Shown here: positions 1 through 64,000 of the stretch, piece after piece
Position numbering within the stretch: the stretch's first letter is position 1
Layout: each line of letters begins with the position of its first letter
Assembly (NCBI RefSeq): GCF_025061645.1
Contig: NZ_JANYMP010000013.1
Coordinates: 1 to 64,000 of the forward strand
Direction of reading: 5' to 3'
DNA from: Umezawaea endophytica
Lineage (GTDB): Bacteria; Actinomycetota; Actinomycetes; Mycobacteriales; Pseudonocardiaceae
DNA: 64,000 nt
Translations under genes and position numbers: made by a program
Notes under the pieces: generated by a model
Databases searched by the model: none
What the model saw: only the letters and a program-made list of their open reading frames with translations
Told to the model about the DNA's origin: nothing

Positions 1-53
1 GGCCACGGTTGCGTAGGCGGCGTTGCGTTGGGTGGGTGGTTGGCTGCTGGCTG

Positions 54-635
54 TTATTGGAGTACGCCGTGTAGTACCTGGTCCACCAGTGTTTTGATGA
101 CGCGTTCGTTGTGTTCTGTGTTGCCTGGTGAGACTGTGCGGGAGGCTGCTTCCACCATTCCGTGTACCAGCATGGCGCGTAGTTCTGGTTGGGGTACGTT
201 CGCCTCGCGCAGTACGCCTGCCAGGGGGGCTAGTAGGCGTTCGTGTTCGTTGCGGATTTGGGTGCGACTGCTTTCCGGCAGGGCGTGTGCGGAGAGGGCT
301 ACTACTGCGCTGTGGCTGCCGTCGGTGATGATTTCCAGTTCGGCACGGAGGTAGGCCTCGATTTGTGCTGGTGTGCCGTTGGCTGTTGCCACGGCTTTTT
401 CCAGGTGTTTTGCCCATTCTGGTAGTTCGTCCGTGACGATCGCGGCTACCAGTTCTTCTCGTGAGCGGAAGTACTCGTAGAGGCTGGGGCGGGAGAGGCC
501 TACTCGTCTGGCCAGCGCTGCCAGTGTCAGTGCGTCCGGGCCGCCTTCCGCCACCAGGTCGCGGCCTGCGTCCAGCAGGGCGCGCAAGCGGTTGGCTCGG
601 TGTTCCGCGACGGTGTCCGCACTGATCCGTGGCAC
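54..635 (-). CDS. TetR/AcrR family transcriptional regulator
   Basis: A 193-residue protein with a typical TetR layout. An N-terminal helix-turn-helix spans about residues 34-66 (TLAALARRVGLSRPSLYEYF followed by a REELVAAI recognition tail), and an all-helical ligand-binding C-terminal half follows. The start is GTG (CAC at 633-635 on the + strand). The gene is divergent from the small monooxygenase gene at 719, with about 80 bp of shared promoter DNA, so local control of that gene is likely but inferred. Its third codon positions are less G+C-biased than in most of the window. The ligand is unknown. Confidence 0.9.
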   Translation of the reverse strand: MPRISADTVAEHRANRLRALLDAGRDLVAEGGPDALTLAALARRVGLSRPSLYEYFRSREELVAAIVTDELPEWAKHLEKAVATANGTPAQIEAYLRAELEIITDGSHSAVVALSAHALPESSRTQIRNEHERLLAPLAGVLREANVPQPELRAMLVHGMVEAASRTVSPGNTEHNERVIKTLVDQVLHGVLQ

Positions 636-718
636 TGGGCAATGGTAGACCCCTCTTGTGTTCCCTACGCCCTGTTGGGATAGTTGCCTACGTTGCGTCG
701 GGAACTTGGAGGTGCGGG

Positions 719-1036
719 ATGTTCATCGCCACCAACCGCTTGTTCGTGCCCGCTGAGCGGGCCGCGGAGTTCGAGGAGAAGTTCCGGGCGAACATGCGGG
801 CGTACCTGCCTGGGGTGCCGGGGTTGCGGCGGAGCACGTTGTTGCGGCCGACGTCGCCTGAGCAGCCGTACGTGTCGCTCAACGAGTTCGACACCGAGGC
901 TGATTTTCGGGCCTGGGTGGCGTCGGACTCGTTCCGTGAGGCTCACGCGCGCAACAAGGGCATCGCTCGGCACGTGACGGGCAACGCGGTGGAGACGTTC
1001 GAGCACTCGGAAGACCTGGTGCTGGAGGCCTCCTAG
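719..1036 (+). CDS. Antibiotic biosynthesis monooxygenase (ABM) domain protein
   Basis: A 105-residue single-domain protein of the dimeric ferredoxin-like ABM fold, the family that includes small cofactor-free quinone-forming monooxygenases and IsdG/HmoA heme-degrading enzymes. The start reads MFIATNRLFVPAE, then FEEKFRAN, GVPGLRRSTLLRP and a YVSLNEFDTEADFRAWV core, which resembles the HmoA-like branch. The ATG at 719 was chosen because GGAGG lies at 708-712, six bases upstream; an earlier in-frame start at 629 would run through the promoter region. It is divergent from the TetR gene and its TAG stop shares a CTAG with the convergent DUF305 gene. Substrate not determinable. Confidence 0.85.
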   Translation: MFIATNRLFVPAERAAEFEEKFRANMRAYLPGVPGLRRSTLLRPTSPEQPYVSLNEFDTEADFRAWVASDSFREAHARNKGIARHVTGNAVETFEHSEDLVLEAS

Positions 1037-1662
1037 GGGAGGACCAGGTCCTGCATCCGCTTGATCTCGTCCGTCTGCGTGGCGATGACGTCGGAGGCCA
1101 TCTCCTCGACCCGGACGTCCACGCCGTCCGACAGCACTTCCTCGGCCATCTTCAGCGCGCCCTTGTGGTGGGTGATCATCAGGCGCACGAACAGCTTGTC
1201 GAACTCGCCGCCGGTCGCGGCCGTCAGCGCGGCCATGTCGGCGGTGCTCGCCATGCCGGGCATCGTGGCGTGGTCCACGTGGGGCAGTGCCGTGGAGTGG
1301 CCGTGCTGTTCGGCGTCCACGGCGAACTGCTTCTGCCACTGCTCCATGGCGCCGATCTCGGGGCCTTGGGTGTCGTGGATGCGGGACGCGAGGCCGCGGA
1401 CGGTCTCGTTCGACGCCCGGTCCGGGGCCAGCGCGGTCATCTCCAGGGCCTGGCGGTGGTGGCCGATCATGCCGACGACGTAGGTCAGGTCGCGCTCGTT
1501 CGGAGCCGTGAAGCGGTCGGTGCCGATGTCGTCCGGGGAGATCGTCTTCGCCTGCTCACCCGGCGCACCAGGCACGATGATGGGCGCGGTGTCCTCGGAG
1601 GGCGTGGACGTGCAGCCCGCGAGCACCAGTGCGACCGCCACCAGACCGACCCTGAAACGCAT
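1033..1662 (-). CDS. DUF305 family lipoprotein
   Basis: A 209-residue exported protein. It begins MRFRVGLVAVALVLAGC, a lipoprotein signal peptide with lipobox LAGC, followed by a Thr/Ser linker. Two DUF305-like four-helix halves follow, each with the paired histidines of the family: MIGHHRQALEM and, later, MITHHKGALKMAEE. DUF305 proteins are ferritin-like exported proteins often found beside copper or redox genes; their function is not settled. The start at 1662 is supported by a purine-rich GAGGGGGAG just upstream and by the signal peptide beginning there. It shares its stop tetranucleotide with the ABM gene and is divergent from the LVIVD gene. Confidence 0.88.
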   Translation of the reverse strand: MRFRVGLVAVALVLAGCTSTPSEDTAPIIVPGAPGEQAKTISPDDIGTDRFTAPNERDLTYVVGMIGHHRQALEMTALAPDRASNETVRGLASRIHDTQGPEIGAMEQWQKQFAVDAEQHGHSTALPHVDHATMPGMASTADMAALTAATGGEFDKLFVRLMITHHKGALKMAEEVLSDGVDVRVEEMASDVIATQTDEIKRMQDLVLP

Positions 1663-1802
1663 CCGCTCCCCCTCGTCCGAGACCCACCGTACCGACCATC
1701 CCAGCCAGCGGAAACTTGGCATACCCGCCGATCGGACGTGGTCTTTAGCGGTGCAAAACGGTGATACTGACTCTCCTGCATCAGGTTAAGAAGGGGAGAC
1801 CT

Positions 1803-3293
1803 GTGTTCACAGCATCCGTATTGGCCCGACGGCGCCGGGCGCCGCTCGCGGCTCTGGGGGCGTTCGCGCTGGCGGTGTCCGCCCTCGCGTTCAGTCCGCA
1901 GGCGTTGGCCCAGCCGGACCAGGACAGCGTTGACGGCCTGTCCGAGACGCAGCTCTCGGCTCCCGCGAACCCGACCGCGGGCATTCCCGCCGTCGACGAG
2001 ATCGCGCGCAGCCGCAACGTCAAGCACGTGGCGAACCTGCCCAAGGGCACGCCGTTCGCGGCTTCGACGTACTCGGACCTCGCGTTCGAGGGGAACCACG
2101 CGTTCGTCGGCAACTACGACGGCTTCACGATCTACGACATCCGCAACCCGCAGAAGCCGAAGGTCGTCAGCGAGGTCGTCTGCCCCGGCGCGCAGAACGA
2201 CATCTCGGTCCAGGGCGACCTGCTGTTCCTGTCGACGGACTCGTCCCGTTCGGACAACTCGTGCAGCAGCGTCTCCCAGCCCGCCACGAACAAGGACTCG
2301 TGGGAGGGCATCAAGATCTTCGACATCAGCGACAAGCGCAACCCGAAGTACGTCGCCGCCGTCGAGACCGCGTGCGGTTCGCACACCCACACGCTGGTGC
2401 CGGACAAGAAGGGCCGCAACGCCTACCTGTACGTCTCCTCGTACTCCCCGAGCGCGACGTTCCCGGACTGCCAGCCCCCTCACGACAAGATCTCCATCGT
2501 GAAGGTGCCGCTGAAGGACCCGGCGAAGGCCTCCCTGCTGTCCGCCCCGGTGGTGTTCCCGGACGGTGGCAACCAGGGCCGCTCCGGCACCGTCGCGGAC
2601 GGCTACGTGACGGCCACCAGCGGCTGCCACGACATCACGGTCTACCCGTCGAAGGACCTCGCCGCGGGCGCCTGCATGGGTGACGGCGTGCTCTTCGACA
2701 TCTCCGACCGCGAGAAGCCGCGCGTGATCACCACGGTCCAGGACAACGTGAACTTCGCGTTCTGGCACTCGGCGACGTTCAACAACGAGGGCACCAAGGT
2801 CATCTTCACCGACGAACTCGGTGGCGGCGGCGCGGCGACCTGCAACGAGACCATCGGCAAGAACCGCGGCGCGGACGGCATCTACGACATCAAGGGTCGT
2901 GGCGACAACCGCAGGCTCGAGTTCAAGAGCTACTACAAGATCCCGCGCGTGCAGGCCGACACCGAGAACTGCGTGGCCCACAACGGCTCGCTGATCCCGG
3001 TGCAGGGTCGCGACATCATGGTGCAGTCCTGGTACCAGGGCGGCATCTCGATCTGGGACTTCACCGACTCCTCGAAGCCGAAGGAGATCGGCTTCTTCGA
3101 GCGCGGCCCGCTGCCGAACGGCGGGGGCGGCGGTAGCTGGTCGGCGTACTACTACAACGGGTTCATCTACTCGTCGGACATGGCGAAGGGCCTCGACGTC
3201 CTGGACATCCGGGACCCGCGCACCTTCTCCGCGAAGTTCGTCCGGGTGAACCAGCTCAACGTGCAGACCCAGGGTTCCTACCGCGAGTGGTGA
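1803..3293 (+). CDS. Secreted LVIVD-repeat beta-propeller protein
   Basis: A 496-residue exported protein. The GTG at 1803 follows AAGGGGAG at 1791-1798. The N-terminus has an arginine cluster, a hydrophobic stretch and an AQA-type signal peptidase site near residue 38. The body contains repeated units of the LVIVD family, for example AFVGNYDGFTIYDIRNPQKP, IKIFDISDKRNPKYV, VLFDISDREKPRVIT and LDVLDIRDPRTFS, which form a beta-propeller. Several paired cysteines suggest extracytoplasmic disulfides. No catalytic residue pattern was recognised; such proteins are usually annotated as cell-surface or secreted proteins of unknown role. A strong bidirectional hairpin follows. Confidence 0.88.
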   Translation: MFTASVLARRRRAPLAALGAFALAVSALAFSPQALAQPDQDSVDGLSETQLSAPANPTAGIPAVDEIARSRNVKHVANLPKGTPFAASTYSDLAFEGNHAFVGNYDGFTIYDIRNPQKPKVVSEVVCPGAQNDISVQGDLLFLSTDSSRSDNSCSSVSQPATNKDSWEGIKIFDISDKRNPKYVAAVETACGSHTHTLVPDKKGRNAYLYVSSYSPSATFPDCQPPHDKISIVKVPLKDPAKASLLSAPVVFPDGGNQGRSGTVADGYVTATSGCHDITVYPSKDLAAGACMGDGVLFDISDREKPRVITTVQDNVNFAFWHSATFNNEGTKVIFTDELGGGGAATCNETIGKNRGADGIYDIKGRGDNRRLEFKSYYKIPRVQADTENCVAHNGSLIPVQGRDIMVQSWYQGGISIWDFTDSSKPKEIGFFERGPLPNGGGGGSWSAYYYNGFIYSSDMAKGLDVLDIRDPRTFSAKFVRVNQLNVQTQGSYREW

Positions 3294-3322
3294 CCTGACA
3301 GCACGCTGATCCGCAACGCCAT

Positions 3323-3355
3323 CGGGGCCCGTGTCCACTTCGGACACGGGCCCCG
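3323..3355. terminator. Bidirectional hairpin terminator
   Basis: A perfect 14-bp stem (CGGGGCCCGTGTCC, 3323-3336) with a five-base loop and its complement at 3342-3355, between the convergent LVIVD and LtrA genes. There is no T-run, as is usual for actinomycete terminators. Confidence 0.8.
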
Positions 3356-3361
3356 AGTCGT

Positions 3362-4513
3362 TCACGCACCGGCGCGAGTCCCCCGTTCACTCGTCACCAC
3401 GACGGCCACCAGCGCTGCCACGAGCACCGCGGTGACGTGGATCGGGGCGGGGCCGAACGAGGCGGCGAGCACGAGCGCGGCGCCGATCGGGAAGGCCCAC
3501 TTCGCGGTGCCGCGCGAGGTCTCGAAGACCTGGAGGAACCACACGACGAGCAGGTACACGGCGACCGGCACGGTCGTCGTCATGGCCGCCGCGAGCGACG
3601 GCAGGTGCGTCACGTGGGTGTCGTAGTCGACCGACACCTCCAGGCCCGCGCCGACGGCCGCCGCGGAGGCGAACACGAGGTAGTGGCCGTAGCCCCAGGT
3701 CAGGGACTTGCGCAGCGAGGTCAGCAGTTCCTCGGCCGGGTGGTCGAAGTACAGCCACCACAGGCCGAACACGATCACCAGGCCCGCGAACGCCAGTGAC
3801 ACGAGCGCGGGGACGTCCGTGCCGGCGTCCAGGCCCGCGCGGATCGCGTTGCTGGCGGCCAGGATCGACTCGCCGAGCACGATGAGGGTGAACAGGCCGT
3901 AGCGCTCGACCACGTGACCGACGTGGAAGGTGGTGCCCGCCGCCCGTTCGGCGAAGGCGGGCACCAGCATCTCGCAGACGGCGAGCACGAGGAACGCGGC
4001 CAGCAGCAGGCCCTCGGGCAGGAACAGCCGTCCGACCCAGCCGACCTGGACGACCGTGATGCCGATCGCGTACCGGGTCGCGGTCGCGCGCCGTTCAGGA
4101 TCACCGTGCCGGGCCCGCAGCCACTGGCTCACCATCGCCAGGCGCATGACCAGGTACCCGATCGTGACGACCGTGAAGTCGCCGTCCTCGAACGCCCTCG
4201 GCACACCCGCGGCCAGCACGAGGACACCGGTGATCTGCACGAGCGTCGTCACCCGGTAGATGACGTCGTCCGTGTCGTAGGACGACGCGAACCAGGTGAA
4301 GTTCAGCCACGCCCACCAGATCGCGAAGAACACCGTCAGGTAGCCGACGAGGCCGTGACCGATGTGGTTCTCGGTCAGCGAGTGGTGCAGCATGGCCGCC
4401 GCCGACGCCACGGCGACCACGAAGCTGAGGTCGAAGAGCAGTTCGAGCGGGGTCGACGCGCGGTGCGTCTCGTCGGGTCGACGGGCCGCCATCGGCCGGT
4501 AGGGCACGGTCAT
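3362..4513 (-). CDS. Low temperature requirement protein A (LtrA) family membrane protein
   Basis: A 383-residue multi-spanning membrane protein. Near the N-terminus it carries the LtrA signature, STPLELLFDLSFVVAVASAA followed by MLHHSL, and a run of hydrophobic segments (about ten) continues to the C-terminus. LtrA was named from Listeria, where loss affects growth in the cold; its biochemical role is unknown. The ATG at 4513 (MTVPYRPMAARRPDE) is preferred because upstream in-frame codons run into a non-coding palindrome and the family begins close to this point. The gene stands alone between the importer operon and a bidirectional terminator. Confidence 0.85.
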   Translation of the reverse strand: MTVPYRPMAARRPDETHRASTPLELLFDLSFVVAVASAAAMLHHSLTENHIGHGLVGYLTVFFAIWWAWLNFTWFASSYDTDDVIYRVTTLVQITGVLVLAAGVPRAFEDGDFTVVTIGYLVMRLAMVSQWLRARHGDPERRATATRYAIGITVVQVGWVGRLFLPEGLLLAAFLVLAVCEMLVPAFAERAAGTTFHVGHVVERYGLFTLIVLGESILAASNAIRAGLDAGTDVPALVSLAFAGLVIVFGLWWLYFDHPAEELLTSLRKSLTWGYGHYLVFASAAAVGAGLEVSVDYDTHVTHLPSLAAAMTTTVPVAVYLLVVWFLQVFETSRGTAKWAFPIGAALVLAASFGPAPIHVTAVLVAALVAVVVTSERGTRAGA

Positions 4514-4572
4514 GGGCTGGATGATGCATGACGGGTGCCGGGACCACCACGCGAGGCCGCGCCGGGTCACCA

Positions 4573-4616
4573 TTTTTTCGAGGTGGGGCCGAAGTCTCTG
4601 CCCCACCTCGAAAAAA
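4573..4616. repeat. Perfect 16-bp inverted repeat with T-first/A-last arms
   Basis: The left arm TTTTTTCGAGGTGGGG (4573-4588) is exactly complementary to the right arm (4601-4616) across a 12-base loop. It lies between the end of the ABC ATPase gene (4677) and the start of ltrA (4513), both on the minus strand. On both strands the arm begins with T6 and ends with A6, the reverse of an intrinsic terminator, so a terminator U-tract is missing. It could be a transcript-processing stem, a dispersed palindrome or a protein site. Confidence 0.6.
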
Positions 4617-4676
4617 TCGGGGCACGAACTGCCGACTAGAGGCGGTCGGGCCGCCGTCCGAGGAGCGGCGGCTCGG

Positions 4677-5732
4677 TCAAGCCTTCACGACCATGAACCG
4701 CGACGCGGTGAAGTCCAGTGCCACGGCGGTACCGGGTGGGTAGGCCGCGGCGATGTTGGACGGTTGGTCGACGCGGATGGTCTGCTCGTCGCCGTCGAGG
4801 CGGATCACCAGGCGGGTGACCGGGCCGAGGAAGCTCTGGGTGAGCACGCTGCCCAGCAGGGCGCCGTTGGGCTCGCCCTCGTGTTCGACGATCCCGATGT
4901 CCTCGGGGCGGACGATGACCTTGACGTCGCTGCCGTCGGACAGGTCGGCCGCGGCGTCGGTCGCGAGTTTGAACGTACCCAGCCGAACGGCGCCGGACTC
5001 CGACCGGCCCAGGACCGTGTTCGTCACGCCGACGAACTGCGCGACGAACGCGGACGCGGGCTCCCGGTAGACCACCGCAGGGGTGTCGAGCTGTTCCAGC
5101 CTGCCCTGCGACATCACGCCGACCCGGTCGGAGACGGCGAGCGCTTCCTCCTGGTCGTGCGTGACGAACAGGGTCGTCATGCCCAGCTCGGTCTGGATGC
5201 GGCGGATCTCGTCGCGGAGCTGGACGCGCACCTTCGCGTCCAACGCGGACAGCGGCTCGTCCAGCAGCAGCACGCGCGGCTGGATCGCCAGCGCCCGCGC
5301 CAGTGCCACGCGCTGCTGCTGGCCACCGGACATCTGGTGCGGGAACCGACCGCCGAACTTGCCGAGGCCGACCAGTTCCAGCAGTTCCGCGACGCGCTTG
5401 GAGCGCTCGCCCGACCCGGCCTTGCGGAGCCGGAGGCCGAACTCGATGTTCTGCGCCGCCGTCATGTTCGGGAACAGGCTGTACGCCTGGAACACCATGC
5501 CCATGTCCCGGCGGTTCGCCGGAACGGACGTGATGTCCTTGCCCGCCACCACGACGTGCCCCGTGTCGGCCGTCTCGAACCCGGCCACGATGCGCAGCGC
5601 GGTCGTCTTGCCGCAGCCGCTGGGGCCGAGCAGGCTGACCAGTTCGCCCTCGGACAGGTCGAGGTCGAGCCCGTCGAGCGCGGGCAGGCCCCCGAAGGAC
5701 TTCCGGAGGCCCTTGAGCTCTAGGTAACCCAT
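4677..5732 (-). CDS. ABC importer ATPase, PotA/FbpC-like
   Basis: A 351-residue ATPase of the CUT1/PotA/FbpC type. Walker A GPSGCGKT lies at residues 36-43, followed by the Q-loop VFQAYSLFPNMT, the signature MSGGQQQR, Walker B LLLDEPLSALD and switch HDQEEAL; a C-terminal TOBE-like regulatory domain follows from about residue 240. It is the last gene of the four-gene operon SBP-permease-permease-ATPase (8588 to 4677), separated by 16 bp from the preceding permease. The pairing with two separate permeases and one binding protein is typical of iron(III), polyamine or aminoethylphosphonate importers; the substrate cannot be fixed from sequence. Confidence 0.9.
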   Translation of the reverse strand: MGYLELKGLRKSFGGLPALDGLDLDLSEGELVSLLGPSGCGKTTALRIVAGFETADTGHVVVAGKDITSVPANRRDMGMVFQAYSLFPNMTAAQNIEFGLRLRKAGSGERSKRVAELLELVGLGKFGGRFPHQMSGGQQQRVALARALAIQPRVLLLDEPLSALDAKVRVQLRDEIRRIQTELGMTTLFVTHDQEEALAVSDRVGVMSQGRLEQLDTPAVVYREPASAFVAQFVGVTNTVLGRSESGAVRLGTFKLATDAAADLSDGSDVKVIVRPEDIGIVEHEGEPNGALLGSVLTQSFLGPVTRLVIRLDGDEQTIRVDQPSNIAAAYPPGTAVALDFTASRFMVVKA

Positions 5733-5748
5733 GAAACCCGGTCTTTCT

Positions 5749-6549
5749 CTAGTCCTCGACGACGGTGGCCCGACGCCGTTGACCGACGTAGGAGAGCAGG
5801 AACAGCAGCACGAACGCGAACACCAGGCAGGCGAGGGACACCGCGATCGACAGGCCCGCGTTGCGCTTGCCGATCAGGTTGACCTGGACCTGGAGGGTCT
5901 CGAAGTTCAGCAGCGAGGCGATGGTGAACTCGCCGAGCACCAGCGCCACGGACAGCAGCGAGGCGCCGATCAGCGCGGTGCGGATGTTCGGCACCACGAT
6001 CCGCCACAGCACCGTGCCCCAGGACGCGCCGAGGCTGCGAGCGGCCTCCGCGAGCGTCTTGAGGTCGATCGACGCGAGACCCGCGTCGATCGCCCGGTAG
6101 GCGAACGGCAGCACGAGCACCGCGTACACGAAGGTGAGCGTCAACGGCGAGTCGCCGAGGAAGTAGTTCACCCACGCGTAGAGCGGCGCCATGCCGACGA
6201 CCAGCACGATCGCCGGGATCGTCAGCGGCAGCAGGCACAGGAACTCGACCACGCGGCGCAGCTTCGGCAGCCGCAGCCGGATCCACGCCATCGTCGGGAC
6301 GAGCAGGACGAGCATCAGCACGGAGCTGAGCACGGCGAGTTCGACCGACGTCAGGATGGAGTCGACCAGGTCGGGGTCCTCGAAGATGCCGGTCCACGAG
6401 TCCAGGCTGCGGGTGTTGTTGATCCCCCGCGTGGAGAACTCCCCCATCGCCACCAGCGGCAGGATGAAGTAGAACCCGAGCACCAGGAGCACCACGACCC
6501 GCAGGACGGTGCCCGCGATCTTCCTCGGGGGTTTCGCGGTCACTGCCAT
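5749..6549 (-). CDS. ABC importer permease (second subunit)
   Basis: A 266-residue inner-membrane permease with six hydrophobic segments and the BPD_transp_1 EAA-type loop near the middle (LAEAARSLGASWGTVLWRIVVP). The start MAVTAKPPRKIAGTV at 6549 overlaps the end of the upstream permease by ten bases, so translation is probably coupled. It forms the heterodimeric channel with the product of 6540-7457 and is energised by the ATPase of 4677-5732. Confidence 0.88.
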   Translation of the reverse strand: MAVTAKPPRKIAGTVLRVVVLLVLGFYFILPLVAMGEFSTRGINNTRSLDSWTGIFEDPDLVDSILTSVELAVLSSVLMLVLLVPTMAWIRLRLPKLRRVVEFLCLLPLTIPAIVLVVGMAPLYAWVNYFLGDSPLTLTFVYAVLVLPFAYRAIDAGLASIDLKTLAEAARSLGASWGTVLWRIVVPNIRTALIGASLLSVALVLGEFTIASLLNFETLQVQVNLIGKRNAGLSIAVSLACLVFAFVLLFLLSYVGQRRRATVVED

Positions 6550-7457
6550 TTGGACACCCTCCGCTGGATCAGGGCGTAGAGGCCCATCGCGACGCCCACC
6601 ACGATGACCATGCCGAGCCCGAGCGCCTTGCCGAGGTTCTCCTGGCCCAGCAGCACCTCGCCGGTCAGGAAGCCGCGGATCTGCAAGGGCACGATGGGAC
6701 TGCCCTGCGACACCAGGGCTGCGGCCGTGGCGTACGCGGAGAACGCGTTCGCGAACAGCAGCAGCAGGGCGCCGAGGAACGGGGAGAACAGGATCGGGCC
6801 GCCGACGTGGCGCCAGTAGGTCCACGTGGTGCCGCCGAGGCTCTCCGACGCCTCCCGCCACTGCGGGCGGAGGCCGTCCAGCGCGGGCAGGAACACGATG
6901 ACCATCAGCGGGATCTGGAAGAACGTGTACACGAGCGTCAGGCCGGGCAGTTCGAAGATCCAGGCGCTGCCGGAGAACAGGTTGACGCCGAAGGTGTCCT
7001 GCAGGAACTTCGTGACGAAGCCCTGGAAGCCGACGGTCGCGAGGAACGCGAACGCCAGCGGCACGCCGCCGAACTGGGCGAGCACGCCCGCCGCGGCCAC
7101 GACGACCCGCCGCAGCAGGCCGTCGGCCTTGCCGCTCGCGACGGCCCACGACAGCAGCGCGCCGAAGACCGCGCCCAGGAGGGCGGTGATCGCCGACAGC
7201 TCGATGCTGCGCCAGAACGCCTGGAGGTAGACGCCCTTCATCAGGTCGGTCAGGTTGGACAGGGTGAAGGCGCCGTTCGAGTCCTGGAACGCCCCGGCCA
7301 GCACGAGGACGGTCGGGTACACCAGGAACACGCCGACGTACGCCAGGAACGGCACGACGACGAGCCACGCCAGGACGTTGCCCCTGGTAGGCCCTCGGCC
7401 GGGGGACGCGGCTTTCGCCGTGCCTCCCCCGGCCGAGGTGGTGACGGGTGCGACCAA
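6540..7457 (-). CDS. ABC importer permease (first subunit)
   Basis: A 305-residue permease with a hydrophilic N-terminus of about 30 residues, then membrane segments beginning NVLAWLVVVPFLAYVGVFLVYP and the conserved EAA-type loop WREASESLGGTTWTYWRHV. The long periplasmic stretch after the first helix is common in MalF/PotB-like first permeases. It starts three bases after the stop of the binding-protein gene and overlaps the second permease gene. Role: substrate passage through the membrane in this importer. Confidence 0.88.
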   Translation of the reverse strand: MVAPVTTSAGGGTAKAASPGRGPTRGNVLAWLVVVPFLAYVGVFLVYPTVLVLAGAFQDSNGAFTLSNLTDLMKGVYLQAFWRSIELSAITALLGAVFGALLSWAVASGKADGLLRRVVVAAAGVLAQFGGVPLAFAFLATVGFQGFVTKFLQDTFGVNLFSGSAWIFELPGLTLVYTFFQIPLMVIVFLPALDGLRPQWREASESLGGTTWTYWRHVGGPILFSPFLGALLLLFANAFSAYATAAALVSQGSPIVPLQIRGFLTGEVLLGQENLGKALGLGMVIVVGVAMGLYALIQRRVSKWQ

Positions 7458-7460
7458 GGG

Positions 7461-8588
7461 TCAGCCCACCGCCTGCGCCCACGTGGCGGTCAGGACCTGC
7501 TTGGCCTTGTCGGCCTGCTCCTGGGTCTGGAACACCTGCTTGCCGTCGGTCTTGGGCAGCTTGGCGGCCGCGGCGGAGTCGGCCTTGCCCGACTTCGTCA
7601 TGGCCTCCAGCCGGACCGGGCGCGACAGGCCCTGGAGGTAGATGTTCTGGCCTTCGTCGGAGTACAGGAACTCCTGCCACAGCCGCGCGGCGGCCGGGTG
7701 CGGGGCGTCGACGTTGATCGCCTGGTTGTAGTAGGCGCCGATCTGCGCGCCGGTCGGGACGACGGTCTTCCAGTCGACCTTGCCCGCGAGCTTCGCGGTC
7801 TGCGCGGCGTTCGTGTAGTCCCAGTCGATGACGACGGGCGTCTGGCCGGACTCGATCGTCGCGGGCGACGGGTCGACCGGCAGGAAGTTGCCCGCGGCCT
7901 TGAGCTTCTTGAAGAACTCCACGCCGGGCGCGATGTCGTCGGCGGAGCCGCCGCTGCCCAGTGCGGCCATCACGACGCCGGAGTAGGCGGCGCCCGCCTG
8001 CGTCGGGTCGCCGTTGAGCGCGACCTTGCCCGCGTACTCGGGCTTGAGCAGGTCTTCGACCTTGGCCGGGGCGGGCACCTTGCCCGCGTCGTACCCGATC
8101 GACATGAAGCCGCCGTAGTCGCCGTAGTACAGGCCCTCGCCGTCCTTCAGCTCGGCCGGGATCTCCTCCCACGTGGCGACCTTGTACGGCGCGAACATGG
8201 TCTTGTTCGCCACGGCCACGTTCAGGCCGAGGTCGAACACGTCCGGCGCCCGGTCACCGCCCTTGAGCTGCTGGGCGGCCTTGATCTCGTCGGCGCTGGA
8301 GCCGTCCGGCTGGGCCGAGTCGATCTTGATGCCGTACTTCTCCTCGAACGTCTTCAGCATCACGCCGTAGTTCGCCCAGTCCGGGGGCAGCGCGATGACG
8401 TTCAGCGTGCCCTCCTTCTTGGCCGCCTCCACGAGCTTGTCCAGACCGCCGAAGTCGGCGGCGGACTTGGCCGTCGCCGCGGCGGTGCCGCTCGACGAGC
8501 TTTCCTTGGCGGGCGGTGCCCCGCAGGCGGCGAGCGCGATGGCCAGCGCACCGACACCGAGCAAGCGCAGAACTGGGGTGGGAGTCAA
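7461..8588 (-). CDS. ABC importer extracellular solute-binding lipoprotein
   Basis: A 375-residue lipoprotein. A TTG start at 8588 is chosen because GAGGAAGG lies about ten bases upstream and the signal peptide (LRLLGVGALAIALAAC) starts directly after it; an upstream ATG frame would add 58 residues of non-signal sequence. The mature part opens with LDKLVEAAKKEGTLNVIALPPDWANYG and ATFEEKYGIKID-like sequence, the pattern of type II binding proteins for iron, polyamine or phosphonate substrates. It is the first gene of the importer operon. The substrate is not resolvable by eye. Confidence 0.87.
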   Translation of the reverse strand: MTPTPVLRLLGVGALAIALAACGAPPAKESSSSGTAAATAKSAADFGGLDKLVEAAKKEGTLNVIALPPDWANYGVMLKTFEEKYGIKIDSAQPDGSSADEIKAAQQLKGGDRAPDVFDLGLNVAVANKTMFAPYKVATWEEIPAELKDGEGLYYGDYGGFMSIGYDAGKVPAPAKVEDLLKPEYAGKVALNGDPTQAGAAYSGVVMAALGSGGSADDIAPGVEFFKKLKAAGNFLPVDPSPATIESGQTPVVIDWDYTNAAQTAKLAGKVDWKTVVPTGAQIGAYYNQAINVDAPHPAAARLWQEFLYSDEGQNIYLQGLSRPVRLEAMTKSGKADSAAAAKLPKTDGKQVFQTQEQADKAKQVLTATWAQAVG

Positions 8589-9095
8589 CGAATCGAACCT
8601 TCCTCGTCGGGAGTGCCCGCGTGCGGTGCTCGCCCGCGAGTCCGATACCCCGAAACGTGTCAGTTGGCGCGAGGATTGGTCACATTGAGCGGCCTTGTCA
8701 AGCGCGCCGCGCGTACTGATACCAATTCGAATGACAAGGCGAATTCTTCGTGGTGGCCACATGTACCAAGGGTTAACCCGACGACGTTATGGCGGACGTC
8801 GAACTTCGCGCCGGAACCACCCCTGCGCAGGCCCGTTGTCAAGAGTCGGCACCCGAAGGCGCCCTTTAGCACCATGATCCACCGCGCGTTCGGGAGACCG
8901 CGCGGAGCCCGGCCGGCGGACTCCGAGCGCGACCAGAACGACCCAATGCCGCACCGGCGTGTCCAATTTCGCTCACCCCTCTGGCCCAGGCCGGAATTCG
9001 ATGACCATTTACCGGCGATTCCTGGACCGTTTCAGGCCCGTACGCGAAACGCGGCACCGGAAACCGCGCCCACGGCGAGGGGTGCCGCGGAGGCA
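8589..9095. other. Divergent intergenic region, no gene seen
   Basis: About 500 bp between the importer operon (leftward) and the membrane protein/desaturase operon (rightward). Open frames here have no coding bias or recognisable product. The part next to 8588 holds the ribosome-binding site GAGGAAGG of the TTG-started binding protein. Base composition is more A+T-rich around 8700-8790 and 8990-9010 than in the genes. No riboswitch consensus was recognised. Confidence 0.5.
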
Positions 9096-9129
9096 TAGGT
9101 AGCCGTACTATGTGTCGCACGTCTACCTA
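9096..9129 (+). promoter_or_regulatory. TAGGTAG/CTACCTA inverted repeat over a candidate -10 box
   Basis: TAGGTAG at 9096-9102 is repeated in reverse as CTACCTA at 9123-9129, with 20 bp between the arms. A -10-like TACTAT at 9106-9111 sits between them, so a protein bound to the arms would cover the promoter. The transcript would begin about 20 bases before the GTG at 9141. Confidence 0.5.
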
Positions 9130-9140
9130 TGGGGGTCCTC

Positions 9141-9800
9141 GTGGCACAGCGGAAGCTGCTCGTGTGGCTGCACGTCGTCAGCTCGGTCGGATGGATGAGC
9201 CAGGCGCTCGCCCTGTTCGCCCTGACGACCTACGCGCTCGGGTCGAACGGGACATCCAGGACGGGCGCGTTCGAAATGGCGAAGGTGATCGACGCCGACG
9301 TGCTCCGGTTCATGGCCACGACATCCGCGTTCACCGGATTCATGCTCTCGGCGCTCACCTCGTGGGGCTATTTCCGACACTGGTGGGTTCTGGTGAAATT
9401 CGCGATCACCCTGGCCCAGCTCTACGCGGGCATCTTCGTCCTGAGCCCCAACCTCGACCTCGGCGAGAACGGGAACCCGACGATGACGCGAGCCGGATCA
9501 CTGCTGATGGCGAGCGCACTGGCGGTGCAGGCGTGGCTGTCCGTCGCCAAGCCCGGCAAGCGCACCCCGTGGACCCCACCAGGCAGGTTCCCGACCGCGC
9601 CCGGATGGGTGACGGGCATCTGCGTGGTTATTCCACTGATCGACTACCTCCTCTTCCACGGCATCCCGGCACTGTCACTCCTGGTCGCCATCGCTTACCC
9701 CATGTGGCGCCGATGGAAAGTCACACCTCGGCAATCGGCGACCACCACTAGGCCACGTAGGCTCAGAGAGGAAAACGACTTGACCCACCACCAGAACTGA
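9141..9800 (+). CDS. Integral membrane protein, DUF2269-like
   Basis: A protein of about 219 residues with five predicted membrane segments, the first being KLLVWLHVVSSVGWMSQALALFAL and the last near LLDYLLFHGIPALSLLVAIAYP-like sequence. The WLHVxxSxGW pattern in helix 1 recalls DUF2269 and related heme-free membrane families, but I am not certain of the assignment. The GTG at 9141 is preferred because GGGGGT precedes it; an ATG at 9129 is in frame and would add four residues. The desaturase gene follows 16 bases downstream on the same strand, so the two are probably co-transcribed. Confidence 0.7.
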   Translation: MAQRKLLVWLHVVSSVGWMSQALALFALTTYALGSNGTSRTGAFEMAKVIDADVLRFMATTSAFTGFMLSALTSWGYFRHWWVLVKFAITLAQLYAGIFVLSPNLDLGENGNPTMTRAGSLLMASALAVQAWLSVAKPGKRTPWTPPGRFPTAPGWVTGICVVIPLIDYLLFHGIPALSLLVAIAYPMWRRWKVTPRQSATTTRPRRLREENDLTHHQN

Positions 9801-9816
9801 GAACGAGGTGATCGGT

Positions 9817-10761
9817 GTGACGGTTGGCGATAGCCACCGCCGCGATACGGATCTGCTGCGCGAGCTGGAACCGATCGTGGAGGTCAACCTCGACCGCCAC
9901 TTGTCGATCGCCAAGGAGTGGATGCCGCACGACTACGTCCCGTGGAGCGAGGGCCGCGACTTCGCGTTCCTCGGGGGCGAGGACTGGCACCCGGAAGACT
10001 CCCGGCTCGACCCCACCGCCAAGACGGCGATGATCATCAACCTCCTCACCGAGGACAACCTCCCCTCCTACCACCGCGTCATCTCGTCGTCGTTCGGCAA
10101 GGACGGCGCCTGGGCGACCTGGATGCACCGCTGGACCGCCGAGGAGGCCCGCCACGGCATCGCGCTGCGCGACTACCTCGTCGTCACCCGCGGTGTCGAC
10201 CCCGTCGACCTCGAACGCCAGCGCATGGAACACATGTCGGTCGGCTTCGAAGGCCAGACCGAGTCCGCGATCCGCAACATCGTGTACGTGTCGTTCCAGG
10301 AACTCGCGACGCGCATCTCCCACCGCAACACGGGCCGCGCGACCAACTGCCCGCTGGCCGACCAGCTCCTCGCCCGCATCGCCACGGACGAGAACCTGCA
10401 CATGGTCTTCTACCGCAACCTGGTCACCGCCGCGTTCGAGGTCCAGCCGGACCACACGATGCAGGCGGTCCGCGACGAGGTGCTCAACTTCCAGATGCCC
10501 GGCGCGGGCATCAAGGACTTCCTCCGCAGCTCCGCGACCATCGCCAACGCGGGCATCTACGACCTCCGCCTGCACCACGACGAGGTCATCATGCCGATCC
10601 TCCGATTCTGGAAGGTCTTCGAACGCACCAACCTCGGCGGCGAGGGCGAAAAGGCCCGCGACGAGCTGGCCGAGTTCATGACCGTGCTCAACGGCAAGGC
10701 GAACAAGTTCGTGGAAATGCGCGAACGCCGCCGAGCCCGCGCCGCGAAGGCTGCCGAGTAG
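9817..10761 (+). CDS. Acyl-ACP desaturase (soluble di-iron, DesA-like)
   Basis: A 314-residue soluble fatty-acid desaturase of the plant stearoyl-ACP/mycobacterial DesA family, which inserts a double bond into acyl chains bound to acyl carrier protein using a di-iron centre, O2 and ferredoxin. Metal ligands are visible: TEDNLPSYH, the first EExxH as EEARH, a QELATRISH helix and the second DENLH motif. The GTG at 9817 is chosen because the sequence just before it (GAGGTGATC, 9805-9813) matches the anti-Shine-Dalgarno end of 16S rRNA; a GTG at 9808 lies inside that site. It shares an operon with the membrane protein at 9141. Confidence 0.92.
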   Translation: MTVGDSHRRDTDLLRELEPIVEVNLDRHLSIAKEWMPHDYVPWSEGRDFAFLGGEDWHPEDSRLDPTAKTAMIINLLTEDNLPSYHRVISSSFGKDGAWATWMHRWTAEEARHGIALRDYLVVTRGVDPVDLERQRMEHMSVGFEGQTESAIRNIVYVSFQELATRISHRNTGRATNCPLADQLLARIATDENLHMVFYRNLVTAAFEVQPDHTMQAVRDEVLNFQMPGAGIKDFLRSSATIANAGIYDLRLHHDEVIMPILRFWKVFERTNLGGEGEKARDELAEFMTVLNGKANKFVEMRERRRARAAKAAE

Positions 10762-10823
10762 CTGCTTGTCGGACAATTCCCCGTCGGGCTGTCGTTCGGC
10801 GGAATGTCCGTTCGATGAGTGGC

Positions 10824-10849
10824 CCTGGCCGTGGGTACGCACGGCCAGG
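10824..10849 (+). terminator. Hairpin after the desaturase gene
   Basis: A perfect 10-bp stem CCTGGCCGTG (10824-10833) / CACGGCCAGG (10840-10849) with a six-base loop, lying between the desaturase stop and the arsR-type promoter. A weaker imperfect stem (10770-10780 with 10801-10810) precedes it. Confidence 0.6.
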
Positions 10850-10860
10850 AATCGGCATTG

Positions 10861-10872
10861 ACTTATATAAGT
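10861..10872 (+). promoter_or_regulatory. Perfect 12-bp palindrome, probable ArsR-family operator
   Basis: ACTTATATAAGT is an exact palindrome about 20 bases before the regulator's GTG start. It overlaps TTGACT (10858-10863), a good -35 box. It is strikingly A+T-rich for this genome, as expected for an autoregulatory ArsR site. Confidence 0.6.
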
Positions 10873-10893
10873 AGGGAATGGGACAGTCGCCCC

Positions 10894-11250
10894 GTGCACG
10901 CGTTCGACGTCCTGGGCGACCCCGTTCGCCGCCGCATCCTGGAACTGCTCGCCACCGGCGAGCAGACCTCCGGCGCCGTCGTCGCCGTGATCCAGGAGGA
11001 GTTCGGCATCTCCCAGCCTGCTGTTTCCCAGCACTTGAGGGTGTTGCGGGAGAGCGGGTTCGCCACCGTTCGGGCTGTTGGTACGCGGCGGCTGTACACG
11101 GTGGATGCTGGGCCGTTGCGGGAGGTTGATGATTGGTTGGATCGGTTTCGGGGGTTTTGGGGGCAGCGGTTGGATGCCCTTGGGACGGAGTTGGCTCGGG
11201 GGAAGAGGGAGCGGCGGCTTCGGGATGAGGCTGAGGGATCTGGGTCGTAG
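10894..11250 (+). CDS. ArsR/SmtB-type winged-helix regulator (metal-independent type)
   Basis: A 118-residue winged-helix protein. It opens VHAFDVLGDPVRRRILELLATGEQ and carries the recognition helix ISQPAVSQHLRVLRESGFATVRAVGTRRLYTV. No cysteine metal site is present, so it belongs to the metal-independent SdpR-like group often linked to lipid or START/AHSA1 genes. The GTG at 10894 was chosen because the DNA upstream contains the palindromic operator and the domain starts immediately; an in-frame start at 10819 would put the operator inside the gene. Codon use changes after about 11030 to G/T-ending codons, continuous with the odd downstream region. Confidence 0.85.
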   Translation: MHAFDVLGDPVRRRILELLATGEQTSGAVVAVIQEEFGISQPAVSQHLRVLRESGFATVRAVGTRRLYTVDAGPLREVDDWLDRFRGFWGQRLDALGTELARGKRERRLRDEAEGSGS

Positions 11251-11655
11251 GGCTTGGTCGTGGGGCTGGGGGTCGTGGGGGCGCGGGTCGTGGGGGTCTT
11301 GAGCTTGAGATCGTGGGCTGGGGTCGTGGAACTGGGTTGGGCTGGGTTCGTTTTGAAGGCTTGATGGGGCAGGAACGCGTCGGGGCTCGTAGGTCGGGTG
11401 GGTGGGCTGAGGTGTCGGGGCGAGTGGGATGAAGTCGGCCACATCGTGATGGGGTTGCGGTGGTGGTTTGGTTGGGTGGATTGCTGGTCAGGGTGGGTGG
11501 CCGGGTTTGGTTGGTGGCCTGGGTGGTGGGGCGGGGCGCGGTTGCTCGTGGGGTGTGGCGAGTGGGTCGTGTGGGGGCGTCCCTGTGGGGGTACTCCTGC
11601 TGGTGCGTGGCTCGCCCGGAGCGGTGGTGGGCCTTGGACCGTTGGTGGGAGGCTC
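11251..11655. other. G/T-rich non-coding stretch with degenerate TCGTGGGG repeats
   Basis: Four hundred bases without a supported gene. The + strand is almost all G and T, with runs of four or five G. At about 11256-11335 a core of TCGTGG(GG) recurs six or so times at irregular spacing (for example around 11259, 11272, 11287, 11312 and 11323). G-quadruplex formation on the + strand is plausible. The open frame through this stretch encodes a Trp/Gly-rich string with no domain. Confidence 0.55.
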
Positions 11656-12081
11656 GTGAAACCGGTTCTGAAGTTGCCTGCGGCGCTTGATCTCAGCCGG
11701 TTCCCGCATCCACCGTTGTCGAATGTGCGGATTTGGGTGACCGAGGTGTTGGTGGGGACGTCGGAAGAGTGTGTGGATGACGCCGTCCTGTTGGTCAATG
11801 AGCTTGTTTCTAATGTTTATGACCATGCGACTCCGCCGTGTCGGGTGAGGGTTTCTGAGTTGCCTGAGCAGTTCGGTGTGCGGGTTGAGGTTGATGATGG
11901 TGAGGCTGATCTGCTGCCTGTGATGGGGACTTCTCGGTTGGGGAAGTATCGGGGGCGGGGGTTGGTTTTGGTGGAGCGGGTGGCTGAGCGGTGGGGGATA
12001 TCGCGGCGGACCTGGGGGAAGACGGTTTGGGCGGAGTTGGCGTATCGGGGGCGGGGCGCTGGGCCGTTGCGGGTTGTGTGA
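11656..12081 (+). CDS. Single-domain HATPase_c protein, RsbW/anti-sigma-factor-like
   Basis: A 141-residue GHKL ATPase domain alone. The N-box is NELVSNVYDHA, a D-containing loop (VRVEVDDGEADL) follows, and the G2 box is GRGLVLVERVAERWG, ending GKTVWAELAY; this matches the many small actinobacterial histidine-kinase-like ATP-binding proteins related to RsbW/SpoIIAB. The GTG at 11656 is preferred because the domain begins there and GGGAGG lies at 11647-11652, though the 3-base spacing is short. There is no adjacent sigma factor or anti-anti-sigma gene, so the partner is unknown. Codon use is strongly G/T-ending. Confidence 0.8.
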   Translation: MKPVLKLPAALDLSRFPHPPLSNVRIWVTEVLVGTSEECVDDAVLLVNELVSNVYDHATPPCRVRVSELPEQFGVRVEVDDGEADLLPVMGTSRLGKYRGRGLVLVERVAERWGISRRTWGKTVWAELAYRGRGAGPLRVV

Positions 12082-12288
12082 TGTGGCGGGTGGGTTAGTG
12101 GGATTGCGGTGGGCTGGGTTGATGGGTGAAGGTTTTGGCGGTGGGGTTTTGGGGTGGCGGTTTGGGGTGAGTGGGTTTCGGGCGTCTGGGGCGTGAGTGT
12201 TGGCCGTATGGGCCGCCGTCGGGTGCTTGTTGTGGGGTTTGCGCAGGTCTTGGGGTTGGCGGTTGGTGACTGCGGCTTCCAGCGTGGT
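12082..12288. other. G/T-rich non-coding stretch
   Basis: A continuation of the G- and T-dominated composition seen from about 11050, with many GGGT and GGTTTTGG runs. No gene, hairpin or repeat unit could be supported here. Confidence 0.4.
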
Positions 12289-12407
12289 GTGGCCGACTTG
12301 ACTTGGGGCCCCTAGATTTGCCCCTTCGTCGGGCAAGAAAGGGCGGAGGGTGAAGCTGCCGCCCGACGCAAGTTTAAGGGGCAAATCCCCCAAGTAAAAT
12401 CGGCCAC
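12289..12407. repeat. 119-bp nested inverted-repeat element
   Basis: Four successive complementary arm pairs converge on one centre: GTGGCCGA (12289-12296) with 12400-12407; ACTTGGGG (12301-12308) with 12388-12395; GATTTGCCCCTT (12315-12326) with 12376-12387; and CGTCGGGC (12327-12334) with 12361-12368. The central part is about 26 bases. No coding frame is evident. This could be a miniature inverted-repeat element, an intergenic dispersed repeat or a structured RNA; the sequence alone does not decide. Confidence 0.7.
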
Positions 12408-12962
12408 GGTTTTAGGGCCCTGTCTTACTGTTCGCAGTGGGCCACCAAGGCTGGCGCCGGTTTCGTGGTGGGTGCTGGAAGGCTGATTGGCGGTCGACTA
12501 GCGTCAGTCGTCGGTTGGGAGTCGGCTTGTTTGTGCGTAGGCGAGTCGGTTAGCGCTGAAGCGGATTATGTATTTACGTGGACAGGGTTAGGCGACAGGT
12601 GCGGTCAGGCCGTGCTGTGGGGCGAGGCTTGGAGCAGGACCAGGTGGACGAGAGTGACTTGGCCAGGTGGAGAAGAAGGCTTAAGCAATCGAGATTGGGG
12701 CCTAGAGCTAATTCGGCCTGCGGTCACTAGCCACGAGCCCCACCACAGCGGCTACCGCAATCGGGATTGAGACTGGAACTGGAACGAGTCCGGGGCCGGG
12801 ATCATGGCCTGGAACCAGGGGCTGAGAACTGAAGGCCGGGACTGGGGACTGGTACTAGGACTGGGGCCGGAGACTGAGGGCTGGGGACCGGGTCGGGAGG
12901 ACAGGACCTAGGACCGACACCTGGGACGGGGGTGGAGCCTCGGCCTGGGCCGGGACGACGGC
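12408..12962. other. Gene-poor region, partly low-complexity
   Basis: No supported gene. A 101-codon open frame at 12465-12770 on the + strand has no domain, no clear ribosome-binding site and composition unlike local genes. From about 12765 to 12945 the + strand is built of degenerate GGGACTGG/GGAACTGG/GGACCGGG units, purine-rich, and leads directly into the GGCCACA tandem array. Confidence 0.45.
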
Positions 12963-13067
12963 GGCCACAGGCCACAGGCCACAGGCCACAGGCCACAGGC
13001 CACAGGCCACAGGCCACAGGCCACAGGCCACAGGCCACAGGCCACAGGCCACAGGCCACAGGCCACA
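12963..13067. repeat. Tandem repeat, 15 exact copies of GGCCACA
   Basis: Fifteen perfect 7-bp units occupy 12963-13067, followed by a partial GGC. On the minus strand the unit translates to a heptapeptide repeat only because 21 is divisible by both 7 and 3; there is no start or domain. The array ends about 30 bp before the stop of the small gene at 13097. Confidence 0.95.
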
Positions 13068-13096
13068 GGCGAGTTCAGTTCGTCTGGGGGTGGGTG

Positions 13097-13366
13097 TCAA
13101 GGCTGTGGTGGGGTGGGTGATAGGGCGTTTGCTACGGCTGGGCTGCGGATGGTTACTACGTCGAACAAGCCGACTGCGTCCAAGGCCGGCCTGAGGGCGC
13201 GTAGTTGGGTGGCTGCCGCCCTGTGTTCTGGGGTGCCTTCTGGGGTTGAGGCCAGGAGTTTGGCGTTCACGATGAAAGCGGCGATGGTGCCCTTGCGGAC
13301 GTACTGGCCTGCGAAGTGGGTGCCCTCTTCGCCGTCGGGGAGTACGTCTTGCGGGGTGGTGGCCAT
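13097..13366 (-). CDS. Small conserved-looking protein of unknown function
   Basis: An 89-residue soluble protein, not confidently recognised. It starts MATTPQDVLPDGEEGTHF, then KGTIAAFIVNAKLL, and ends with a proline-rich tail. The ATG at 13366 follows a good GGAGG on the minus strand. The central part faintly resembles small DUF7709-type proteins, but I would not assign it. It is divergent from the marR-type gene, and the promoter between them carries two copies of a palindrome, so it is a likely regulatory target of that MarR protein (inference). Confidence 0.65.
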   Translation of the reverse strand: MATTPQDVLPDGEEGTHFAGQYVRKGTIAAFIVNAKLLASTPEGTPEHRAAATQLRALRPALDAVGLFDVVTIRSPAVANALSPTPPQP

Positions 13367-13392
13367 GGGGGTCCTCCAGAGGGGGCGTGAGG

Positions 13393-13449
13393 TGCGTGCC
13401 GGTTGCACGCAAATGGAACCCTACCCGACATGCGTGCCGCTTGCACGTA
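13393..13449. promoter_or_regulatory. Two MarR-type operator palindromes
   Basis: TGCGTGCCGGTTGCACGCA at 13393-13411 has perfect 7-bp arms, and TGCGTGCCGCTTGCACGTA at 13431-13449 matches it at all but two positions. Centres are 38 bp apart. The first copy covers the promoter region of the leftward small gene, the second abuts a -10-like TACACT (13448-13453) seven bases before the marR GTG. Confidence 0.8.
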
Positions 13450-13459
13450 CACTGATCGG

Positions 13460-13900
13460 GTGCATTCCGCCGCCGCTCGTGTCGAGGCCGCTCTCGGCCT
13501 GCTGCTCCGCCGCAGTACCAGGGCGCACCTGTACGACGACCTGGTGTCCGACCTGGCCGGGGTCGATGAGACGACCTACCCGGTGTTGAGCGGGATCGCT
13601 CGGTTGGAGCCGGTGAGTTCCACGCGGCTCGCCGATGAGATCGGGATCGATCGGACGGCGACCACGCGGTACGCGGCGCGGTTGGAGAAGGTCGGGTTGG
13701 TGGTGCGGGAGCCTGACGCGGGGGACGCGCGGTCCACCTTGTTGTTGTTGACCGCCGAGGGGCGGGCCGCGATCGATTCCGCGCGGCGGCGGTTGGTGGA
13801 TCGGTTGGACGAGATCGTGGCGGAGTGGACGCCGGTGGAGGCCGAGCTGTTCGCGACGGTGTTGGAGCACCTCGTCAGCAAGCTGCGGCCGGAGTCCTGA
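13460..13900 (+). CDS. MarR family transcriptional regulator
   Basis: A 146-residue winged-helix dimer-forming regulator. The DNA-binding part is SSTRLADEIGIDRTATTRYAARLEKVGLV with the wing REPDAGDARSTLLLLTAEG, typical of MarR. The GTG at 13460 lies about seven bases after a -10-like TACACT, so the message may be leaderless; other upstream in-frame starts would place the operators inside the gene. Its two palindromes are shared with the divergent small gene at 13097, which suggests autorepression together with control of that gene. The effector is unknown. Confidence 0.88.
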   Translation: MHSAAARVEAALGLLLRRSTRAHLYDDLVSDLAGVDETTYPVLSGIARLEPVSSTRLADEIGIDRTATTRYAARLEKVGLVVREPDAGDARSTLLLLTAEGRAAIDSARRRLVDRLDEIVAEWTPVEAELFATVLEHLVSKLRPES

Positions 13901-13979
13901 GTGGACGTTCCACGAGATCCTTGTGCGCGTGCTCGGTGGGGTATCAGAATGGGCTCCCTCAGCGAGGCTGGTGAAGAAG

Positions 13980-14819
13980 ATGGCGGACGTCGCACACCCG
14001 AGCGTGTCCAGGCGGCGCGAGGTCAGCCACGCCAGTGCGCGGTCGGTGTTGATGACGGTGCTGGGCGAGTACGTGCTGCCGCGCGAGGCCCCGGTCTGGA
14101 CGTCGGCGTTGGTGGACGTGCTGGCGCTGTTCGGCGTCGAGGAGAAGTCGGCGCGCCAGGCGTTGTCGCGGACGGCGGCCGAGGGGTGGCTGCGGTCGGA
14201 GCGGGTGGGGCGGCGGGTGCGGTGGTGCCTGACCTCGCCGGGGCACCGGTTGCTGTCCGAGGGGGCGCACCGGATCTACGAGTTCGGTCGTGAGCGGGGT
14301 GACTGGGACGGGCGCTGGTTGATGCTGCTCATGTCGGTGCCCGAGGCGAAGCGCGAGCTGCGGCACCGGGTGCGGACGCGGCTGACGTGGGTGGGGTTCG
14401 GGTCGCCGCAGCCGGGGGTCTGGGTCAGTCCGGACACGCGCAGGCAGGCCGAGGCGGTGAAGATCGTCGCCGAGCTGGGGGTGGAGTCGCCGGTGATGTC
14501 GTTCGTCGCGGAGTTCGCGTCGATCGGCGAGGTGGGCGACCTGGTGGCGCGGGCGTGGGACCTGAGCGACCTCGACCAGCGGTACGAGGACTTCGTCGAC
14601 GAGTTCAGCGCGATCACGCCCGCGACCGGGCAGAACGCGCTGCACGCGCAGACGCTGCTGGTGCACGAGTGGCGCCGGTTCCCCTTCCTCGACCCGCGGC
14701 TGCCCGCCGAGCTGCTGCCCGTGAACTGGAGCGGCGCGAAGGCGGCGGACCTGTTCCACCGCAAGCACGAGGAGTGGCGGGCGGCCTCCCAGCGGCGCTG
14801 GGAGGAGTTCACGGCCTAG
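13980..14819 (+). CDS. PaaX family transcriptional regulator
   Basis: A protein of about 279 residues of the PaaX family, whose founding member represses phenylacetate catabolism through phenylacetyl-CoA. The N-terminal winged helix (SARSVLMTVLGEYVLP, then KSARQALSRTAAEGWLRSERVG) is followed by the PaaX dimerisation core (TWVGFGSPQPGVWVSP) and the C-terminal domain ending WRRFPFLDPRLPAELLP and AADLFHRKHEEW. No phenylacetate genes are nearby, so the target is open. The start is uncertain: ATG 13980 is used, GTG 13971 is possible. The stop shares CTAG with the convergent HD gene. Confidence 0.88.
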   Translation: MADVAHPSVSRRREVSHASARSVLMTVLGEYVLPREAPVWTSALVDVLALFGVEEKSARQALSRTAAEGWLRSERVGRRVRWCLTSPGHRLLSEGAHRIYEFGRERGDWDGRWLMLLMSVPEAKRELRHRVRTRLTWVGFGSPQPGVWVSPDTRRQAEAVKIVAELGVESPVMSFVAEFASIGEVGDLVARAWDLSDLDQRYEDFVDEFSAITPATGQNALHAQTLLVHEWRRFPFLDPRLPAELLPVNWSGAKAADLFHRKHEEWRAASQRRWEEFTA

Positions 14820-15367
14820 AAGTCGTCCGGCTCGATCGTCGTCCTGGTCAGGTACCCCGGCCACGACGACTTGGGCGCCTTGGCCGGGTTGCGCCGCGCC
14901 TGCGCGACGACCAGCCGCTTCAGCTCCACCTCGATGCCCAGCCTCGGGTAGACCTCCTCGAACGCGGTGCTGCCCTCGTCGAAGTCGGCGAGCACGCCGA
15001 GGCGGGTCAGCATCGTGATCGGGCCCCGGCGTTCGGCGATCTGCCCGGACGTGTGCAGCGCGATGGCCTCCCACACCTGGTCGACGGCCCGCGCGGGCAC
15101 GCCCTCCGCGGTCAGGAACGCGGCGGCGGCGTCCGCGCCCTCCACCTCGAACCGCACGGGCCCGTCGAACGCGTCGGCGGTGCCGATGTCGTGCAGCACG
15201 CACGCCTGGAACAGGGTCTGGTCGTCGTGTTCGACGCCGTCGCGCTCGGCGATGGCGGTGGCGTGCAGGTAGGTCCGCACGCTGTGGTTCAGCACCGGTG
15301 GGGCCTCGTGCAGGCGGGCGAAGTCCAGCACGCGCAGGGACAGCACGTCGTTCGGCAGGAAGATCAT
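14816..15367 (-). CDS. HD-domain metal-dependent phosphohydrolase family protein
   Basis: A 183-residue protein with an HD domain close to the cyanamide-hydratase-like/DUF4269-free HD group. The ligands are visible as NHSVRTY, then CVLHDIG with the HD pair, and a later IALHTSG with the distal histidine; the final aspartate is in GVLADFD. HD proteins bind one or two divalent metals and hydrolyse phosphate or related bonds; the substrate here cannot be told. The start MIFLPNDVLSLRV is well placed. It ends on the same CTAG as the convergent paaX-type gene. Confidence 0.8.
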   Translation of the reverse strand: MIFLPNDVLSLRVLDFARLHEAPPVLNHSVRTYLHATAIAERDGVEHDDQTLFQACVLHDIGTADAFDGPVRFEVEGADAAAAFLTAEGVPARAVDQVWEAIALHTSGQIAERRGPITMLTRLGVLADFDEGSTAFEEVYPRLGIEVELKRLVVAQARRNPAKAPKSSWPGYLTRTTIEPDDF

Positions 15368-15638
15368 GCGCTTGAACCTAGCGCCGCCACGGGCACGGCG
15401 ACGGGGGCGCCGGGAACACCCCGTCGGAGCTGCTGACCTGCTCGGGAGTGGCAGTGGTACTAGGTGTCCGCCGCCACCCCCGAAAGGATGGTCCTGTCGC
15501 TTCCCGTAACGCGGATCGGTCGGTTCATCGCCCGTTTTCGCACTTCACTGAGAATTTTCTCCTCCGCCTTACACTGACCTGACCACTCACCGTGACATGG
15601 TGGACTCGTTCGCGGTGTGCCTATGAGGGGTGGCGTGC

Positions 15639-16964
15639 ATGCGTGGTCTTGTGGTGGTGCTCGTGGTCGCGGTGGTGCTCGCCAGTGGGGCTCCCGCTTC
15701 CGTGGCCCAACCGGACCCGTCCTCGTCCTCCCCGTCCAGCACGACGACACCGCCGCCGGAGACGACCACTCCTCCCCCGAGCCCGACCACCACCCCCACC
15801 ACGACGACGCTCACGCCGACCACGACGGTCCCCCCGACGACGACCACCGCGCCGCCGTCCACGGGTGTCCCGACCACCGTTCCGCCGTCCTCGTCGTCGA
15901 GCGCGCCGACCACCACCACGCCGACTCCGACGCTGCCCAACTCGCCCGCCGTGCCGAACTCGGCGGAGATGACCAAGTACCTGGAGCTGAGCCAGGCCGC
16001 CGCGACGGCCAACCAGGACGTGCTGGCCGCGCAGCAGAACCTCGTCGACAAGCGCGCCGCCGCCGAGAAGGCCACCACGGACGCGGCGGCGTCGAAGAGG
16101 GCCGCCGACGACGCCGTGGTCGCGGAGGGCAGGGCGAAGACGCTCCAGCAGGAGTCCAAGGCGCTCGCCACGACCCTCCAGGACGAGGTCGACCACCTGG
16201 TGGAGATCTCGTTCAAGGGCCTGCGCCTCAACGGGCTGGCTGCGGTGTTCAGCAGCGAGTCGCCCGAGGAGTACCTGGACGCGGCGATGATCATGGACGT
16301 CTACGCCGAGCGGCACGGCGCCATGGTCGCGACCGCGCAGCGGGCGGCCGACGACGCGAGCGCCGCGCAGAAGAAGGCCGAGGAGGCCCGCACGCAGGTC
16401 GAGGCCACCAGCAAGAAGGCCGAGGAGGACCGGGTCAACGCGCAGAAGCTGGCCGACGAGGCCACCGCGGCCGTGGTGCTGGCCGACGAGCGCAGGGTCG
16501 GCTTGGACGGCAAGGTCAACGAGGTGCGGCAGGCGTTGGGCGCGCTCGCCCCGGCCGACCTGGCCCGGCTGTCCGGGACCGGGCCCTCGGTCAACCCGAA
16601 CATCCCCGCGGGTGCCGCCGGTGACGCGCTGCGGTTCGCGCTCGGCGAACTGGGCAAGCCGTACGTGTGGGGTGCCGTCGGCCCGGACACCTACGACTGC
16701 TCCGGCCTCATGCAGACCGCGTACCGCAAGGCGGGCGTGACCATCCCGCGCGTCACGTACACGCAGGCCCTGATCGGCACCGCCGTGCCGCGCGACCAGG
16801 TCAGGGCCGGTGACCTCATCCTGTACCGCGCCGACCTCGGGCACGTGGCCATGGCGATCGACGGCACCTACGCGGTGCACGCGCCGACGTCGGGCGAGAC
16901 CGTCAAGGTGTCGCCGATCGACGCCATCGGCCCAGTCGCGACCATCCGTCGCGTGGCGGGCTGA
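15639..16964 (+). CDS. Secreted NlpC/P60 peptidoglycan endopeptidase (RipA-like)
   Basis: A 441-residue exported cell-wall hydrolase. The signal peptide MRGLVVVLVVAVVLASGAPA is followed by a long Thr/Pro/Ser linker (about residues 30-105), an Ala/Glu/Lys-rich coiled-coil region (about 110-310) and a C-terminal NlpC/P60 domain with the catalytic cysteine in YDCSGLM, histidine in LGHVAMAID and a polar third residue near HAPTSG. Enzymes of this type cleave between D-Glu and meso-DAP in stem peptides. The coiled coil is typical of RipA/CwlM-regulated hydrolases that need an activator. The ATG at 15639 follows GAGGGG at 15625-15630. A -10-like TACACT lies near 15579. Confidence 0.9.
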   Translation: MRGLVVVLVVAVVLASGAPASVAQPDPSSSSPSSTTTPPPETTTPPPSPTTTPTTTTLTPTTTVPPTTTTAPPSTGVPTTVPPSSSSSAPTTTTPTPTLPNSPAVPNSAEMTKYLELSQAAATANQDVLAAQQNLVDKRAAAEKATTDAAASKRAADDAVVAEGRAKTLQQESKALATTLQDEVDHLVEISFKGLRLNGLAAVFSSESPEEYLDAAMIMDVYAERHGAMVATAQRAADDASAAQKKAEEARTQVEATSKKAEEDRVNAQKLADEATAAVVLADERRVGLDGKVNEVRQALGALAPADLARLSGTGPSVNPNIPAGAAGDALRFALGELGKPYVWGAVGPDTYDCSGLMQTAYRKAGVTIPRVTYTQALIGTAVPRDQVRAGDLILYRADLGHVAMAIDGTYAVHAPTSGETVKVSPIDAIGPVATIRRVAG

Positions 16965-17027
16965 CGAACCGGTTTCCCACGGGCTGGATACTGGGCTCGG
17001 AGAAGTACCGAGCCTGGAGGTCTAGCG

Positions 17028-18770
17028 GTGTTGCAGGGTGACGTCGGAGTGGAACTGGGTCGTCGGGTGGCGGTAGCGCTGCGCACGGCCCTGGGTGTGG
17101 AGATCACCCCGGCCGAGGCGCTCGTGCGACCCTCCACCCGCGAGGGTGTGGACTACCAGTGCAACGTGGCCATGAGCCTGGCCAAGAAGCTCAAGAAGGC
17201 GCCGCGCGACGTGGCGCAGGCCGTGGTCGAGCACCTGGACTCGGCGGACATGGTCGAGGCGCCCGAGATCGCCGGGCCGGGGTTCGTGAACCTGGTGCTG
17301 CGCACGGAGTGGTTGCAGGAGCAGGCCGCCGGGCTGCTCGGCGACGACCGGATGGGCGCCTCGGCGACCGAGGTCCCCCGTCGGGTCGCGATCGACCTGT
17401 CGAGCCCGAACGTGGCCAAGGAGATGCACGTCGGCCACCTGCGGTCGTCGATCATCGGTGACGCGATCATGCGGCTGCTGCGCTTCGCGGGCCACGAGGT
17501 GATCCCGCACAACCACCTTGGTGACTGGGGCACGCCGTTTGGGATGCTCATCGAGCACCTGGTCGACGAGGGGTGGAAGGCCGGTTCGGACTCGCACTCC
17601 ATCAGCGACCTCAACGGGTTCTACGTGGCGGCGCGCAAGAAGTTCGACGCCGACCCGGACTTCGTCGAGCGGGCCCGGCTGCGGGTCGTGGCGCTCCAGG
17701 GCGGCGACGAGGAGACCCTGGCGCTGTGGCGCGGGCTCGTCGAGGAGTCCACCCGGCACTTCGAGAAGGTGTACGAGCTGCTGGGCATCGGGCTCACCCC
17801 CGAGGACATCTACGGCGAGAGCTTCTACAACCCCTATCTCGCCGACACCGTCGCCGAGCTGGAGGCCGAGGGGCTGACCGAGGTCAGCGACGGCGCGCTC
17901 TGCGTGTTCCCGCCCGGCTTCAGCAACCGCGAGGGCGACCGGCTGCCGCTGATCATCCGCAAGAGCGACGGCGGCTACAACTACGCCAGCACCGACCTCG
18001 CGACGATCCGGTACTGGGTCCGCGAACGCGAGGTGACCGACCTGCTCTACGTCGTCGGAACCCCGCAGGCGCAGCACTTCACGATGGTGTTCGCCGCCGC
18101 GCGGCAGGCGGGCTACCTCACCGACCAGCACGCCGAGCACGTCGGGTTCGGCTCGATCCTCGGTGAGGACGGCAAGACCATCCGGTCGCGCGCGGGCGGC
18201 ACGCTCAAGCTCGTCGACCTGCTGACCGAGGCCGTCGACCACGCCGCCGCCGTGATCGCCGAACGCACGGCGTTCGACGCGGACGAGCAGGCGCGGCTGG
18301 CGAAGGTCGTGGGCATCGGCGCGGTGAAGTACGCGGACCTGTCGAACGACCGCGAGCGCGACTACGTGTTCACCTGGGAGAAGATGCTGGCCAAAGAGGG
18401 CAACACCTCGGTGTACCTCCAGTACGCCAACGCCCGCATCCGCTCGATCCTCGCGAAGGCGGGCTCGGTGCCCGGCGTCGGGACGCCCGTCGTGCTGACC
18501 GAACCGGCCGAACGCGCGCTCGTGGTGAAGCTGCTCGGGTTCCCGGCGGCGGTGGACGCGGCGATCGAGGCGTACGCGCCGCACAAGCTGACCACGTACC
18601 TGTACGAGACGGCCAGCACGTTCACCACGTTCTACGACGCCTGCCCGATCCTGAAGGACGGCACCAGCCCGGAAGCCCGCGAGTCCAGGCTGGTGCTCGC
18701 CCAACTCACGTCACGGGTGCTCGTGCTCGGCCTGTCGCTGCTCGGCATCGACGCCCCCGAGCGCCTCTAG
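17028..18770 (+). CDS. argS: Arginyl-tRNA synthetase
   Basis: A 580-residue class I aminoacyl-tRNA synthetase that charges tRNA-Arg. Recognised by the N-terminal additional domain, the HIGH-type signature SSPNVAKEMHVGHLRSSIIGD, the YVVGTPQAQHF region, a KTIRSRAGG loop in the catalytic core and the C-terminal DALR anticodon-binding domain (YLQYANARIRSIL). The GTG start follows GGAGG at 17016-17020. A small hairpin (GGCTCGG 16994-17000 with CCGAGCC 17008-17014) ends right at this ribosome-binding site and could modulate translation. The 3' end overlaps the convergent GNAT gene by 60 bp. Confidence 0.97.
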   Translation: MLQGDVGVELGRRVAVALRTALGVEITPAEALVRPSTREGVDYQCNVAMSLAKKLKKAPRDVAQAVVEHLDSADMVEAPEIAGPGFVNLVLRTEWLQEQAAGLLGDDRMGASATEVPRRVAIDLSSPNVAKEMHVGHLRSSIIGDAIMRLLRFAGHEVIPHNHLGDWGTPFGMLIEHLVDEGWKAGSDSHSISDLNGFYVAARKKFDADPDFVERARLRVVALQGGDEETLALWRGLVEESTRHFEKVYELLGIGLTPEDIYGESFYNPYLADTVAELEAEGLTEVSDGALCVFPPGFSNREGDRLPLIIRKSDGGYNYASTDLATIRYWVREREVTDLLYVVGTPQAQHFTMVFAAARQAGYLTDQHAEHVGFGSILGEDGKTIRSRAGGTLKLVDLLTEAVDHAAAVIAERTAFDADEQARLAKVVGIGAVKYADLSNDRERDYVFTWEKMLAKEGNTSVYLQYANARIRSILAKAGSVPGVGTPVVLTEPAERALVVKLLGFPAAVDAAIEAYAPHKLTTYLYETASTFTTFYDACPILKDGTSPEARESRLVLAQLTSRVLVLGLSLLGIDAPERL

Positions 18771-19754
18771 GAGTCCCGCCACGGTCCCGTTCACCTCGAC
18801 CATGGACCGGACCGTGGCGAACCCCAGCGCGTGGTTCACCGCGGCCATGTGGACGTTGTCGGCGTTGGTGCCGGTGACCGACAGGACGAGGTCGGGCCGG
18901 TCTCCGGCCAGCCCGCGCAGCATGTGCGCCTTGACCACCCGGCCTAGCCCGTGACCGCGGTGGGCCGCGATGACGGTGGTCTCGCGTTGGTAGGCCCACG
19001 GCTTGCGCAGCGGTTGCAGCCACACCTCGGTCATCCCGACGACCTCGTCGGTCGCCTCGTGCACGGCCACCACGACCCGTTGTTCGATGCCCCTCGCCGC
19101 GACCACCGCCTCGTCCTCGCGCACCAGGTCGACGGTCCACCTGCGCTCCTTGAGCTCGGCCTCGCCCCTCGGGCTGTCGGCGATCGCGTTCTTCGCCTCG
19201 GCGTAGGACGCGACGATGGCGTTCGGCGCGGCGCCGATCCACCGCTCGACCCTGTACCCCTCGGGCACGGGCACGTCCCACAACGACCGGTCCGCGTCCG
19301 CGAACCTCAGGTGCTGGAGGATCGTCGTGTTCACGGTCCGGAACCCCAGCGCGTTCGCCCACGTCTCGCCGACGCGGCCGACCTGGATCCCCTCCACGAC
19401 GGTCCGGCCGCGGGCCGTCAACTCCGGTACCAGCGCGCGCAGCACGGTCGTGCCGATCCCCTGCCCTCGCACCTTCGGGTGCACGGTGAGCAGGACGATC
19501 GCCACGTGCTCGTTGTCGTGCTCCGGGAAGAGCGCCGTCGCCACCGCCACGACCTCACCGCCGCGACGCCCCAGCCAGTGGTGCGCTGCCCCCAGACCGG
19601 GGAAGGGGTTGCGGAACTGGTTGACCACGTCCTCGTACCCCACCGGCTCCTCGTCCGGCAGGTCCACCTCCTGAGAGGTCGAAAGCACCTCGTGAATCCC
19701 CCGGAACACGGCTTCACCCGCCCGGTTCGGGTCCACGACCTCGACGTCCACCAC
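18711..19754 (-). CDS. Tandem GNAT N-acetyltransferase
   Basis: A 347-residue protein with two GNAT folds in line. The first carries the acetyl-CoA loop VHPKVRGQGIGTTVL (about residues 95-110) and the second AAHRGHGLGRVVKAHML (about 270-285). Two-domain GNATs of this layout include mycothiol-synthase-like and antibiotic-modifying enzymes, where usually one domain is active. The acceptor is unknown. A GTG at 19754 is chosen, behind a GAGGGGGGG tract; the frame upstream is not protein-like. It follows the efflux operon on the same strand after a 43-bp gap and runs 60 bp into the end of argS on the other strand. Confidence 0.82.
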   Translation of the reverse strand: MVDVEVVDPNRAGEAVFRGIHEVLSTSQEVDLPDEEPVGYEDVVNQFRNPFPGLGAAHHWLGRRGGEVVAVATALFPEHDNEHVAIVLLTVHPKVRGQGIGTTVLRALVPELTARGRTVVEGIQVGRVGETWANALGFRTVNTTILQHLRFADADRSLWDVPVPEGYRVERWIGAAPNAIVASYAEAKNAIADSPRGEAELKERRWTVDLVREDEAVVAARGIEQRVVVAVHEATDEVVGMTEVWLQPLRKPWAYQRETTVIAAHRGHGLGRVVKAHMLRGLAGDRPDLVLSVTGTNADNVHMAAVNHALGFATVRSMVEVNGTVAGLLEALGGVDAEQRQAEHEHP

Positions 19755-19797
19755 AGCGGCCCCCCCTCTGTCGGCGAGGCCATTGCAGCAGAAACCG

Positions 19798-21024
19798 TCA
19801 GGTACCCGAGCGCAAAGCGTCAACCGGCTGCATCCTCGCCGCCCGCAGCGCCGGGTACAGACCGGCGAGCAGGCCGACCAGGGCACCGGCGACCGGGGCG
19901 CCCGCGACGATCGGCAGGTCGAGCACGGGTGTCCACTCGCGACTGATCGAGATCGCCACGACGGACACCACGCCGGTGCTCGCGCCCAGCACCCCGCCGA
20001 TCAGCCCGACGACGACGGACTCCGCCAGGAACTGGTACGCCACGTGCCTCCTGGCGGCGCCCAGCGCTCGGCGCAGGCCGATCTCGCCGGTGCGTTCGAC
20101 GACGGTCACGAGGGTGACGTTCGCGATGCCGATCGCGCCCACCACGAGGGAGACCAGGCCCAGCACCACGAACAGGCCGTTGACGTCGTGCTGGACACCG
20201 CCGCGCAGCGTCGCCGGGTCCGGTGGGGCGAGGACCCGGAGCGCGGCGTGACCGTTGGGGCTCAACGCGATCGGCGCCTGCTCCGCGATGAGCGGGGCCG
20301 CGCCGAGGTCGGTGCGGATCAGCACGGTCGTCGGCGGGCCGAGGCGCAGGCGGTCGTCGCCGGTGGTGTGCGGCAGCAGGACCGAGCTGCTCAAGCCCTT
20401 GTCCAGACCGCCGGTGACCGGGCCGAGCACACCGATGACGGTGAACGCCTGGCCGTCGACGAAGACCGCCGGGCCGTCGTCCACGGTGACGACGCCGAGC
20501 AGCTTCGCCGCGCCGCCGCCGAGCACGGCCACGCGGTCGTGCCGGGCGACGTGGCCGTCGTCGAAGTAGCGGCCCGTGGCCATCGAGGCGCCCAGCACGT
20601 CGGGCAGGCCGGTGGTCGTGCCGACGACGGGCAGGATCCGGTCGGTGACGGACGTGGGGTCGTGCAGGTCGTTGGTGCGCACCCGCGCGTTGGCCGAGCT
20701 GTCCGGGCGGGCGACGGCCGCGGCGGCGCGGACCCCGTTGAGCCGCACCAGGTCCGGCAGCGCGGTCCAGGCGACCGGGCCGGGCAGCGCCGGGTCGGGG
20801 AGGGTGGGGATGACGACCGTGACCTCGGTGGCGGTGACCGCGTCGAAGCGGCCCGCGATCTGGTCGGCCGCGGTCGCCGCGACGCCGAGGGTGATCACCA
20901 GGGTGGTGATGCCGATGACCGTGCCCAGCATGGTCAGCCCGGTGCGGACGGGCCGGGCGGTGATGCCCGCGACCGCCTCGTCCAGCAGGTCCCGCACCCC
21001 CATCGAAGGGCGTCCGACGGTCAT
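19798..21024 (-). CDS. MacB/FtsX-type ABC permease
   Basis: A 408-residue permease with one N-terminal helix (TGLTMLGTVIGITTLVITLGVAA), a large extracytoplasmic MacB_PCD-like domain (about residues 60-270) and three C-terminal helices in an FtsX domain (ERTGEIGLRRALGAARRHVAYQFLAESVVVGLIGG). MacB-type transporters are mechanotransmitters that drive extrusion or lipoprotein handling rather than simple transport. The ATG overlaps the ATPase stop by four bases. It is the last gene of the operon lipoprotein-adaptor-ATPase-permease. Confidence 0.9.
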   Translation of the reverse strand: MTVGRPSMGVRDLLDEAVAGITARPVRTGLTMLGTVIGITTLVITLGVAATAADQIAGRFDAVTATEVTVVIPTLPDPALPGPVAWTALPDLVRLNGVRAAAAVARPDSSANARVRTNDLHDPTSVTDRILPVVGTTTGLPDVLGASMATGRYFDDGHVARHDRVAVLGGGAAKLLGVVTVDDGPAVFVDGQAFTVIGVLGPVTGGLDKGLSSSVLLPHTTGDDRLRLGPPTTVLIRTDLGAAPLIAEQAPIALSPNGHAALRVLAPPDPATLRGGVQHDVNGLFVVLGLVSLVVGAIGIANVTLVTVVERTGEIGLRRALGAARRHVAYQFLAESVVVGLIGGVLGASTGVVSVVAISISREWTPVLDLPIVAGAPVAGALVGLLAGLYPALRAARMQPVDALRSGT

Positions 21025-21695
21025 CGCAGCTCCTCCGAGAGCCTGCCGTCGTCGATCCGCACCCGGCGGGCGGCACGGGCGCTGACCTCCTCGTCGTGGG
21101 TGATCACGACCAGCGTCACGCCCTGCTCCCCCAGCTCGTCGAACAGGTCGAGCACGGCTCCGGTGTTCGCCCGGTCCAGGTTGCCGGTGGGCTCGTCGCA
21201 CAGCAGCAGCGCGGGTTCGCCCACCAGCGCGCGGGCGATGGCGACGCGCTGGCGTTCGCCGCCGGACAGCTTTCCGGGGTCGAACGCGGCCCGGTGCGCC
21301 AACCCGACGCGGGCCAGCGCCGCCTCCGCACGCTGAGCGCGGTGCGCGCGGTCGGTCTTGCGGTACACCTCGGCCAGCGCGACGTTGTCGACGGTGCTGC
21401 GGTGCGGCAGCAGGTGGAACGCCTGGAAGACGAACCCGATCCGGCTGCCGCGCAACGACGTGCGGCCGCGGTCGTCCAGCGTCGTGGTCTCGACGCCGTC
21501 GAGCAGGTAGCTGCCCGAGTCCGGCCGGTCGAGCAGGCCCAGCGTGTTGAGCAGCGTCGACTTGCCCGATCCGGACGCGCCCACGACCGACAGGTAGTCA
21601 CCCGGCTCGACCCGCAGGTCCACGTCGCGCAGCGCGTGCACGGGCGGGTCGGCGGGGAACGTCCGGCCGACGCCGGTGAGGTGGATGACGGTCAC
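21021..21695 (-). CDS. MacB/LolD-type ABC ATPase
   Basis: A 224-residue ATPase. Walker A GASGSGKST, signature LSGGERQRVAIARAL, Walker B LLLCDEPTGNLD and switch THDEEV are all intact. The ERQR signature and the TGNLD after Walker B are typical of the MacB/LolD/FtsE group. It overlaps the adaptor gene before it and the permease gene after it by four bases each (ATGA), so the three are translationally coupled. Confidence 0.92.
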   Translation of the reverse strand: MTVIHLTGVGRTFPADPPVHALRDVDLRVEPGDYLSVVGASGSGKSTLLNTLGLLDRPDSGSYLLDGVETTTLDDRGRTSLRGSRIGFVFQAFHLLPHRSTVDNVALAEVYRKTDRAHRAQRAEAALARVGLAHRAAFDPGKLSGGERQRVAIARALVGEPALLLCDEPTGNLDRANTGAVLDLFDELGEQGVTLVVITHDEEVSARAARRVRIDDGRLSEELR

Positions 21696-22825
21696 GAGGC
21701 GCCCACCACGACCCGGTCCCCCGCCACCAGGACACCACCGTCGGCGGGGTCGACCTTGACGAGGCCGAGCGCGGTCAGCCCGAGCACCACGGGCACGTCG
21801 CGCACGGACCCGTCGGCGGCCTGCACCCGGACGCGGGCCTTGCCGTCGGCCTTGGTCGTGACGGCCGCGACGGGCACCACCAGCACCTCGCCGCCGCTGC
21901 TGCCCACCTCGACCTCGATCTTGACGGACTGCCCGGCGTACGCGGCGAGCGCGGCCGGGTCCTGCGCCACGAGCCGGAGCCGCGTCGTGTTGGACGTGTC
22001 CGGCGGGGCGCCGGACGGGGGCGGTTCCACCACGGGCGGCGCGGCGTCCTTGCCGGCGGCCTCCACGGTCGCGGGCAGCGCGGCACCGTCCGCCATCCGC
22101 AGCACCGCGGCCAGTCCGGGGTGGACCAGCCCGGCGTCGGCGGACGGCAGGGTCGCCCGGACGACCACGGTCGGGTCGGTGGTGGTGCCGACCTGGCCGG
22201 TCGCCTGCGCTCCGGCCTTCACCGCGACCGAGTCGAGCCGCACCGGCAGCGTCGGCAGGAAGACGACCTCTCCCGACGGGATGGTGACCTCCTCCCCCGG
22301 CTGCACCGGGTAGCCCGCCCGCTCGTACCAGGTCTTCACGGCGGTGCCCGTCGGCGCGTCGAAGATCCCGCCGCGCAGCCTGCCGAACCCGAGGTCGGAC
22401 AGCGCGGCCTGGAGCTGCTTCACGTCATCGCCCTTCGCGGCCGTGCCCAGGGTCCGGTACATCGGCACCGGGCCGGGCAGCACGAACACCGGACGGCCGC
22501 TGACCTCCATCAGCACGTCGCCGGACTTCAGCGTCGTGCCCGCGACGGGCGCCTTGGTGACGAGCTGCGTCGGACCGGCCGACCCGACCACACCGGTCAG
22601 GGTGATCGACGCCTCGCCCGTGTACACCACACTGCCCTGAGCGACGGACGTGCTGGTCAGAGCACGTTTCTCCACCGGGACGGTGATCAGGGACGGTGGT
22701 GGCGGCCGGTGTTCGGCCGCCGCGTCGGCGGGCGACTTCACCGTCGTGCCGACCCACCAGCCGACCAGCCCCGCCGCCACCGCGACACCCACCACGAGCG
22801 CGAGCACCCGTCGGGGACCAGCCAC
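21692..22825 (-). CDS. Efflux adaptor with a peptidoglycan-binding domain
   Basis: A 377-residue HlyD/MacA-like adaptor. One N-terminal membrane helix (residues 6-26) is followed by a beta-rich segment, a PG_binding_1-like domain at about 128-175 (KGDDVKQLQAALSDLGFG, then FDAPTGTAVKTWYERAGYPV) and a beta-barrel region ending in VVPVAAVTTKADGKARVRV. The insertion of a peptidoglycan-binding fold into the adaptor is common in Gram-positive MacB systems, where no outer membrane channel exists. It overlaps the ATPase gene by four bases and starts one base from the lipoprotein gene end. Confidence 0.88.
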   Translation of the reverse strand: MAGPRRVLALVVGVAVAAGLVGWWVGTTVKSPADAAAEHRPPPPSLITVPVEKRALTSTSVAQGSVVYTGEASITLTGVVGSAGPTQLVTKAPVAGTTLKSGDVLMEVSGRPVFVLPGPVPMYRTLGTAAKGDDVKQLQAALSDLGFGRLRGGIFDAPTGTAVKTWYERAGYPVQPGEEVTIPSGEVVFLPTLPVRLDSVAVKAGAQATGQVGTTTDPTVVVRATLPSADAGLVHPGLAAVLRMADGAALPATVEAAGKDAAPPVVEPPPSGAPPDTSNTTRLRLVAQDPAALAAYAGQSVKIEVEVGSSGGEVLVVPVAAVTTKADGKARVRVQAADGSVRDVPVVLGLTALGLVKVDPADGGVLVAGDRVVVGAS

Positions 22826-22826
22826 G

Positions 22827-23735
22827 TCAGCCGACCCCGCCCTCGGCCAGCACCTTCTCGACCTTGGGCTTGGCGACGACCTCGTAGGCCCTGCCGCACT
22901 CCAGGTCCTCCAGGGCCATCTCGATCTCGCGGTCGAGCCCCTGCTGGAGGTTCGCGCCCCGCGCCTCGTCGTGCAGCTTGGTCGCGATCTGCTCGACCGT
23001 GCGCTCGATCGCGCCCGGCTTGACGGCCGTCACCTCGTAGCCCTGGCCGCGCAGGCAGGTCGCGTAGCCCTGCGCCGCCTCCAGCAACTGGGGGTCGGTC
23101 TGGAACTCCTGCTGGGCCTGCGCGGCGGCGGCCTCCTTGGCCGGGTCGGCGGGCGGCGCCTCGCCGTAGACCCGCGCGGACGCCTTGCCCGAGCAGCTCG
23201 CCGCGGACTTCGCCGGGTCGAACGAGCCGTCGTCCTTCGCCCCGCGCGCCCCGCCGTCGAGCGCCTCGTCGTAGGCCTTCTTGCCTGCTTCGTCGAGGGC
23301 GTCGCGGATGGCGGTGTTGGGGTTCGGCGTCGGCGGGGGCAGCGACACGTTCAGGTCGTCCGGGTACACGTCGCGGGCGAAGTGCCCGAACCCGTACTTC
23401 GCGCGGTACTTCCTCAGGTCCTCGTACGGCACGAGCGCGGGGTCCATCCCGGCCAGGTTGCCCGCGGCCCTGCCGAACTTCAGCGGCCTCGGCACGTAGG
23501 TGAACCCCAGCGCCTTCATGCAGTCCGCGACCATGTTCTCGGTGGTCACCGAGTCGGCCTCGGCCTTGCTCTCCGGGCTCCCCTCGGGAGGTGGCTGCAC
23601 GACAGCGGCCGTGGTCCCGCTGTCGACGGTCGTCGGCGGTGGCGGGCTCGACGCGGGCCGCGGTGCCGTGCCGCACGCGGCGACCAGGGTCAGCGCTCCG
23701 AGGGCCAGCGCGGGCAGTGCCTTCCGGTCCAGCAC
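22827..23735 (-). CDS. Lipoprotein of the MacB-type operon
   Basis: A 302-residue lipoprotein of unknown function, first gene of the efflux operon. The signal is MLDRKALPALALGALTLVAAC with the lipidated cysteine at 21, followed by a Ser/Pro/Thr linker. The mature part is helical and charged and has three further cysteines in CMKALGF, SCSGKA and ATCLRGQGY contexts, with a DPALVPYEDLRKYRAKYGFG stretch; such proteins recur beside adaptor/MacB pairs in actinomycetes. The gene has a GGAGG site and a candidate ECF promoter (CAACT-N16-CGTC) 38-62 bp upstream. Confidence 0.82.
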   Translation of the reverse strand: MLDRKALPALALGALTLVAACGTAPRPASSPPPPTTVDSGTTAAVVQPPPEGSPESKAEADSVTTENMVADCMKALGFTYVPRPLKFGRAAGNLAGMDPALVPYEDLRKYRAKYGFGHFARDVYPDDLNVSLPPPTPNPNTAIRDALDEAGKKAYDEALDGGARGAKDDGSFDPAKSAASCSGKASARVYGEAPPADPAKEAAAAQAQQEFQTDPQLLEAAQGYATCLRGQGYEVTAVKPGAIERTVEQIATKLHDEARGANLQQGLDREIEMALEDLECGRAYEVVAKPKVEKVLAEGGVG

Positions 23736-23772
23736 GGTGCCTCCTTCGTGTTCGGGGCTTGCACCGGAACAG

Positions 23773-23797
23773 GACGAGGCAGACCGTGGGGAAGTTG
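23773..23797 (-). promoter_or_regulatory. Candidate ECF promoter of the efflux operon
   Basis: On the minus strand CAACT (23797-23793) is followed after exactly 16 bases by CGTC (23776-23773), the -35/-10 layout of many ECF sigma factors. It would give a leader of about 30 bases before the lipoprotein start. Confidence 0.55.
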
Positions 23798-23811
23798 AGA
23801 GCGGGACCCTT

Positions 23812-23836
23812 CAACCTTTCGGCGGTGCCGCTCGTC
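23812..23836 (+). promoter_or_regulatory. Candidate autoregulatory ECF promoter
   Basis: CAACC (23812-23816), a 16-base spacer and CGTC (23833-23836), about 30 bases before the sigma factor's GTG. This is the same element as the one pointing the other way at 23773-23797. Confidence 0.6.
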
Positions 23837-23867
23837 GGTATCGGCAGGGAGTCGGTGGAGGAGGCGT

Positions 23868-24377
23868 GTGAGCAGGGGTGACCGGCAGTTCGTGGAGTTC
23901 GTCGAGGCGAACTCGGCCAGGCTGATGCGCGCCGCGCACCTGCTGATCGGCGATCGCCACCAGGCGGAGGACGCCGTGCAGTCGGCGCTCGCCAGGACGT
24001 ACGCGTCCTGGTCGCGGGTGCGCAACCAGGACGCGTACGCCTACGCCCGGCGCGTGCTGACGAACCTGACCATCGACCGGTGGCGGCGGCCCATCAAGGA
24101 GCAGGTGCGGGACTCGTTCCCGGACCGGCCGGGGCCGCGCGACTTCACCCAGGACCACGCCCAGCAGGAGTGGCTGATGCGGGTGCTGGGGCAGTTGACG
24201 CCGAGGGAACGCGCGATCGTCGTGCTGCGGCACTACCTCGACCTGTCGGAGGCCGAGGTCGCCGCCGAGCTGAAGGTGTCGCTGGGGACCGTGAAGAGCA
24301 CGAACTCGCGGGCACTGGCCAAGCTGAGGATCACCCTGTCGCCCGCGGGCGCCACCTCCGGGGAGGAGACCCGATGA
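23868..24377 (+). CDS. SigE-family ECF RNA polymerase sigma factor
   Basis: A 169-residue ECF sigma factor. Region 2 spans about residues 10-75 (MRAAHLLIGDRHQAEDAVQSALARTYASWSRV is split by the usual helices, then NLTIDRWRR) and region 4 about 105-155 (LTPRERAIVVLRHYLDLSEAEVAAELKVSLGTVKSTNSRALAKL). This is the actinobacterial SigE-family type with the GTVKS recognition helix. The GTG at 23868 follows a GGAGGAGG. It overlaps the next gene by four bases. Its own promoter and that of the divergent efflux operon share the same sequence type, so both are probable targets. Confidence 0.92.
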   Translation: MSRGDRQFVEFVEANSARLMRAAHLLIGDRHQAEDAVQSALARTYASWSRVRNQDAYAYARRVLTNLTIDRWRRPIKEQVRDSFPDRPGPRDFTQDHAQQEWLMRVLGQLTPRERAIVVLRHYLDLSEAEVAAELKVSLGTVKSTNSRALAKLRITLSPAGATSGEETR

Positions 24378-25129
24378 CGGACCTCGACGCGCTGCGCTCG
24401 GCGCTGCACGGGTCTCCCGCCGAGTCGGGCACGGTCGACGTCGCGGCGGTCATGAGGTCCGGGCGGCGGATCCGGACCAGGCGCAGGCTCGTGCGCGGCG
24501 GCGGGGTCGTCAGCGGCACGGCGGCGCTGCTGGTCGCGATCTTCGTGATCGGGCAGCCGGGAACGGGCACCGCCCCGGAGCAGCAGCCCCTGATCGAGAT
24601 CACCGCGGCCAAGCCCGCCGACCCGAACTCGATCCCCGTCGGCAACGTCGTGATGACCGGCTTCGACAACGAGGTCCTGTACTTCGTCGCCGGCTACCGC
24701 GAGCCCTACGAGAACAAGCGGAGTCCCACGGTCGCCACCGACCCCGACAGGCCCGCCCTCCCCACCGGCACCGGGTACGGGCTGACCCTCGGCAACAACG
24801 GCGTCGGCCGGATCATCCCGTTGCAGACCACGGGCGCGGCGGGCCGCTGGACCGGGTTCCACTCGATCACCACCCGCGGCCTGGACGGCACCCTCGACGC
24901 GGGGAACGTCGGCGGGACCCGGTTGTACGGGTACTACGAGGGCGACGTGCGGCGGATCGTGCTGGAACTGGACGACGAGGTCGTCGCCACCGCGCGTACG
25001 GCCAAGTGGAGCGCGGACGGCACCATTACCATCTTCTGGTTCGCCCCGGAGGACATCCCGTCCGACGAGGCGCTGCACGCGTTCCGGCTGCTGGCCTACG
25101 ACCAGAACGGGCAGCTCATGCCGTACTGA
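24374..25129 (+). CDS. Membrane-anchored protein encoded with the ECF sigma factor
   Basis: A 251-residue protein with a cytoplasmic N-terminus of about 40 residues (TDLDALRSALHGSP, then VMRSGRRIRTRRRLVRGG), a single membrane helix at about 44-62 and an extracytoplasmic beta-rich C-terminal domain. Its position, overlapping the sigma gene by ATGA, and its topology are those of an anti-sigma factor, but the zinc HxxxCxxC motif is absent, as in many partners of SigE-family sigma factors. I infer that it regulates the sigma factor; the sequence does not prove it. Confidence 0.75.
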   Translation: MTDLDALRSALHGSPAESGTVDVAAVMRSGRRIRTRRRLVRGGGVVSGTAALLVAIFVIGQPGTGTAPEQQPLIEITAAKPADPNSIPVGNVVMTGFDNEVLYFVAGYREPYENKRSPTVATDPDRPALPTGTGYGLTLGNNGVGRIIPLQTTGAAGRWTGFHSITTRGLDGTLDAGNVGGTRLYGYYEGDVRRIVLELDDEVVATARTAKWSADGTITIFWFAPEDIPSDEALHAFRLLAYDQNGQLMPY

Positions 25130-25133
25130 CGGG

Positions 25134-25613
25134 TCAGGTGTTCGCGGCCCAGATGCTCGCGTTGAGCGCGGTCGCGAACCCCACCCACAGCAGGTACGGC
25201 ACCAGCAGGCCCGCGGCGAGCCTGCTGCGGCGGGCGAACACGGCGATCAGCGCGACGATGCTCGCCAGCAGCAGCACGATGTCCACCAGCGCCAACCCGA
25301 ACTGCCCCGCGGCGAAGAACAGCGGCGTCCACAGGGCGTTCAGCACGAGCTGCGCGCCGAACAGCACCAGTTCACGCCGCGCACCGGCCCGCCAGGCGAG
25401 CCAGCCGGAGAAGGCGATCATCACGTACAGCGCCGTCCACACCGGACCGAACAGCCAGGACGGCGGTGCCCACGATGGCTGCTGGAGCGCCGCGTAGTCC
25501 GAGGCCGCCGAGACCGCGGACAGCGAGCCGATCACCGCGACCGCGGCCACGGCCACCGCGAAGGCGGCCAGACCGGCGATCGGGTGCGCGCGTCGTGCGG
25601 AGAGGTCGGTCAT
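25134..25613 (-). CDS. TspO/MBR family membrane protein
   Basis: A 159-residue protein with five membrane segments and the aromatic-rich TspO pattern: LQQPSWAPPSWLFGPVWTALYVMIAFSGW-type helix 2 region, then VLNALWTPLFFAAGQFGLALVDI and PYLLWVGFATALNASIWAAN. TspO proteins bind porphyrins and are linked to tetrapyrrole and redox stress responses. It lies 43 bp after the sugar permease on the same strand and could be read from the arabinose operon, but this may be coincidental. It is convergent with the sigma-partner gene. Confidence 0.92.
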   Translation of the reverse strand: MTDLSARRAHPIAGLAAFAVAVAAVAVIGSLSAVSAASDYAALQQPSWAPPSWLFGPVWTALYVMIAFSGWLAWRAGARRELVLFGAQLVLNALWTPLFFAAGQFGLALVDIVLLLASIVALIAVFARRSRLAAGLLVPYLLWVGFATALNASIWAANT

Positions 25614-25655
25614 CCCTCGACGGTAAGCGCGACCGACCCGTCCCGCACGACAGCG

Positions 25656-26894
25656 CTAGCGGGTGCCCGCCCGCCTCTTCGTCCAGACGTCGTAGGCGAC
25701 GGCGGCGAGCAGCACGAGTCCCTTCACCAGCATCACCCGTTCGCTGGGCGCGCCGATCAGGGACATGCCGTTGTTGATGACCGCCATGATCAGACCGCCG
25801 GTGATGGCCCCGACGACCTTGCCGACCCCGCCCTGCACGGCCGCGCCGCCGATGAACGCCGCCGCGATGGCGTCCAGCTCGAACGCGTTGCCCGCGGTGG
25901 GCCCGGCCTGGTTGAGCCTGCCCGCGAAGATCACGCCCGCGAGCGCCGCGAGCACACCCATGTTGACGAAGAGCCAGAACGTGACGGACTTGACCTTCAC
26001 GCCGGACAGCGTGGCCGCCTGGAGGTTGCCGCCGACGGCGTAGATGCGGCGGCCGAACACGGCGCGGTTGGTGAGCAGCGAGTAGCCCAGCACCAGCACC
26101 GCCAGCAGCACGAGCACCCACGGCAGGTTCTTGAAGCGGGCCAACTGCACGATCACCGCGAGCACGACCAGCGCCGCGGCGGCGATCTTCAGCACGAACA
26201 CCGGGAACGGGTCGACCACCTGGCCGTAGCCGATGCGGCCCTGGCGCGAACGCCACTGCGTGAGCGCGATGCCCGCGACCACCGCGATCCCGACGAGGAG
26301 CGTGAACAGGTCGGCGCCGCCGAGCGGGCCGAGGCCGATGTTGCCGAGGAAGCCCTCGATGAAGCCGTTGGACAGCGTCCGGATCTGGTCCGGGAACGGC
26401 CCGATGCCCTGGTTGCCCAGCACGGTCAGGGTGAGCGCGCGGAACACGAGCATGCCCGCCAGGGTGACGATGAACGCCGGGATGCCGAAGTAGGCGACCC
26501 AGTACCCCTGCCACGCGCCGATCACGGCGCCCGCGACGAGCGTGACCAGGACGGCGAGCGGCCACGGGAGGCCCATGTTCACCGTGAGCACCGCGCAGAT
26601 CGCGCCCGTCAGCGCCACCACCGAGCCCGCGGACAGGTCGATGTGCCCGGCGATGATGATGAGGATCATGCCGATCGCCAGGATCAGCACGTAGGAGTTC
26701 TGCACGATGATGTTGGAGATGTTCTGCGGCTGGAGCAGCGCACCGTCGGTGAGGAAGGTGAACAGCACGACGATCAGCCCGAACGCGACGTAGATGCCGC
26801 TCTGCCGCAGGTTGATCGAGAAGCGGCGCGGCGCCGCCGGTCCCTCGCGGACCTCGACGGGGACGTCGGCGTCCGTGGGCGCGGTGCTGGTCAT
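25656..26894 (-). CDS. Sugar ABC importer permease (CUT2, GguB/XylH-like)
   Basis: A 412-residue permease of the BPD_transp_2 (CUT2) type with about ten membrane helices and the family's GHIDLSAGSVVALTGAICAVL and FIGGAAVQGGVGKVVGAITGGLIMAVINNGMSLIG stretches. It forms the homodimeric channel for the binding protein of 28484-29611 and the ATPase of 26899-28428. It lies four bases after the ATPase gene. Its place in the arabinose locus makes L-arabinose (or a related pentose) the likely substrate. Confidence 0.92.
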   Translation of the reverse strand: MTSTAPTDADVPVEVREGPAAPRRFSINLRQSGIYVAFGLIVVLFTFLTDGALLQPQNISNIIVQNSYVLILAIGMILIIIAGHIDLSAGSVVALTGAICAVLTVNMGLPWPLAVLVTLVAGAVIGAWQGYWVAYFGIPAFIVTLAGMLVFRALTLTVLGNQGIGPFPDQIRTLSNGFIEGFLGNIGLGPLGGADLFTLLVGIAVVAGIALTQWRSRQGRIGYGQVVDPFPVFVLKIAAAALVVLAVIVQLARFKNLPWVLVLLAVLVLGYSLLTNRAVFGRRIYAVGGNLQAATLSGVKVKSVTFWLFVNMGVLAALAGVIFAGRLNQAGPTAGNAFELDAIAAAFIGGAAVQGGVGKVVGAITGGLIMAVINNGMSLIGAPSERVMLVKGLVLLAAVAYDVWTKRRAGTR

Positions 26895-26898
26895 GGCG

Positions 26899-28428
26899 CT
26901 ACTCCTGTCCCTTGGTCATGAAGTGCATGAGGCGTTCCTGGGTCGCGTCGGCGCGGTCGACCTCACCGGTGATCCGCCCGGCCGACAGGGCGTAGACGCG
27001 GTCGCACAGGCCCAGCAGCTCGGGCAGCTCCGAGGAGATCACCAGCACCGCCTTGCCCTCGTCCGCGAGCTTGTTGATGATCGTGTAGATCTCGTACTTG
27101 GCACCGACGTCGATGCCGCGGGTCGGCTCGTCGAGGATCAGCACGTCCGGATCGGTGAAGATCCACTTGGACAGCACGACCTTCTGCTGGTTGCCGCCGC
27201 TGAGCGTCCCCGTCGTCGTGGCCACGCCGGGGGCCTTGATGTTCATGCTCCGCCGGAACTCCTCGGCGACGCGGTGCTCCTCGTTCTCGTGCACCCAGCC
27301 GCGCTTGGCGAGCTTCGACAGGCCGACGGCGGAGATGTTGCGCTTGATGTCCTCGATGAGGTTGAGGCCGTAGCGCTTGCGGTCCTCGGTGACGTAGGCG
27401 ATGCCGTTGCGGATCGCGTCGCGCACCGTGCGGACGTTGATCTCCCGGCCGTTCTTGAGCACCCGCCCGGAGATGTCCGTGCCGTAGGAGCGGCCGAACA
27501 CGCTCATGGCCAGCTCGGTGCGGCCCGCGCCCATGAGTCCGGCCAGCCCGACGATCTCACCGCGCCGCAGCACCAGGTTCGCGCCGGACACCACGACCCG
27601 GCCGCGCTGGGTGGGGCTGTGCACGGTCCAGTCCTCGATCCGCAGCACCTCCTCGCCGATGTTCGACTCGTGCGGCGGGAAGCGGTCCGACAGGTCCCGG
27701 CCGACCATGCCCGAGATGATCCGCGCCTCGGTCACGTCGTCGGTGGCCATGTCCAGCGTCTCGATCGTCCTGCCGTCGCGCAGGATCGTGATCGAGTCGG
27801 CGATGGCCGCGATCTCGTTGAGCTTGTGCGAGATGATCACGCAGGTGATGCCCTGGTCGCGCAGGCCGCGCAGCAGGTCGAGCAGGTGCGCGGAGTCCTC
27901 GTCGTTCAAGGCCGCGGTCGGCTCGTCCAGGATGAGCAGCCGCACCTCCTTGGACAGCGCTTTCGCGATCTCCACGAGCTGCTGTTTGCCCACGCCGATG
28001 TCGAGCACCGGCGTGGTCGGGTTCTCCCGCAGGCCGACGCGCTCCAGCAGTTCCGCGGCGGCGTGGTTGGTGCGGTTCCAGTCGATCAGCCCGCGGTGGG
28101 CGATCTCGTTGCCCAGGAACAGGTTCTCCGCGATCGAGAGCTGGGCGCACAGCGCCAGCTCCTGGTGGATGATCACGATCCCGCGCCGCTCGCTGTCGTT
28201 GATCCCGGAGAACTCGCACGGCTCGCCGTCGAAGGTGATCTCGCCGTCGTAGGAGCCGTGCGGGTACACCCCGGACAGCACCTTCATCAGCGTCGACTTG
28301 CCCGCGCCGTTCTCGCCGCAGATCGCGTGGATCTCGCCGCGGCGCACGGACAGCGCCACGTCCTGGAGCGCCTTGACGCCGGGAAAGGTCTTGGTGATCC
28401 CCCGCATGCGCAGGATGTCGTCTGCCAT
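26899..28428 (-). CDS. Sugar ABC importer ATPase (two-domain CUT2, GguA/XylG-like)
   Basis: A 509-residue protein with two ATPase domains. The first has Walker [10 protein letters not shown], signature-like [13 protein letters not shown] and Walker [14 protein letters not shown]; the second has the degenerate Walker [10 protein letters not shown] typical of this class, signature [14 protein letters not shown] and Walker [15 protein letters not shown] perfect palindrome of 30 bp separates it from the upstream binding-protein gene, a common arrangement that lets the binding protein be made in excess of the ATPase. Confidence 0.94.
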
Positions 28429-28448
28429 CGCTGGTCGGTCCCTTCACG

Positions 28449-28478
28449 GGCCGGGCTCCCCGCGCGGGGAGCCCGGCC
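28449..28478. terminator. Perfect 30-bp palindrome between binding-protein and ATPase genes
   Basis: Two exactly complementary 15-base arms, GGCCGGGCTCCCCGC and its reverse complement, meet without a loop. It sits five bases after the binding-protein stop. Most likely a partial terminator or mRNA-stabilising stem that reduces downstream expression of the ATPase and permease. Confidence 0.75.
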
Positions 28479-28483
28479 GGCGA

Positions 28484-29611
28484 CTACTTGATCTGGTCTG
28501 CGGTGTAGTAGCCGGAGTCGATCAGGACCTTCTGGTAGTTGGCCTTGTCGACGGTGACCACGGGGAGCGTGAACGTGGGGACGACCTTCTTGCCGTTGTT
28601 GTAGTCGGTCGTGTTGTTGGTCTCGGGCTTGTTGCCCTTGAGCACGGCGTCGGCCATCTTCACGGCGACGTCCGCGAGCTGGCGCGTGTCCTTGTAGATG
28701 GTCGAGTACTGCTCACTGGCGACGATCGACTTCACCGAGGCGACCTCGGCGTCCTGACCGGTCACGATCGGGTAGGGCTGGGTCCCGGTGCCGTAGCCGT
28801 TGCTCTTCAACGCCGAGAGGATGCCGATGGAGAGGCCGTCGTAGGGCGACAGGACGCCCTGCACCAGCGCGCCGCCGCCGTAGCTGGAGGTAAGGACGTC
28901 CTCCATGCGCCGCTGCGCCGTGGCCGGGTCCCACCGCAGGATCGCGACGGTGGCGAAGTCCTTCTGACCGCTCTTGACGACCAGCGTCCCCTTGTCGAGG
29001 TACGGCTGGAGGATCGACATGGCGCCGTTGAAGAAGAACGTGGCGTTGTTGTCGTCCGGCGAGCCCGCGAACAGCTCGATGTTGAACGGCCCCTTGGCGT
29101 CGCCATCGGAACCGTCCGCCTTCTTCAGGCCCAGGCCGGTCAGCAGGGAGGTCGCCTGCTCGACGCCGACCTTGAAGTTGTCGAAGGTGGCGTAGTAGTC
29201 GACGCTCGGGCTGTTCAGGATCAGCCGGTCGTAGGAGATCACCGGGATCTTCTTGTCCGCGGCCTGCTGGATCTGCGTGGTGAGCGCCTTGCCGTCGATG
29301 GACGCGACGATGAGCACCTTGGCGTTCTTGGTGATCTGGTTCTCGATCTGGTTGGCCTGCGTCGGGATGTCGTTCTCCGCGTACTGGAGATCGACCTGGT
29401 AGCCCTGCTTCTCCAGCGCGGCCTTGATGTTGTCGCCGTCGTGGATCCACCGCTCGGACGCCTTGGTCGGCATGGTCACGCCCACGAGCGCGCCCGCACC
29501 GGAACCGGCTTCCGCCTGCTGGTCCACCGTCTTGGTCGACGAGCCGCAGGCGCTCAGTGCCGCGGTGAGCGCCAGAGCGCCACCCATCGCGGCGAAACGG
29601 GTGAACTTCAT
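28484..29611 (-). CDS. Sugar-binding lipoprotein, ChvE-like
   Basis: A 375-residue type I sugar-binding protein. The lipoprotein signal is [22 protein letters not shown] (cysteine 22). The mature part has the ChvE/multiple-sugar pattern: [21 protein letters not shown], then [32 protein letters not shown] and a [16 protein letters not shown] region with [13 protein letters not shown]. It is the fourth gene after araB-araD-araA, so it most likely delivers L-arabinose to the CUT2 importer. Confidence 0.92.
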
Positions 29612-29641
29612 CGTTCTGTCTCCTGTCGGGTTCGGTACGTG

Positions 29642-31150
29642 CTATCGCCAGCCGGGCAAACCCTGGGCGAGTCGGTAGTAGGCCTGGTTCCAGCGGAGGC
29701 GGTCCCCGAAGTCCGCCGTCGTGGTCGCCCCGTCGATCACCACCAGCTCGGTGTGCGCCATGTGCGCGAAGTCCCTCAACGTCTCCGCGCCGACGGCCTG
29801 CGTCAGCACGGTGTGGTGCGGGCCGCCCGCCGTGAGCCACGACTCGGCCGAAGTGGACAGTGCGGGCGCGGGCTTCCACACCGCGCGCGCCACGGGCAGG
29901 TTCGGCAGCGGCTCGTCCGGCGGCACGACGTCGATCTCGTTGGCCACCAGGCGGAAGCGGTCGCCGAGGTCGGACAGGCCGATCACCACGCCCGCGCCCG
30001 CGGTGGCGTCGAACACCAGCCTGACCGGGTCCTCGCGACCGCCGATGCCCAGCGGGTGGACCTCGCACGACGGGCGGTCGGCGGCGATGCTCGGGCAGAC
30101 CTCCAGCATGTGCGCGCCGAGGATCTTCGGCTCGCCCGGCCCGAAGTGGTAGGTGTAGTCCTCCATGAACGACGTGCCGCGCCCGGTGCCCACGCCCATC
30201 GCCTTCACGGCGGCCAGCAGCGCGGACGTCTTCCAGTCGCCCTCGCCGCCGAAGCCGTAGCCGTCGGCCATCAGCCGCTGCACGGCCAGTCCCGGCAACT
30301 GCCGGAGACCGCCGAGGTCCTCGAAGTTCGTGGTGAACGCGCCGAACCCGCCGTCGGTGAGGAACTGCCGCATCCCCAGCTCGATGCGGGCCGCGTAGCG
30401 CAGCGACTCGTGCCGCTCGGCTCCCCTGGCCAGTTCCGGCGCGAGGTCGTAGGCGTCGGCGTACTCGGCCACCAGCACGGAGATCGCGTCGTCCGCGACG
30501 GCGTCGACCACGGCCACCAGGTCGTTGACGCCGTAGGTGTTCACCGAGACGCCGAACCTCAGCTCGGCCTCGACCTTGTCGCCCTCGGTCACGGCGACGT
30601 CCCGCATGTTGTCGCCGAACCGGGCCAGCTTGAGGTTCCGCAGGTGGTTGTGGCCGGTCGCGGCCCGCGCCCAGCCGTCGATCCTGGCCGCCAGCTCGGG
30701 GTCGGACGCGTGCCCGGCGACCGTCTTGCGCGCCACCCCGAGGCGGGTCTGGATGAACCCGAACTCGCGGTCGCCGTGCGCGGCCTGGTTGAGGTTCATG
30801 AAGTCCATGTCGATGGACTGCCACGGCAGCGCCGAGTTGAGCTGGGTGTGCAGGTGCAGCAGGGGCTTGCGCAGCACGTCCAGCCCGGTGATCCACATCT
30901 TGGCGGGCGAGAACGTGTGCATCCAGGCCACCACGCCGACGCAGGACGGGTCGGCGTTGGCGGCGAGCATGACGCCGCGGATGGCGGTGGAGTCGGTCAG
31001 CACCGGCTTCCACACGATCTCCGCGGAGATCCGGCCGGACGCGGTCAGCGTGCGCTGGATCTGCTGCGACTGGCTCGCCACCTGGTCGAGCGTCTCCGGC
31101 CCGTACAGGTGCTGGCTGCCGGTGAGGAACCACAACTGGGGTTTCGACAT
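29642..31150 (-). CDS. araA: L-arabinose isomerase
   Basis: A 502-residue enzyme interconverting L-arabinose and L-ribulose with a Mn2+ centre. The start [21 protein letters not shown] is the family opening; conserved regions include [12 protein letters not shown], the Glu-containing [29 protein letters not shown] with the metal-binding histidine, and GPHHTVL near the end. The ATG at 31150 has GAGGAG upstream. It lies 28 bp after araD and is followed by the ChvE-like binding protein, giving the order araB-araD-araA-importer. Confidence 0.97.
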
Positions 31151-31178
31151 GGCGGGCTCTCCTCGTGGTTCCACGGAC

Positions 31179-31847
31179 TCAGGCCTGCCCGTAGACGTTC
31201 TGGTAGCGGGCGTGCAGGCGGTCGACGTCGTCCTGGTCGATGTCGCCCGGCTTCCCGAGCTGGTGTGCGATGTGGACGGTGCGGGCGACGTCCTCCAGCA
31301 TCACGGCGGCCTTCACCGCGGAGCGGGCGTCCGGCCCGACCGTGAACGGGCCGTGGTTGCGCATCAGCACGGCCGGGGACCTGCTGTCCCGCAACGTCTC
31401 CACGATGCCGCGCCCGATGGAGTCGTCGCCGATCATGGCGAACGGGCCGACCGGGATCCCGCCGCCGAACTCGTCGGCCATCATGGTCAGCACGCACGGG
31501 ATCGGCTCGCCGCGCGCGGCCCACGCCGTGGCGTACGGCGAGTGCGTGTGCACCACGCCGCCGACCTCGGGCATGTGCCGGTACACGTACCCGTGCGCCG
31601 CGGTGTCCGAGGAGGGCGACATGTCGCCCTCGACCAGTTCGCCGTGCAGGTCCGTGACGACGATCGTGGCGGCGGTCAGCTCGTCGTAGGACACCCCCGA
31701 CGGCTTGATCACCATCAGGTCCTCCCCCGGCACCCGCGCCGACACGTTGCCCGCGGTCCACATCACCAGGCCGTACCTGGTCAGCTCCCCGTGCAGTTCG
31801 GCGACGGTCCGCCGCAGGTCCGCGATCGTCTGCCCCACCGACGACAT
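31179..31847 (-). CDS. araD: L-ribulose-5-phosphate 4-epimerase
   Basis: A 222-residue class II aldolase-fold epimerase that converts L-ribulose 5-phosphate to D-xylulose 5-phosphate. Zinc ligands are visible in [14 protein letters not shown] and the later RNHGPFTVG; phosphate-binding residues lie in TAGNVSARV and IKPSGVSY, and [14 protein letters not shown] matches the family. The ATG shares its A with the araB stop (TGATG), so the two are tightly coupled. Confidence 0.96.
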
Positions 31848-33523
31848 CAGCTCTTCCCCTCGGTCGCGGCGCGCTTGCGCGCCTTCAGCCGGTGCATCAC
31901 GTCGTCGCCGCCGCGACCGAAGTGGTCGTGCAGCTCGACGTAGTCGGCGTAGAGCGCCTGGTAGGCCTCGACGTTCGCCGGGATCGGCTGGTAGACCCCC
32001 CGGCGGACGGAGCCCATGGCGGCGGCGGCCGCGCGGATGTCGGTGTACGCGCCCGCGGCCACGGCGGCGTGGATGGCCGACCCCAGCGCGGGCCCCTGCT
32101 CGGAGCCGATGACCGACAGCGGCAGGCCGGTCACGTCGGCGTAGATCCGCATCAGGAGTTCGTTGCGCAGCAACCCACCGGCGACAATCAGCTCGGTGAC
32201 CGGGACGCCGGACGCGACGAACGCGTCGACGATGGTCTTGGTGCCGAAGGCGGTCGCCTCGAACAGCGCGCGGTAGGTGTCCTCGGCGCGGGTGGCGAGG
32301 GTCTGGCCGACGACCAGCCCGCTCAGCTCGTGGTCGACCAGCACCGACCTGTTGCCGCTGTGCCAGTCCAGCGCGACCAGCCCGTGCTCGCCGATCTCCT
32401 GCTGCGCGGCCAGTTCCGTGAGCAGGTCGTGCACCGAGATGCCGCGCTCGGCCGCGCGCCGCTGGTAGTCGGCGGGCACGTTGTGCTCGACGAACCAGCC
32501 GAAGATGTCGCCGACGCCGGACTGGCCCGCCTCGTAACCCCAGAGGCCGGGGATGATCCCGCCGTCCACCACGCCGCACATCCCCGGCACCTCGCGGAGG
32601 TCCGCGCCGGACAGGACGTGGCAGGTGGAGGTGCCCATGATCGCGACCATCTGGCCGGGCTCCACGGCGTTCGCGGCGGGCGCGGTGACGTGCGCGTCGA
32701 CGTTGCCGACCGCGACGGCGATCCCCTCCGGCAGGCCGGTCCACGCGGCGGCCTCGGCGGACAGGCCGCCCGCTCGGTCGCCGAGCGCGCCGATCTCGTG
32801 GTCCAGCTTGTCGGTGACGAACCGCTCGAAGCCGGGGTGCAGCTCGCGCAGGAACTCGGGCGTCGGGTAGGCGCCGTCCTGGCGGATGCCCTTGTAGCCC
32901 GCGGTGCACGCGTTGCGCACGTAGGTGCCGGTGAGCCGCCAGATGATCCAGTCGGCGGCCTCGACCCAGTGCTCCATCGCGGTGTAGACCTCGGGCGCCT
33001 CCTCCAGGAGTTGCAGGCCCTTGGCGAACTCCCACTCGGAGGAGATCAGGCCGCCGTAGCGCGGCAGCCACGGCTCCTTCCGGTTCCGCGCCAGCTCGTT
33101 GATCCGGTCCGCCTGGCCCTGCGCGGCGTGGTGGCGCCACAGCTTCACGTAGGCGTGGGGCTCCCGGACGAACTCCGGCAGCTCGCACAGCGGCGTGCCG
33201 TCCGCCGTGGTCGGCACCATCGTGCACGCGGTGAAGTCCGTGCCGACGCCGATCACGTGGCTCGGGTCGACGCCCGCAGCGGCGATGGCGGCCGGGATCG
33301 CCGCCCGCAGCACGTCGATGTAGTCGGAGGGCACCTGGAGCGCCCACTCGGGGGGCAGCGCCCTGCCGGTGGCCGGGAGCACCCGGTCGACGACGCCGTG
33401 CCGGTAGTCGTGCACCGCGCTGCCGAGTTCGGCGCCGTCGCGGACCCGCACCACGACGGCGCGGCCGGACAGCGTGCCGAAGTCGACTCCGACCGCGAGT
33501 GCGTCCTGGGGATCGATCGCCAT
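31847..33523 (-). CDS. araB: Ribulokinase
   Basis: A 558-residue FGGY-family kinase that phosphorylates L-ribulose at C5. The N-terminus LAVGVDFGTLSGRAVVV contains the first phosphate loop; GVGTDFTACTMVP, the long AraB-specific region with MGTSTCHVL and the second-domain VAGGLLRNELLMRIYADV are typical. The ATG at 33523 (MAIDPQDALAV) is preferred; the frame upstream crosses the operator at 33562-33575. It is the first gene of the ara operon and is followed with a one-base overlap by araD. Confidence 0.97.
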   Translation of the reverse strand: MAIDPQDALAVGVDFGTLSGRAVVVRVRDGAELGSAVHDYRHGVVDRVLPATGRALPPEWALQVPSDYIDVLRAAIPAAIAAAGVDPSHVIGVGTDFTACTMVPTTADGTPLCELPEFVREPHAYVKLWRHHAAQGQADRINELARNRKEPWLPRYGGLISSEWEFAKGLQLLEEAPEVYTAMEHWVEAADWIIWRLTGTYVRNACTAGYKGIRQDGAYPTPEFLRELHPGFERFVTDKLDHEIGALGDRAGGLSAEAAAWTGLPEGIAVAVGNVDAHVTAPAANAVEPGQMVAIMGTSTCHVLSGADLREVPGMCGVVDGGIIPGLWGYEAGQSGVGDIFGWFVEHNVPADYQRRAAERGISVHDLLTELAAQQEIGEHGLVALDWHSGNRSVLVDHELSGLVVGQTLATRAEDTYRALFEATAFGTKTIVDAFVASGVPVTELIVAGGLLRNELLMRIYADVTGLPLSVIGSEQGPALGSAIHAAVAAGAYTDIRAAAAAMGSVRRGVYQPIPANVEAYQALYADYVELHDHFGRGGDDVMHRLKARKRAATEGKS

Positions 33524-33561
33524 GGTGAGACACCTTCGTCCGACAGCCCTGTCCGACGCAG

Positions 33562-33575
33562 TGTTATCGCTAACA
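33562..33575 (-). promoter_or_regulatory. LacI-family operator of the ara operon
   Basis: TGTTATCGCTAACA, a 14-bp near-palindrome with one mismatch between its arms, 39 bases before the araB start. It shares the half-site TGTTATCG with the site in front of the regulator gene at 34698. Confidence 0.8.
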
Positions 33576-33673
33576 TTCCGGCCGTCAACAGCACGGCGCA
33601 ACGTTTCGGTAACTCGACGGACACCTTGCCCGAGAAGGGGTTCCGTCTTAGATGGATGGCGGGATGAGCGTTC

Positions 33674-34663
33674 TCAACGTTGTCCAGGACTCGCGACGCT
33701 GTCGCGCACCACCAGCTCCGGCGCGATCGTGTGCCGCGTGGACGTCGACGAGCCGGACTCGATCTGCCCGAGCAGCATCCCCAGCGTCGTCCTGGCCACG
33801 GCCTCGAAGTCCGGCCGGATCGTGGTCAGCGGCGGGATGAAGTACGCCGCCTCGGGCACGTCGTCGAACCCGACGACGCTCACGTCCTCCGGCACCCGCC
33901 TGCCGCGCTCGCTCATCGCGCGCAGGATGCCCAGCGCCAGGTGGTCGTTCGCCGCGAACACGGCCGTCACGTCGGGCATCCGCGCGAGCATCTGCCCGGC
34001 CCGGTACCCCGACGCCGCCGTCCAGTCGGCCGCCATGACCGGGGGGATCTCCGCGCCCGCCTCGGTCAGCGCGGCCCGCCACCCCTCGATGCGGCCGATC
34101 GCGTCGAACCAGTCCGACGGCCCCGACACGTGCCACACCGTCGAGTGCCCGGCGTCCAGCAGGAACTTCGTCGCGTCACGGGCGCCCGCCGCCTGGTCCA
34201 CCGTGACCAGCGCGGCGGGTCGCGCGGGATCGCCGTCGATCGTGACCAGCGGCACGTCGGCGGGCAGGTGGTCGAGGGCCTCGTTCGCCGACGCCACCGG
34301 CGCTATGACCACGATCCCGGCCACCCGCTGGTCCAGGTGCTGCTCCACCGCGCGGCCGATCGAGTGCCGGTCCAGCACGCTGACGTTGCCCACGCTCACG
34401 GTGAACCCGGCCTCGGCGGCGGCGTTCTCGAACGCGACCAGCAGGGACGCGGGACCGTAGAGCGTCGAGTTCTGCGCCACCACGCCCAACACCTGCGACC
34501 GGCCCGTGACCAGGGCTTTCGCCGCCCGGTTAGGCCGGTAGCCCAGCTCGGAGATCGCCGCCCGCACCCGGTTGCGCGTCTGCTCGCGCACGTTCGGATG
34601 CCCGTTGAGCACCCGCGACACGGTCTGGTGCGACACGCCCGCCAGGCGTGCCACGTCCGTCAT
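33674..34663 (-). CDS. LacI/GalR family repressor, probable arabinose regulator
   Basis: A 329-residue LacI-type regulator. The N-terminal DNA-binding domain reads MTDVARLAGVSHQTVSRVLNGHPNVREQTR with a hinge helix near NRAAKALVTGRSQVLGVV; the rest is a type I periplasmic-binding-like effector domain with FAANDHLALGILRAMSERG and VVGFDDVPEAAYFIPPLTTI. The ATG at 34663 is chosen because CGGGAG lies just upstream and family members start this close to the helix-turn-helix; an in-frame GTG at 34696 is possible. Matching operators precede it and araB, so L-arabinose-relieved repression is inferred. Confidence 0.9.
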   Translation of the reverse strand: MTDVARLAGVSHQTVSRVLNGHPNVREQTRNRVRAAISELGYRPNRAAKALVTGRSQVLGVVAQNSTLYGPASLLVAFENAAAEAGFTVSVGNVSVLDRHSIGRAVEQHLDQRVAGIVVIAPVASANEALDHLPADVPLVTIDGDPARPAALVTVDQAAGARDATKFLLDAGHSTVWHVSGPSDWFDAIGRIEGWRAALTEAGAEIPPVMAADWTAASGYRAGQMLARMPDVTAVFAANDHLALGILRAMSERGRRVPEDVSVVGFDDVPEAAYFIPPLTTIRPDFEAVARTTLGMLLGQIESGSSTSTRHTIAPELVVRDSVASPGQR

Positions 34664-34697
34664 CGCAGGCTCCCGCGTCACCTTGTCCACCGGCACA

Positions 34698-34711
34698 TGT
34701 TATCGATCACA
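34698..34711 (-). promoter_or_regulatory. LacI-family operator before the regulator gene
   Basis: TGTTATCGATCACA, with the same TGTTATCG half-site as the operator at 33562-33575. It lies 35 bases before the chosen start of the LacI-type gene and suggests autoregulation; it could also affect the divergent MFS gene. Confidence 0.7.
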
Positions 34712-34844
34712 TCGCCGAACTGCGGTAATGACGTCCGTTCGGCGGGATCCGGAGTCGTTCCGCCGGACGCGGAATGGCACGAGGCGGGGCCGGTGTTGGT
34801 CTTGGAGGGGACCTCCGGCCCGCTGACGTTGGGAGCACACTCGC

Positions 34845-36362
34845 ATGACGGCACCGCTCACCAGGAAGCAACTGGGGCTCCGGTCGGATCGAGGTCCCGT
34901 CCTGCTGGCGGTGATGCTGACCACCGGGCTGGTCGCGCTGGACACCACGATCATCGCGACCGCCGTGCCGTCCATCGTGGAGGACGTCGGCGGGTTCTCG
35001 CAGTTCCCGTGGCTGTTCTCGATCTACCTGCTCACCCAGGCCGTGACGGTGCCGCTGTACGGCAAGTTCGCCGACATCCTGGGCCGCAAGCCGGTGATGT
35101 TCTTCGGCATCGGCGTGTTCCTGCTCGGCTCGGTGCTGTCCGGCGCGGCGTGGAGCATGCCGGTGCTGATCGCGGCGCGCGCCATCCAGGGCATCGGCGC
35201 GGGCGCCGTGCAGCCGATGAGCATCACGATGCTCGGCGACCTCTACAGCGTGGAGGAGCGGGCGAAGGTCCAGGGCTACGTGACCAGCGTGTGGGCCGTG
35301 GCGTCGCTGATCGGGCCCGCGCTGGGCGGCGTGTTCTCCGACTACCTGTCGTGGCGGTGGATCTTCTTCGTCAACGTGCCGCTCGGCGCGGTCGCCGTGG
35401 TCTTCCTCGCCCTCCGGTTCAAGGAGGAGGTGGTCAAGAAGGAGCACAAGGTCGACTACCTCGGCGCGACGCTGCTCACGATCGGGCTGCCGCTGGTGCT
35501 GCTCGGGCTGCTCGAAGGCGGCGTGGCCTGGGCGTGGGCGTCGTGGCAGAGCCTGCTGGTGTTCGGCGCGGGCGGCGCGGTGCTGGTGGTGTTCGTGCTG
35601 GTGGAACGCCGGGTCGCCGAACCGGTGCTGCCGCTGTGGGTGTTCGGCCACCGCACGCTGAACGGCGGCAACCTGACGGCGCTGATCGTGGGCGCGCTGC
35701 TCATGGGGCTCACTTCGTACCTGCCCACGTTCGTCGAGGGCGTGCTCGGCACGGGCGCGCTGGTCGCGGGCTTCGCGCTGGCAGCGCTGACGTTCGGCTG
35801 GCCCATCTCGGCGGCGATGGCCGGGCGGGTCTACCTGCGGATCGGGTTCCGCGACACGTCGCTGATCGGCAGCGCCTTCGTGATCGCGGGAGCGGTGATG
35901 ATCACGTTCCTGTCCGAGGGGTCGGCCGTGTGGGAGGCCGCGGCGGGGTCGTTCGTGATGGGCGTCGGGCTCGGGCTGGTCTCCAGCCCCACGGTGATCG
36001 CCGTCCAGTCGACCGTGGGCTGGGACCGCCGGGGCGTGGTCACCGCGACGCACATCTTCAGCCGCTCCGTGGGCAGCGCCGTGGGGGTCGCCGTGTTCGG
36101 CGCCATCGCCAACTCGACCCTGGCCAACCGGTTCGCCCAGCCGCCCGCCGACATCGCGGACGAACTGCCGCCGAGCGTGGACGCCACGACCATCGTGCTG
36201 GGCGGCCACGCCGACCCGACGTCACCCGTCGTGACGTTCGTGCGGAGTGCTTTGGCCGACGCCACGCACAACGTGTTCCTGGCACTCCTGGTGATCGCCG
36301 CGTGCAGCGCGCTGACCGTTCTGCTCATGCCGCGCCGGACCGAGGAAATCACCTTCGTCTGA
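34845..36362 (+). CDS. MFS drug exporter, DHA2 (EmrB/QacA) family
   Basis: A 505-residue transporter with 14 predicted membrane helices. It carries the DHA2 helix 1 motif GLVALDTTIIATAVPSIVEDVGG, motif A in loop 2-3 (GKFADILGRKPVM), and the antiporter motif C region in helix 5 (VWAVASLIGPALGGVFSDY). Such proteins expel cationic dyes, drugs or self-made products using the proton gradient. The ATG at 34845 follows GGGAG. It is divergent from the LacI-type gene, but a role in the arabinose locus is not implied. Confidence 0.92.
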   Translation: MTAPLTRKQLGLRSDRGPVLLAVMLTTGLVALDTTIIATAVPSIVEDVGGFSQFPWLFSIYLLTQAVTVPLYGKFADILGRKPVMFFGIGVFLLGSVLSGAAWSMPVLIAARAIQGIGAGAVQPMSITMLGDLYSVEERAKVQGYVTSVWAVASLIGPALGGVFSDYLSWRWIFFVNVPLGAVAVVFLALRFKEEVVKKEHKVDYLGATLLTIGLPLVLLGLLEGGVAWAWASWQSLLVFGAGGAVLVVFVLVERRVAEPVLPLWVFGHRTLNGGNLTALIVGALLMGLTSYLPTFVEGVLGTGALVAGFALAALTFGWPISAAMAGRVYLRIGFRDTSLIGSAFVIAGAVMITFLSEGSAVWEAAAGSFVMGVGLGLVSSPTVIAVQSTVGWDRRGVVTATHIFSRSVGSAVGVAVFGAIANSTLANRFAQPPADIADELPPSVDATTIVLGGHADPTSPVVTFVRSALADATHNVFLALLVIAACSALTVLLMPRRTEEITFV

Positions 36363-36442
36363 CATTCTTTCCCGCGCCGCCCGAATGCGCCATCAACAAG
36401 TCCTATGGCAATTCGGAAACGGCGTGGGGGAACAACCGGAAT

Positions 36443-37210
36443 TCAGCGGAGGCCGTCCGCGGGCTCACCGAGCGGGTCGTTCTCGGAAGTGAACAACGTC
36501 CACAGCAGCACTGCGACGACAAGACCGCCGAGGAGGAAGACCGGGAACACGAGGTCGAACACGTCGGTGCCGACCGGCGTGGGGATCGTCATGTCGGGCT
36601 CCACGTTCACGGCGGCCATGCCGGTGAAGTGCATGCCGGTCACGGCGACACCCATGACGAGCCCCGCGGCGACGCGGGCGAGGGTCGTCTTGACGACCAG
36701 GGTGAACCAGAAAGCGGCGGTCGCGGCGGCGACCGCGATGACGCACGACAGCACCACCAGTCCCGTGTCGTAGGACAGCTCGCCCTGGAACCGGATCGCC
36801 GACATGCCCATGTAGTGCATGCCCGCGACGCCGAGACCCGCCAGCACCCCGGCGCCCACGAGGCGGACCGGGGTGACCCGCAGGAGGGTCACGATGGACA
36901 GGCCAACGCCGACGACACCCACCGCGATCAGCGCGGACAGGGCCGTGAGCGGCGCGGAGTACTTGACGGTGCCGCTGGTGACCTCGAAGCCGAGCATGGC
37001 GATGAAGTGCATCAGCCAGATGGCCACGCCGCCGATGGCGAACGCGCCGAAGATCGTCCAGAGCACCTTGGACCTGCGCCCGTCCTCGTTCCTGGCCCTC
37101 GACATGCACGACAGGCCGATCAACGACCCGATCACCGAGATGGCGTACGCCAGCAGCGGGGTCCAGAGACCCGACGAGAAATGCTGCATCGAATCGTGGT
37201 TCACAAGCAC
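36443..37210 (-). CDS. MHYT-domain integral membrane sensor
   Basis: A protein of about 255 residues with seven membrane segments and three copies of the MHYT motif: MHFIAM, MHYMGM and MHFTGM, each near the outer end of a helix. MHYT domains are proposed to bind copper and sense O2, CO or NO; they are usually fused to GGDEF/EAL or kinase domains, but here no output domain is attached. The start is uncertain: GTG 37210 is used because AAGGA lies five bases upstream, and GTG 37204 is also possible. It is convergent with the MFS gene. Confidence 0.88.
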   Translation of the reverse strand: MLVNHDSMQHFSSGLWTPLLAYAISVIGSLIGLSCMSRARNEDGRRSKVLWTIFGAFAIGGVAIWLMHFIAMLGFEVTSGTVKYSAPLTALSALIAVGVVGVGLSIVTLLRVTPVRLVGAGVLAGLGVAGMHYMGMSAIRFQGELSYDTGLVVLSCVIAVAAATAAFWFTLVVKTTLARVAAGLVMGVAVTGMHFTGMAAVNVEPDMTIPTPVGTDVFDLVFPVFLLGGLVVAVLLWTLFTSENDPLGEPADGLR

Positions 37211-37824
37211 ACCGGTCCTTGGTTGGGATGCGGACTGCCGCCACCGTCTGCGCGCGAGGCACGGGAGGCACACGTCCGGTGATATCGGCAGCAGGCCCCA
37301 ATTCGTAACCCGATATCCGACGATCCACCAGCGCCGCTGAGGCGCCGTAATCCATTCGAGATAATGGGCCAAATTTCGGCTACATACGGTAGCCACGGAG
37401 GCACCTAGCGACGATTGCCGACGTCGGAACCGATCCACCTAACACCCCCTAGAACCACTCTGAGTAGTCGTGGTCGAACCTCCAATTCGTGACGCTGTTT
37501 CCGACGCATACTCATCTTTTACCCGATGTCGACAAGCCGGAGAGTGTTCGACCGATCACCTTGCGCGAATGGGTGACAATCGAATCCGGTTGAATTCCGA
37601 TTTGCATTCACCTTTTCCGCGACCCCTCACCCCGGTGGCGGAAACCCCAAGTCAGAGCCCGGTTGACGTGAACACCCGGTCTCGGAAAACCGAGCGGTCC
37701 ACCCCGGAGCGATTTCACCGGGCGGAGTCGGGCGAGTTCTGCCAGGGTCGGTGGACGATCAGAGTGACACCGCCCGCCCCGTGTAGCGCTCAGGACAGGA
37801 CATAAGGGACACTGTCCCAGTTCG
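37211..37824. other. Intergenic region before the riboswitch, no gene seen
   Basis: About 600 bp, less G+C-rich than the genes (37340-37620 especially), between the MHYT gene and the terC leader. It holds a small hairpin GGCTAC/GTAGCC at 37378-37394. An open frame at 37470-37805 has no domain or ribosome-binding site and is not accepted. Promoters for both flanking genes are expected here but none stood out. Confidence 0.5.
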
Positions 37825-37922
37825 CGGAGGGGAGTACTCCCAGCGCGGCGGTGCCGTCAGCACGGAGTTGCCCTTGGCTCCCGGTTCCGCCGGTCGGCGT
37901 CAGCCGGCGGAGGAGACCTCCG
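37825..37922 (+). ncRNA. yybP-ykoY-type (manganese) riboswitch in the terC leader
   Basis: The leader shows the hallmarks of the family. The closing stem CGGAGG (37825-37830) pairs with CCTCCG (37917-37922); GGGGAGTA follows directly on the 5' side (37829-37836) and GAGACCT directly precedes the 3' stem strand. Between them are two arms (for example GTGCCGTCAGCAC around 37851-37863 and CCGCCGGTCGGCGTCAGCCGGCGG around 37888-37911). Members bind Mn2+ and control Mn exporters and TerC/Alx-type proteins, exactly the gene that follows 42 bases downstream. Confidence 0.87.
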
Positions 37923-37963
37923 GTCACAGGCGCGCACGCCGAGAGCCGGAGGGTTAATTCCCC

Positions 37964-38944
37964 ATGTCTGTACCACTGTGGTTGTGGCTCGCGACGGTCT
38001 TCGGCCTGTTGGGCCTGCTCGTCGTGGACCTCGTGCTCGTGGCGCGCAGGCCGCACGAGGTGTCGTTCGGCGAAGCCGGGCGCTGGGTCACGTTCTACGT
38101 CAGCCTCGCGGTCCTGTTCGGCCTGGGCATCTGGTACTTCTCGGGCGGTGTCTACGCCGGTGAGTTCTTCGCCGGGTACATCACCGAGTACTCGCTCAGC
38201 ATCGACAACCTGTTCATCTTCCTGATCATCATGAACACCTTCAAGGTGCCCAAGGTGCACCAGGGCAAGGTGCTGCTCGTCGGCATCCTGATCGCGCTGG
38301 TGATGCGCGGCATCTTCATCGCGGTCGGCGCGGCGGTCATCGCGCAGTTCAGTTGGGTCTTCTACCTCTTCGGCGCGTTCCTGATCTACACCGGCTACAA
38401 GCTGGCCAGGACGAAGCACGACGAGGAGGAGGAGTACAAGGAGAACGCGCTGCTGAGGTTCGTCCGCAGGGTGTACCCGGTGGCGGACCGCTACCACGAC
38501 GCCAGGTCGTTCATCAAGATCGACGGCAAGCGCTTCGTGACCCCGATGTTCATCGTCATGCTCGCGATCGGCACGACCGACCTGCTGTTCGCGCTCGACT
38601 CGATCCCGGCAATCTTCGGCCTCACCAAGGAGCCGTTCCTGGTGTTCACGGCCAACGCGTTCGCCCTGATGGGCCTGCGGCAGCTCTACTTCCTGCTCGG
38701 CGGCCTGCTGAACAAGCTGGTGTACCTGTCGATCGGCCTCTCGCTGATCCTCGCGTTCATCGGCGTGAAACTGGTCCTGGAAGCGCTGCACACCAACTCG
38801 CTGCCGTTCCTCAACGGCGGTGAGCCCCTCGATGTGCCGACGATCGGCATCGAGGTGTCGCTCCCGGTGATCATCGGCGTCCTGGTGATCACCACGGTCG
38901 CCAGCCTGATGAAGTCCAAGCGCGACGAGGCCGCGGCCAAGTAG
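37964..38944 (+). CDS. TerC/Alx family membrane protein
   Basis: A 326-residue membrane protein with about nine helices. Family features include YITEYSLSIDNLFIFLIIMNTFKVP with the conserved acidic pair, HQGKVLLVGILIALVMRGIFI, and IGTTDLLFALDSIPAIFGLT with the second aspartate motif. TerC/Alx proteins handle metals, chiefly Mn2+, and also assist membrane protein metalation after secretion. A yybP-ykoY-type riboswitch in its leader supports Mn2+ control. GGAGGG lies ten bases before the ATG. Confidence 0.94.
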   Translation: MSVPLWLWLATVFGLLGLLVVDLVLVARRPHEVSFGEAGRWVTFYVSLAVLFGLGIWYFSGGVYAGEFFAGYITEYSLSIDNLFIFLIIMNTFKVPKVHQGKVLLVGILIALVMRGIFIAVGAAVIAQFSWVFYLFGAFLIYTGYKLARTKHDEEEEYKENALLRFVRRVYPVADRYHDARSFIKIDGKRFVTPMFIVMLAIGTTDLLFALDSIPAIFGLTKEPFLVFTANAFALMGLRQLYFLLGGLLNKLVYLSIGLSLILAFIGVKLVLEALHTNSLPFLNGGEPLDVPTIGIEVSLPVIIGVLVITTVASLMKSKRDEAAAK

Positions 38945-39007
38945 CCCCGTTCCACGACGTCGGGTCGGCGCTCACGAGCTGACCACCCGCGACGCGGAAC
39001 GCCTGCT

Positions 39008-39043
39008 GGGGTGGGACACCGCCTGACGACGGTGTCCCACCCC
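39008..39043. terminator. Bidirectional hairpin terminator
   Basis: A perfect 14-bp stem (GGGGTGGGACACCG, 39008-39021) with an eight-base loop and its complement at 39030-39043, between the convergent terC and propeller genes. Confidence 0.85.
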
Positions 39044-39048
39044 GCACC

Positions 39049-39999
39049 TCAGCAGCTCAGGCGCGCGACGAGCAGGTTGGGGTCGACGCCGGTGAAGTAG
39101 GCCGCGTTGGCGACGTACACGGTGTTGCCCCGCCGGGCCAGCGACGTCGGGTTCTGGAGGCCGTCCGCGCCGGTCAGGACCACCGTGTGCGAGCCGTCCG
39201 GCCGGACCAGGAGCACCTCGTTCGCCGCGATCCCCGCGACCAGCAGGGTGTCGTCCCGGCCGGTGAACTCGATGTCGTCGATCAACCCGAGACCGGTGGC
39301 GACGACGCGCGCCGGTCCGGCCGACCCGTCCCGCCGGATCGGGAGGCGGACGACGGACCCGGTGTCGGTGTTCGTCGTCCACACAGCGCCGTTGTGCACG
39401 GCGAGGCCGTTGGCGCCCGCCAGGGAGCTCTGCGCCAGTTCCGGCGCGGTGCTCCACGCCACCGCGGGGCCGCCGCGCACCGACGCCCGCCAGATCGTGC
39501 CCAGCACCGAGTCGGCGGCGTAGAGGAAGCCGCCGTGCAGGTGCAGGCCGTTGGCGACACCGGTGGGCGGCAGCGCGACGACGCGCTGCGGGGTCCCACC
39601 GGGCCGGAGCCGCCAGAGGCCGGTCAGCTCGGCGGTCCCGGTGGAGTAGGCGAAGTACAGCGTGCCGTCGTGGTCGCGCTCGATCCCGCCGACGATCGGT
39701 TCGCCGCCGAACGCCGGGGTCTTCGACCCCGGTGGCGGTGCCGGGACGGTGGCCAGGACTCGGACGTCACCGCGCGGCGAGATCCGGGCGATCTGGCGGC
39801 TGTAGGCGAAGGTGACGTCCGCGGAGCCGTCCGGCTCCAGGGTGAGGTTCTCCACCTGCTGGCGGGCGGCCAGGTCAAGGTGCGCCACGACGCGCGGCGC
39901 GGACAGCGTGGCACCGGTGGCCGACGCCTGGAGGGGTGCCACGAGTACCGCCGACAGGGCCAGCACCGTGGCGAGTGCTGTTGAGCCGGTCTTGGACAT
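39049..39999 (-). CDS. Secreted SMP-30/gluconolactonase-like beta-propeller protein
   Basis: A 316-residue exported protein. The signal peptide MSKTGSTALATVLALSAVLVAPLQASA begins at ATG 39999, which has GGTGGAG upstream. The mature protein shows repeating propeller blades such as GGIERDHDGTLYFAYSTGTAELTGLWRL, GVANGLHLHGGFLYAADSVLGTIWR and GANGLAVHNGAVWTTNTDTGSVVRL, resembling SMP-30/strictosidine-synthase-like six-bladed propellers. Enzyme activity cannot be inferred. It is divergent from the XRE regulator at 40178 and may be its target. Confidence 0.82.
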   Translation of the reverse strand: MSKTGSTALATVLALSAVLVAPLQASATGATLSAPRVVAHLDLAARQQVENLTLEPDGSADVTFAYSRQIARISPRGDVRVLATVPAPPPGSKTPAFGGEPIVGGIERDHDGTLYFAYSTGTAELTGLWRLRPGGTPQRVVALPPTGVANGLHLHGGFLYAADSVLGTIWRASVRGGPAVAWSTAPELAQSSLAGANGLAVHNGAVWTTNTDTGSVVRLPIRRDGSAGPARVVATGLGLIDDIEFTGRDDTLLVAGIAANEVLLVRPDGSHTVVLTGADGLQNPTSLARRGNTVYVANAAYFTGVDPNLLVARLSC

Positions 40000-40177
40000 G
40001 GTTCTCCACCTTCTGCTTCCGGGGAATCGCGGCGAAGTCGTCGCCGCCGCACCGAAAACTAAGCGGATCGCCCAGGCGCCAGAAGGGTGCGGCGCACCCA
40101 GGCTGAGCGGGAATAGCACCCTGACGGGGTGTGGCTCACCCGGGACAACCCGTGCGCGGCGGGGTTATGTTCGCCTG

Positions 40178-41038
40178 GTGAGAGCGAACAACCACCTCGG
40201 CGAGTTCCTGCGGGCCAGGCGGACGCAACTGACGCCGCGGTCCGTCGGGTTGCCCGTCGACGGCAGGCGGCGCGTTCCGGGGCTGCGGCGCGAGGAGGTC
40301 GCCGACCTCGCGGGCCTGAGCACCGACTACTACACGCGGCTGGAGCAGGGCCGGGAGCGCCACCCGTCGCGCTCGGTGCTCGACGCGCTGGCCAGGGCGC
40401 TGCTGTTCGACGAGGAGGCGCTGCGCTACCTCCGCTCCGTGGCCGACCACTCGCCCCGGAGGCGGCGGAAGCACGCCGAGCGCCCGCGGGTCGACCCGGA
40501 ACTGCTGGCGCTGCTGGAACTCTGGACCTCGACGCCCGCGATCGTGCTGGACAGCTTGACGAACGTGGTCGGCGCGAACCAGTTGGGGCGCGCCGTGTAC
40601 GAGGGCCACGAGCACGGCGATTGCCTGGCGCGCATGGTGTTCCTCGACGAGGACGCCAGGAGCTTCTACGGCGACTGGACTTCCGTGGCGCACGCGACCG
40701 TCGCCTCGCTGCGGGCGGCGGGCGGCGCCGACCCGGACGACCCCGGCCTGATCGCCCTGGTCGGCGAGCTCTCGCTGCGCAGCGACGAGTTCCGCACGAT
40801 GTGGGGCCAGGCGCGGGTGCACGTCAAGACCCGCGGCTCCACGCTCCTGCGCCACCCGCTGGTGGGTGACCTGCACCTGAACTACGAGTCCCTGACCGTC
40901 AACGCCGCGCCGGGCCTGACGATCAAGGTCTTCCACCCGGTGCCGGACACCCGGACCGCCGACGCGCTGGCCCTGCTTGGCAGCCTCACCGCGGGCAGGT
41001 CGACCGCGCACGCACCGGAGCGCGCGCCGGTCGAGTAG
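40178..41038 (+). CDS. XRE-family regulator with MmyB-like ligand-binding domain
   Basis: A 286-residue regulator. The N-terminal helix-turn-helix reads LGEFLRARRTQLTPRSVGLP, then VPGLRREEVADLAGLSTDYYTRLEQGRERHPS; the C-terminal part is the MmyB-like PAS-type domain (ARMVFLDEDARSFYGDW, then TLLRHPLVGDLHLNYESLTV). MmyB-like domains bind fatty-acid-like ligands. The GTG at 40178 follows a -10-like TTATGT by about seven bases, so a leaderless message is likely. It is divergent from the secreted propeller gene. Confidence 0.9.
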   Translation: MRANNHLGEFLRARRTQLTPRSVGLPVDGRRRVPGLRREEVADLAGLSTDYYTRLEQGRERHPSRSVLDALARALLFDEEALRYLRSVADHSPRRRRKHAERPRVDPELLALLELWTSTPAIVLDSLTNVVGANQLGRAVYEGHEHGDCLARMVFLDEDARSFYGDWTSVAHATVASLRAAGGADPDDPGLIALVGELSLRSDEFRTMWGQARVHVKTRGSTLLRHPLVGDLHLNYESLTVNAAPGLTIKVFHPVPDTRTADALALLGSLTAGRSTAHAPERAPVE

Positions 41039-42514
41039 TCAGCGCACGCCGTTCCAGACCGCGCGCTCCTTGCCGTCGGCCTCCTCGGTGGTCGTCCACT
41101 CCGGACCGATCCGGCGGACGGCGGGGCGCTCGGGCGTGTAGCGGGGCCAGCCGGGGTCGCCGTCGCGGGCGAAGCCCACCCACGCGGCGTGGACGCTCGT
41201 GGCCAGCGCGGTGGTCTCGGCGTTCGGGGTGACGCCGAGCAGGCCGAAGTCGACCCGGTCCAGCACGTCGAACACGAACGGCAGCTCGATCCCGTGGCAC
41301 GCCCCGAGCAGGCCGCCGAACGCGGGTGAGCGCCAGGTGAACTCGTACCGCCACGTCCCGGCGGCGTGCGGCGCGTGCGCGTCGGCCACGCGGGCTGTGG
41401 GAACGGCGAACATGAAGTCGGTGCCGATCGCGGCCAGCAGCTCACCGGGGGTGTCGCCGCGGCCCGCGCCCCGGTAGGCGTCGACGACCCGCGCCGGCTC
41501 CGGGTGCAGGCGGGCGACGGAGAACGCCAGCACCTCGGGCGTGACCTCGGGCAGCGCCGCCCCGAGCCCCACGAGGTAGAGGTTCATCTCGTCGGAGTTG
41601 TGGCCCACCAGCACGTCCACGCCCGAGGCGGCCCCCGCCGCGACCGCGTCCACGGGCTGGCCGTGGAACAGGTCGCCGTCCAGCACCGGGCCGATCGGCG
41701 ACAGCCCCATCAACGGGTCGCGCACCCCGTCCACGGTCAGGTCGGGACGGCCCAGCGCCACGCGGGTGAGCGCGTCGACCAGCGCGGCGTCGTCGGCCTC
41801 GGTGACCGGGCCGCCGAGGACCTCCTCGACCGCGCGGGTGGTCACGGCGGCCTGCGCGGGCGTGAGCAGGTGCGATCCGCCACCGCTCTGGCTGATCGCC
41901 CGGCGCACCAGCCCCGGCGGTAGGACGGCCAGCAGGTCGCACACGCTGAGCGCCCCGGCCGACTCGCCGAACACCGTCACGGTCGCCGGGTCCCCGCCGA
42001 ACGCGGAGACGTTGTCCCGCACCCACTCCAGGGCCGCGATCTGGTCGCGCAGGCCGCGGTTCTCCGGGAACCCCGGCACGGAGCCGAACCCGAGCACGCC
42101 GAGCCGGTAGTTCACCGTCACCAGCACCACGCCGTCCCGCGCGAACGACGACCCGTCGTACCCGGCCGTGCTCGCCGACCCGCCGGTGAACGAGCCGCCG
42201 TGCACGAACACCATCACCGGCAGCCCGGTGGCGGTCGGGTCCGGCGTCCACACGTTCGACGTCAGGTAGTCGTCGCCAGGGATCCAGCCCGGTCCGACGA
42301 TGCCCTCCAGGTCGACGCCGGGGATCCGGGTGCTGCCCTGCGGAGCCGTCGGACCGAACGTCCGCGCGTCGCGTTCTCCCGACAGGACAACGGGTTCCGG
42401 CAGGCCGAACCGCTCGGCGCGCGCGTACGGGATGTCCTTGAACGAGAACACGCCGTCGGCGTGCGTCCCGCGCAGGGTGGCGTCGCCGAGGCGCACCAGT
42501 GGTTCCGTGGTCAT
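41039..42514 (-). CDS. Type B carboxylesterase
   Basis: A 491-residue alpha/beta hydrolase of the carboxylesterase/cholinesterase family. The oxyanion-hole motif is HGGSFTGGSAS, the nucleophile elbow GESAGALS, and the catalytic histidine lies in GACHGIELPFVF. The early LRGTHADGVFSFKDIPYA is the family opening. It has no signal peptide. The ATG overlaps the stop of the upstream FAD oxidase gene by four bases, so the two are co-translated and may act on one substrate pathway. Its stop directly abuts the XRE gene end on the other strand. Confidence 0.92.
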   Translation of the reverse strand: MTTEPLVRLGDATLRGTHADGVFSFKDIPYARAERFGLPEPVVLSGERDARTFGPTAPQGSTRIPGVDLEGIVGPGWIPGDDYLTSNVWTPDPTATGLPVMVFVHGGSFTGGSASTAGYDGSSFARDGVVLVTVNYRLGVLGFGSVPGFPENRGLRDQIAALEWVRDNVSAFGGDPATVTVFGESAGALSVCDLLAVLPPGLVRRAISQSGGGSHLLTPAQAAVTTRAVEEVLGGPVTEADDAALVDALTRVALGRPDLTVDGVRDPLMGLSPIGPVLDGDLFHGQPVDAVAAGAASGVDVLVGHNSDEMNLYLVGLGAALPEVTPEVLAFSVARLHPEPARVVDAYRGAGRGDTPGELLAAIGTDFMFAVPTARVADAHAPHAAGTWRYEFTWRSPAFGGLLGACHGIELPFVFDVLDRVDFGLLGVTPNAETTALATSVHAAWVGFARDGDPGWPRYTPERPAVRRIGPEWTTTEEADGKERAVWNGVR

Positions 42515-43884
42515 TCGTTCTCCTGTCCGAACACCTTGCCGGGGTTGAGGACGTGGTGCGGGTCGAGCGCGTCGCGCACGGCGCGGTGCAGCGCGAGCAC
42601 GGCGGGGTCGAGTTCCCGGCGCAGCCCGTCGCGCTTGAGCAGGCCGACGCCGTGCTCACCGGTGACCGTGCCGCCGAGTTCGAGCGCCTCGGCGATGATG
42701 TCGGCGAACGCCGCCTGCGCGCGGGCCCGTCCGTCCTCGTCACCGGGCCTGGTCAGCAGCAACGGGTGCAGGTTGCCGTCGCCCGCGTGGGCGATGTTGG
42801 CGATCGTCGTGTCGTGCCGCTCGCCGATGGCCTGGACGCGGCCCAGCATCTCGGCGACCCGGCCGACGGGGACGCAGATGTCCTCGGTCAGCACCGGCCC
42901 GAGCCGTTCCAGCGCCGGGTAGGCGAGGCGGCGGGCGTCGAACAGCGCGTCGGCCTCCGCCTGGTTGGTGGACCGGGCGCTCCAGGTCGCGCCCGCCGCC
43001 TCGAAGCACGCCACCATCGCGTCCGCCTCGGCGTCCCCGGCCGCGCCGGGCGCGTCGGTGCGGCCCAACAGCACCGTGTCCGCGTCGGCGGACAGGCCCA
43101 TGTTCTTCCACTCGTCCACGGCGGCGAGGCACTGCCGGTCGACCAGTTCCAGCGCGGACGGCGTGAGCCCGGCGGCGGCGATCCGCTCCACGGCGAGACC
43201 GGCGGCCACGACGGACGAGAAGTACCCCGCGACGGTGTGCTCGGGTTCCCGGCGCGGTCGCAGCCGCACGGTGACCTCGGTGATGACGCCGAGCGTGCCC
43301 TCCGAGCCGACCAGCAGCGACGTGAGGTCGTAGCCCGCGACGCCCTTTGCCGTGCGGCGGCCGAGCCGGACCAGCTCCCCGGTGCCCGTCACGACCTGGA
43401 GCCCCAGCACGTAGTCGCCGGTCACGCCGTACTTCACGCAGCACACGCCGCCCGCGTTGGTGGCGACGTTGCCGCCGATGGTCGACCACGGCGAGCTGGC
43501 CGGGTCCGGCGGGTACCAGAGGCCCTGCTCGGCGCAGGCCGCGCGCAGGTCGTCGTTGACCACACCGGGTTCGACGACGGCGAGCTTCTCCAGCGGGTCG
43601 ATCTCCCTGATGGCCCTCATCCCGTCCAGTGCGATGACCGCGCACCCGGCGGTCGCGTTGGCTCCGCCGGACAGCCCGGTGCCCGCGCCGCGCGTGACGA
43701 CCGGGATCCCGCGCTCGACGCAGTACCGCACGACGACCTGGACCTCTTCGGCCGTGCGGGGCCTGACCACCACGGCGGGCAGCTCCCACGGCGCCCACTC
43801 GGCCTCGTCGTGGCTGTAGGACCGCAGCACGTCCGGATCGCTCAGCACCCGACCGGGCGGGAGCAGTGCGCTCAACCCGTCCAT
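42511..43884 (-). CDS. FAD-linked oxidase, GlcD/D-lactate dehydrogenase type
   Basis: A 457-residue flavoenzyme. The PP-loop that holds FAD is TRGAGTGLSGGANA, followed by GGNVATNAGGVCCVKYG and LVGSEGTLGVITEVTVRLRP; the C-terminal cap contains the conserved IANIAHAGDGNLHPLLL and GEHGVGLLKRDGL. Enzymes of this group oxidise 2-hydroxy acids such as glycolate or D-lactate. The ATG at 43884 follows GGAGGTGGG. It is divergent from the GAF-PucR regulator, which probably controls it and the overlapping esterase gene. Confidence 0.92.
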   Translation of the reverse strand: MDGLSALLPPGRVLSDPDVLRSYSHDEAEWAPWELPAVVVRPRTAEEVQVVVRYCVERGIPVVTRGAGTGLSGGANATAGCAVIALDGMRAIREIDPLEKLAVVEPGVVNDDLRAACAEQGLWYPPDPASSPWSTIGGNVATNAGGVCCVKYGVTGDYVLGLQVVTGTGELVRLGRRTAKGVAGYDLTSLLVGSEGTLGVITEVTVRLRPRREPEHTVAGYFSSVVAAGLAVERIAAAGLTPSALELVDRQCLAAVDEWKNMGLSADADTVLLGRTDAPGAAGDAEADAMVACFEAAGATWSARSTNQAEADALFDARRLAYPALERLGPVLTEDICVPVGRVAEMLGRVQAIGERHDTTIANIAHAGDGNLHPLLLTRPGDEDGRARAQAAFADIIAEALELGGTVTGEHGVGLLKRDGLRRELDPAVLALHRAVRDALDPHHVLNPGKVFGQENE

Positions 43885-44009
43885 CCCGCCCACCTCCGTT
43901 GGTGTCCTCTTCCCGACGCTAATCGCGGAACCGATCACCGGCAATGTGCGGACTCTCCACCAGGCACCCGATACAGTGGAGCTTCCCTCCATCCGGTGAA
44001 GGAGTCGCG

Positions 44010-45755
44010 GTGACCTCGTGGCTGGACCTGCTCCTCGACGACGCGTCGCCCGACGCGCTGGCCCGGCACCACGACGAGCTGCGCGCGGCCGGTGGTGGCA
44101 CGGCCGTCGACCGCGACGCCCACTCCGCGCTGCGGCTGCGCTCCCTGCTGGAGCAGCGGCGGCAGCGCGCGACCGAGCTGTCCGCGCTCAACGACATCGC
44201 CCGCCGCCTGTCGACGCTGCACGACCCGGACGACCTGGTCCGGGAGGTCGTCGGCCAGGCGCGGCGGCTGCTCGGCGTCGACCTGACCTACCTCGCGCTG
44301 GTCGAGGGCGACCACCTGCGCATCGACGTCGCCGACGGCGCGCTCACCCCGCAGCTCCTCGGCCTGCGCATCCCGTTCGACACCGGCATCGCCGCAGTCG
44401 TGGTGGCGCGCGGCGAGCCGGTGTGGACGCCCGACTACCGCACGGACCCGGACATCAGCCACGACGCCGACGCGGACCGGGCGGCGACCGCGGAGAACAT
44501 GCGCGGCCTGCTCGGCGTGCCGCTCGGCCTGCACGGCCGGGTGCTGGGCGCGCTGCTGGCGTGCAAGCGGCAGGAGCGCAGCTTCAGCGAGGAGGAGATC
44601 GCCCTGCTGTCGGCCCTGGCGGCGCACGCGGCCGTGGCGATCGACAACGCCCGGTCGGCGCAGGCGTCGCGGGCGACCGTGGACCGGCTCGAGCGGACCC
44701 TGCACTGGGACCGCAGGCTTACCCGCGTCGTGCTGGACGGCGGTGGCGTGGACGACCTGCTCGGCGAGGTCACGGCGTCGTCGAGCGGCGAGGTCGTGTT
44801 CGCCTACGCGGGCGAACGGCCCCCGGCGCACGCCGACGTGCTCGGCCCGGTGCTGGCCGCCCTGGACGGTGGGAGCACGGCCACCGTCGTCGACGACCTG
44901 CTGGTGCAGCCGGTGATCGCGGGCCGCCGCGTGCTCGGCGCGCTGGTGCTGGCCGGGGCGAGCGCGGACGACCGGCTGCTGCTGGAACGGGCCGCTCCCC
45001 CGCTCGCGCTGGTCCTCGTGGGGCAGGAGGCCGTCGAACGAGCCGCCCGGCTGACCCGTGACGCCCACCTGCTGGACCTGCTGTCCCGGCCCGTCGTCGA
45101 CGCCGCGCGGCAGCTCAGGGGCGCCGGGCTCGACCCGGCGCGGACGTACAGCGTGCTCGTGGCCCGCCCGAGCACCCCCGCCGCCCGGTCCCGCCTCGTC
45201 GCGGCGCTGCCGGAGGGGTCGACCGTGGCCACGGAGGGCGGGCGGCTGCTCGCGGCCGTGCCCGTCGCCGACCCCGAGGCGCTGATCGGGGGCTGGGACG
45301 ACTCGGCCGGGATCACCGCGGGGATCGCGGGCCCCGCCGCCGGGGCGGGCGACCTGGCCCGCTGCCGCCTCCGCGCCGAGCAGGCACTGGAAACGCTGGT
45401 GGCGCTCGACCGCACCGGGCAGCTCACCTCGGCCGAAGGCCTCGGCGTCTACCAGGTCCTGCTCAGCGAGCAGGGGCGGCAGAACGTGCGGAGCATGGTC
45501 GAGCGCGAACTCGGAGCCGTGCTCGCGGAGGAACGGCACCGCTCGGTACCGCTGGCGCGCACGCTGCACGCGTTCCTGGACCACGGCAGGCGGCCCGCGG
45601 CGGCCGCGACCGAACTGGGCGTGCACGTGAACACGCTCTACCAGCGGCTCGCGGTGCTGGACCGGCTGCTCGGCGAGAACTGGCGGGAACCGGACCGGGC
45701 GCTGGACCTGCACCTGCTGCTGCGCCTGCACCGGGCGCTGCCGCGCCTCACGTGA
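44010..45755 (+). CDS. GAF-domain PucR/CdaR-type transcriptional regulator
   Basis: A 581-residue regulator. A GAF domain covers about residues 65-210 (LSALNDIARRLSTLHDPDDLVREV, then GLRIPFDTGIAAVVVARGEPVWTPDY), followed by a GGDEF-like CdaR middle region and the C-terminal PucR helix-turn-helix (RTLHAFLDHGRRPAAAATELGVHVNTLYQRL). Such proteins sense small metabolites, for example purine or hydroxy-acid intermediates. The GTG at 44010 follows AAGGAG at about 43999. It faces away from the FAD oxidase/esterase pair across a 125-bp shared promoter. Confidence 0.88.
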   Translation: MTSWLDLLLDDASPDALARHHDELRAAGGGTAVDRDAHSALRLRSLLEQRRQRATELSALNDIARRLSTLHDPDDLVREVVGQARRLLGVDLTYLALVEGDHLRIDVADGALTPQLLGLRIPFDTGIAAVVVARGEPVWTPDYRTDPDISHDADADRAATAENMRGLLGVPLGLHGRVLGALLACKRQERSFSEEEIALLSALAAHAAVAIDNARSAQASRATVDRLERTLHWDRRLTRVVLDGGGVDDLLGEVTASSSGEVVFAYAGERPPAHADVLGPVLAALDGGSTATVVDDLLVQPVIAGRRVLGALVLAGASADDRLLLERAAPPLALVLVGQEAVERAARLTRDAHLLDLLSRPVVDAARQLRGAGLDPARTYSVLVARPSTPAARSRLVAALPEGSTVATEGGRLLAAVPVADPEALIGGWDDSAGITAGIAGPAAGAGDLARCRLRAEQALETLVALDRTGQLTSAEGLGVYQVLLSEQGRQNVRSMVERELGAVLAEERHRSVPLARTLHAFLDHGRRPAAAATELGVHVNTLYQRLAVLDRLLGENWREPDRALDLHLLLRLHRALPRLT

Positions 45756-45756
45756 G

Positions 45757-46503
45757 TCAGAAGTGCGTCACCGGGCGGTCCTGCCGCACGCCGTCCAGGA
45801 CGACGTCGACCTTCTCGTCGTAGAACGCGACCAGTCCCGCGATGGGCAGCACGTCCTTGGCGGGGAACGAGTAGCTCCACGCCAGGTCCGGGTGCACGCC
45901 CCTCGGGGTGGTGATCGACCAGTAGTCGGTGGTCGTCCCCTTGTACGGGCACGAGGTCACGGTGTCCGTGCGGGTCAGCACGGAGAAGTCGACGTCGGTC
46001 CGGCTCAGGTAGTACCGGGTCGGCAGCCCGGTCTCGAACACCAGCACCGGCGACGACGACTCGGCGACCACCACACCGTCCAGCTCGACCCGCACCGACC
46101 GCGACGAGCGCAGCGCGTCCACCCGCGTGTACGGGCTGCGCGGGTGCACGAAGACCTGCTCGTCCTCCTCGAACCACAGGTCCAGCGCGGCCCACTCGAA
46201 CCGCACCGAGTCGTGGAAGTCCGCGTAGCGCAGGGCGCTCGACGGCCGGTGCATCCCGCCGACCCGCACGCCGTGGACGTGCGCGGCGCCCCGGCTCGTG
46301 TCGCGGGCGGCGTGCTCGTCGACCAGGAGGTCAGCCCGGACGTCGGCGCGGGGGAAGTAGAACTGCGGGTAGTACGGGTGCTCCCAGACGTAGAGGGCTC
46401 GGGTCGAGTCCACCACGACCTCGTTCGCCAACACCCCCCGAACGCGGCACGGCACGGGCTGGACGTGGTCGACCGGGACGATCGACGCGGGGAAGTGGGG
46501 CAC
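45757..46503 (-). CDS. DUF427 domain protein (tandem)
   Basis: A 248-residue cytosolic protein with two DUF427 units, each with the beta-tent pattern: VDSTRALYVWEHPYYPQFYFP in the first and VVAESSSPVLVFETGLPTRYYL, then CPYKGTTTDYW in the second. The function of DUF427 is unknown. Its ribosome-binding site overlaps the stop of the GlxA-type gene, so it is the second gene of a two-gene operon and may be translationally coupled. Confidence 0.9.
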   Translation of the reverse strand: MPHFPASIVPVDHVQPVPCRVRGVLANEVVVDSTRALYVWEHPYYPQFYFPRADVRADLLVDEHAARDTSRGAAHVHGVRVGGMHRPSSALRYADFHDSVRFEWAALDLWFEEDEQVFVHPRSPYTRVDALRSSRSVRVELDGVVVAESSSPVLVFETGLPTRYYLSRTDVDFSVLTRTDTVTSCPYKGTTTDYWSITTPRGVHPDLAWSYSFPAKDVLPIAGLVAFYDEKVDVVLDGVRQDRPVTHF

Positions 46504-46516
46504 GGGCGGGCCTCCG

Positions 46517-47446
46517 TCAGTTCCGGTGCTGCTCCCGGTACGCGGTCGGGGAGAACCCCAGTCTGCCCGTGAACACCCGGTTCAACGCCTCCTCCCCGCC
46601 GAAGCCGCTGCGCACCGCAGCCACGGCCGGGCTGTGACCGGTCCGCAGCAGCTCCTGGGCGCGGTCGAGCCGCACCAGTTCGACGTACCGCGCCGGGGTC
46701 GTGCCGATCTCGTCGTGGAACAGCCGCGCGAGCTGACGGGAGCTGACGGCCGCCGTGGCCGCCATCCCGGACACGGTGTGCAGCGCCGCGGGATCGGCCG
46801 CGACCGAGTCGAGCACCGCGCGCAGCGGGCTCCCCAGCGGCACGTGGTCCAGCGACTGCACGGAGAACGGGACCCGCGCGCCGGGCCGTTGCAGGAACAC
46901 GACCATCGCCCGCGCGACCTCGACGGCGAACTCCGAGCCGTGGTCGTCCTCCACCATCGCGAGCGCCAGGTCGATGCCCGAGCTGACGCCCGCCACCGTC
47001 ACGAAGTCCCCGTCCCGCACGAAGAACTCGTCCGGCCGCACCGACACCCTCGGGTAGCGCTCGGCGAACAGCGCGGCCCGCCGCCAGTGCGTGGTGGCCG
47101 CGCGGCCGTCCAGCAGACCGAGTTCGGCGAGCAGGAACGAGCCCGTGCACACCGACGTGACGCGGTCCGCCGCCACGGCCAGCAGGCCCGCGGCGTCCAG
47201 GAGCACGGGGTCCAGGCGCACGTCGTGCGCACCGGGGACGAGCACCGTGCCGCCCGGTTCGGCGTCGCGCGCGGCGGAGTCGACGGGCACCGCGAAGCCG
47301 TTGGCCGTGCGCACGTCCGCGCCGTCGGCCGACACCACCTGGAGCACGTAGTCCGCGCCGAAGTGGTTGGCGTGGCCGAAGACGTCCTCCGGTGCCGTGA
47401 CGTCGATCGTCGTCACGCCCTCGAACGCCAGTATCGTCACCAGCAC
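46517..47446 (-). CDS. GlxA-type regulator (DJ-1/PfpI domain plus AraC helix-turn-helix)
   Basis: A 309-residue regulator. The N-terminal DJ-1/PfpI-like domain (about 1-170) has the nucleophile-elbow-like SVCTGSFLLAELGLLDGRAATTHW, a lost or altered active site in this family. The C-terminal AraC domain (about 210-305) contains SSRQLARLFHDEIGTTPARYVELVRLDRA and SGFGGEEALNRVFTGRLGFSPTAYR. It lies 51 bp after the channel gene on the same strand and heads the DUF427 gene. Confidence 0.92.
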   Translation of the reverse strand: MLVTILAFEGVTTIDVTAPEDVFGHANHFGADYVLQVVSADGADVRTANGFAVPVDSAARDAEPGGTVLVPGAHDVRLDPVLLDAAGLLAVAADRVTSVCTGSFLLAELGLLDGRAATTHWRRAALFAERYPRVSVRPDEFFVRDGDFVTVAGVSSGIDLALAMVEDDHGSEFAVEVARAMVVFLQRPGARVPFSVQSLDHVPLGSPLRAVLDSVAADPAALHTVSGMAATAAVSSRQLARLFHDEIGTTPARYVELVRLDRAQELLRTGHSPAVAAVRSGFGGEEALNRVFTGRLGFSPTAYREQHRN

Positions 47447-47497
47447 TCCCCCATCGTGGCAGGACTTCCACCGCTGGTGTGGACCATTTCCGCGCGT

Positions 47498-50011
47498 TCA
47501 GCCGAACACGGTTACGTACGTGAGCACCACCCCGAGCAGGTAGAGCGGGTAGCCGACGCGCGCCGCCGTGGTCAGCCTCCGCTCGGCCGCCGCGCGCCGG
47601 GTCGACACCAGCCGCTTGCGCAGCATCGCGATCAGCACGCAGGTCGCGGCCAGTAGGATGAACGCGTAGTACCCCCATTCGAGCGCGACTGTGTAGCTGA
47701 CCGACGGGAGCTGCGAGGTGACGTTGTTGAGCAGCACCGCTGTGCTCAGGATGGCCGTGACGCCCATCGACACCGGGGCGCCGCCGTCGGAGGCGGAGAA
47801 GAACAGCGACAGGTACGTCACGCAGATCAGCAGCACCAGCGGCAGCAGGTTCTTGACCAGGAACGGCACCGTGTCGCGCACGATCTCGACCTCCCCCGCG
47901 TACTGGCTGTAGTAGATCCCGGCCCCGGCGCCCGCGCTGTCGCCGAGCGCGTCGCTGCTGCCGACCGTGCGCTGGAAGAACCGCACCGAGTCCGCCACCC
48001 AGTTGGGGATCTCGTTGATGTCGGCGTTCGCGTCGGCGCCGCTGCGCAGGTAGGCGCTCGGCGGCTGGTCCAGGATCTCCTTGTCCGTCACGTAGACGAC
48101 CTGGTCGGCGGTGCGGCCCCGGTTCTGCAGCAGCACGACGAGCCGCTGGTGGTCGAACGGGAACCCGCGGAACTCGAACCCGCTCTTGAAGCGCTCCCCC
48201 ACCCGGTAGAGCCGGTAGGTGGCCCCGTCCTCGGTCACGTCGCGCAGCGGCTGCCCGAGCTTGAGGTCGGGCTTGACGGCGTTGACGAACTGCACGTCCG
48301 ACGCCACGTGGTCGCCGGTGTACTTGAGCCACAGGAAGAAGTCGACGAAGTACGTGCCGTCCCTGGTGTCCAGGTCGCGCACCTCGTTGAGGTTGATGCC
48401 CGTCGCGACGACCTGGCGGCGGACCAGGTACCGGTCGCCGATCGCGATGACGGTCCCGGCGGCCAGGCCTTCGCGCAGCGCCTCGTCCGACGGCGGCTCG
48501 TAGATGGTCAACTGGACCGGCGCGGACACGAACCGGGACCCGTCGCTGGTCACCACGGACACCGACATCCGCGCCGATCCCGTCGGCGAGAAGTACAGCG
48601 GGCCGAGCAGCGCCGGGAACGAGTTCTTCCGGTCCTTCAACGCGGCCCACCCGTCGCGCACCCGCAGCCGGTCCGCGGCCCGCTGGTCCGGCGCGAAGCT
48701 CAGCCCCCGGCCGGTCATGACGTGCAGGCCGACGTTGAGCGCCTGCCGCGCCGTCGCCGCCTGCCACAGCGGCTTCTCCCCGTACCGCAGCTCGTAGTCC
48801 TCGGCCCACGTCAGCGCGGGCCCGGACAGCGCGTCGTTCGCCAGCGGCGTGCTGACGTACAGGTCCGAGGTCAGCAGCCCCGGACGGTCCAGCTCGCGCT
48901 CGGCCGCGGCCAACGCGTCGTGGAACGCCTGCGTGCCAAGGGAAGCGACGCCCAGCACCGGTGCCGTGATCCCGGCGGTCCGCAGCCGCCGGAGCACGGC
49001 GACAGCGCGGTCGACGTCCGTCGCCAGCACGATCGGCGCCACCGGGTCGATCCTCCCGAGGTCCACCGTGGAGCGGTCGATCGGCGTCTCCGCCACGACG
49101 TCCCCGAACTGCCGGAAGGACTCGGCGAACGACTCCCGCACGGACCGCCCCGACTCGTCCTCGTCGTAGACCACCTGCGCCTTCGCGGACTTGAGCACGT
49201 CGGCGGCGTAGGCGGCCAGGAAGTCCGACTGCGTGCGGTTGCCGAACATGCTGCGGAAGTACCAGTCGCTCCCGTCGGTGACGCGCGACGACCCGGCGGA
49301 CGGCGTGATCGCCGGGATGCGCGCCCGCAGGTAGATCGGCGCCGCCGCCAGTGCCGTGTCGCTGCTCCCGTGGCCCACCACGTACATCACCCGGTCCTCG
49401 CGGACGATCCGCTCGGCGATCTCCTCCGCCTTCGCCACCTCGTCCTCGTCGTCGTAGACGAGCAGCTCCACCGGGTGCCCGTCGACACCGCCCGCCGCGT
49501 TCACCACGTCCAGGTGCATCCGCAGCCCGCGCTCCATCGCGACCGAGCCCGGCTTCGCCATCCCCGCCACCAGCGCGACGAACACCGGCTCCCCGCCCTG
49601 CCCACCCGACGCCGAGTACGCGCCGACCACCGTCAGCAGCACGGCCACCGCCGCCACCAACGCGGCCCACGCCCCGCGCCGCCGCGGCTTGCCGACGACC
49701 TCCGGCCGCGGCGGCTCCACCAGGTCCTCGACCTCGCGCGGCGGCGTGGGCTCGACACCCCCCAACACCTTCCGAGCCCTGCCGGTCGCCGGGTCGGCTT
49801 CGATCGCGAACGCCCGGTCCAGGCAGAACACCCGCTCCGCGGGCTCCTCGACCAACTCGGCCAACCACCGCCACGCGGGCTCGTAGCCCACGTCCTTCGC
49901 CAACGCCCGCCCCAGCAGCTCACGCGCGCCCGCCGGATCCGTCGCGCGGGCCGCGAGCGCCCGGTGGGTGAGCGCTGCCGGTGTGTCGGGTGTGTCGGGT
50001 GTGTCGGGCAC
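47498..50011 (-). CDS. Type I periplasmic-binding (LIVBP) domain fused to a pentameric ligand-gated ion channel
   Basis: An 837-residue membrane protein, likely a cation or anion channel gated by a ligand. Order from the GTG at 50011: a PDT microrepeat and TPR-like helices (about 1-90), one membrane helix (113-133), a complete LIVBP-type binding domain (142-507; GLRMHLDVVNAAGGVDGHPV, ALAAAPIYLRARIPAITPSA), and a pentameric channel module. Its beta domain (522-712) has TYFVDFFLWLKY and the family hallmark FPFDHQ (617-622); M1 is near 716-739 (LVKNLLPLVLLICVTYL), M2 747-767, M3 772-796 (SQLPSVSY joins M2 to M3) and M4 818-836. No disulfide Cys-loop, as in prokaryotic members. GGAGG precedes the start. 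Automated annotation would probably call it an ABC binding protein. Confidence 0.87.
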   Translation of the reverse strand: MPDTPDTPDTPAALTHRALAARATDPAGARELLGRALAKDVGYEPAWRWLAELVEEPAERVFCLDRAFAIEADPATGRARKVLGGVEPTPPREVEDLVEPPRPEVVGKPRRRGAWAALVAAVAVLLTVVGAYSASGGQGGEPVFVALVAGMAKPGSVAMERGLRMHLDVVNAAGGVDGHPVELLVYDDEDEVAKAEEIAERIVREDRVMYVVGHGSSDTALAAAPIYLRARIPAITPSAGSSRVTDGSDWYFRSMFGNRTQSDFLAAYAADVLKSAKAQVVYDEDESGRSVRESFAESFRQFGDVVAETPIDRSTVDLGRIDPVAPIVLATDVDRAVAVLRRLRTAGITAPVLGVASLGTQAFHDALAAAERELDRPGLLTSDLYVSTPLANDALSGPALTWAEDYELRYGEKPLWQAATARQALNVGLHVMTGRGLSFAPDQRAADRLRVRDGWAALKDRKNSFPALLGPLYFSPTGSARMSVSVVTSDGSRFVSAPVQLTIYEPPSDEALREGLAAGTVIAIGDRYLVRRQVVATGINLNEVRDLDTRDGTYFVDFFLWLKYTGDHVASDVQFVNAVKPDLKLGQPLRDVTEDGATYRLYRVGERFKSGFEFRGFPFDHQRLVVLLQNRGRTADQVVYVTDKEILDQPPSAYLRSGADANADINEIPNWVADSVRFFQRTVGSSDALGDSAGAGAGIYYSQYAGEVEIVRDTVPFLVKNLLPLVLLICVTYLSLFFSASDGGAPVSMGVTAILSTAVLLNNVTSQLPSVSYTVALEWGYYAFILLAATCVLIAMLRKRLVSTRRAAAERRLTTAARVGYPLYLLGVVLTYVTVFG

Positions 50012-50189
50012 GGGTGGGGACCTCCGAAGGTGATCACTGAACGTGACGAAGGCTAGGCAGTCCCCCCGCGCCACGATCGAGGATCCTTCGACCGGGTCAC
50101 GGCGCACGGTCGAGGCGTTGGACACTCCCGCAGGTCACCGGCGCTGTCCCGTGTTCGACTGGGCTTCCGCTACCCCGAGGAGGTCCTCC

Positions 50190-50837
50190 GTGCTGGTCGT
50201 CGAGTGCGACGCCGTGCTGTTCGACAACGACGGCGTGCTGGTGGACTCCGACGCGGGGGTGTACGCGGCGTGGAGCCGGTGGGCTCGGTCGTTCGGGTTG
50301 CCGGTGGACGAGGTGACCGAGGCGGTGCACGGGCGGCGGGCCGTGGACACCGTCGCGCTGCTGGTGCCCGAGGGCGGGCGGGCCGGGGCGTTGGCGGACA
50401 TCACCCGGTGGGAGGTCGAGGAGGCGGCGGGGACGACGGCGGTGCCGGGGGCGGTGGCGCTGGTGAGGTCGTTGCCGCGCGGGGTCTGGGCGGTGGTGAC
50501 GTCCGGGGTCACGGCGCTGGCGCGTGCGCGGTTGGAGGCGGCCGGGTTCCCCGAGCCGTCGGTGATGGTGGCGGCGGACGACGTGGTGCACGGCAAGCCC
50601 GCGCCGGACGGGTACCTGGCCGCGGCGAAGGCTTTGGGCGTCCGGCCTGACCGCGCGGTCGTGGTGGAGGACAGCGCGGCGGGGATCGCGGCCGGCCGGG
50701 CCGCCGGGGTGGCGAAGGTCGTCGGCGTCGGCGAGCGGGCGGTGCGGGCGGGAGCGGACCTGGTGGTGCGAGACCTCACCGGGCTCCGCTGGGCCGCGGG
50801 CGAACTGCACGTGGACCGGGCGACCCTGCTCGGCTGA
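50190..50837 (+). CDS. HAD-superfamily hydrolase (beta-phosphoglucomutase/sugar phosphatase-like)
   Basis: A 215-residue HAD protein. Motif I is LFDNDGVLVDSD with the nucleophile aspartate, motif II the VVTSGVTALA threonine/serine region, motif III the lysine in HGKPAPDGYLAAA and motif IV VVEDSAAGIAAGRAAG. The alpha-helical cap after motif I and the SDAG residues resemble sugar-phosphate phosphatases of the GppA-free DOG1/beta-PGM branch. The GTG at 50190 follows GAGGAGG at 50177-50183. It is divergent from the channel gene but no functional link is evident. Confidence 0.9.
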   Translation: MLVVECDAVLFDNDGVLVDSDAGVYAAWSRWARSFGLPVDEVTEAVHGRRAVDTVALLVPEGGRAGALADITRWEVEEAAGTTAVPGAVALVRSLPRGVWAVVTSGVTALARARLEAAGFPEPSVMVAADDVVHGKPAPDGYLAAAKALGVRPDRAVVVEDSAAGIAAGRAAGVAKVVGVGERAVRAGADLVVRDLTGLRWAAGELHVDRATLLG

Positions 50838-50954
50838 CCAGCGCGAGCACGACGACAGCCGCGAGCGCCGCAGGCGTGAGCACCAGGTACGGCACCCCGG
50901 CACCCTCGCCGAGCCCGTCAACCCGAGCGCTCGCAAGAGGTGCGCCGGCAAGGA

Positions 50955-51000
50955 GTGCGGACAGGCGCCGTCACCAAAGGCCGGCAGCGCCTGTCCGCAC
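50955..51000. terminator. Long hairpin between convergent genes
   Basis: A perfect 14-bp stem GTGCGGACAGGCGC (50955-50968) with its complement at 50987-51000 and an 18-base loop, between the HAD gene and the zinc-finger gene that meet head-on. Confidence 0.75.
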
Positions 51001-51016
51001 CGGCCCGGCCGTGCGT

Positions 51017-51343
51017 TCAGCCGCGGAATCGCTCCCACGCCGACTGCCGGGTCATGCCGAGCGCGTCACCGATCCGCACCCACGTGATCCCGCGCTCCCT
51101 CAGCCCCAGCACGCGTTCCCGCAGTCCCGCCTCGACCTGTTCCGACGTGGCCGCGATCCGCGGCAGCCCGGCCAGCAGTTCCTCGTCCCCCATGTCGGCC
51201 CACTCCGGCACCCGAGTCTCCGACGGGCCGTCCGAATCCAGGATTGCCACGCACAGGGTCACGCACTCGTCGCAGATGTAGACGCCGGAACCGGAGATCA
51301 GCTTCCGCACGTCGTCGGCCGCCTTGTGGCAGAAAGAGCACAT
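51017..51343 (-). CDS. ClpX-type C4 zinc finger fused to a helix-turn-helix
   Basis: A 108-residue protein. The first 30 residues are a ClpX-type C4 zinc finger (CSFCHK, then ICDECVTLC) without the AAA+ ATPase that normally follows; the C-terminal 45 residues form a helix-turn-helix ([35 protein letters not shown]). This combination recurs in actinomycetes, with unknown function. It has a GGGGAGG site. Its promoter contains two repeats of a near-palindrome, so it may be a DNA-binding autoregulator, perhaps recruited to Clp protease partners or sensing metal/redox via its cysteines (inference). Confidence 0.87.
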
Positions 51344-51355
51344 CCGAACCTCCCC

Positions 51356-51405
51356 TGTCAGGTAATGGCTGACACCCTACCCCGTCCGTCAGGTGACGCC
51401 TGACA
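51356..51405. promoter_or_regulatory. Two operator palindromes between the zinc-finger gene and the sigma gene
   Basis: TGTCAGGTAATGGCTGACA (51356-51374) and CGTCAGGTGACGCCTGACA (51387-51405) share the frame GTCAGGT-N-GCCTGACA-like arms. Centres are 31 bp apart, about three helical turns. They lie between the divergent starts at 51343 and 51430. Confidence 0.8.
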
Positions 51406-51429
51406 ATTGGTCACGATAGCGTTGCCGCC

Positions 51430-52305
51430 GTGTCCGTCAACCCCCTCGACCTGGCAGCGGCGGAGTTCGACGACCAGCGCTCCCGCCTGTTCGGCATCGC
51501 GTACCGGATGCTCGGCAGCGCCGCGGAGGCCGAGGACATCGTCCAGGAGGCCTGGCTGCGCTGGCAGACCGCTGATCGCGGAGCGGTGCGGAGTGTCCCG
51601 GCGTTCCTCACCACGATCACGACCCGGCTCGCCATCAACTCCGCCCAGTCCGCCCGCTCGCGGCACGAGACCTACGTCGGCCCGTGGCTGCCCGAACCGG
51701 TCGACACCAGCGCCGATCCCGCGCTGGGGGCCGAACGCGGCGAGGCGCTGGAGATGGCGATCCTGCTGCTGCTGGAGAAGCTGACGCCGACCGAGCGGGC
51801 GGCGTACGTCCTGCGGGAGGCGTTCGACTACCCGTACGCGCAGATCTCGGACATCACCGGCACGTCCGAGGCGAACGTCCGGCAGCTCGTCAGCCGCGCG
51901 CGCAAGCACGTCGCGGACGGGCGGCGCGCGCCGGTCGACCTGTCCGAGCAGCGGCGGCTGCTCGACGCCTTCCTGGTGGCCGCCCGAACGGGTGATCTCG
52001 TCGCGCTGGAGGACCTGCTCGCCGCCGACGTCGTCAGCTACTCCGACGGCGGCGGGGCCGTGCGCGCCTCGAAGATCCCGGTGTTCGGCCGCACGCACGT
52101 GTCGCGGTTCGTCGCCGCGTTCGCCGAGAAGTTCTGGGCGGACACCGAGATCACCTGGGTAGAGGCCAACGGTCAACCGTCCGTCGTGGTCGCCCGCGAC
52201 GGCGTCGCGTTCGCCGTCGTCACGGTCACCGCGTCGGCGGAGGGCATCGACCAGGTGCTGTGGGCGATGAACCCGGCGAAGATCGCCGGAATCTCCTCGA
52301 CCTGA
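51430..52305 (+). CDS. ECF41-group RNA polymerase sigma factor (SigJ-like, with SnoaL-like C-terminal domain)
   Basis: A 291-residue sigma factor. Region 2 (about 10-80, LFGIAYRMLGSAAEAEDIVQEAWLRW) and region 4 (about 115-165, LTPTERAAYVLREAFDYPYAQISDI, then SEANVRQLVSRARKH) are followed by a SnoaL-like extension. The extension carries the group's DGGG motif (SDGGGAVRAS, with alanine in place of the usual lysine) and an NPAKI close to the conserved NPDKL at the C-terminus; both are regulatory in ECF41 proteins, which lack a classical anti-sigma gene. The GTG at 51430 is used. The next gene on the same strand is a NAD(P)-binding protein, the usual ECF41 target class. Confidence 0.93.
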   Translation: MSVNPLDLAAAEFDDQRSRLFGIAYRMLGSAAEAEDIVQEAWLRWQTADRGAVRSVPAFLTTITTRLAINSAQSARSRHETYVGPWLPEPVDTSADPALGAERGEALEMAILLLLEKLTPTERAAYVLREAFDYPYAQISDITGTSEANVRQLVSRARKHVADGRRAPVDLSEQRRLLDAFLVAARTGDLVALEDLLAADVVSYSDGGGAVRASKIPVFGRTHVSRFVAAFAEKFWADTEITWVEANGQPSVVVARDGVAFAVVTVTASAEGIDQVLWAMNPAKIAGISST

Positions 52306-52307
52306 CC

Positions 52308-52334
52308 TGTCACACGGGCGCGGGCCGTCCGGTC
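52308..52334 (+). promoter_or_regulatory. Candidate ECF41 target promoter
   Basis: TGTCACA (52308-52314) followed after 16 bases by GGTC (52331-52334), close to the described ECF41 consensus TGTCACA-N-CGTC with one mismatch in the -10. It begins three bases after the sigma stop and 60 bp before the next gene. Confidence 0.5.
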
Positions 52335-52374
52335 ATGACTGGTGACCGGACAGCGGCGAACGGAAGAGGTCCTC

Positions 52375-53124
52375 ATGAAGATCGTGGTCATCGGCGGCAG
52401 CGGGCTCATCGGCTCGAAGCTCGTGGCGAAGCTCGGCGAGCACGGCCACGAGGCGGTGCCCGCGTCACCCGCCTCGGGCGTCAACACCATCACCGGGGAG
52501 GGCGTGGCCGAGGTGCTGGCGGGCGCCGACGTGGTCGTGGACGTGTCGAACTCGCCGTCGTTCGCGGACGCGGACGTGCTGGCGTTCTTCGAGACGGCGA
52601 CCACCACCCTGCTGACCGCGGCGGCGGACGCGGGGGTCGGCCACTACGTGGCGCTCTCGGTGGTCGGCGCCGACAGCCTGCCGGACAGCGGTTACCTGCG
52701 GGCGAAGGTCGCGCAGGAGCAGCTCATCACCAAGTCGGGCCTCCCGTACTCCATCGTGCGGGCGACCCAGTTCTACGAGTTCGCCAAGTCGATCAGCGAA
52801 GCGGCCACCGTGGACGGCGTGGTCCACGCGCCGCCCGCGCTGATGCAGCCCATCGCGGCCGAAGACGTGGCCTCGACCGTCGGCCGCGTCGCGGTGGGCG
52901 TGCCCGTCAACGGCGTCGTCGAGGTCGGCGGCCCCGAGCTGATCGGCATGGACGACCTCATCCGCGCGAGCCTGACCGCGCGCGGCGACTCGCGCGAGGT
53001 CGTCACCGACCCGCACGCCCGCTACTTCGGCACCGAACTGGGCGAGCGCAGCCTGGTCACGGGTGAGGGCGGGCTCAAGGCCGGGACGACCTTCGCCGAC
53101 TGGCTGGCGGCGCAGGCGGAGTAG
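52375..53124 (+). CDS. NAD(P)-binding SDR/NmrA-like protein
   Basis: A 249-residue Rossmann protein of the atypical SDR/NmrA type. The nucleotide loop is GGSGLIGSKLVAKLGEHGHE, and the later SGLPYSIVRATQFYEF is typical of NAD(P)H-binding proteins that lack the catalytic YxxxK of true dehydrogenases (a YLRAKVAQEQ variant is present). The ATG has AGAGGT upstream. Its position directly after the ECF41 sigma factor and behind a candidate ECF41 promoter suggests it is the sigma factor's main target; members of this linkage are oxidoreductases/epimerases of unknown substrate. Confidence 0.88.
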   Translation: MKIVVIGGSGLIGSKLVAKLGEHGHEAVPASPASGVNTITGEGVAEVLAGADVVVDVSNSPSFADADVLAFFETATTTLLTAAADAGVGHYVALSVVGADSLPDSGYLRAKVAQEQLITKSGLPYSIVRATQFYEFAKSISEAATVDGVVHAPPALMQPIAAEDVASTVGRVAVGVPVNGVVEVGGPELIGMDDLIRASLTARGDSREVVTDPHARYFGTELGERSLVTGEGGLKAGTTFADWLAAQAE

Positions 53125-53132
53125 GCGTCACG

Positions 53133-53159
53133 GCGGCGGCCCCGAGCCGGGGCCGCCGC
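53133..53159 (+). terminator. Hairpin terminator after the SDR gene
   Basis: A perfect 12-bp stem GCGGCGGCCCCG (53133-53144) with a three-base loop and its complement at 53148-53159, directly after the stop of the ECF41-linked gene. Confidence 0.75.
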
Positions 53160-53178
53160 GACGCTCACCACAGTCACG

Positions 53179-53207
53179 TTGATGCTTCAACCTTCGAGGC
53201 GTAGGTT
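53179..53207 (+). promoter_or_regulatory. Sigma-70-type promoter of the LLM oxidoreductase gene
   Basis: TTGATG (53179-53184), a 17-base spacer and TAGGTT (53202-53207), about 33 bases before the ATG at 53240. The spacer contains AACCT matched by AGGTT at the -10, a short dyad that may bind a regulator, perhaps the convergent TetR. Confidence 0.55.
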
Positions 53208-53239
53208 CGTGGTGGACGACCACGAGCGGCGGAGGAAGC

Positions 53240-54274
53240 ATGGAAATCGGGATCTACAGCTTCGCGGATCGGCACCCCGACCCGTTGACCGGCGACCAGG
53301 TCTCGGTGTCCCAGGCGTTGAAGAACACCGTCGAGCGGATCAGGCTGGCCGACGAGCTGGGCCTCGGCTTCTACGGGCTCGGCGAGCACCACCTGGACAA
53401 CTACGCGATCTCCAACCCCGGCACGGTGCTCGCCGCCGCCGCGAGCGTGACCGAGCGGATCACGTTGAGCAGCGCGGTGACCGTGCTGAGCACCGAGGAC
53501 CCGGTCCGGGTCTACCAGCAGTTCACGACGCTCGACCAGCTCAGCGGCGGGCGCGCGGAACTGCTGGCCGGGCGGGGGTCGTTCACCGAGTCGTTCCCGC
53601 TGTTCGGCGCGGACCTCGGCGACTACGACGAGCTGTACGAGGAGAAGCTGGCGCTGCTGCTGCGGATCGACCGCGAGGACCCGATCACGTGGTCCGGCCG
53701 GTTCCGCGCGCCGCTGGAGAAGGCGCACATCCTCCCCCGGCCGTACGGCGAGCGGTTGCGCATCTCCGTCGGCACGGGCGGCAACCCGGAGTCCTCGGCC
53801 CGCGCGGGCGTGCTCGGGCTGCCGATCGTGTACGCGATCATCGGCGGCGAGCCGGAGCGCTTCGCGCCGCTGGTGGACCTCTACCGCCGGGCGGGCGAAG
53901 CGGGTGAGCACGCGCCGGAGGACATGCACGTCACGATGAGCGCCATCGGCCTCGTGGCGAAGAACTCCCAGGACGCGAAGGAGTCGTTCTACCCGTACTG
54001 GCTGGAGACGATGAAGTACGGCGCCAAGGCCCGCGGCTGGGCGGTGCCGACGCGCGGCGAGTACGACGAGTACACCCGCGGCGCCCGTGCGCTCTTCGCG
54101 GGCAGCCCGGAGGAGGTCGCCGAGCGGATGATCTCCGTCGGACGGCTCGTCGGGGCCGACCGGTACGCGATGCAGATGGACTGGGCGGGCGTGCCGCACG
54201 CGACCGTGATGACCGCGATCGAACTGCTCGGCACCGAGGTGCTCCCCCTGGTGCGCGAGGAGCTCGGGAGCTAG
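53240..54274 (+). CDS. LLM-class flavin-dependent oxidoreductase
   Basis: A 344-residue luciferase-like monooxygenase fold enzyme, using reduced FMN or F420. Conserved parts: EIGIYSFADRHPD at the start, LGLGFYGLGEHHLDNYA with the EHH motif, ERITLSSAVTVLSTEDPVRVYQQFTTLDQLSGGRAELLAGRGSFTESFPLF and a late SVGTGGNPESSARAGVLGLPI. This is the LLM group often named by its EHH motif. It is convergent with the TetR gene, sharing CTAG stops. The substrate is unknown. Confidence 0.92.
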   Translation: MEIGIYSFADRHPDPLTGDQVSVSQALKNTVERIRLADELGLGFYGLGEHHLDNYAISNPGTVLAAAASVTERITLSSAVTVLSTEDPVRVYQQFTTLDQLSGGRAELLAGRGSFTESFPLFGADLGDYDELYEEKLALLLRIDREDPITWSGRFRAPLEKAHILPRPYGERLRISVGTGGNPESSARAGVLGLPIVYAIIGGEPERFAPLVDLYRRAGEAGEHAPEDMHVTMSAIGLVAKNSQDAKESFYPYWLETMKYGAKARGWAVPTRGEYDEYTRGARALFAGSPEEVAERMISVGRLVGADRYAMQMDWAGVPHATVMTAIELLGTEVLPLVREELGS

Positions 54275-54891
54275 CCCCCGAAGCCGCGCACCCCGTTCTC
54301 CACCAGGTCGAACGCGCGGTCGATCACGCCGGCCTGGTCCGCGGCGACGGCGGCGGGGTCGTCGCCGTCGATCAACCGCGCGGCCGCCGTGACCACCGCC
54401 GTGCGCACGGCGGCCAGCAGGAGCCCGCTCACCAGCGCCGCCCCGACCGGGTCACCGGTCTGCTCGGCGAGCACGGCGGCCACTGCCGACTCCATCTCCT
54501 CCACCTGTTCCCGCACGCGGGAGCACAGCGCGGGGCTGCCCACGACCACCCGGCCGAACTCCGCCATCCCCGCCTGCGCGCCGGACAGCGGGTGGCCCTC
54601 CGCGAGCAGCCGGTGCGCCAGCGCCCGCACCGCGTCGACCGCGGGCCGCCCCGGAGCGCGGTCGCGGACGGCCGTGACGAGCAGGTCCACCGCCTCGGCG
54701 TGGCGGTCGAGGAACATGTCCTCCTTGCGCGGGAAGTAGTTGAAGACGGTCATCTTGGAGAAGCCCGCGGCCTCCGCGATCTCCGCCACCGTGACGCCGT
54801 CGAAGCCGTGCTCCAGGAACAGGCCGGTGGCGACGGAGGAGATGCGCTGCCGGGCCTCCTGCTTCTTGCGCTCGCGTAGTCCTGCCTGCAT
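54271..54891 (-). CDS. TetR/AcrR family transcriptional regulator
   Basis: A 206-residue regulator with the TetR helix-turn-helix ISSVATGLFLEHGFDGVTV, then AEIAEAAGFSKMTVFNYFPRKEDMFLD (about residues 15-60), and an all-helical ligand domain. ATG 54891 (MQAGLRERKKQEAR) is used; the frame upstream crosses the promoter. It is divergent from the flavin monooxygenase gene across 61 bp with a pair of half-sites, and most likely represses it. Confidence 0.92.
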   Translation of the reverse strand: MQAGLRERKKQEARQRISSVATGLFLEHGFDGVTVAEIAEAAGFSKMTVFNYFPRKEDMFLDRHAEAVDLLVTAVRDRAPGRPAVDAVRALAHRLLAEGHPLSGAQAGMAEFGRVVVGSPALCSRVREQVEEMESAVAAVLAEQTGDPVGAALVSGLLLAAVRTAVVTAAARLIDGDDPAAVAADQAGVIDRAFDLVENGVRGFGG

Positions 54892-54897
54892 GGCAAA

Positions 54898-54943
54898 ACT
54901 GTACCAGCCATAATAGTTGACCGGACATAAACTTTGGTGCAGT
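54898..54943. promoter_or_regulatory. Candidate TetR half-sites around the monooxygenase promoter
   Basis: ACTGTACCA (54898-54906) is matched at eight of nine positions by TGGTGCAGT (54935-54943) in reverse orientation. A -35-like TTGACC (54917-54922) for the rightward gene and TATTAT on the minus strand lie between them. Confidence 0.45.
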
Positions 54944-54952
54944 CTAGTTCTC

Positions 54953-56446
54953 ATGGACAACAGGGACTACGACGTGCTGGTGGCGGGTGGCGGACCGGTC
55001 GGACTGGCGCTCGCCGCGGAACTGCGCCTGGCCGGGGTGTCGGTGGCGGTGCTGGAACGGCTGACCGAACCGAGCGGGCTGATGAAGGCGGGCGGGATCC
55101 AGGGCCGCGCCACCCAGATGCTGGCCCGGCGCGGGCTGCGCGCCCGGCTCGACGCGGAGGCGGAGCAGGCAGGGTTCGCCGCGTTCCTCCGGGACCGCGC
55201 GGACGGCCGTCCGCCGGAGCAGTTCGCCGGGCACTTCGCCGGGCTGCTCCTGCGCCTCGACCCGGACTTCGACCTGCCGCGGGGCACGCTCGTCAAGCAG
55301 CCCGCGCTGGAGCGCCTGCTCGGCGAGTGGGTGCGGGAGCTGGACGTGCCCGTCGCGCGCGGTCACGAGATCACCGGCTTCACCCAGGACGAGGACGGGG
55401 TCACCGTGCGCGCCACGACCGCCGACGGCGAGGTGACCCTGCGCGGCGGTTACCTGGTCGGCTGCGACGGCGGCCGGAGCACGGTCCGCAAGCTGGCCGG
55501 GTTCGACTTCCCCGGCACCGAACCGGTGGTCGCGGGCTGCCAGGCGGTCGTCACGATGGACCACCCGGAGCGCCTCCCCCTCGGCTGGAACTTCACCGAC
55601 ACCGGCGTGTACGTGCACGGCCCGACACCCGGCCGCGTCGTCACGATGACGTTCGACGGGCCCCCCGCCGACCGGGGCGCCGACCTCACCGCCGCCGAGG
55701 TCCAGGAGAGCCTGCGCCACGTCAGCGGCGTGGACGTGACCGTCACCGCCGTGGAGGCGACGAGCCGGTTCACCGACAACAACCGCCAGGCGACCACCTA
55801 CCGCGCGGGTCGGGTGCTGCTGGCGGGCGACGCCGCGCACGTGCACCCGGCGTTCGGCGGCCAGGGCCTGAACCTCGGCCTGTCGGACGCGGCGAACCTG
55901 GGCTGGAAGCTGGCCGCGACCGTGCGGGGGTGGGCGCCAGACGGGCTGCTGGACACCTACACCGCCGAGCGGCACCCGGTGGCCGCGCGGGCGCTGGCGA
56001 ACACCCGCGCCCAGGTCGCGATCATGCGGCCCGACGCGCAGAGCCGGGCGATGCGAGAGCTGTTCGCCGACCTGCTCCAGGCCCCCGGAGCGACCGAGCG
56101 GCTGGTGAACTCCATGCACGGCTTGGACATCCGCTACGGGGCGGACCCGGACGCGCACCCGTTGACCGGTCGCCACGTGCCCGACCTGCCCGGTGTCGAG
56201 GACGCCATGCGGCTCCCCCGGCCGGTGCTGTTCGACCTCCGCGACTCGGCCGGGCTGCGCGCCGCCGCGGACGGGTGGACCGACCGGGTCGACGTGCGCG
56301 TGCTGACGGGCGCGACCGGACCGGCCGCGCTGCTGGTGCGCCCGGACGGCCACGTCGCCTGGGCAGCCGACGGCGAGGTGGGCGCGGACGACCTGGACGC
56401 GCTGCGCCACGCCCTGTCCACGTGGTTCGGCAAGCCCTGGTCCTAG
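54953..56446 (+). CDS. FAD-dependent aromatic monooxygenase (PHBH fold)
   Basis: A 497-residue group A flavin monooxygenase. The dinucleotide motif is VLVAGGGPVGLALAAELRLAGV, the DG motif GCDGGRSTVRKLAGFDFPGT and the GD motif LLAGDAAHVHPAFGGQGLNLGLSDAANLGWKLA; a C-terminal thioredoxin-like domain follows. Relatives hydroxylate polyketides, phenols or rifamycin-type antibiotics, in synthesis or detoxification. The divergent TetR and lack of biosynthesis genes favour detoxification (inference). It ends on CTAG shared with the next TetR gene. Confidence 0.92.
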   Translation: MDNRDYDVLVAGGGPVGLALAAELRLAGVSVAVLERLTEPSGLMKAGGIQGRATQMLARRGLRARLDAEAEQAGFAAFLRDRADGRPPEQFAGHFAGLLLRLDPDFDLPRGTLVKQPALERLLGEWVRELDVPVARGHEITGFTQDEDGVTVRATTADGEVTLRGGYLVGCDGGRSTVRKLAGFDFPGTEPVVAGCQAVVTMDHPERLPLGWNFTDTGVYVHGPTPGRVVTMTFDGPPADRGADLTAAEVQESLRHVSGVDVTVTAVEATSRFTDNNRQATTYRAGRVLLAGDAAHVHPAFGGQGLNLGLSDAANLGWKLAATVRGWAPDGLLDTYTAERHPVAARALANTRAQVAIMRPDAQSRAMRELFADLLQAPGATERLVNSMHGLDIRYGADPDAHPLTGRHVPDLPGVEDAMRLPRPVLFDLRDSAGLRAAADGWTDRVDVRVLTGATGPAALLVRPDGHVAWAADGEVGADDLDALRHALSTWFGKPWS

Positions 56447-56997
56447 CGGCCGATCAGCGCCGCCGCGGCGGCACGGGCGTGGTCGGCGAGACCGGGGTCG
56501 CCGAGGATGCCCGCGCTGACCATCGCCCCCTCGGCGAGCAGGAACAGTTGGGGCGCAAGCGCTTCCGGGAGGTCGGCGGCGGCGACCAGACCCTTCAGGT
56601 AGGCCGCGAACGCCTTCTTGTGGTCCTGGGCGGCCCGCGCCACGACCTCGGACGCGGCCCCCAGCTCGCCGTGGCCGTTGACCCACGCGCACCCGCGGAA
56701 CCCCGGTTCCCGGAACCACGTCCCGAGCCAGTCGAACACGGCGAGGATCCGGTCGCGGGGATCGCCGACCCCCGCCACGTGCGCCGAGAGCGACCCGCGC
56801 CAGCGGACGTCCCGCCGCCGCAGGTACGCCTCCACGAGCTGCTCCTTGGCCGGGTACAGGGCGTAGAGGCGTTTGAGCGAGAGCCCGGAGCCCTCGCGGA
56901 GGTCGTCCATCCCGACGGCTTGGACGCCGCGCGAGTAGAAGAGCTCCTCGGCCGTGTCGAGCAGCCGGGTGCGCGCGGAGGTGGCGTCGAGGGGCAT
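56443..56997 (-). CDS. TetR/AcrR family transcriptional regulator
   Basis: A 184-residue TetR regulator: [20 protein letters not shown], then [32 protein letters not shown] forms the DNA-binding part (about residues 7-55). The ATG at 56997 (MPLDATSAR) is used because the longer frame reads through the operators. The divergent promoter carries two strong 16-bp palindromes, so it probably represses both itself and the DUF1348 gene. The LKRLY motif is typical of the group near DUF1348 proteins. Confidence 0.92.
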
Positions 56998-57020
56998 GGG
57001 CCGTCCTTGGGGCTTGCCGG

Positions 57021-57063
57021 GAGAACGTGCGTTCTCTACGCTACCTGGAGAACGCACGTTCTC
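57021..57063. promoter_or_regulatory. Paired TetR operators
   Basis: GAGAACGTGCGTTCTC (57021-57036) and GAGAACGCACGTTCTC (57048-57063) are exact reverse complements, each itself nearly palindromic (GAGAACG...CGTTCTC). Centres are 27 bp apart. They lie between divergent starts at 56997 and 57083. Confidence 0.9.
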
Positions 57064-57082
57064 AACCACCGAGAGGCCGACC

Positions 57083-57535
57083 ATGAGCGACCGACCGCCC
57101 CTGCCCCCGTTCACGGAGGAGACCGCGCTGCGAAAGGTGAGGGCGGCCGAGGACGCCTGGAACACCCGCGACCCGGCGAAGGTCTCGCTCGCCTACAGCG
57201 AGGACTCCGTGTGGCGCAACCGGGACGCGTTCGTCCGGGGCCGCGCGGAGATCGTGGCGCTGCTGACCGCGAAGTGGGAGCGCGAACTGGACTACGCGCT
57301 GCGCAAGTCCCTGTGGACGTTCACGGGCAACCGCATCGCCGTCCGGTTCCAGTACGAGTACCGCGACGCGGCGGGCACCTGGTACCGCAGCTACGGCAAC
57401 GAGAACTGGGAGTTCGACGAGCACGGCCTGATGACCCGCCGCGAGGCGAGCATCAACGACGTGGTGATCCAGGAGTCCGAGCGCCGCATCTTCGGACCGC
57501 GCACCGACGACGAGCCCGACCTGCCCCTCCGGTAG
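57083..57535 (+). CDS. DUF1348 (NTF2/SnoaL-like) protein
   Basis: A 150-residue single-domain protein of the nuclear transport factor 2-like fold, DUF1348 group: [45 protein letters not shown] and [25 protein letters not shown] are typical. The function is unknown; members are often regulated by a TetR protein encoded next door, as here. The ATG at 57083 follows GAGAGG. It is convergent, with directly adjoining stop codons, with the SnoaL-like gene. Confidence 0.92.
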
Positions 57536-57889
57536 CTAGGGCTGGACGAACTCCGGCTGGTCCAGCAGCCGCAGCCAGCTCCCGTCCGGCTGTCGGCGGA
57601 CGACCTGCGCGCGGGCGCCCGCCCCGTCCCTCGGCGGGGTCGACGTGAGGGCGATGTCGCCGCTCACCAGCGTGGGCAGCGGCTCCTCCTGCTCGAAGCG
57701 CGGCCCGTTGGCCAGCACCCGCTCCCACAGCACCTGGATCGCCGCGCGCCCGACGGTCCGGCTGCCGGGCGGGTAGGCCAGCACGGCGTCCTCCTCGTAC
57801 AGGGCCGCGACCCCCGCGGCGTCGCCCGCGTTGGAGCGTTCGACGAACAGCCGGGTGATGTCCTCTGGTTTGAACGCCTTCTCGGTCAT
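57536..57889 (-). CDS. SnoaL/NTF2-like protein
   Basis: A 117-residue single-domain cone-shaped fold protein: EDITRLFVERSNAGDAAGVAALYEEDAVLAYPPG at the start and QVVRRQPDGSWLRLLDQPEF at the end match the SnoaL-like/DUF4440 group. Members are ligand-binding proteins or small isomerases/hydrolases; nothing more can be said. It is divergent from the LysR gene at 57961 and likely controlled by it. Confidence 0.88.
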   Translation of the reverse strand: MTEKAFKPEDITRLFVERSNAGDAAGVAALYEEDAVLAYPPGSRTVGRAAIQVLWERVLANGPRFEQEEPLPTLVSGDIALTSTPPRDGAGARAQVVRRQPDGSWLRLLDQPEFVQP

Positions 57890-57929
57890 GGCGTCCAGCC
57901 TGGTAGCGGCTCGACCAGAAGTCCAACAG

Positions 57930-57949
57930 CTAGTTCTTCTGGGAACTAG
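57930..57949. promoter_or_regulatory. LysR-type binding site
   Basis: CTAGTTC (57930-57936) and GAACTAG (57943-57949) form a perfect 7-bp inverted repeat with a six-base spacer, between the SnoaL-like gene and lysR-type gene, 11 bases before the regulator's ATG. Confidence 0.75.
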
Positions 57950-57960
57950 TATCTGCGTTC

Positions 57961-58845
57961 ATGGACCTGAGGCAGCTCGAGTACTTCGTCGCGGTCGCCG
58001 AGGAGCGCAACTTCACCAGGGCCGCCGAACGCGTGCACATCAGCCAGTCCGGTGTGAGCGCCCAGATCCGGCAGCTCGAACGGGAACTCGGCGCGGAGCT
58101 GTTCGACCGGTCCTCCCGCACCGCGACCCTCACCGTCGCGGGCAAGGCCGCGCTCGACCACGCCCGAGCGGCGCTGGCCTCCGCGAACGCGGTCAGCCAG
58201 GCGGTGGGCGAGGTGACCGACCTGATCAGGGGCAGGCTCACCGTCGGCATGGTCATCGGCTGCACCGTCACGCCGCTGTTCGACGCGCTCGCCTCGTTCC
58301 ACCGCGCCCACCCCGGCGTGGAGGTGTCGCTGCTGGAGGACAACTCCGACCGGCTGGTCCAGGCCCTGCGCGACGGCTCGACCGACCTCGCGCTGGTCGG
58401 CACGGCCACGACCGCGCCGCCGGGCCTCGAAGCCGTGACGATCATCAGCGAGCGCCTGGTCGCCGCCGTGCCCCCGGACCACCCGCTGACGGCCCGCCGC
58501 CGGGTCGCCCTGCGCGACCTGTGCGCCCACCCGCTCGTGTGCATGCCGCCGGGCACCGGCCTGCGCACGGTGTTCGACCAGGCGTGCGCCGCGCAGGACC
58601 TGCACCCCGTCATCGGCCTGCGGGCGAGCGCCCCCGACGCCATCGCCGACCTCGCCGCCCGCGGCCTCGGCGTCGCCGTGCTCAGCGAGTCGATGGCCGC
58701 GCACTACCGCGACCGCCTGACGGCCCTCCCGATCGCCGACGTCACCGCGCACGCCCTGCTCTGCCTGGTGTGGCGCGACTCCCCCGGCCCGGCCCTGCGC
58801 GCGCTGCTCACCCACGCCCGCCGCGCGTTCGGGACGACGCGCTGA
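57961..58845 (+). CDS. LysR family transcriptional regulator
   Basis: A 294-residue LysR regulator. The N-terminal helix-turn-helix reads MDLRQLEYFVAVAEERNFTRA, then ERVHISQSGVSAQIRQLERELGAELFDR; the effector domain follows (LTVGMVIGCTVTPLFDALASFHRAHPGVEVSLLEDN). It is divergent from the SnoaL-like gene, and the shared promoter has a LysR-type inverted repeat. Its 3' end overlaps the convergent FAD oxidase gene by 38 bp. Confidence 0.93.
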   Translation: MDLRQLEYFVAVAEERNFTRAAERVHISQSGVSAQIRQLERELGAELFDRSSRTATLTVAGKAALDHARAALASANAVSQAVGEVTDLIRGRLTVGMVIGCTVTPLFDALASFHRAHPGVEVSLLEDNSDRLVQALRDGSTDLALVGTATTAPPGLEAVTIISERLVAAVPPDHPLTARRRVALRDLCAHPLVCMPPGTGLRTVFDQACAAQDLHPVIGLRASAPDAIADLAARGLGVAVLSESMAAHYRDRLTALPIADVTAHALLCLVWRDSPGPALRALLTHARRAFGTTR

Positions 58846-60211
58846 CGTCGACCAGGACGTCGGGCGGCACGGACTGGGCGAACCGGAAGAAGTTCTCCGG
58901 GTCGTAGGCGACCTTGACCGCGCGCAGCCGATCGGCGTTGCCGCCGTAGTAGGCGGACATCCAGTCGCCGAGCGCGGGGTCGGGGAAGTTCGCGTAGGCG
59001 CCGCCGGTGCCCCACGGGTGGACGACCGCCCAGCTCCGGGCGAGCCAGTCCTCCGCCTCCCGCCCCCGCCGGGCCGCGCCGACCGGTCCCACGAGGACGG
59101 TGTGCTTGACCAGGTAGGTCGCGTCCCGGTGCGGGAAAGCGGTGGCGTGCGGGGAAACTCGGCCGTACGCGCCGCGCCACGGGGTGAAGGCGACCTCGCG
59201 GAGTTCGCCGGGTGTGCGGCCCGCGACGAGGTTGGCCAGCAGCCCGTGCACGGCGTCGTCCGGCAGCGCGCGGTCGAAGAAGCCGGTCTTGGCCGTGCAC
59301 ATGCCGGGCCGGTCGTGCACGAGCGGGAGGTCGACCGCGTCGTGGGCGACGGCCGAGGCCGGGGTCGCCTGGAGCAGCACCGCCTCCGCGGCGCTCAGGT
59401 GCTCGACCTCCACCAGCCGGGGTTCGGCGACCCCGTCGAGGAACTCCCGGAGCGCGTCCACGGGGGCCGCGCCGACCAGGAAGACCTCCGCCTCGCCGTC
59501 CGGGTGGTCCGGGACGAGCAGCACCAGCTCCAGCGACACCTCGTCCTCCGCGAACGGCGCCCAGCCCAGCCAGCGGCGGATCAGCTCGGGCGCGTCCCGC
59601 CACGGCCAGGCCAGCCGGACGTGGGTGCGCGCCACCGCGGGCACGGTCGCGAAGGTGGCCTTCGTGACCACGCCGAAGTTCCCGCCGCCCGCGCCGCGCA
59701 GCGCCCAGAACAGGTCGGGCTCGCGGTCGGCGTCCGCGACGACCACCCGGCCGTTCGCCAGCACGACCTCCGCGGCCACGAGCCGGTCGCAGGTCAGGCC
59801 GTGCGCCCGGCCGTGGCTGCCGAACCCGCCGCCGAGCGCCGACCCGACCAGGCCGACCGACGGGCAGGAACCGCCGGGCACCAGGCGCCGCGTCGACGCC
59901 AGCCGGGCGGCCAACCGTCCAATCCGGACACCCGCGCCGACCGTGACCCGCCTGCGGTGCACCGCGATGGAGTCGGCGGGCGAGAGGTCCAGCACCAGCC
60001 CCTCGGTGCTGGAGTGGCAGGCGTTGCTGTGGCCGCCGCCGCGCACCGCGAACGGCCAGCCGTTGCGCCGGGCCGTCGCCAGCGCCTCGACCACGTCGTC
60101 CGCGTCGGCGCAGCGGGCGACCGCGCGGGGCAGGACCTCGACCGGGCGGCCGATGAACTGGTTGCGCGACAACGAGTACCGCCGGTCCTCCGGGCCAACC
60201 AGCTCAAGCAT
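58808..60211 (-). CDS. BBE-type FAD oxidase with bicovalent flavin site
   Basis: A 467-residue berberine-bridge-enzyme-like oxidase. The FAD domain has GGGHSNACH, where His61 is the 8-alpha attachment residue, and GGSCPSVGLVG, where Cys116 is the 6-S attachment residue, so FAD is probably bound by two covalent bonds; SALGGGFGSHGRAHGLTCDRLV follows. The C-terminal BBE motif is YDPENFFRFAQSV. Such enzymes oxidise alcohols, sugars or amines with O2. It is the third gene of the LanM-exporter operon, overlapping the exporter gene by eight bases, which makes it a candidate lanthipeptide tailoring enzyme (inference). Confidence 0.9.
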   Translation of the reverse strand: MLELVGPEDRRYSLSRNQFIGRPVEVLPRAVARCADADDVVEALATARRNGWPFAVRGGGHSNACHSSTEGLVLDLSPADSIAVHRRRVTVGAGVRIGRLAARLASTRRLVPGGSCPSVGLVGSALGGGFGSHGRAHGLTCDRLVAAEVVLANGRVVVADADREPDLFWALRGAGGGNFGVVTKATFATVPAVARTHVRLAWPWRDAPELIRRWLGWAPFAEDEVSLELVLLVPDHPDGEAEVFLVGAAPVDALREFLDGVAEPRLVEVEHLSAAEAVLLQATPASAVAHDAVDLPLVHDRPGMCTAKTGFFDRALPDDAVHGLLANLVAGRTPGELREVAFTPWRGAYGRVSPHATAFPHRDATYLVKHTVLVGPVGAARRGREAEDWLARSWAVVHPWGTGGAYANFPDPALGDWMSAYYGGNADRLRAVKVAYDPENFFRFAQSVPPDVLVDVSASSRTRGGRG

Positions 60212-62078
60212 CGGCGTACATCCTGGCCTGGAGGTCGTGGAGTTCCGCGTACCGGCCGCCGAGCGCCATCAGCTCGGCGTGCGTGCCCTGTTCGACGAGT
60301 TCCCCCTCGTGCAGCAGGAAGATGCGGTCGGCGTGGCGCACGCTGGCCAGCCGGTGGGTGATCAGCACGACCGTCCGGTCCTCGGCCAGCGCCCGCAGCG
60401 ACTCGTAGACGGCGAACTCGGCCTTGGCGTCCAGCGGAGCGGTCGGCTCGTCCCAGATCAGCAGCGGCGCGTCCCGGTAGAGCCCGCGGGCGACGGCCAG
60501 CCGCTGCCACTGCCCGCCGGACAGCTCCTGCCCACCGCGGAACTGCTTGGACAGCACCGTGTCCCACCCGTCCGGGAGCCGGTCGACGACTTCGTCGGCA
60601 CCCGCCTGGAGCGCGGCACCGCCCAGCGCCGTCCCGGCCGGGTCGACGCGGTCGTGCCTGCCGACGCGGACGTTGGCGCGGGCCGTGTGCGGCCACCGGA
60701 TCGGGTCCTGGAACACCATCATCACCCGCTCGGCCACCCCGGCCCGGTCCAGCAGGCGCACGTCGCGGCCGTCCCAGCGGACCCGGCCGGACGTCGGCTC
60801 GTACAGGCCCGCGATGAGCTTGGCGAGGGTGGTCTTGCCGGAGCCGTTCTCCCCCACCAGCGCGATGGTCTGGCCGCGTTCCACGGTCAGCGACACGTCG
60901 TGGACCGCCGGTCGGGTGTCCGGGCTCTCGGGGTAGCTGAAGGCGACCGCGTCGAGCTGCACCCGGCGCGGCTCGTCGACGACCCCCTCCGCCCGCGGCG
61001 GCACGGCGGCCGACTCCAGGAACGCCAGGTAGTCGCCGACGTACAAACCCTGCTCCACCAACTGGTTCGCCGCGAGGACGAACCGGTTCAGCGCCGTGGT
61101 CGCGGCCCGGATGGAGATCACCGCCGTGCCCGCGACGGCGAGCGGCACCCACGAGGCGTGCACCAGCAGCCCGAGCACGACGTACGTGGCGGCGAGCCCC
61201 GCGCCCGCCAGCGCCCGGCCGATCCCGCGCACCCGCGCCTGCGCCACGCCGCGGCGGACGTCCTCGTCCCGCAACGGATCCGCGACGACCCGGTACTCCC
61301 GCAGCACGAACGGCTCGGCCTGGCACGCCCGGATCTCGGCGGCGGACTCCCGTTCGGTCGCGAGCTGCGACACCATCTGCACCCGCCGGTCCAGCACCAC
61401 GGCCCGCGCCATGCTCGTGTACGCCAGCAGGGCCGCCCGCTGCACCGCCCAGCCGTCGGGCAGCACGGCCAGCAGCAGCACCGGCAGCAGGACCGGGTGC
61501 AGCACGCCGAGGCTGCCGACCGCCGCGGCGATGCCGAACACCGACCCCGTCAGCTCGACCAGGTTGTCCGTAGCCCGCTCCAGGAAGAACAGCCCCCGGT
61601 CGCGGGCGCGGTGCAGGCGGTCGTAGAACCCGGCGTCGTCGAACGCCGCCAGGTCGGCGCCGAGGCTGGCCGCGTACAGCCGTTCCTCGGCCAGTCGGCG
61701 CACGGCGGGCGTGATCCGGGCGTGCGCGTGCGCCACCCCGATGTCCATCGCCCCGCGCACCGCGTACGCCGAGCCGACGAGCAGCAGCGACGGCAGCGCC
61801 GCCACCACCCGGTCCGCGGTGGGCCCGGCGGCCAGCAGCTCCGTCAGCACCCCGGCCGTGGCGAACAGCCCGAACGCCGCCGCCAGGCCGGAGCACACCT
61901 GCATCACCGCGATCACCGCCGCGGGCCCCGGCGCCGCGTCCCGGATCATCCGCACCACCGGCCAGGTGACCGCGGGAAGCCTGCGGACCACGTGCCGCGG
62001 TGCGTCGGGCGGGCCGCCGTCGAGCTGCCAGTGCGGGGTCTCCAGCGCGTCGTCGCGCGGATCGGGCTCGGCGGTCAC
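60204..62078 (-). CDS. ABC exporter (fused membrane and ATPase domains), lanthipeptide-linked
   Basis: A 624-residue half-transporter. Six membrane helices lie in about residues 40-340 and an ATPase domain in about 370-620: Walker A GENGSGKTT, Q-loop VFQDPIRWP, signature ELSGGQWQRLAVARGL, Walker B LLIWDEPTAPLD. Unlike classical LanT proteins there is no N-terminal C39 peptidase domain, so leader removal would need another protease. The GTG at 62078 overlaps the lanM stop by four bases. It most likely exports the modified peptide made by the adjacent LanM. Confidence 0.9.
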   Translation of the reverse strand: MTAEPDPRDDALETPHWQLDGGPPDAPRHVVRRLPAVTWPVVRMIRDAAPGPAAVIAVMQVCSGLAAAFGLFATAGVLTELLAAGPTADRVVAALPSLLLVGSAYAVRGAMDIGVAHAHARITPAVRRLAEERLYAASLGADLAAFDDAGFYDRLHRARDRGLFFLERATDNLVELTGSVFGIAAAVGSLGVLHPVLLPVLLLAVLPDGWAVQRAALLAYTSMARAVVLDRRVQMVSQLATERESAAEIRACQAEPFVLREYRVVADPLRDEDVRRGVAQARVRGIGRALAGAGLAATYVVLGLLVHASWVPLAVAGTAVISIRAATTALNRFVLAANQLVEQGLYVGDYLAFLESAAVPPRAEGVVDEPRRVQLDAVAFSYPESPDTRPAVHDVSLTVERGQTIALVGENGSGKTTLAKLIAGLYEPTSGRVRWDGRDVRLLDRAGVAERVMMVFQDPIRWPHTARANVRVGRHDRVDPAGTALGGAALQAGADEVVDRLPDGWDTVLSKQFRGGQELSGGQWQRLAVARGLYRDAPLLIWDEPTAPLDAKAEFAVYESLRALAEDRTVVLITHRLASVRHADRIFLLHEGELVEQGTHAELMALGGRYAELHDLQARMYADA

Positions 62079-64000
62079 GAGTCCGCCCCACCGAGCAGCA
62101 GCACCGACGGCAGGTCGCACTCGGGGTGCATGCGGAGCAACTGGTAGGCCACACCGCCGGAACCGGACATCAGGCTCGGCGAGTACACCTCGCGCGCCAG
62201 CCCGGTCGTCACGCCGTGCTCCTCGACCCCGCCGAGCACCACCGCGTCCAGGCTCTCCCGGTCGTGGCCGGGAGCCGCGCCCGATTCCCGGCACGCCGAG
62301 GTGGTGAGCAGCTCCCACACCCCCAGGTCGCCGTGGCACAGGGTGTGCGTCCAGCCGAACCCGTCGCGCGGCGCGCTCGCCACGGCCCGGCGCAGCACGT
62401 CGGCGTGCCGGTCGGCGGCCGACGGGCGGTCCCTGGCCAGCAGGTCGGCCGCGGCCAGCCCGACGCCGACCGCGCCGTGGCACCACGCGGCCACCAGCGA
62501 CGTCGGCTCACGGGGGTCGCGCCAGCCCTCGCGGTCGGCGTCGTACCAGGTCTCCTCGAACGCGGCCGCCGCGTCGGACAGCACGGCGAACCTGTGCTCG
62601 CCGGTGGCGACGGCGAGCCGGGCGAGCGCCCAGCCGATGCCGGTGGACCCGTGCGCGAAGCCGCCGATCCCTCCCGACCAGTTCGCCACCGACCAGGAGG
62701 CCTGGCCTGGCGCGGGCCGCAGCGCGTCGGCGACCAGCTTGTCGCCGACCCGCACGGCGAGGTCCGTCCAGCGGTCGTCACCGGTGCGCTCGGCCAGCAG
62801 GAGCAGCGGCACGATCGCGCCCGCGTGGCCGACGACGAGGTCGGGACCCTCGCTCGCGTCGATCGCGGCGGGGAGCTGGTCGGCCAGGAACAGGGCGTCG
62901 TCCAGGGAGTCCACGCCGAGGCGGTCCAGCGTCAGCCAGCACCACACCTGCGAGCCCAGCCCGATGTACCCACCGGCCGGATCGGGGCGGCGACGGGTGT
63001 GGGTGGCCTGCTCCGCCCACCACCGCTGGGTGAGGCGGGCCGTCCACAGCGTCCCGTCGAGCACGTCCGCGACGCCGTCGACGGTGTCGGCCCGGCCCGC
63101 CGCGACCTCGTGCAGGTACCCCGCCAGCAGCACGGCGACGCCGAGCGTGCCGCCGTACAGGTCCGGGGTGAGGGGCGTGGTCTGCCAGCCGTCGCGGTCC
63201 AGGACCGGCGCGAACCACGTGACCGTGCCGTCCCGGCCGCGCACCGACTCGGCCCGCACCTCGCGGACGAGGTTCGCGGCCAGCGCCCGGCGCCGCTCGT
63301 CCAGCTTCGACGGGTCCGGCCGCGGCAGGGTCATCCGGCCGAGGTCGGGTTCGGTGCCCTGGTTCAGGTACGCGCTGACCAGGGCGGCCCGCGTGACCCG
63401 GCGTTCCAGGCCGAAGTCGGCCTCGCGCCACCGCCGCAGCGCCGCCGCGACCTGGTCGACCCGCGGCCCGCACACCGTGCCCGCGGGGGTGTGCAGCCAG
63501 CCCTCGGCGGGGGTCGTGGTGAAGACCGGGATGTCACCGTCGAGCAGGTCGGCGACCTCGGCGGCGTGCACGGCCGCCTCGGCGGGGCCCCTGGTGTTCA
63601 TCGAGTGCCTGGCCAGCAGCGCCACGGCCTTGCGCTCGGCCGCGACGTGGTCGTGCAGGCCCACCGGGTGCCACAGCATCCTGGCGAGCTCGGTGTAGGA
63701 CTCGGAGTCGCGGACGACGACCCGGACCACGCAGTGCGCGAACCCCGCGAGCAGCGGCTCCAACTCGCCCGCGTGGTCCAGCGCGGAGATCCGCGAGGCC
63801 ATCTCGTCGAAGCCGGCGAGCACTCCGCCCCAGTGCCGCCCGAGCTGGGGGCTCTCAGCAGGAAGGTTCTGCGTCGGCCGGAGCTGCTGCGGCACGATCT
63901 CGATCCGCGCCTCGTCGGTGCCCGCGCCCACCAGCTCGGGCAGCCCGACGTCGGGCTGCTGGTCGGGCAGCATCCCCATGGCCGACCCGTCCACGCCCCG
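62075..64000 (-). CDS. lanM: Class II lanthipeptide synthetase LanM, partial
   Basis: The last 640 or so residues of a LanM enzyme; the frame is still open at the right edge, so the 5' part is outside the window. The N-terminal part seen belongs to the dehydratase domain (VRVVVRDSESYTELARMLWHP, then LLDGDIPVFTTTP); the C-terminal LanC-like cyclase begins near DLYGGTLGVAVLLAGYL and has FAHGSTGIGWAL, the zinc cysteine in WCHGAVGVG (about 62477) and Cys-His in TLCHGDLG (about 62335). LanM dehydrates Ser/Thr in a precursor peptide and closes lanthionine rings. The precursor gene should lie to the right. Confidence 0.93.
   Translation of the reverse strand, partial: RGVDGSAMGMLPDQQPDVGLPELVGAGTDEARIEIVPQQLRPTQNLPAESPQLGRHWGGVLAGFDEMASRISALDHAGELEPLLAGFAHCVVRVVVRDSESYTELARMLWHPVGLHDHVAAERKAVALLARHSMNTRGPAEAAVHAAEVADLLDGDIPVFTTTPAEGWLHTPAGTVCGPRVDQVAAALRRWREADFGLERRVTRAALVSAYLNQGTEPDLGRMTLPRPDPSKLDERRRALAANLVREVRAESVRGRDGTVTWFAPVLDRDGWQTTPLTPDLYGGTLGVAVLLAGYLHEVAAGRADTVDGVADVLDGTLWTARLTQRWWAEQATHTRRRPDPAGGYIGLGSQVWCWLTLDRLGVDSLDDALFLADQLPAAIDASEGPDLVVGHAGAIVPLLLLAERTGDDRWTDLAVRVGDKLVADALRPAPGQASWSVANWSGGIGGFAHGSTGIGWALARLAVATGEHRFAVLSDAAAAFEETWYDADREGWRDPREPTSLVAAWCHGAVGVGLAAADLLARDRPSAADRHADVLRRAVASAPRDGFGWTHTLCHGDLGVWELLTTSACRESGAAPGHDRESLDAVVLGGVEEHGVTTGLAREVYSPSLMSGSGGVAYQLLRMHPECDLPSVLLLGGADS

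Follow-up and report, generated by a model that had tools for sequence, protein, structure and literature searches.

In the 64,000-nucleotide stretch of Umezawaea endophytica DNA analysed here (the window), one reading frame was originally predicted to join a type I periplasmic-binding (PBP-I) domain of the LIVBP kind to a Cys-loop-superfamily channel. This raises the question of whether such a fusion is real and, if so, whether the binding domain gates the pore of a pentameric ligand-gated ion channel (pLGIC). LIVBP-type domains are also carried by other membrane receptors, the iGluRs and class C GPCRs, whose membrane domains are unrelated and which are dimeric or tetrameric rather than pentameric.

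A binding domain and a channel in one protein

The frame lies at window positions 47498-50011 on the minus strand, starts with GTG, and is intact over 837 residues. Its start region is common to the homologues and an upstream in-frame extension is not conserved in them, so the start chosen by the earlier reader was adopted. The gene and its parts are as follows (evidence in parentheses).

47498..50011 (-), complete gene, 837 residues plus stop, in the order TPR-like segment, membrane anchor, PBP-I domain, pLGIC extracellular domain, four membrane helices (orthologues, dN/dS)
49757..49981 (-), residues 11-85, predicted cytoplasmic TPR-like helices, YEPAWRW...ERxFCL (model helices, weak TPR_19/TPR_14 matches, profile)
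49619..49675 (-), residues 113-131, membrane anchor TM0 with RRR before it, predicted N-terminus in (hydropathy)
48491..49591 (-), residues 141-507, type I periplasmic-binding domain of the LIVBP kind (Pfam, model, profile)
47873..48472 (-), residues 514-713, pLGIC extracellular beta-sandwich, or ECD (model and profile stretch to the GLIC ECD)
48146..48163 (-), residues 617-622, FPFDHQ, the Pro-loop at the Cys-loop position, without cysteines (alignment)
47504..47872 (-), residues 714-836, four-helix pore domain, M1-M4, or TMD (Neur_chan_memb, four helices in the model)
47714..47782 (-), residues 744-766, pre-M2 and M2, pore lining (glycine-receptor M2 alignment, family alignment)

The motif SQLPSVSY, at residue 766, also falls within the M1-M4 region. 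Orthologues with 47-77% identity are present in several genera, and dN is lower than dS in every domain of the window gene, which confirms that the fusion is a real gene and not a chance frame. Constraint is strongest in the ECD and TMD (dN/dS of ~0.27 and ~0.18, respectively, in the comparison with locus L003), and the PBP-I domain evolves faster. The chance that two adjacent genes have been joined by a sequencing error or a misread frame is negligible: the fusion is uninterrupted in independent genomes of several genera, and in every homologue, of both pore types described below, only a few residues separate the PBP-I domain from the ECD.

According to the original prediction, Pfam models for both halves should match within this one protein. 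Peripla_BP_6 (residues 150-488, E = 1.7e-32), ANF_receptor (E = 5.7e-9), and Neur_chan_memb (residues 723-795, E = 7.6e-9) do match it, all above the Pfam curated cut-offs, and Neur_chan_LBD does not. Neur_chan_LBD also stays below its cut-off on the ordinary bacterial pLGICs L018 and L019, so the model is insensitive to this branch and its silence says little. The NCBIfam LIC model matches the window protein (E = 8.6e-10), and the Pfam MS_channel beta-domain is absent from it.

A family-only profile (A2; 12 members, ECD and TMD only) was searched against the PDB and matched the ECD and the TMD of GLIC-type channels separately; its top match was a GLIC-glycine receptor chimera (E = 2.6e-18). 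A broader profile (A5), made from the family and other bacterial pLGICs, covered nearly all of GLIC, ELIC, and GABA-A chimeras (E = 1e-38 to 1e-43). The model of residues 513-837 (mean pLDDT of 82) has four pore helices and superimposes on GluCl with a Z score of 22.7 (285 residues, 3.0 A) and on GLIC with a Z score of 22.1; Foldseek matched it to GluCl with an E value of 4.7e-19. Since the alignment behind this model includes other pLGICs, the evidence from the family-only profile is more independent. The model, which uses a deeper C-terminal alignment, replaced a full-length model from close homologues only, in which the PBP-I domain and TPR-like segment were good and the ECD was below a pLDDT of 50.

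Across 23 aligned channels, the Pro of the Pro-loop is invariant. Its Asp, a Trp in the ECD, and the Arg before M1 are almost always kept; the Asp and the Arg (R712 in the window protein) are each present in at least 90% of these sequences. The Cys pair that flanks the loop in animal receptors is absent from the window protein, and prokaryotic members generally lack it (PMC549065). Based on the Neur_chan_memb match, the profiles, and the Z scores of ~22 against GluCl and GLIC, we conclude that the channel half is a true pLGIC, with a homologous beta-sandwich and four-helix pore. The resemblance of the C-terminal part to a pLGIC, on which the original prediction was to stand or fall, therefore survives, and the presence of a PBP-I domain and a Cys-loop-superfamily channel in one protein is borne out by profile, model, and conservation.

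Like GLIC and ELIC, the window protein has an ECD followed by four membrane helices and lacks the Cys-loop disulfide. Unlike them, it carries a PBP-I domain, an anchor, and a TPR-like part, and its ECD lacks the loop-A stretch with W-x-P. The animal GluCl, glycine, and GABA-A receptors are among the closest TMD matches and provide the best fold match, but the window protein has neither their Cys-loop disulfide nor their long M3-M4 loop, and it carries a PBP-I domain in addition. DeCLIC is likewise a prokaryotic pLGIC with extra N-terminal extracytoplasmic domains, but its lobes are calcium-binding beta domains rather than a PBP-I fold (PMC12664993, PMC9897478).

In the alignment with the glycine receptor, the window M2 keeps the standard pattern (-1' Ala, 0' Pro, 2' Ser, 6' Thr, 9' Leu), and there is no acidic residue at -1' or -2'. 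The pattern of anion channels is A-[RK] (PMC549065), and the pre-M2 reads PAR in a distant actinobacterial metagenome-assembled genome (MAG; L036) and AAK in an alphaproteobacterial protein (L076). On these residues, anion permeability is the favoured prediction for the family. The window protein itself has Pro at 0' where anion channels have Arg or Lys, so that its own presumed anion selectivity is weakly supported.

The binding domain and the cytoplasmic segment

Both the model and the Peripla_BP_6 match give the binding domain a two-lobed, LIVBP-like PBP-I fold. The model superimposes on LivK (3td9) with a Z score of 37.9 over 338 aligned residues and on LivJ with a Z score of 37.5, and the PBP profile matches LIVBP (1z15) with an E value of 1.4e-24. 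In LIVBP, the backbone of the bound amino acid is held by Ser79, Thr102, Tyr150, Tyr202, and Glu226. The window protein retains the first of these as S217, the Thr102 position is Gly, Ser, or Thr among the homologues, and the Tyr150, Tyr202, and Glu226 positions differ in the window protein. Because this clamp is incomplete, the pocket does not have to accept an amino acid and may bind something else or nothing. Inspection by eye of the reading frames that flank the gene in the window showed no recognisable ABC permease or ATPase gene.

The partial clamp, the faster evolution of the PBP-I domain relative to the ECD and TMD, and the occurrence of the same ECD in ordinary bacterial pLGICs that have no PBP would all suit a true pLGIC in which the agonist site lies in the beta-sandwich, between subunits, and the PBP-I domain only modulates or assembles the channel, as the amino-terminal domains of iGluRs do. 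However, the domain is intact in all 14 actinobacterial loci, with invariant residues throughout its length in the alignment, and it and the ECD move together as a unit, even onto a different pore. We consider the modulatory role rather unlikely, although it deserves serious weight, and we lean toward a subunit in which a solute that closes the PBP-I domain gates the pore through the ECD.

Residues 11-85 form confident helices in the model (pLDDT of ~90). TPR_19 is found in 11 of the 12 members (best E = 1.2e-4), and the TPR_19 and TPR_14 matches are weak but recurring. A single hydrophobic helix (residues 113-131) preceded by arginines indicates that the N-terminus is in the cytoplasm and that each subunit crosses the membrane five times. 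No A-x-A cleavage motif after the anchor is conserved across the homologues; this and the conserved 70-residue segment before the helix disfavour a cleaved signal peptide in the window protein. The cytoplasmic N-terminus and five passes of the original prediction are thus supported, with cleavage of the anchor judged from sequence only. The tether between the anchor and the PBP-I domain is 11 residues long, a length that would place the PBP-I domains beside the ECD and not on top of it.

The TPR-like segment is present in every pLGIC-type actinobacterial locus, including the distant L036, and in the window's own genome, which has one pLGIC, its one copy is on the channel protein only. This retention could point to a receptor, tethered to the membrane, that signals mainly through the cytoplasmic segment and not by ion flow. 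The pore domain is, however, the most constrained part of the protein and its M2 pattern is standard, which makes such a receptor very unlikely.

Distribution of the pLGIC-type proteins

The gene is carried by 12 of 200 Pseudonocardiaceae genomes, the window's own included. Of the other copies, nine have 65-77% identity and two, more distant, have 49%. A scan of the order found it in Pseudonocardiaceae only, and one copy (L022) is a decayed remnant. What is left of it (G151, Pseudonocardiaceae) is the beginning of the TPR-like segment and, in another frame, a piece of M2-M3. At the phylum level, there were matches in 3 of 396 genomes, of which one is the window's own and two have pLGICs of the ordinary kind that lack a PBP. 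L018 and L019 are ordinary short pLGICs from two small Actinomycetota genomes (about 1.5-1.7 Mb).

A scan of genome contigs detected 40 loci, which are 14 of the pLGIC type (13 from Pseudonocardiaceae and L036) and 26 with an MscS pore. The pLGIC-type genera are Umezawaea, Saccharothrix, Lentzea, Solihabitans, Amycolatopsis, Actinokineospora, and others. By profile, the TPR-like segment is present in 14/14 pLGIC-type loci and 0/26 MscS-type loci. L076, the one alphaproteobacterial PBP-pLGIC found in this analysis, combines a PBP-I domain, ECD, and pLGIC pore; its start resembles an ordinary signal peptide, and it lacks the TPR-like segment. No relative was found on viral contigs, and no PBP-pLGIC covering the query was found on plasmids.

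No operon partner of the pLGIC type is shared across genera, and thus no neighbour hints at a pathway. In the window, a GlxA/AraC-type regulator and a DUF427-like gene (both named by eye; 45757-47446, minus strand) lie on the same strand 51 bases downstream, and even Umezawaea tangerina does not share them.

The same sensor pair on an MscS pore

Whether this architecture had been described, a question that the original prediction left open, is answered by Tasneem et al. (2005), who reported PBP-I domains N-terminal to prokaryotic pLGICs (ART-LGICs) in M. magnetotacticum and B. japonicum (PMC549065). Those proteins likewise have the PBP-I domain before the pLGIC ECD and membrane domain, but they are alphaproteobacterial and were described with a signal peptide, whereas the window protein is from Actinomycetota and has a TPR-like cytoplasmic segment and an anchor. 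The 2005 search was done with the LBD only, and the membrane helices were predicted generically (PMC549065). In Paramagnetospirillum marisnigri, the PBP-ECD protein (L058) has an MscS pore, and the other ECD match (L081) is an ordinary pLGIC; the Magnetospirillum case of 2005 may therefore need re-reading as MscS-type, a suggestion that comes from L058 and L081 and not from the 2005 sequence itself. L081 was found by the ECD profile, whereas PF02932 matched nothing in the P. marisnigri genome; used for a census, PF02932 misses divergent bacterial pLGICs.

Proteins encoded on Azospirillum plasmids have a PBP-I domain, then an ECD-like domain, and then an MscS channel (MS_channel_2nd, E = 4.2e-18 and 3.5e-15).

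L014:3812-6880, PBP-I, pLGIC-type ECD, and MscS (MS_channel present, Pfam)
L015:3737-6943, PBP-I, pLGIC-type ECD, and MscS (MS_channel present, Pfam)

The 26 MscS-type loci (L037-L062) belong to Pseudomonadota, and their hosts are Azospirillum, Paramagnetospirillum, Magnetococcales, Pacificispira, and a Thiotrichales MAG. These proteins share the contiguous PBP-ECD pair of the window protein but have an MscS pore and lack both the Pro-loop motif and the TPR-like segment. In B510, one such protein is annotated as an ABC transporter substrate-binding protein. A divergent alphaproteobacterial protein (L075) also has PBP-I, ECD, and MscS parts, with a tail that resembles, by eye, a cyclic-nucleotide-binding domain.

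In hhalign, the MscS-type ECD matches the pLGIC ECD profile with a probability of 99.4 (E = 1e-21, 129 columns). Searched against the PDB, the MscS-type ECD profile found nothing at E values up to 1, so the kinship of this domain rests on its link to the PBP-pLGIC family. A tree of the PBP-ECD pair splits the pLGIC set from the MscS set at 100/99, and in a tree with ordinary pLGICs as the outgroup, the MscS-type ECDs fall inside the PBP-pLGICs. The branch that supports this placement is at 88/81, which makes a single pore exchange from a pLGIC ancestor likely rather than shown. The retention of the PBP-ECD pair as a fixed block on two pores suggests that the junction carries the signal.

Genes for a type I secretion ATPase and an HlyD adaptor adjoin 22 of the 26 MscS-type loci, which suggests a functional link with type I secretion. 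In most Azospirillum these genes lie upstream, and in Paramagnetospirillum and Magnetococcales they lie downstream. The L014 plasmid copy also adjoins a gene for a giant protein with VCBS domains.

We tentatively propose, at slightly below even confidence, that the PBP-I domain and pLGIC-type beta-sandwich are a portable sensor cassette that would drive two unrelated pores: a Cys-loop pore in Actinomycetota and in some Alphaproteobacteria, and an MscS pore in Azospirillum, magnetotactic bacteria, and others, where it would be tied to type I secretion. The proposal includes a pore exchanged once, ligand sensing in the PBP-I domain and not at the classical subunit-interface site, and an MscS-type identity for the Magnetospirillum "PBP-I pLGIC" of 2005. 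No description of a PBP/pLGIC-ECD/MscS fusion, or of actinobacterial pLGICs, was found in the open-licence literature.

We consider it moderately probable that the window protein is a pLGIC subunit of Pseudonocardiaceae that works as follows. Each subunit would have a small cytoplasmic TPR-like domain, a single anchor helix, a LIVBP-type domain outside the cytoplasm that runs straight into the beta-sandwich, and four pore helices, and by homology five subunits would form the pore. A small solute would close the two-lobed binding domain, the closed domain would move the adjoining beta-sandwich, and the Pro-loop, pre-M1, and M2-M3 contacts would relay this movement to the gate. Anions would presumably then flow through the pore, giving a rapid reaction to the solute, and the TPR-like domain probably docks a cytoplasmic partner or aids assembly. 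Gating or modulation of the channel by a nutrient-type module, as originally proposed, is plausible, but the pocket does not imply that a nutrient amino acid is the ligand.

To us, the new items are an actinobacterial PBP-pLGIC subfamily with a cytoplasmic TPR-like segment, a kind of fusion known in itself since 2005, and, more surprisingly, the same sensor pair on a mechanosensitive-type (MscS) pore. No PBP-bearing pLGIC was among the solved structures matched, and we know of none that has been recorded from. Because the ligand domain is soluble and separately expressible, gating of a pentameric pore by a distal domain becomes directly testable. The sensor pair on an MscS pore is a natural domain swap across two pore types, and it suggests that gating modules move between channel superfamilies.
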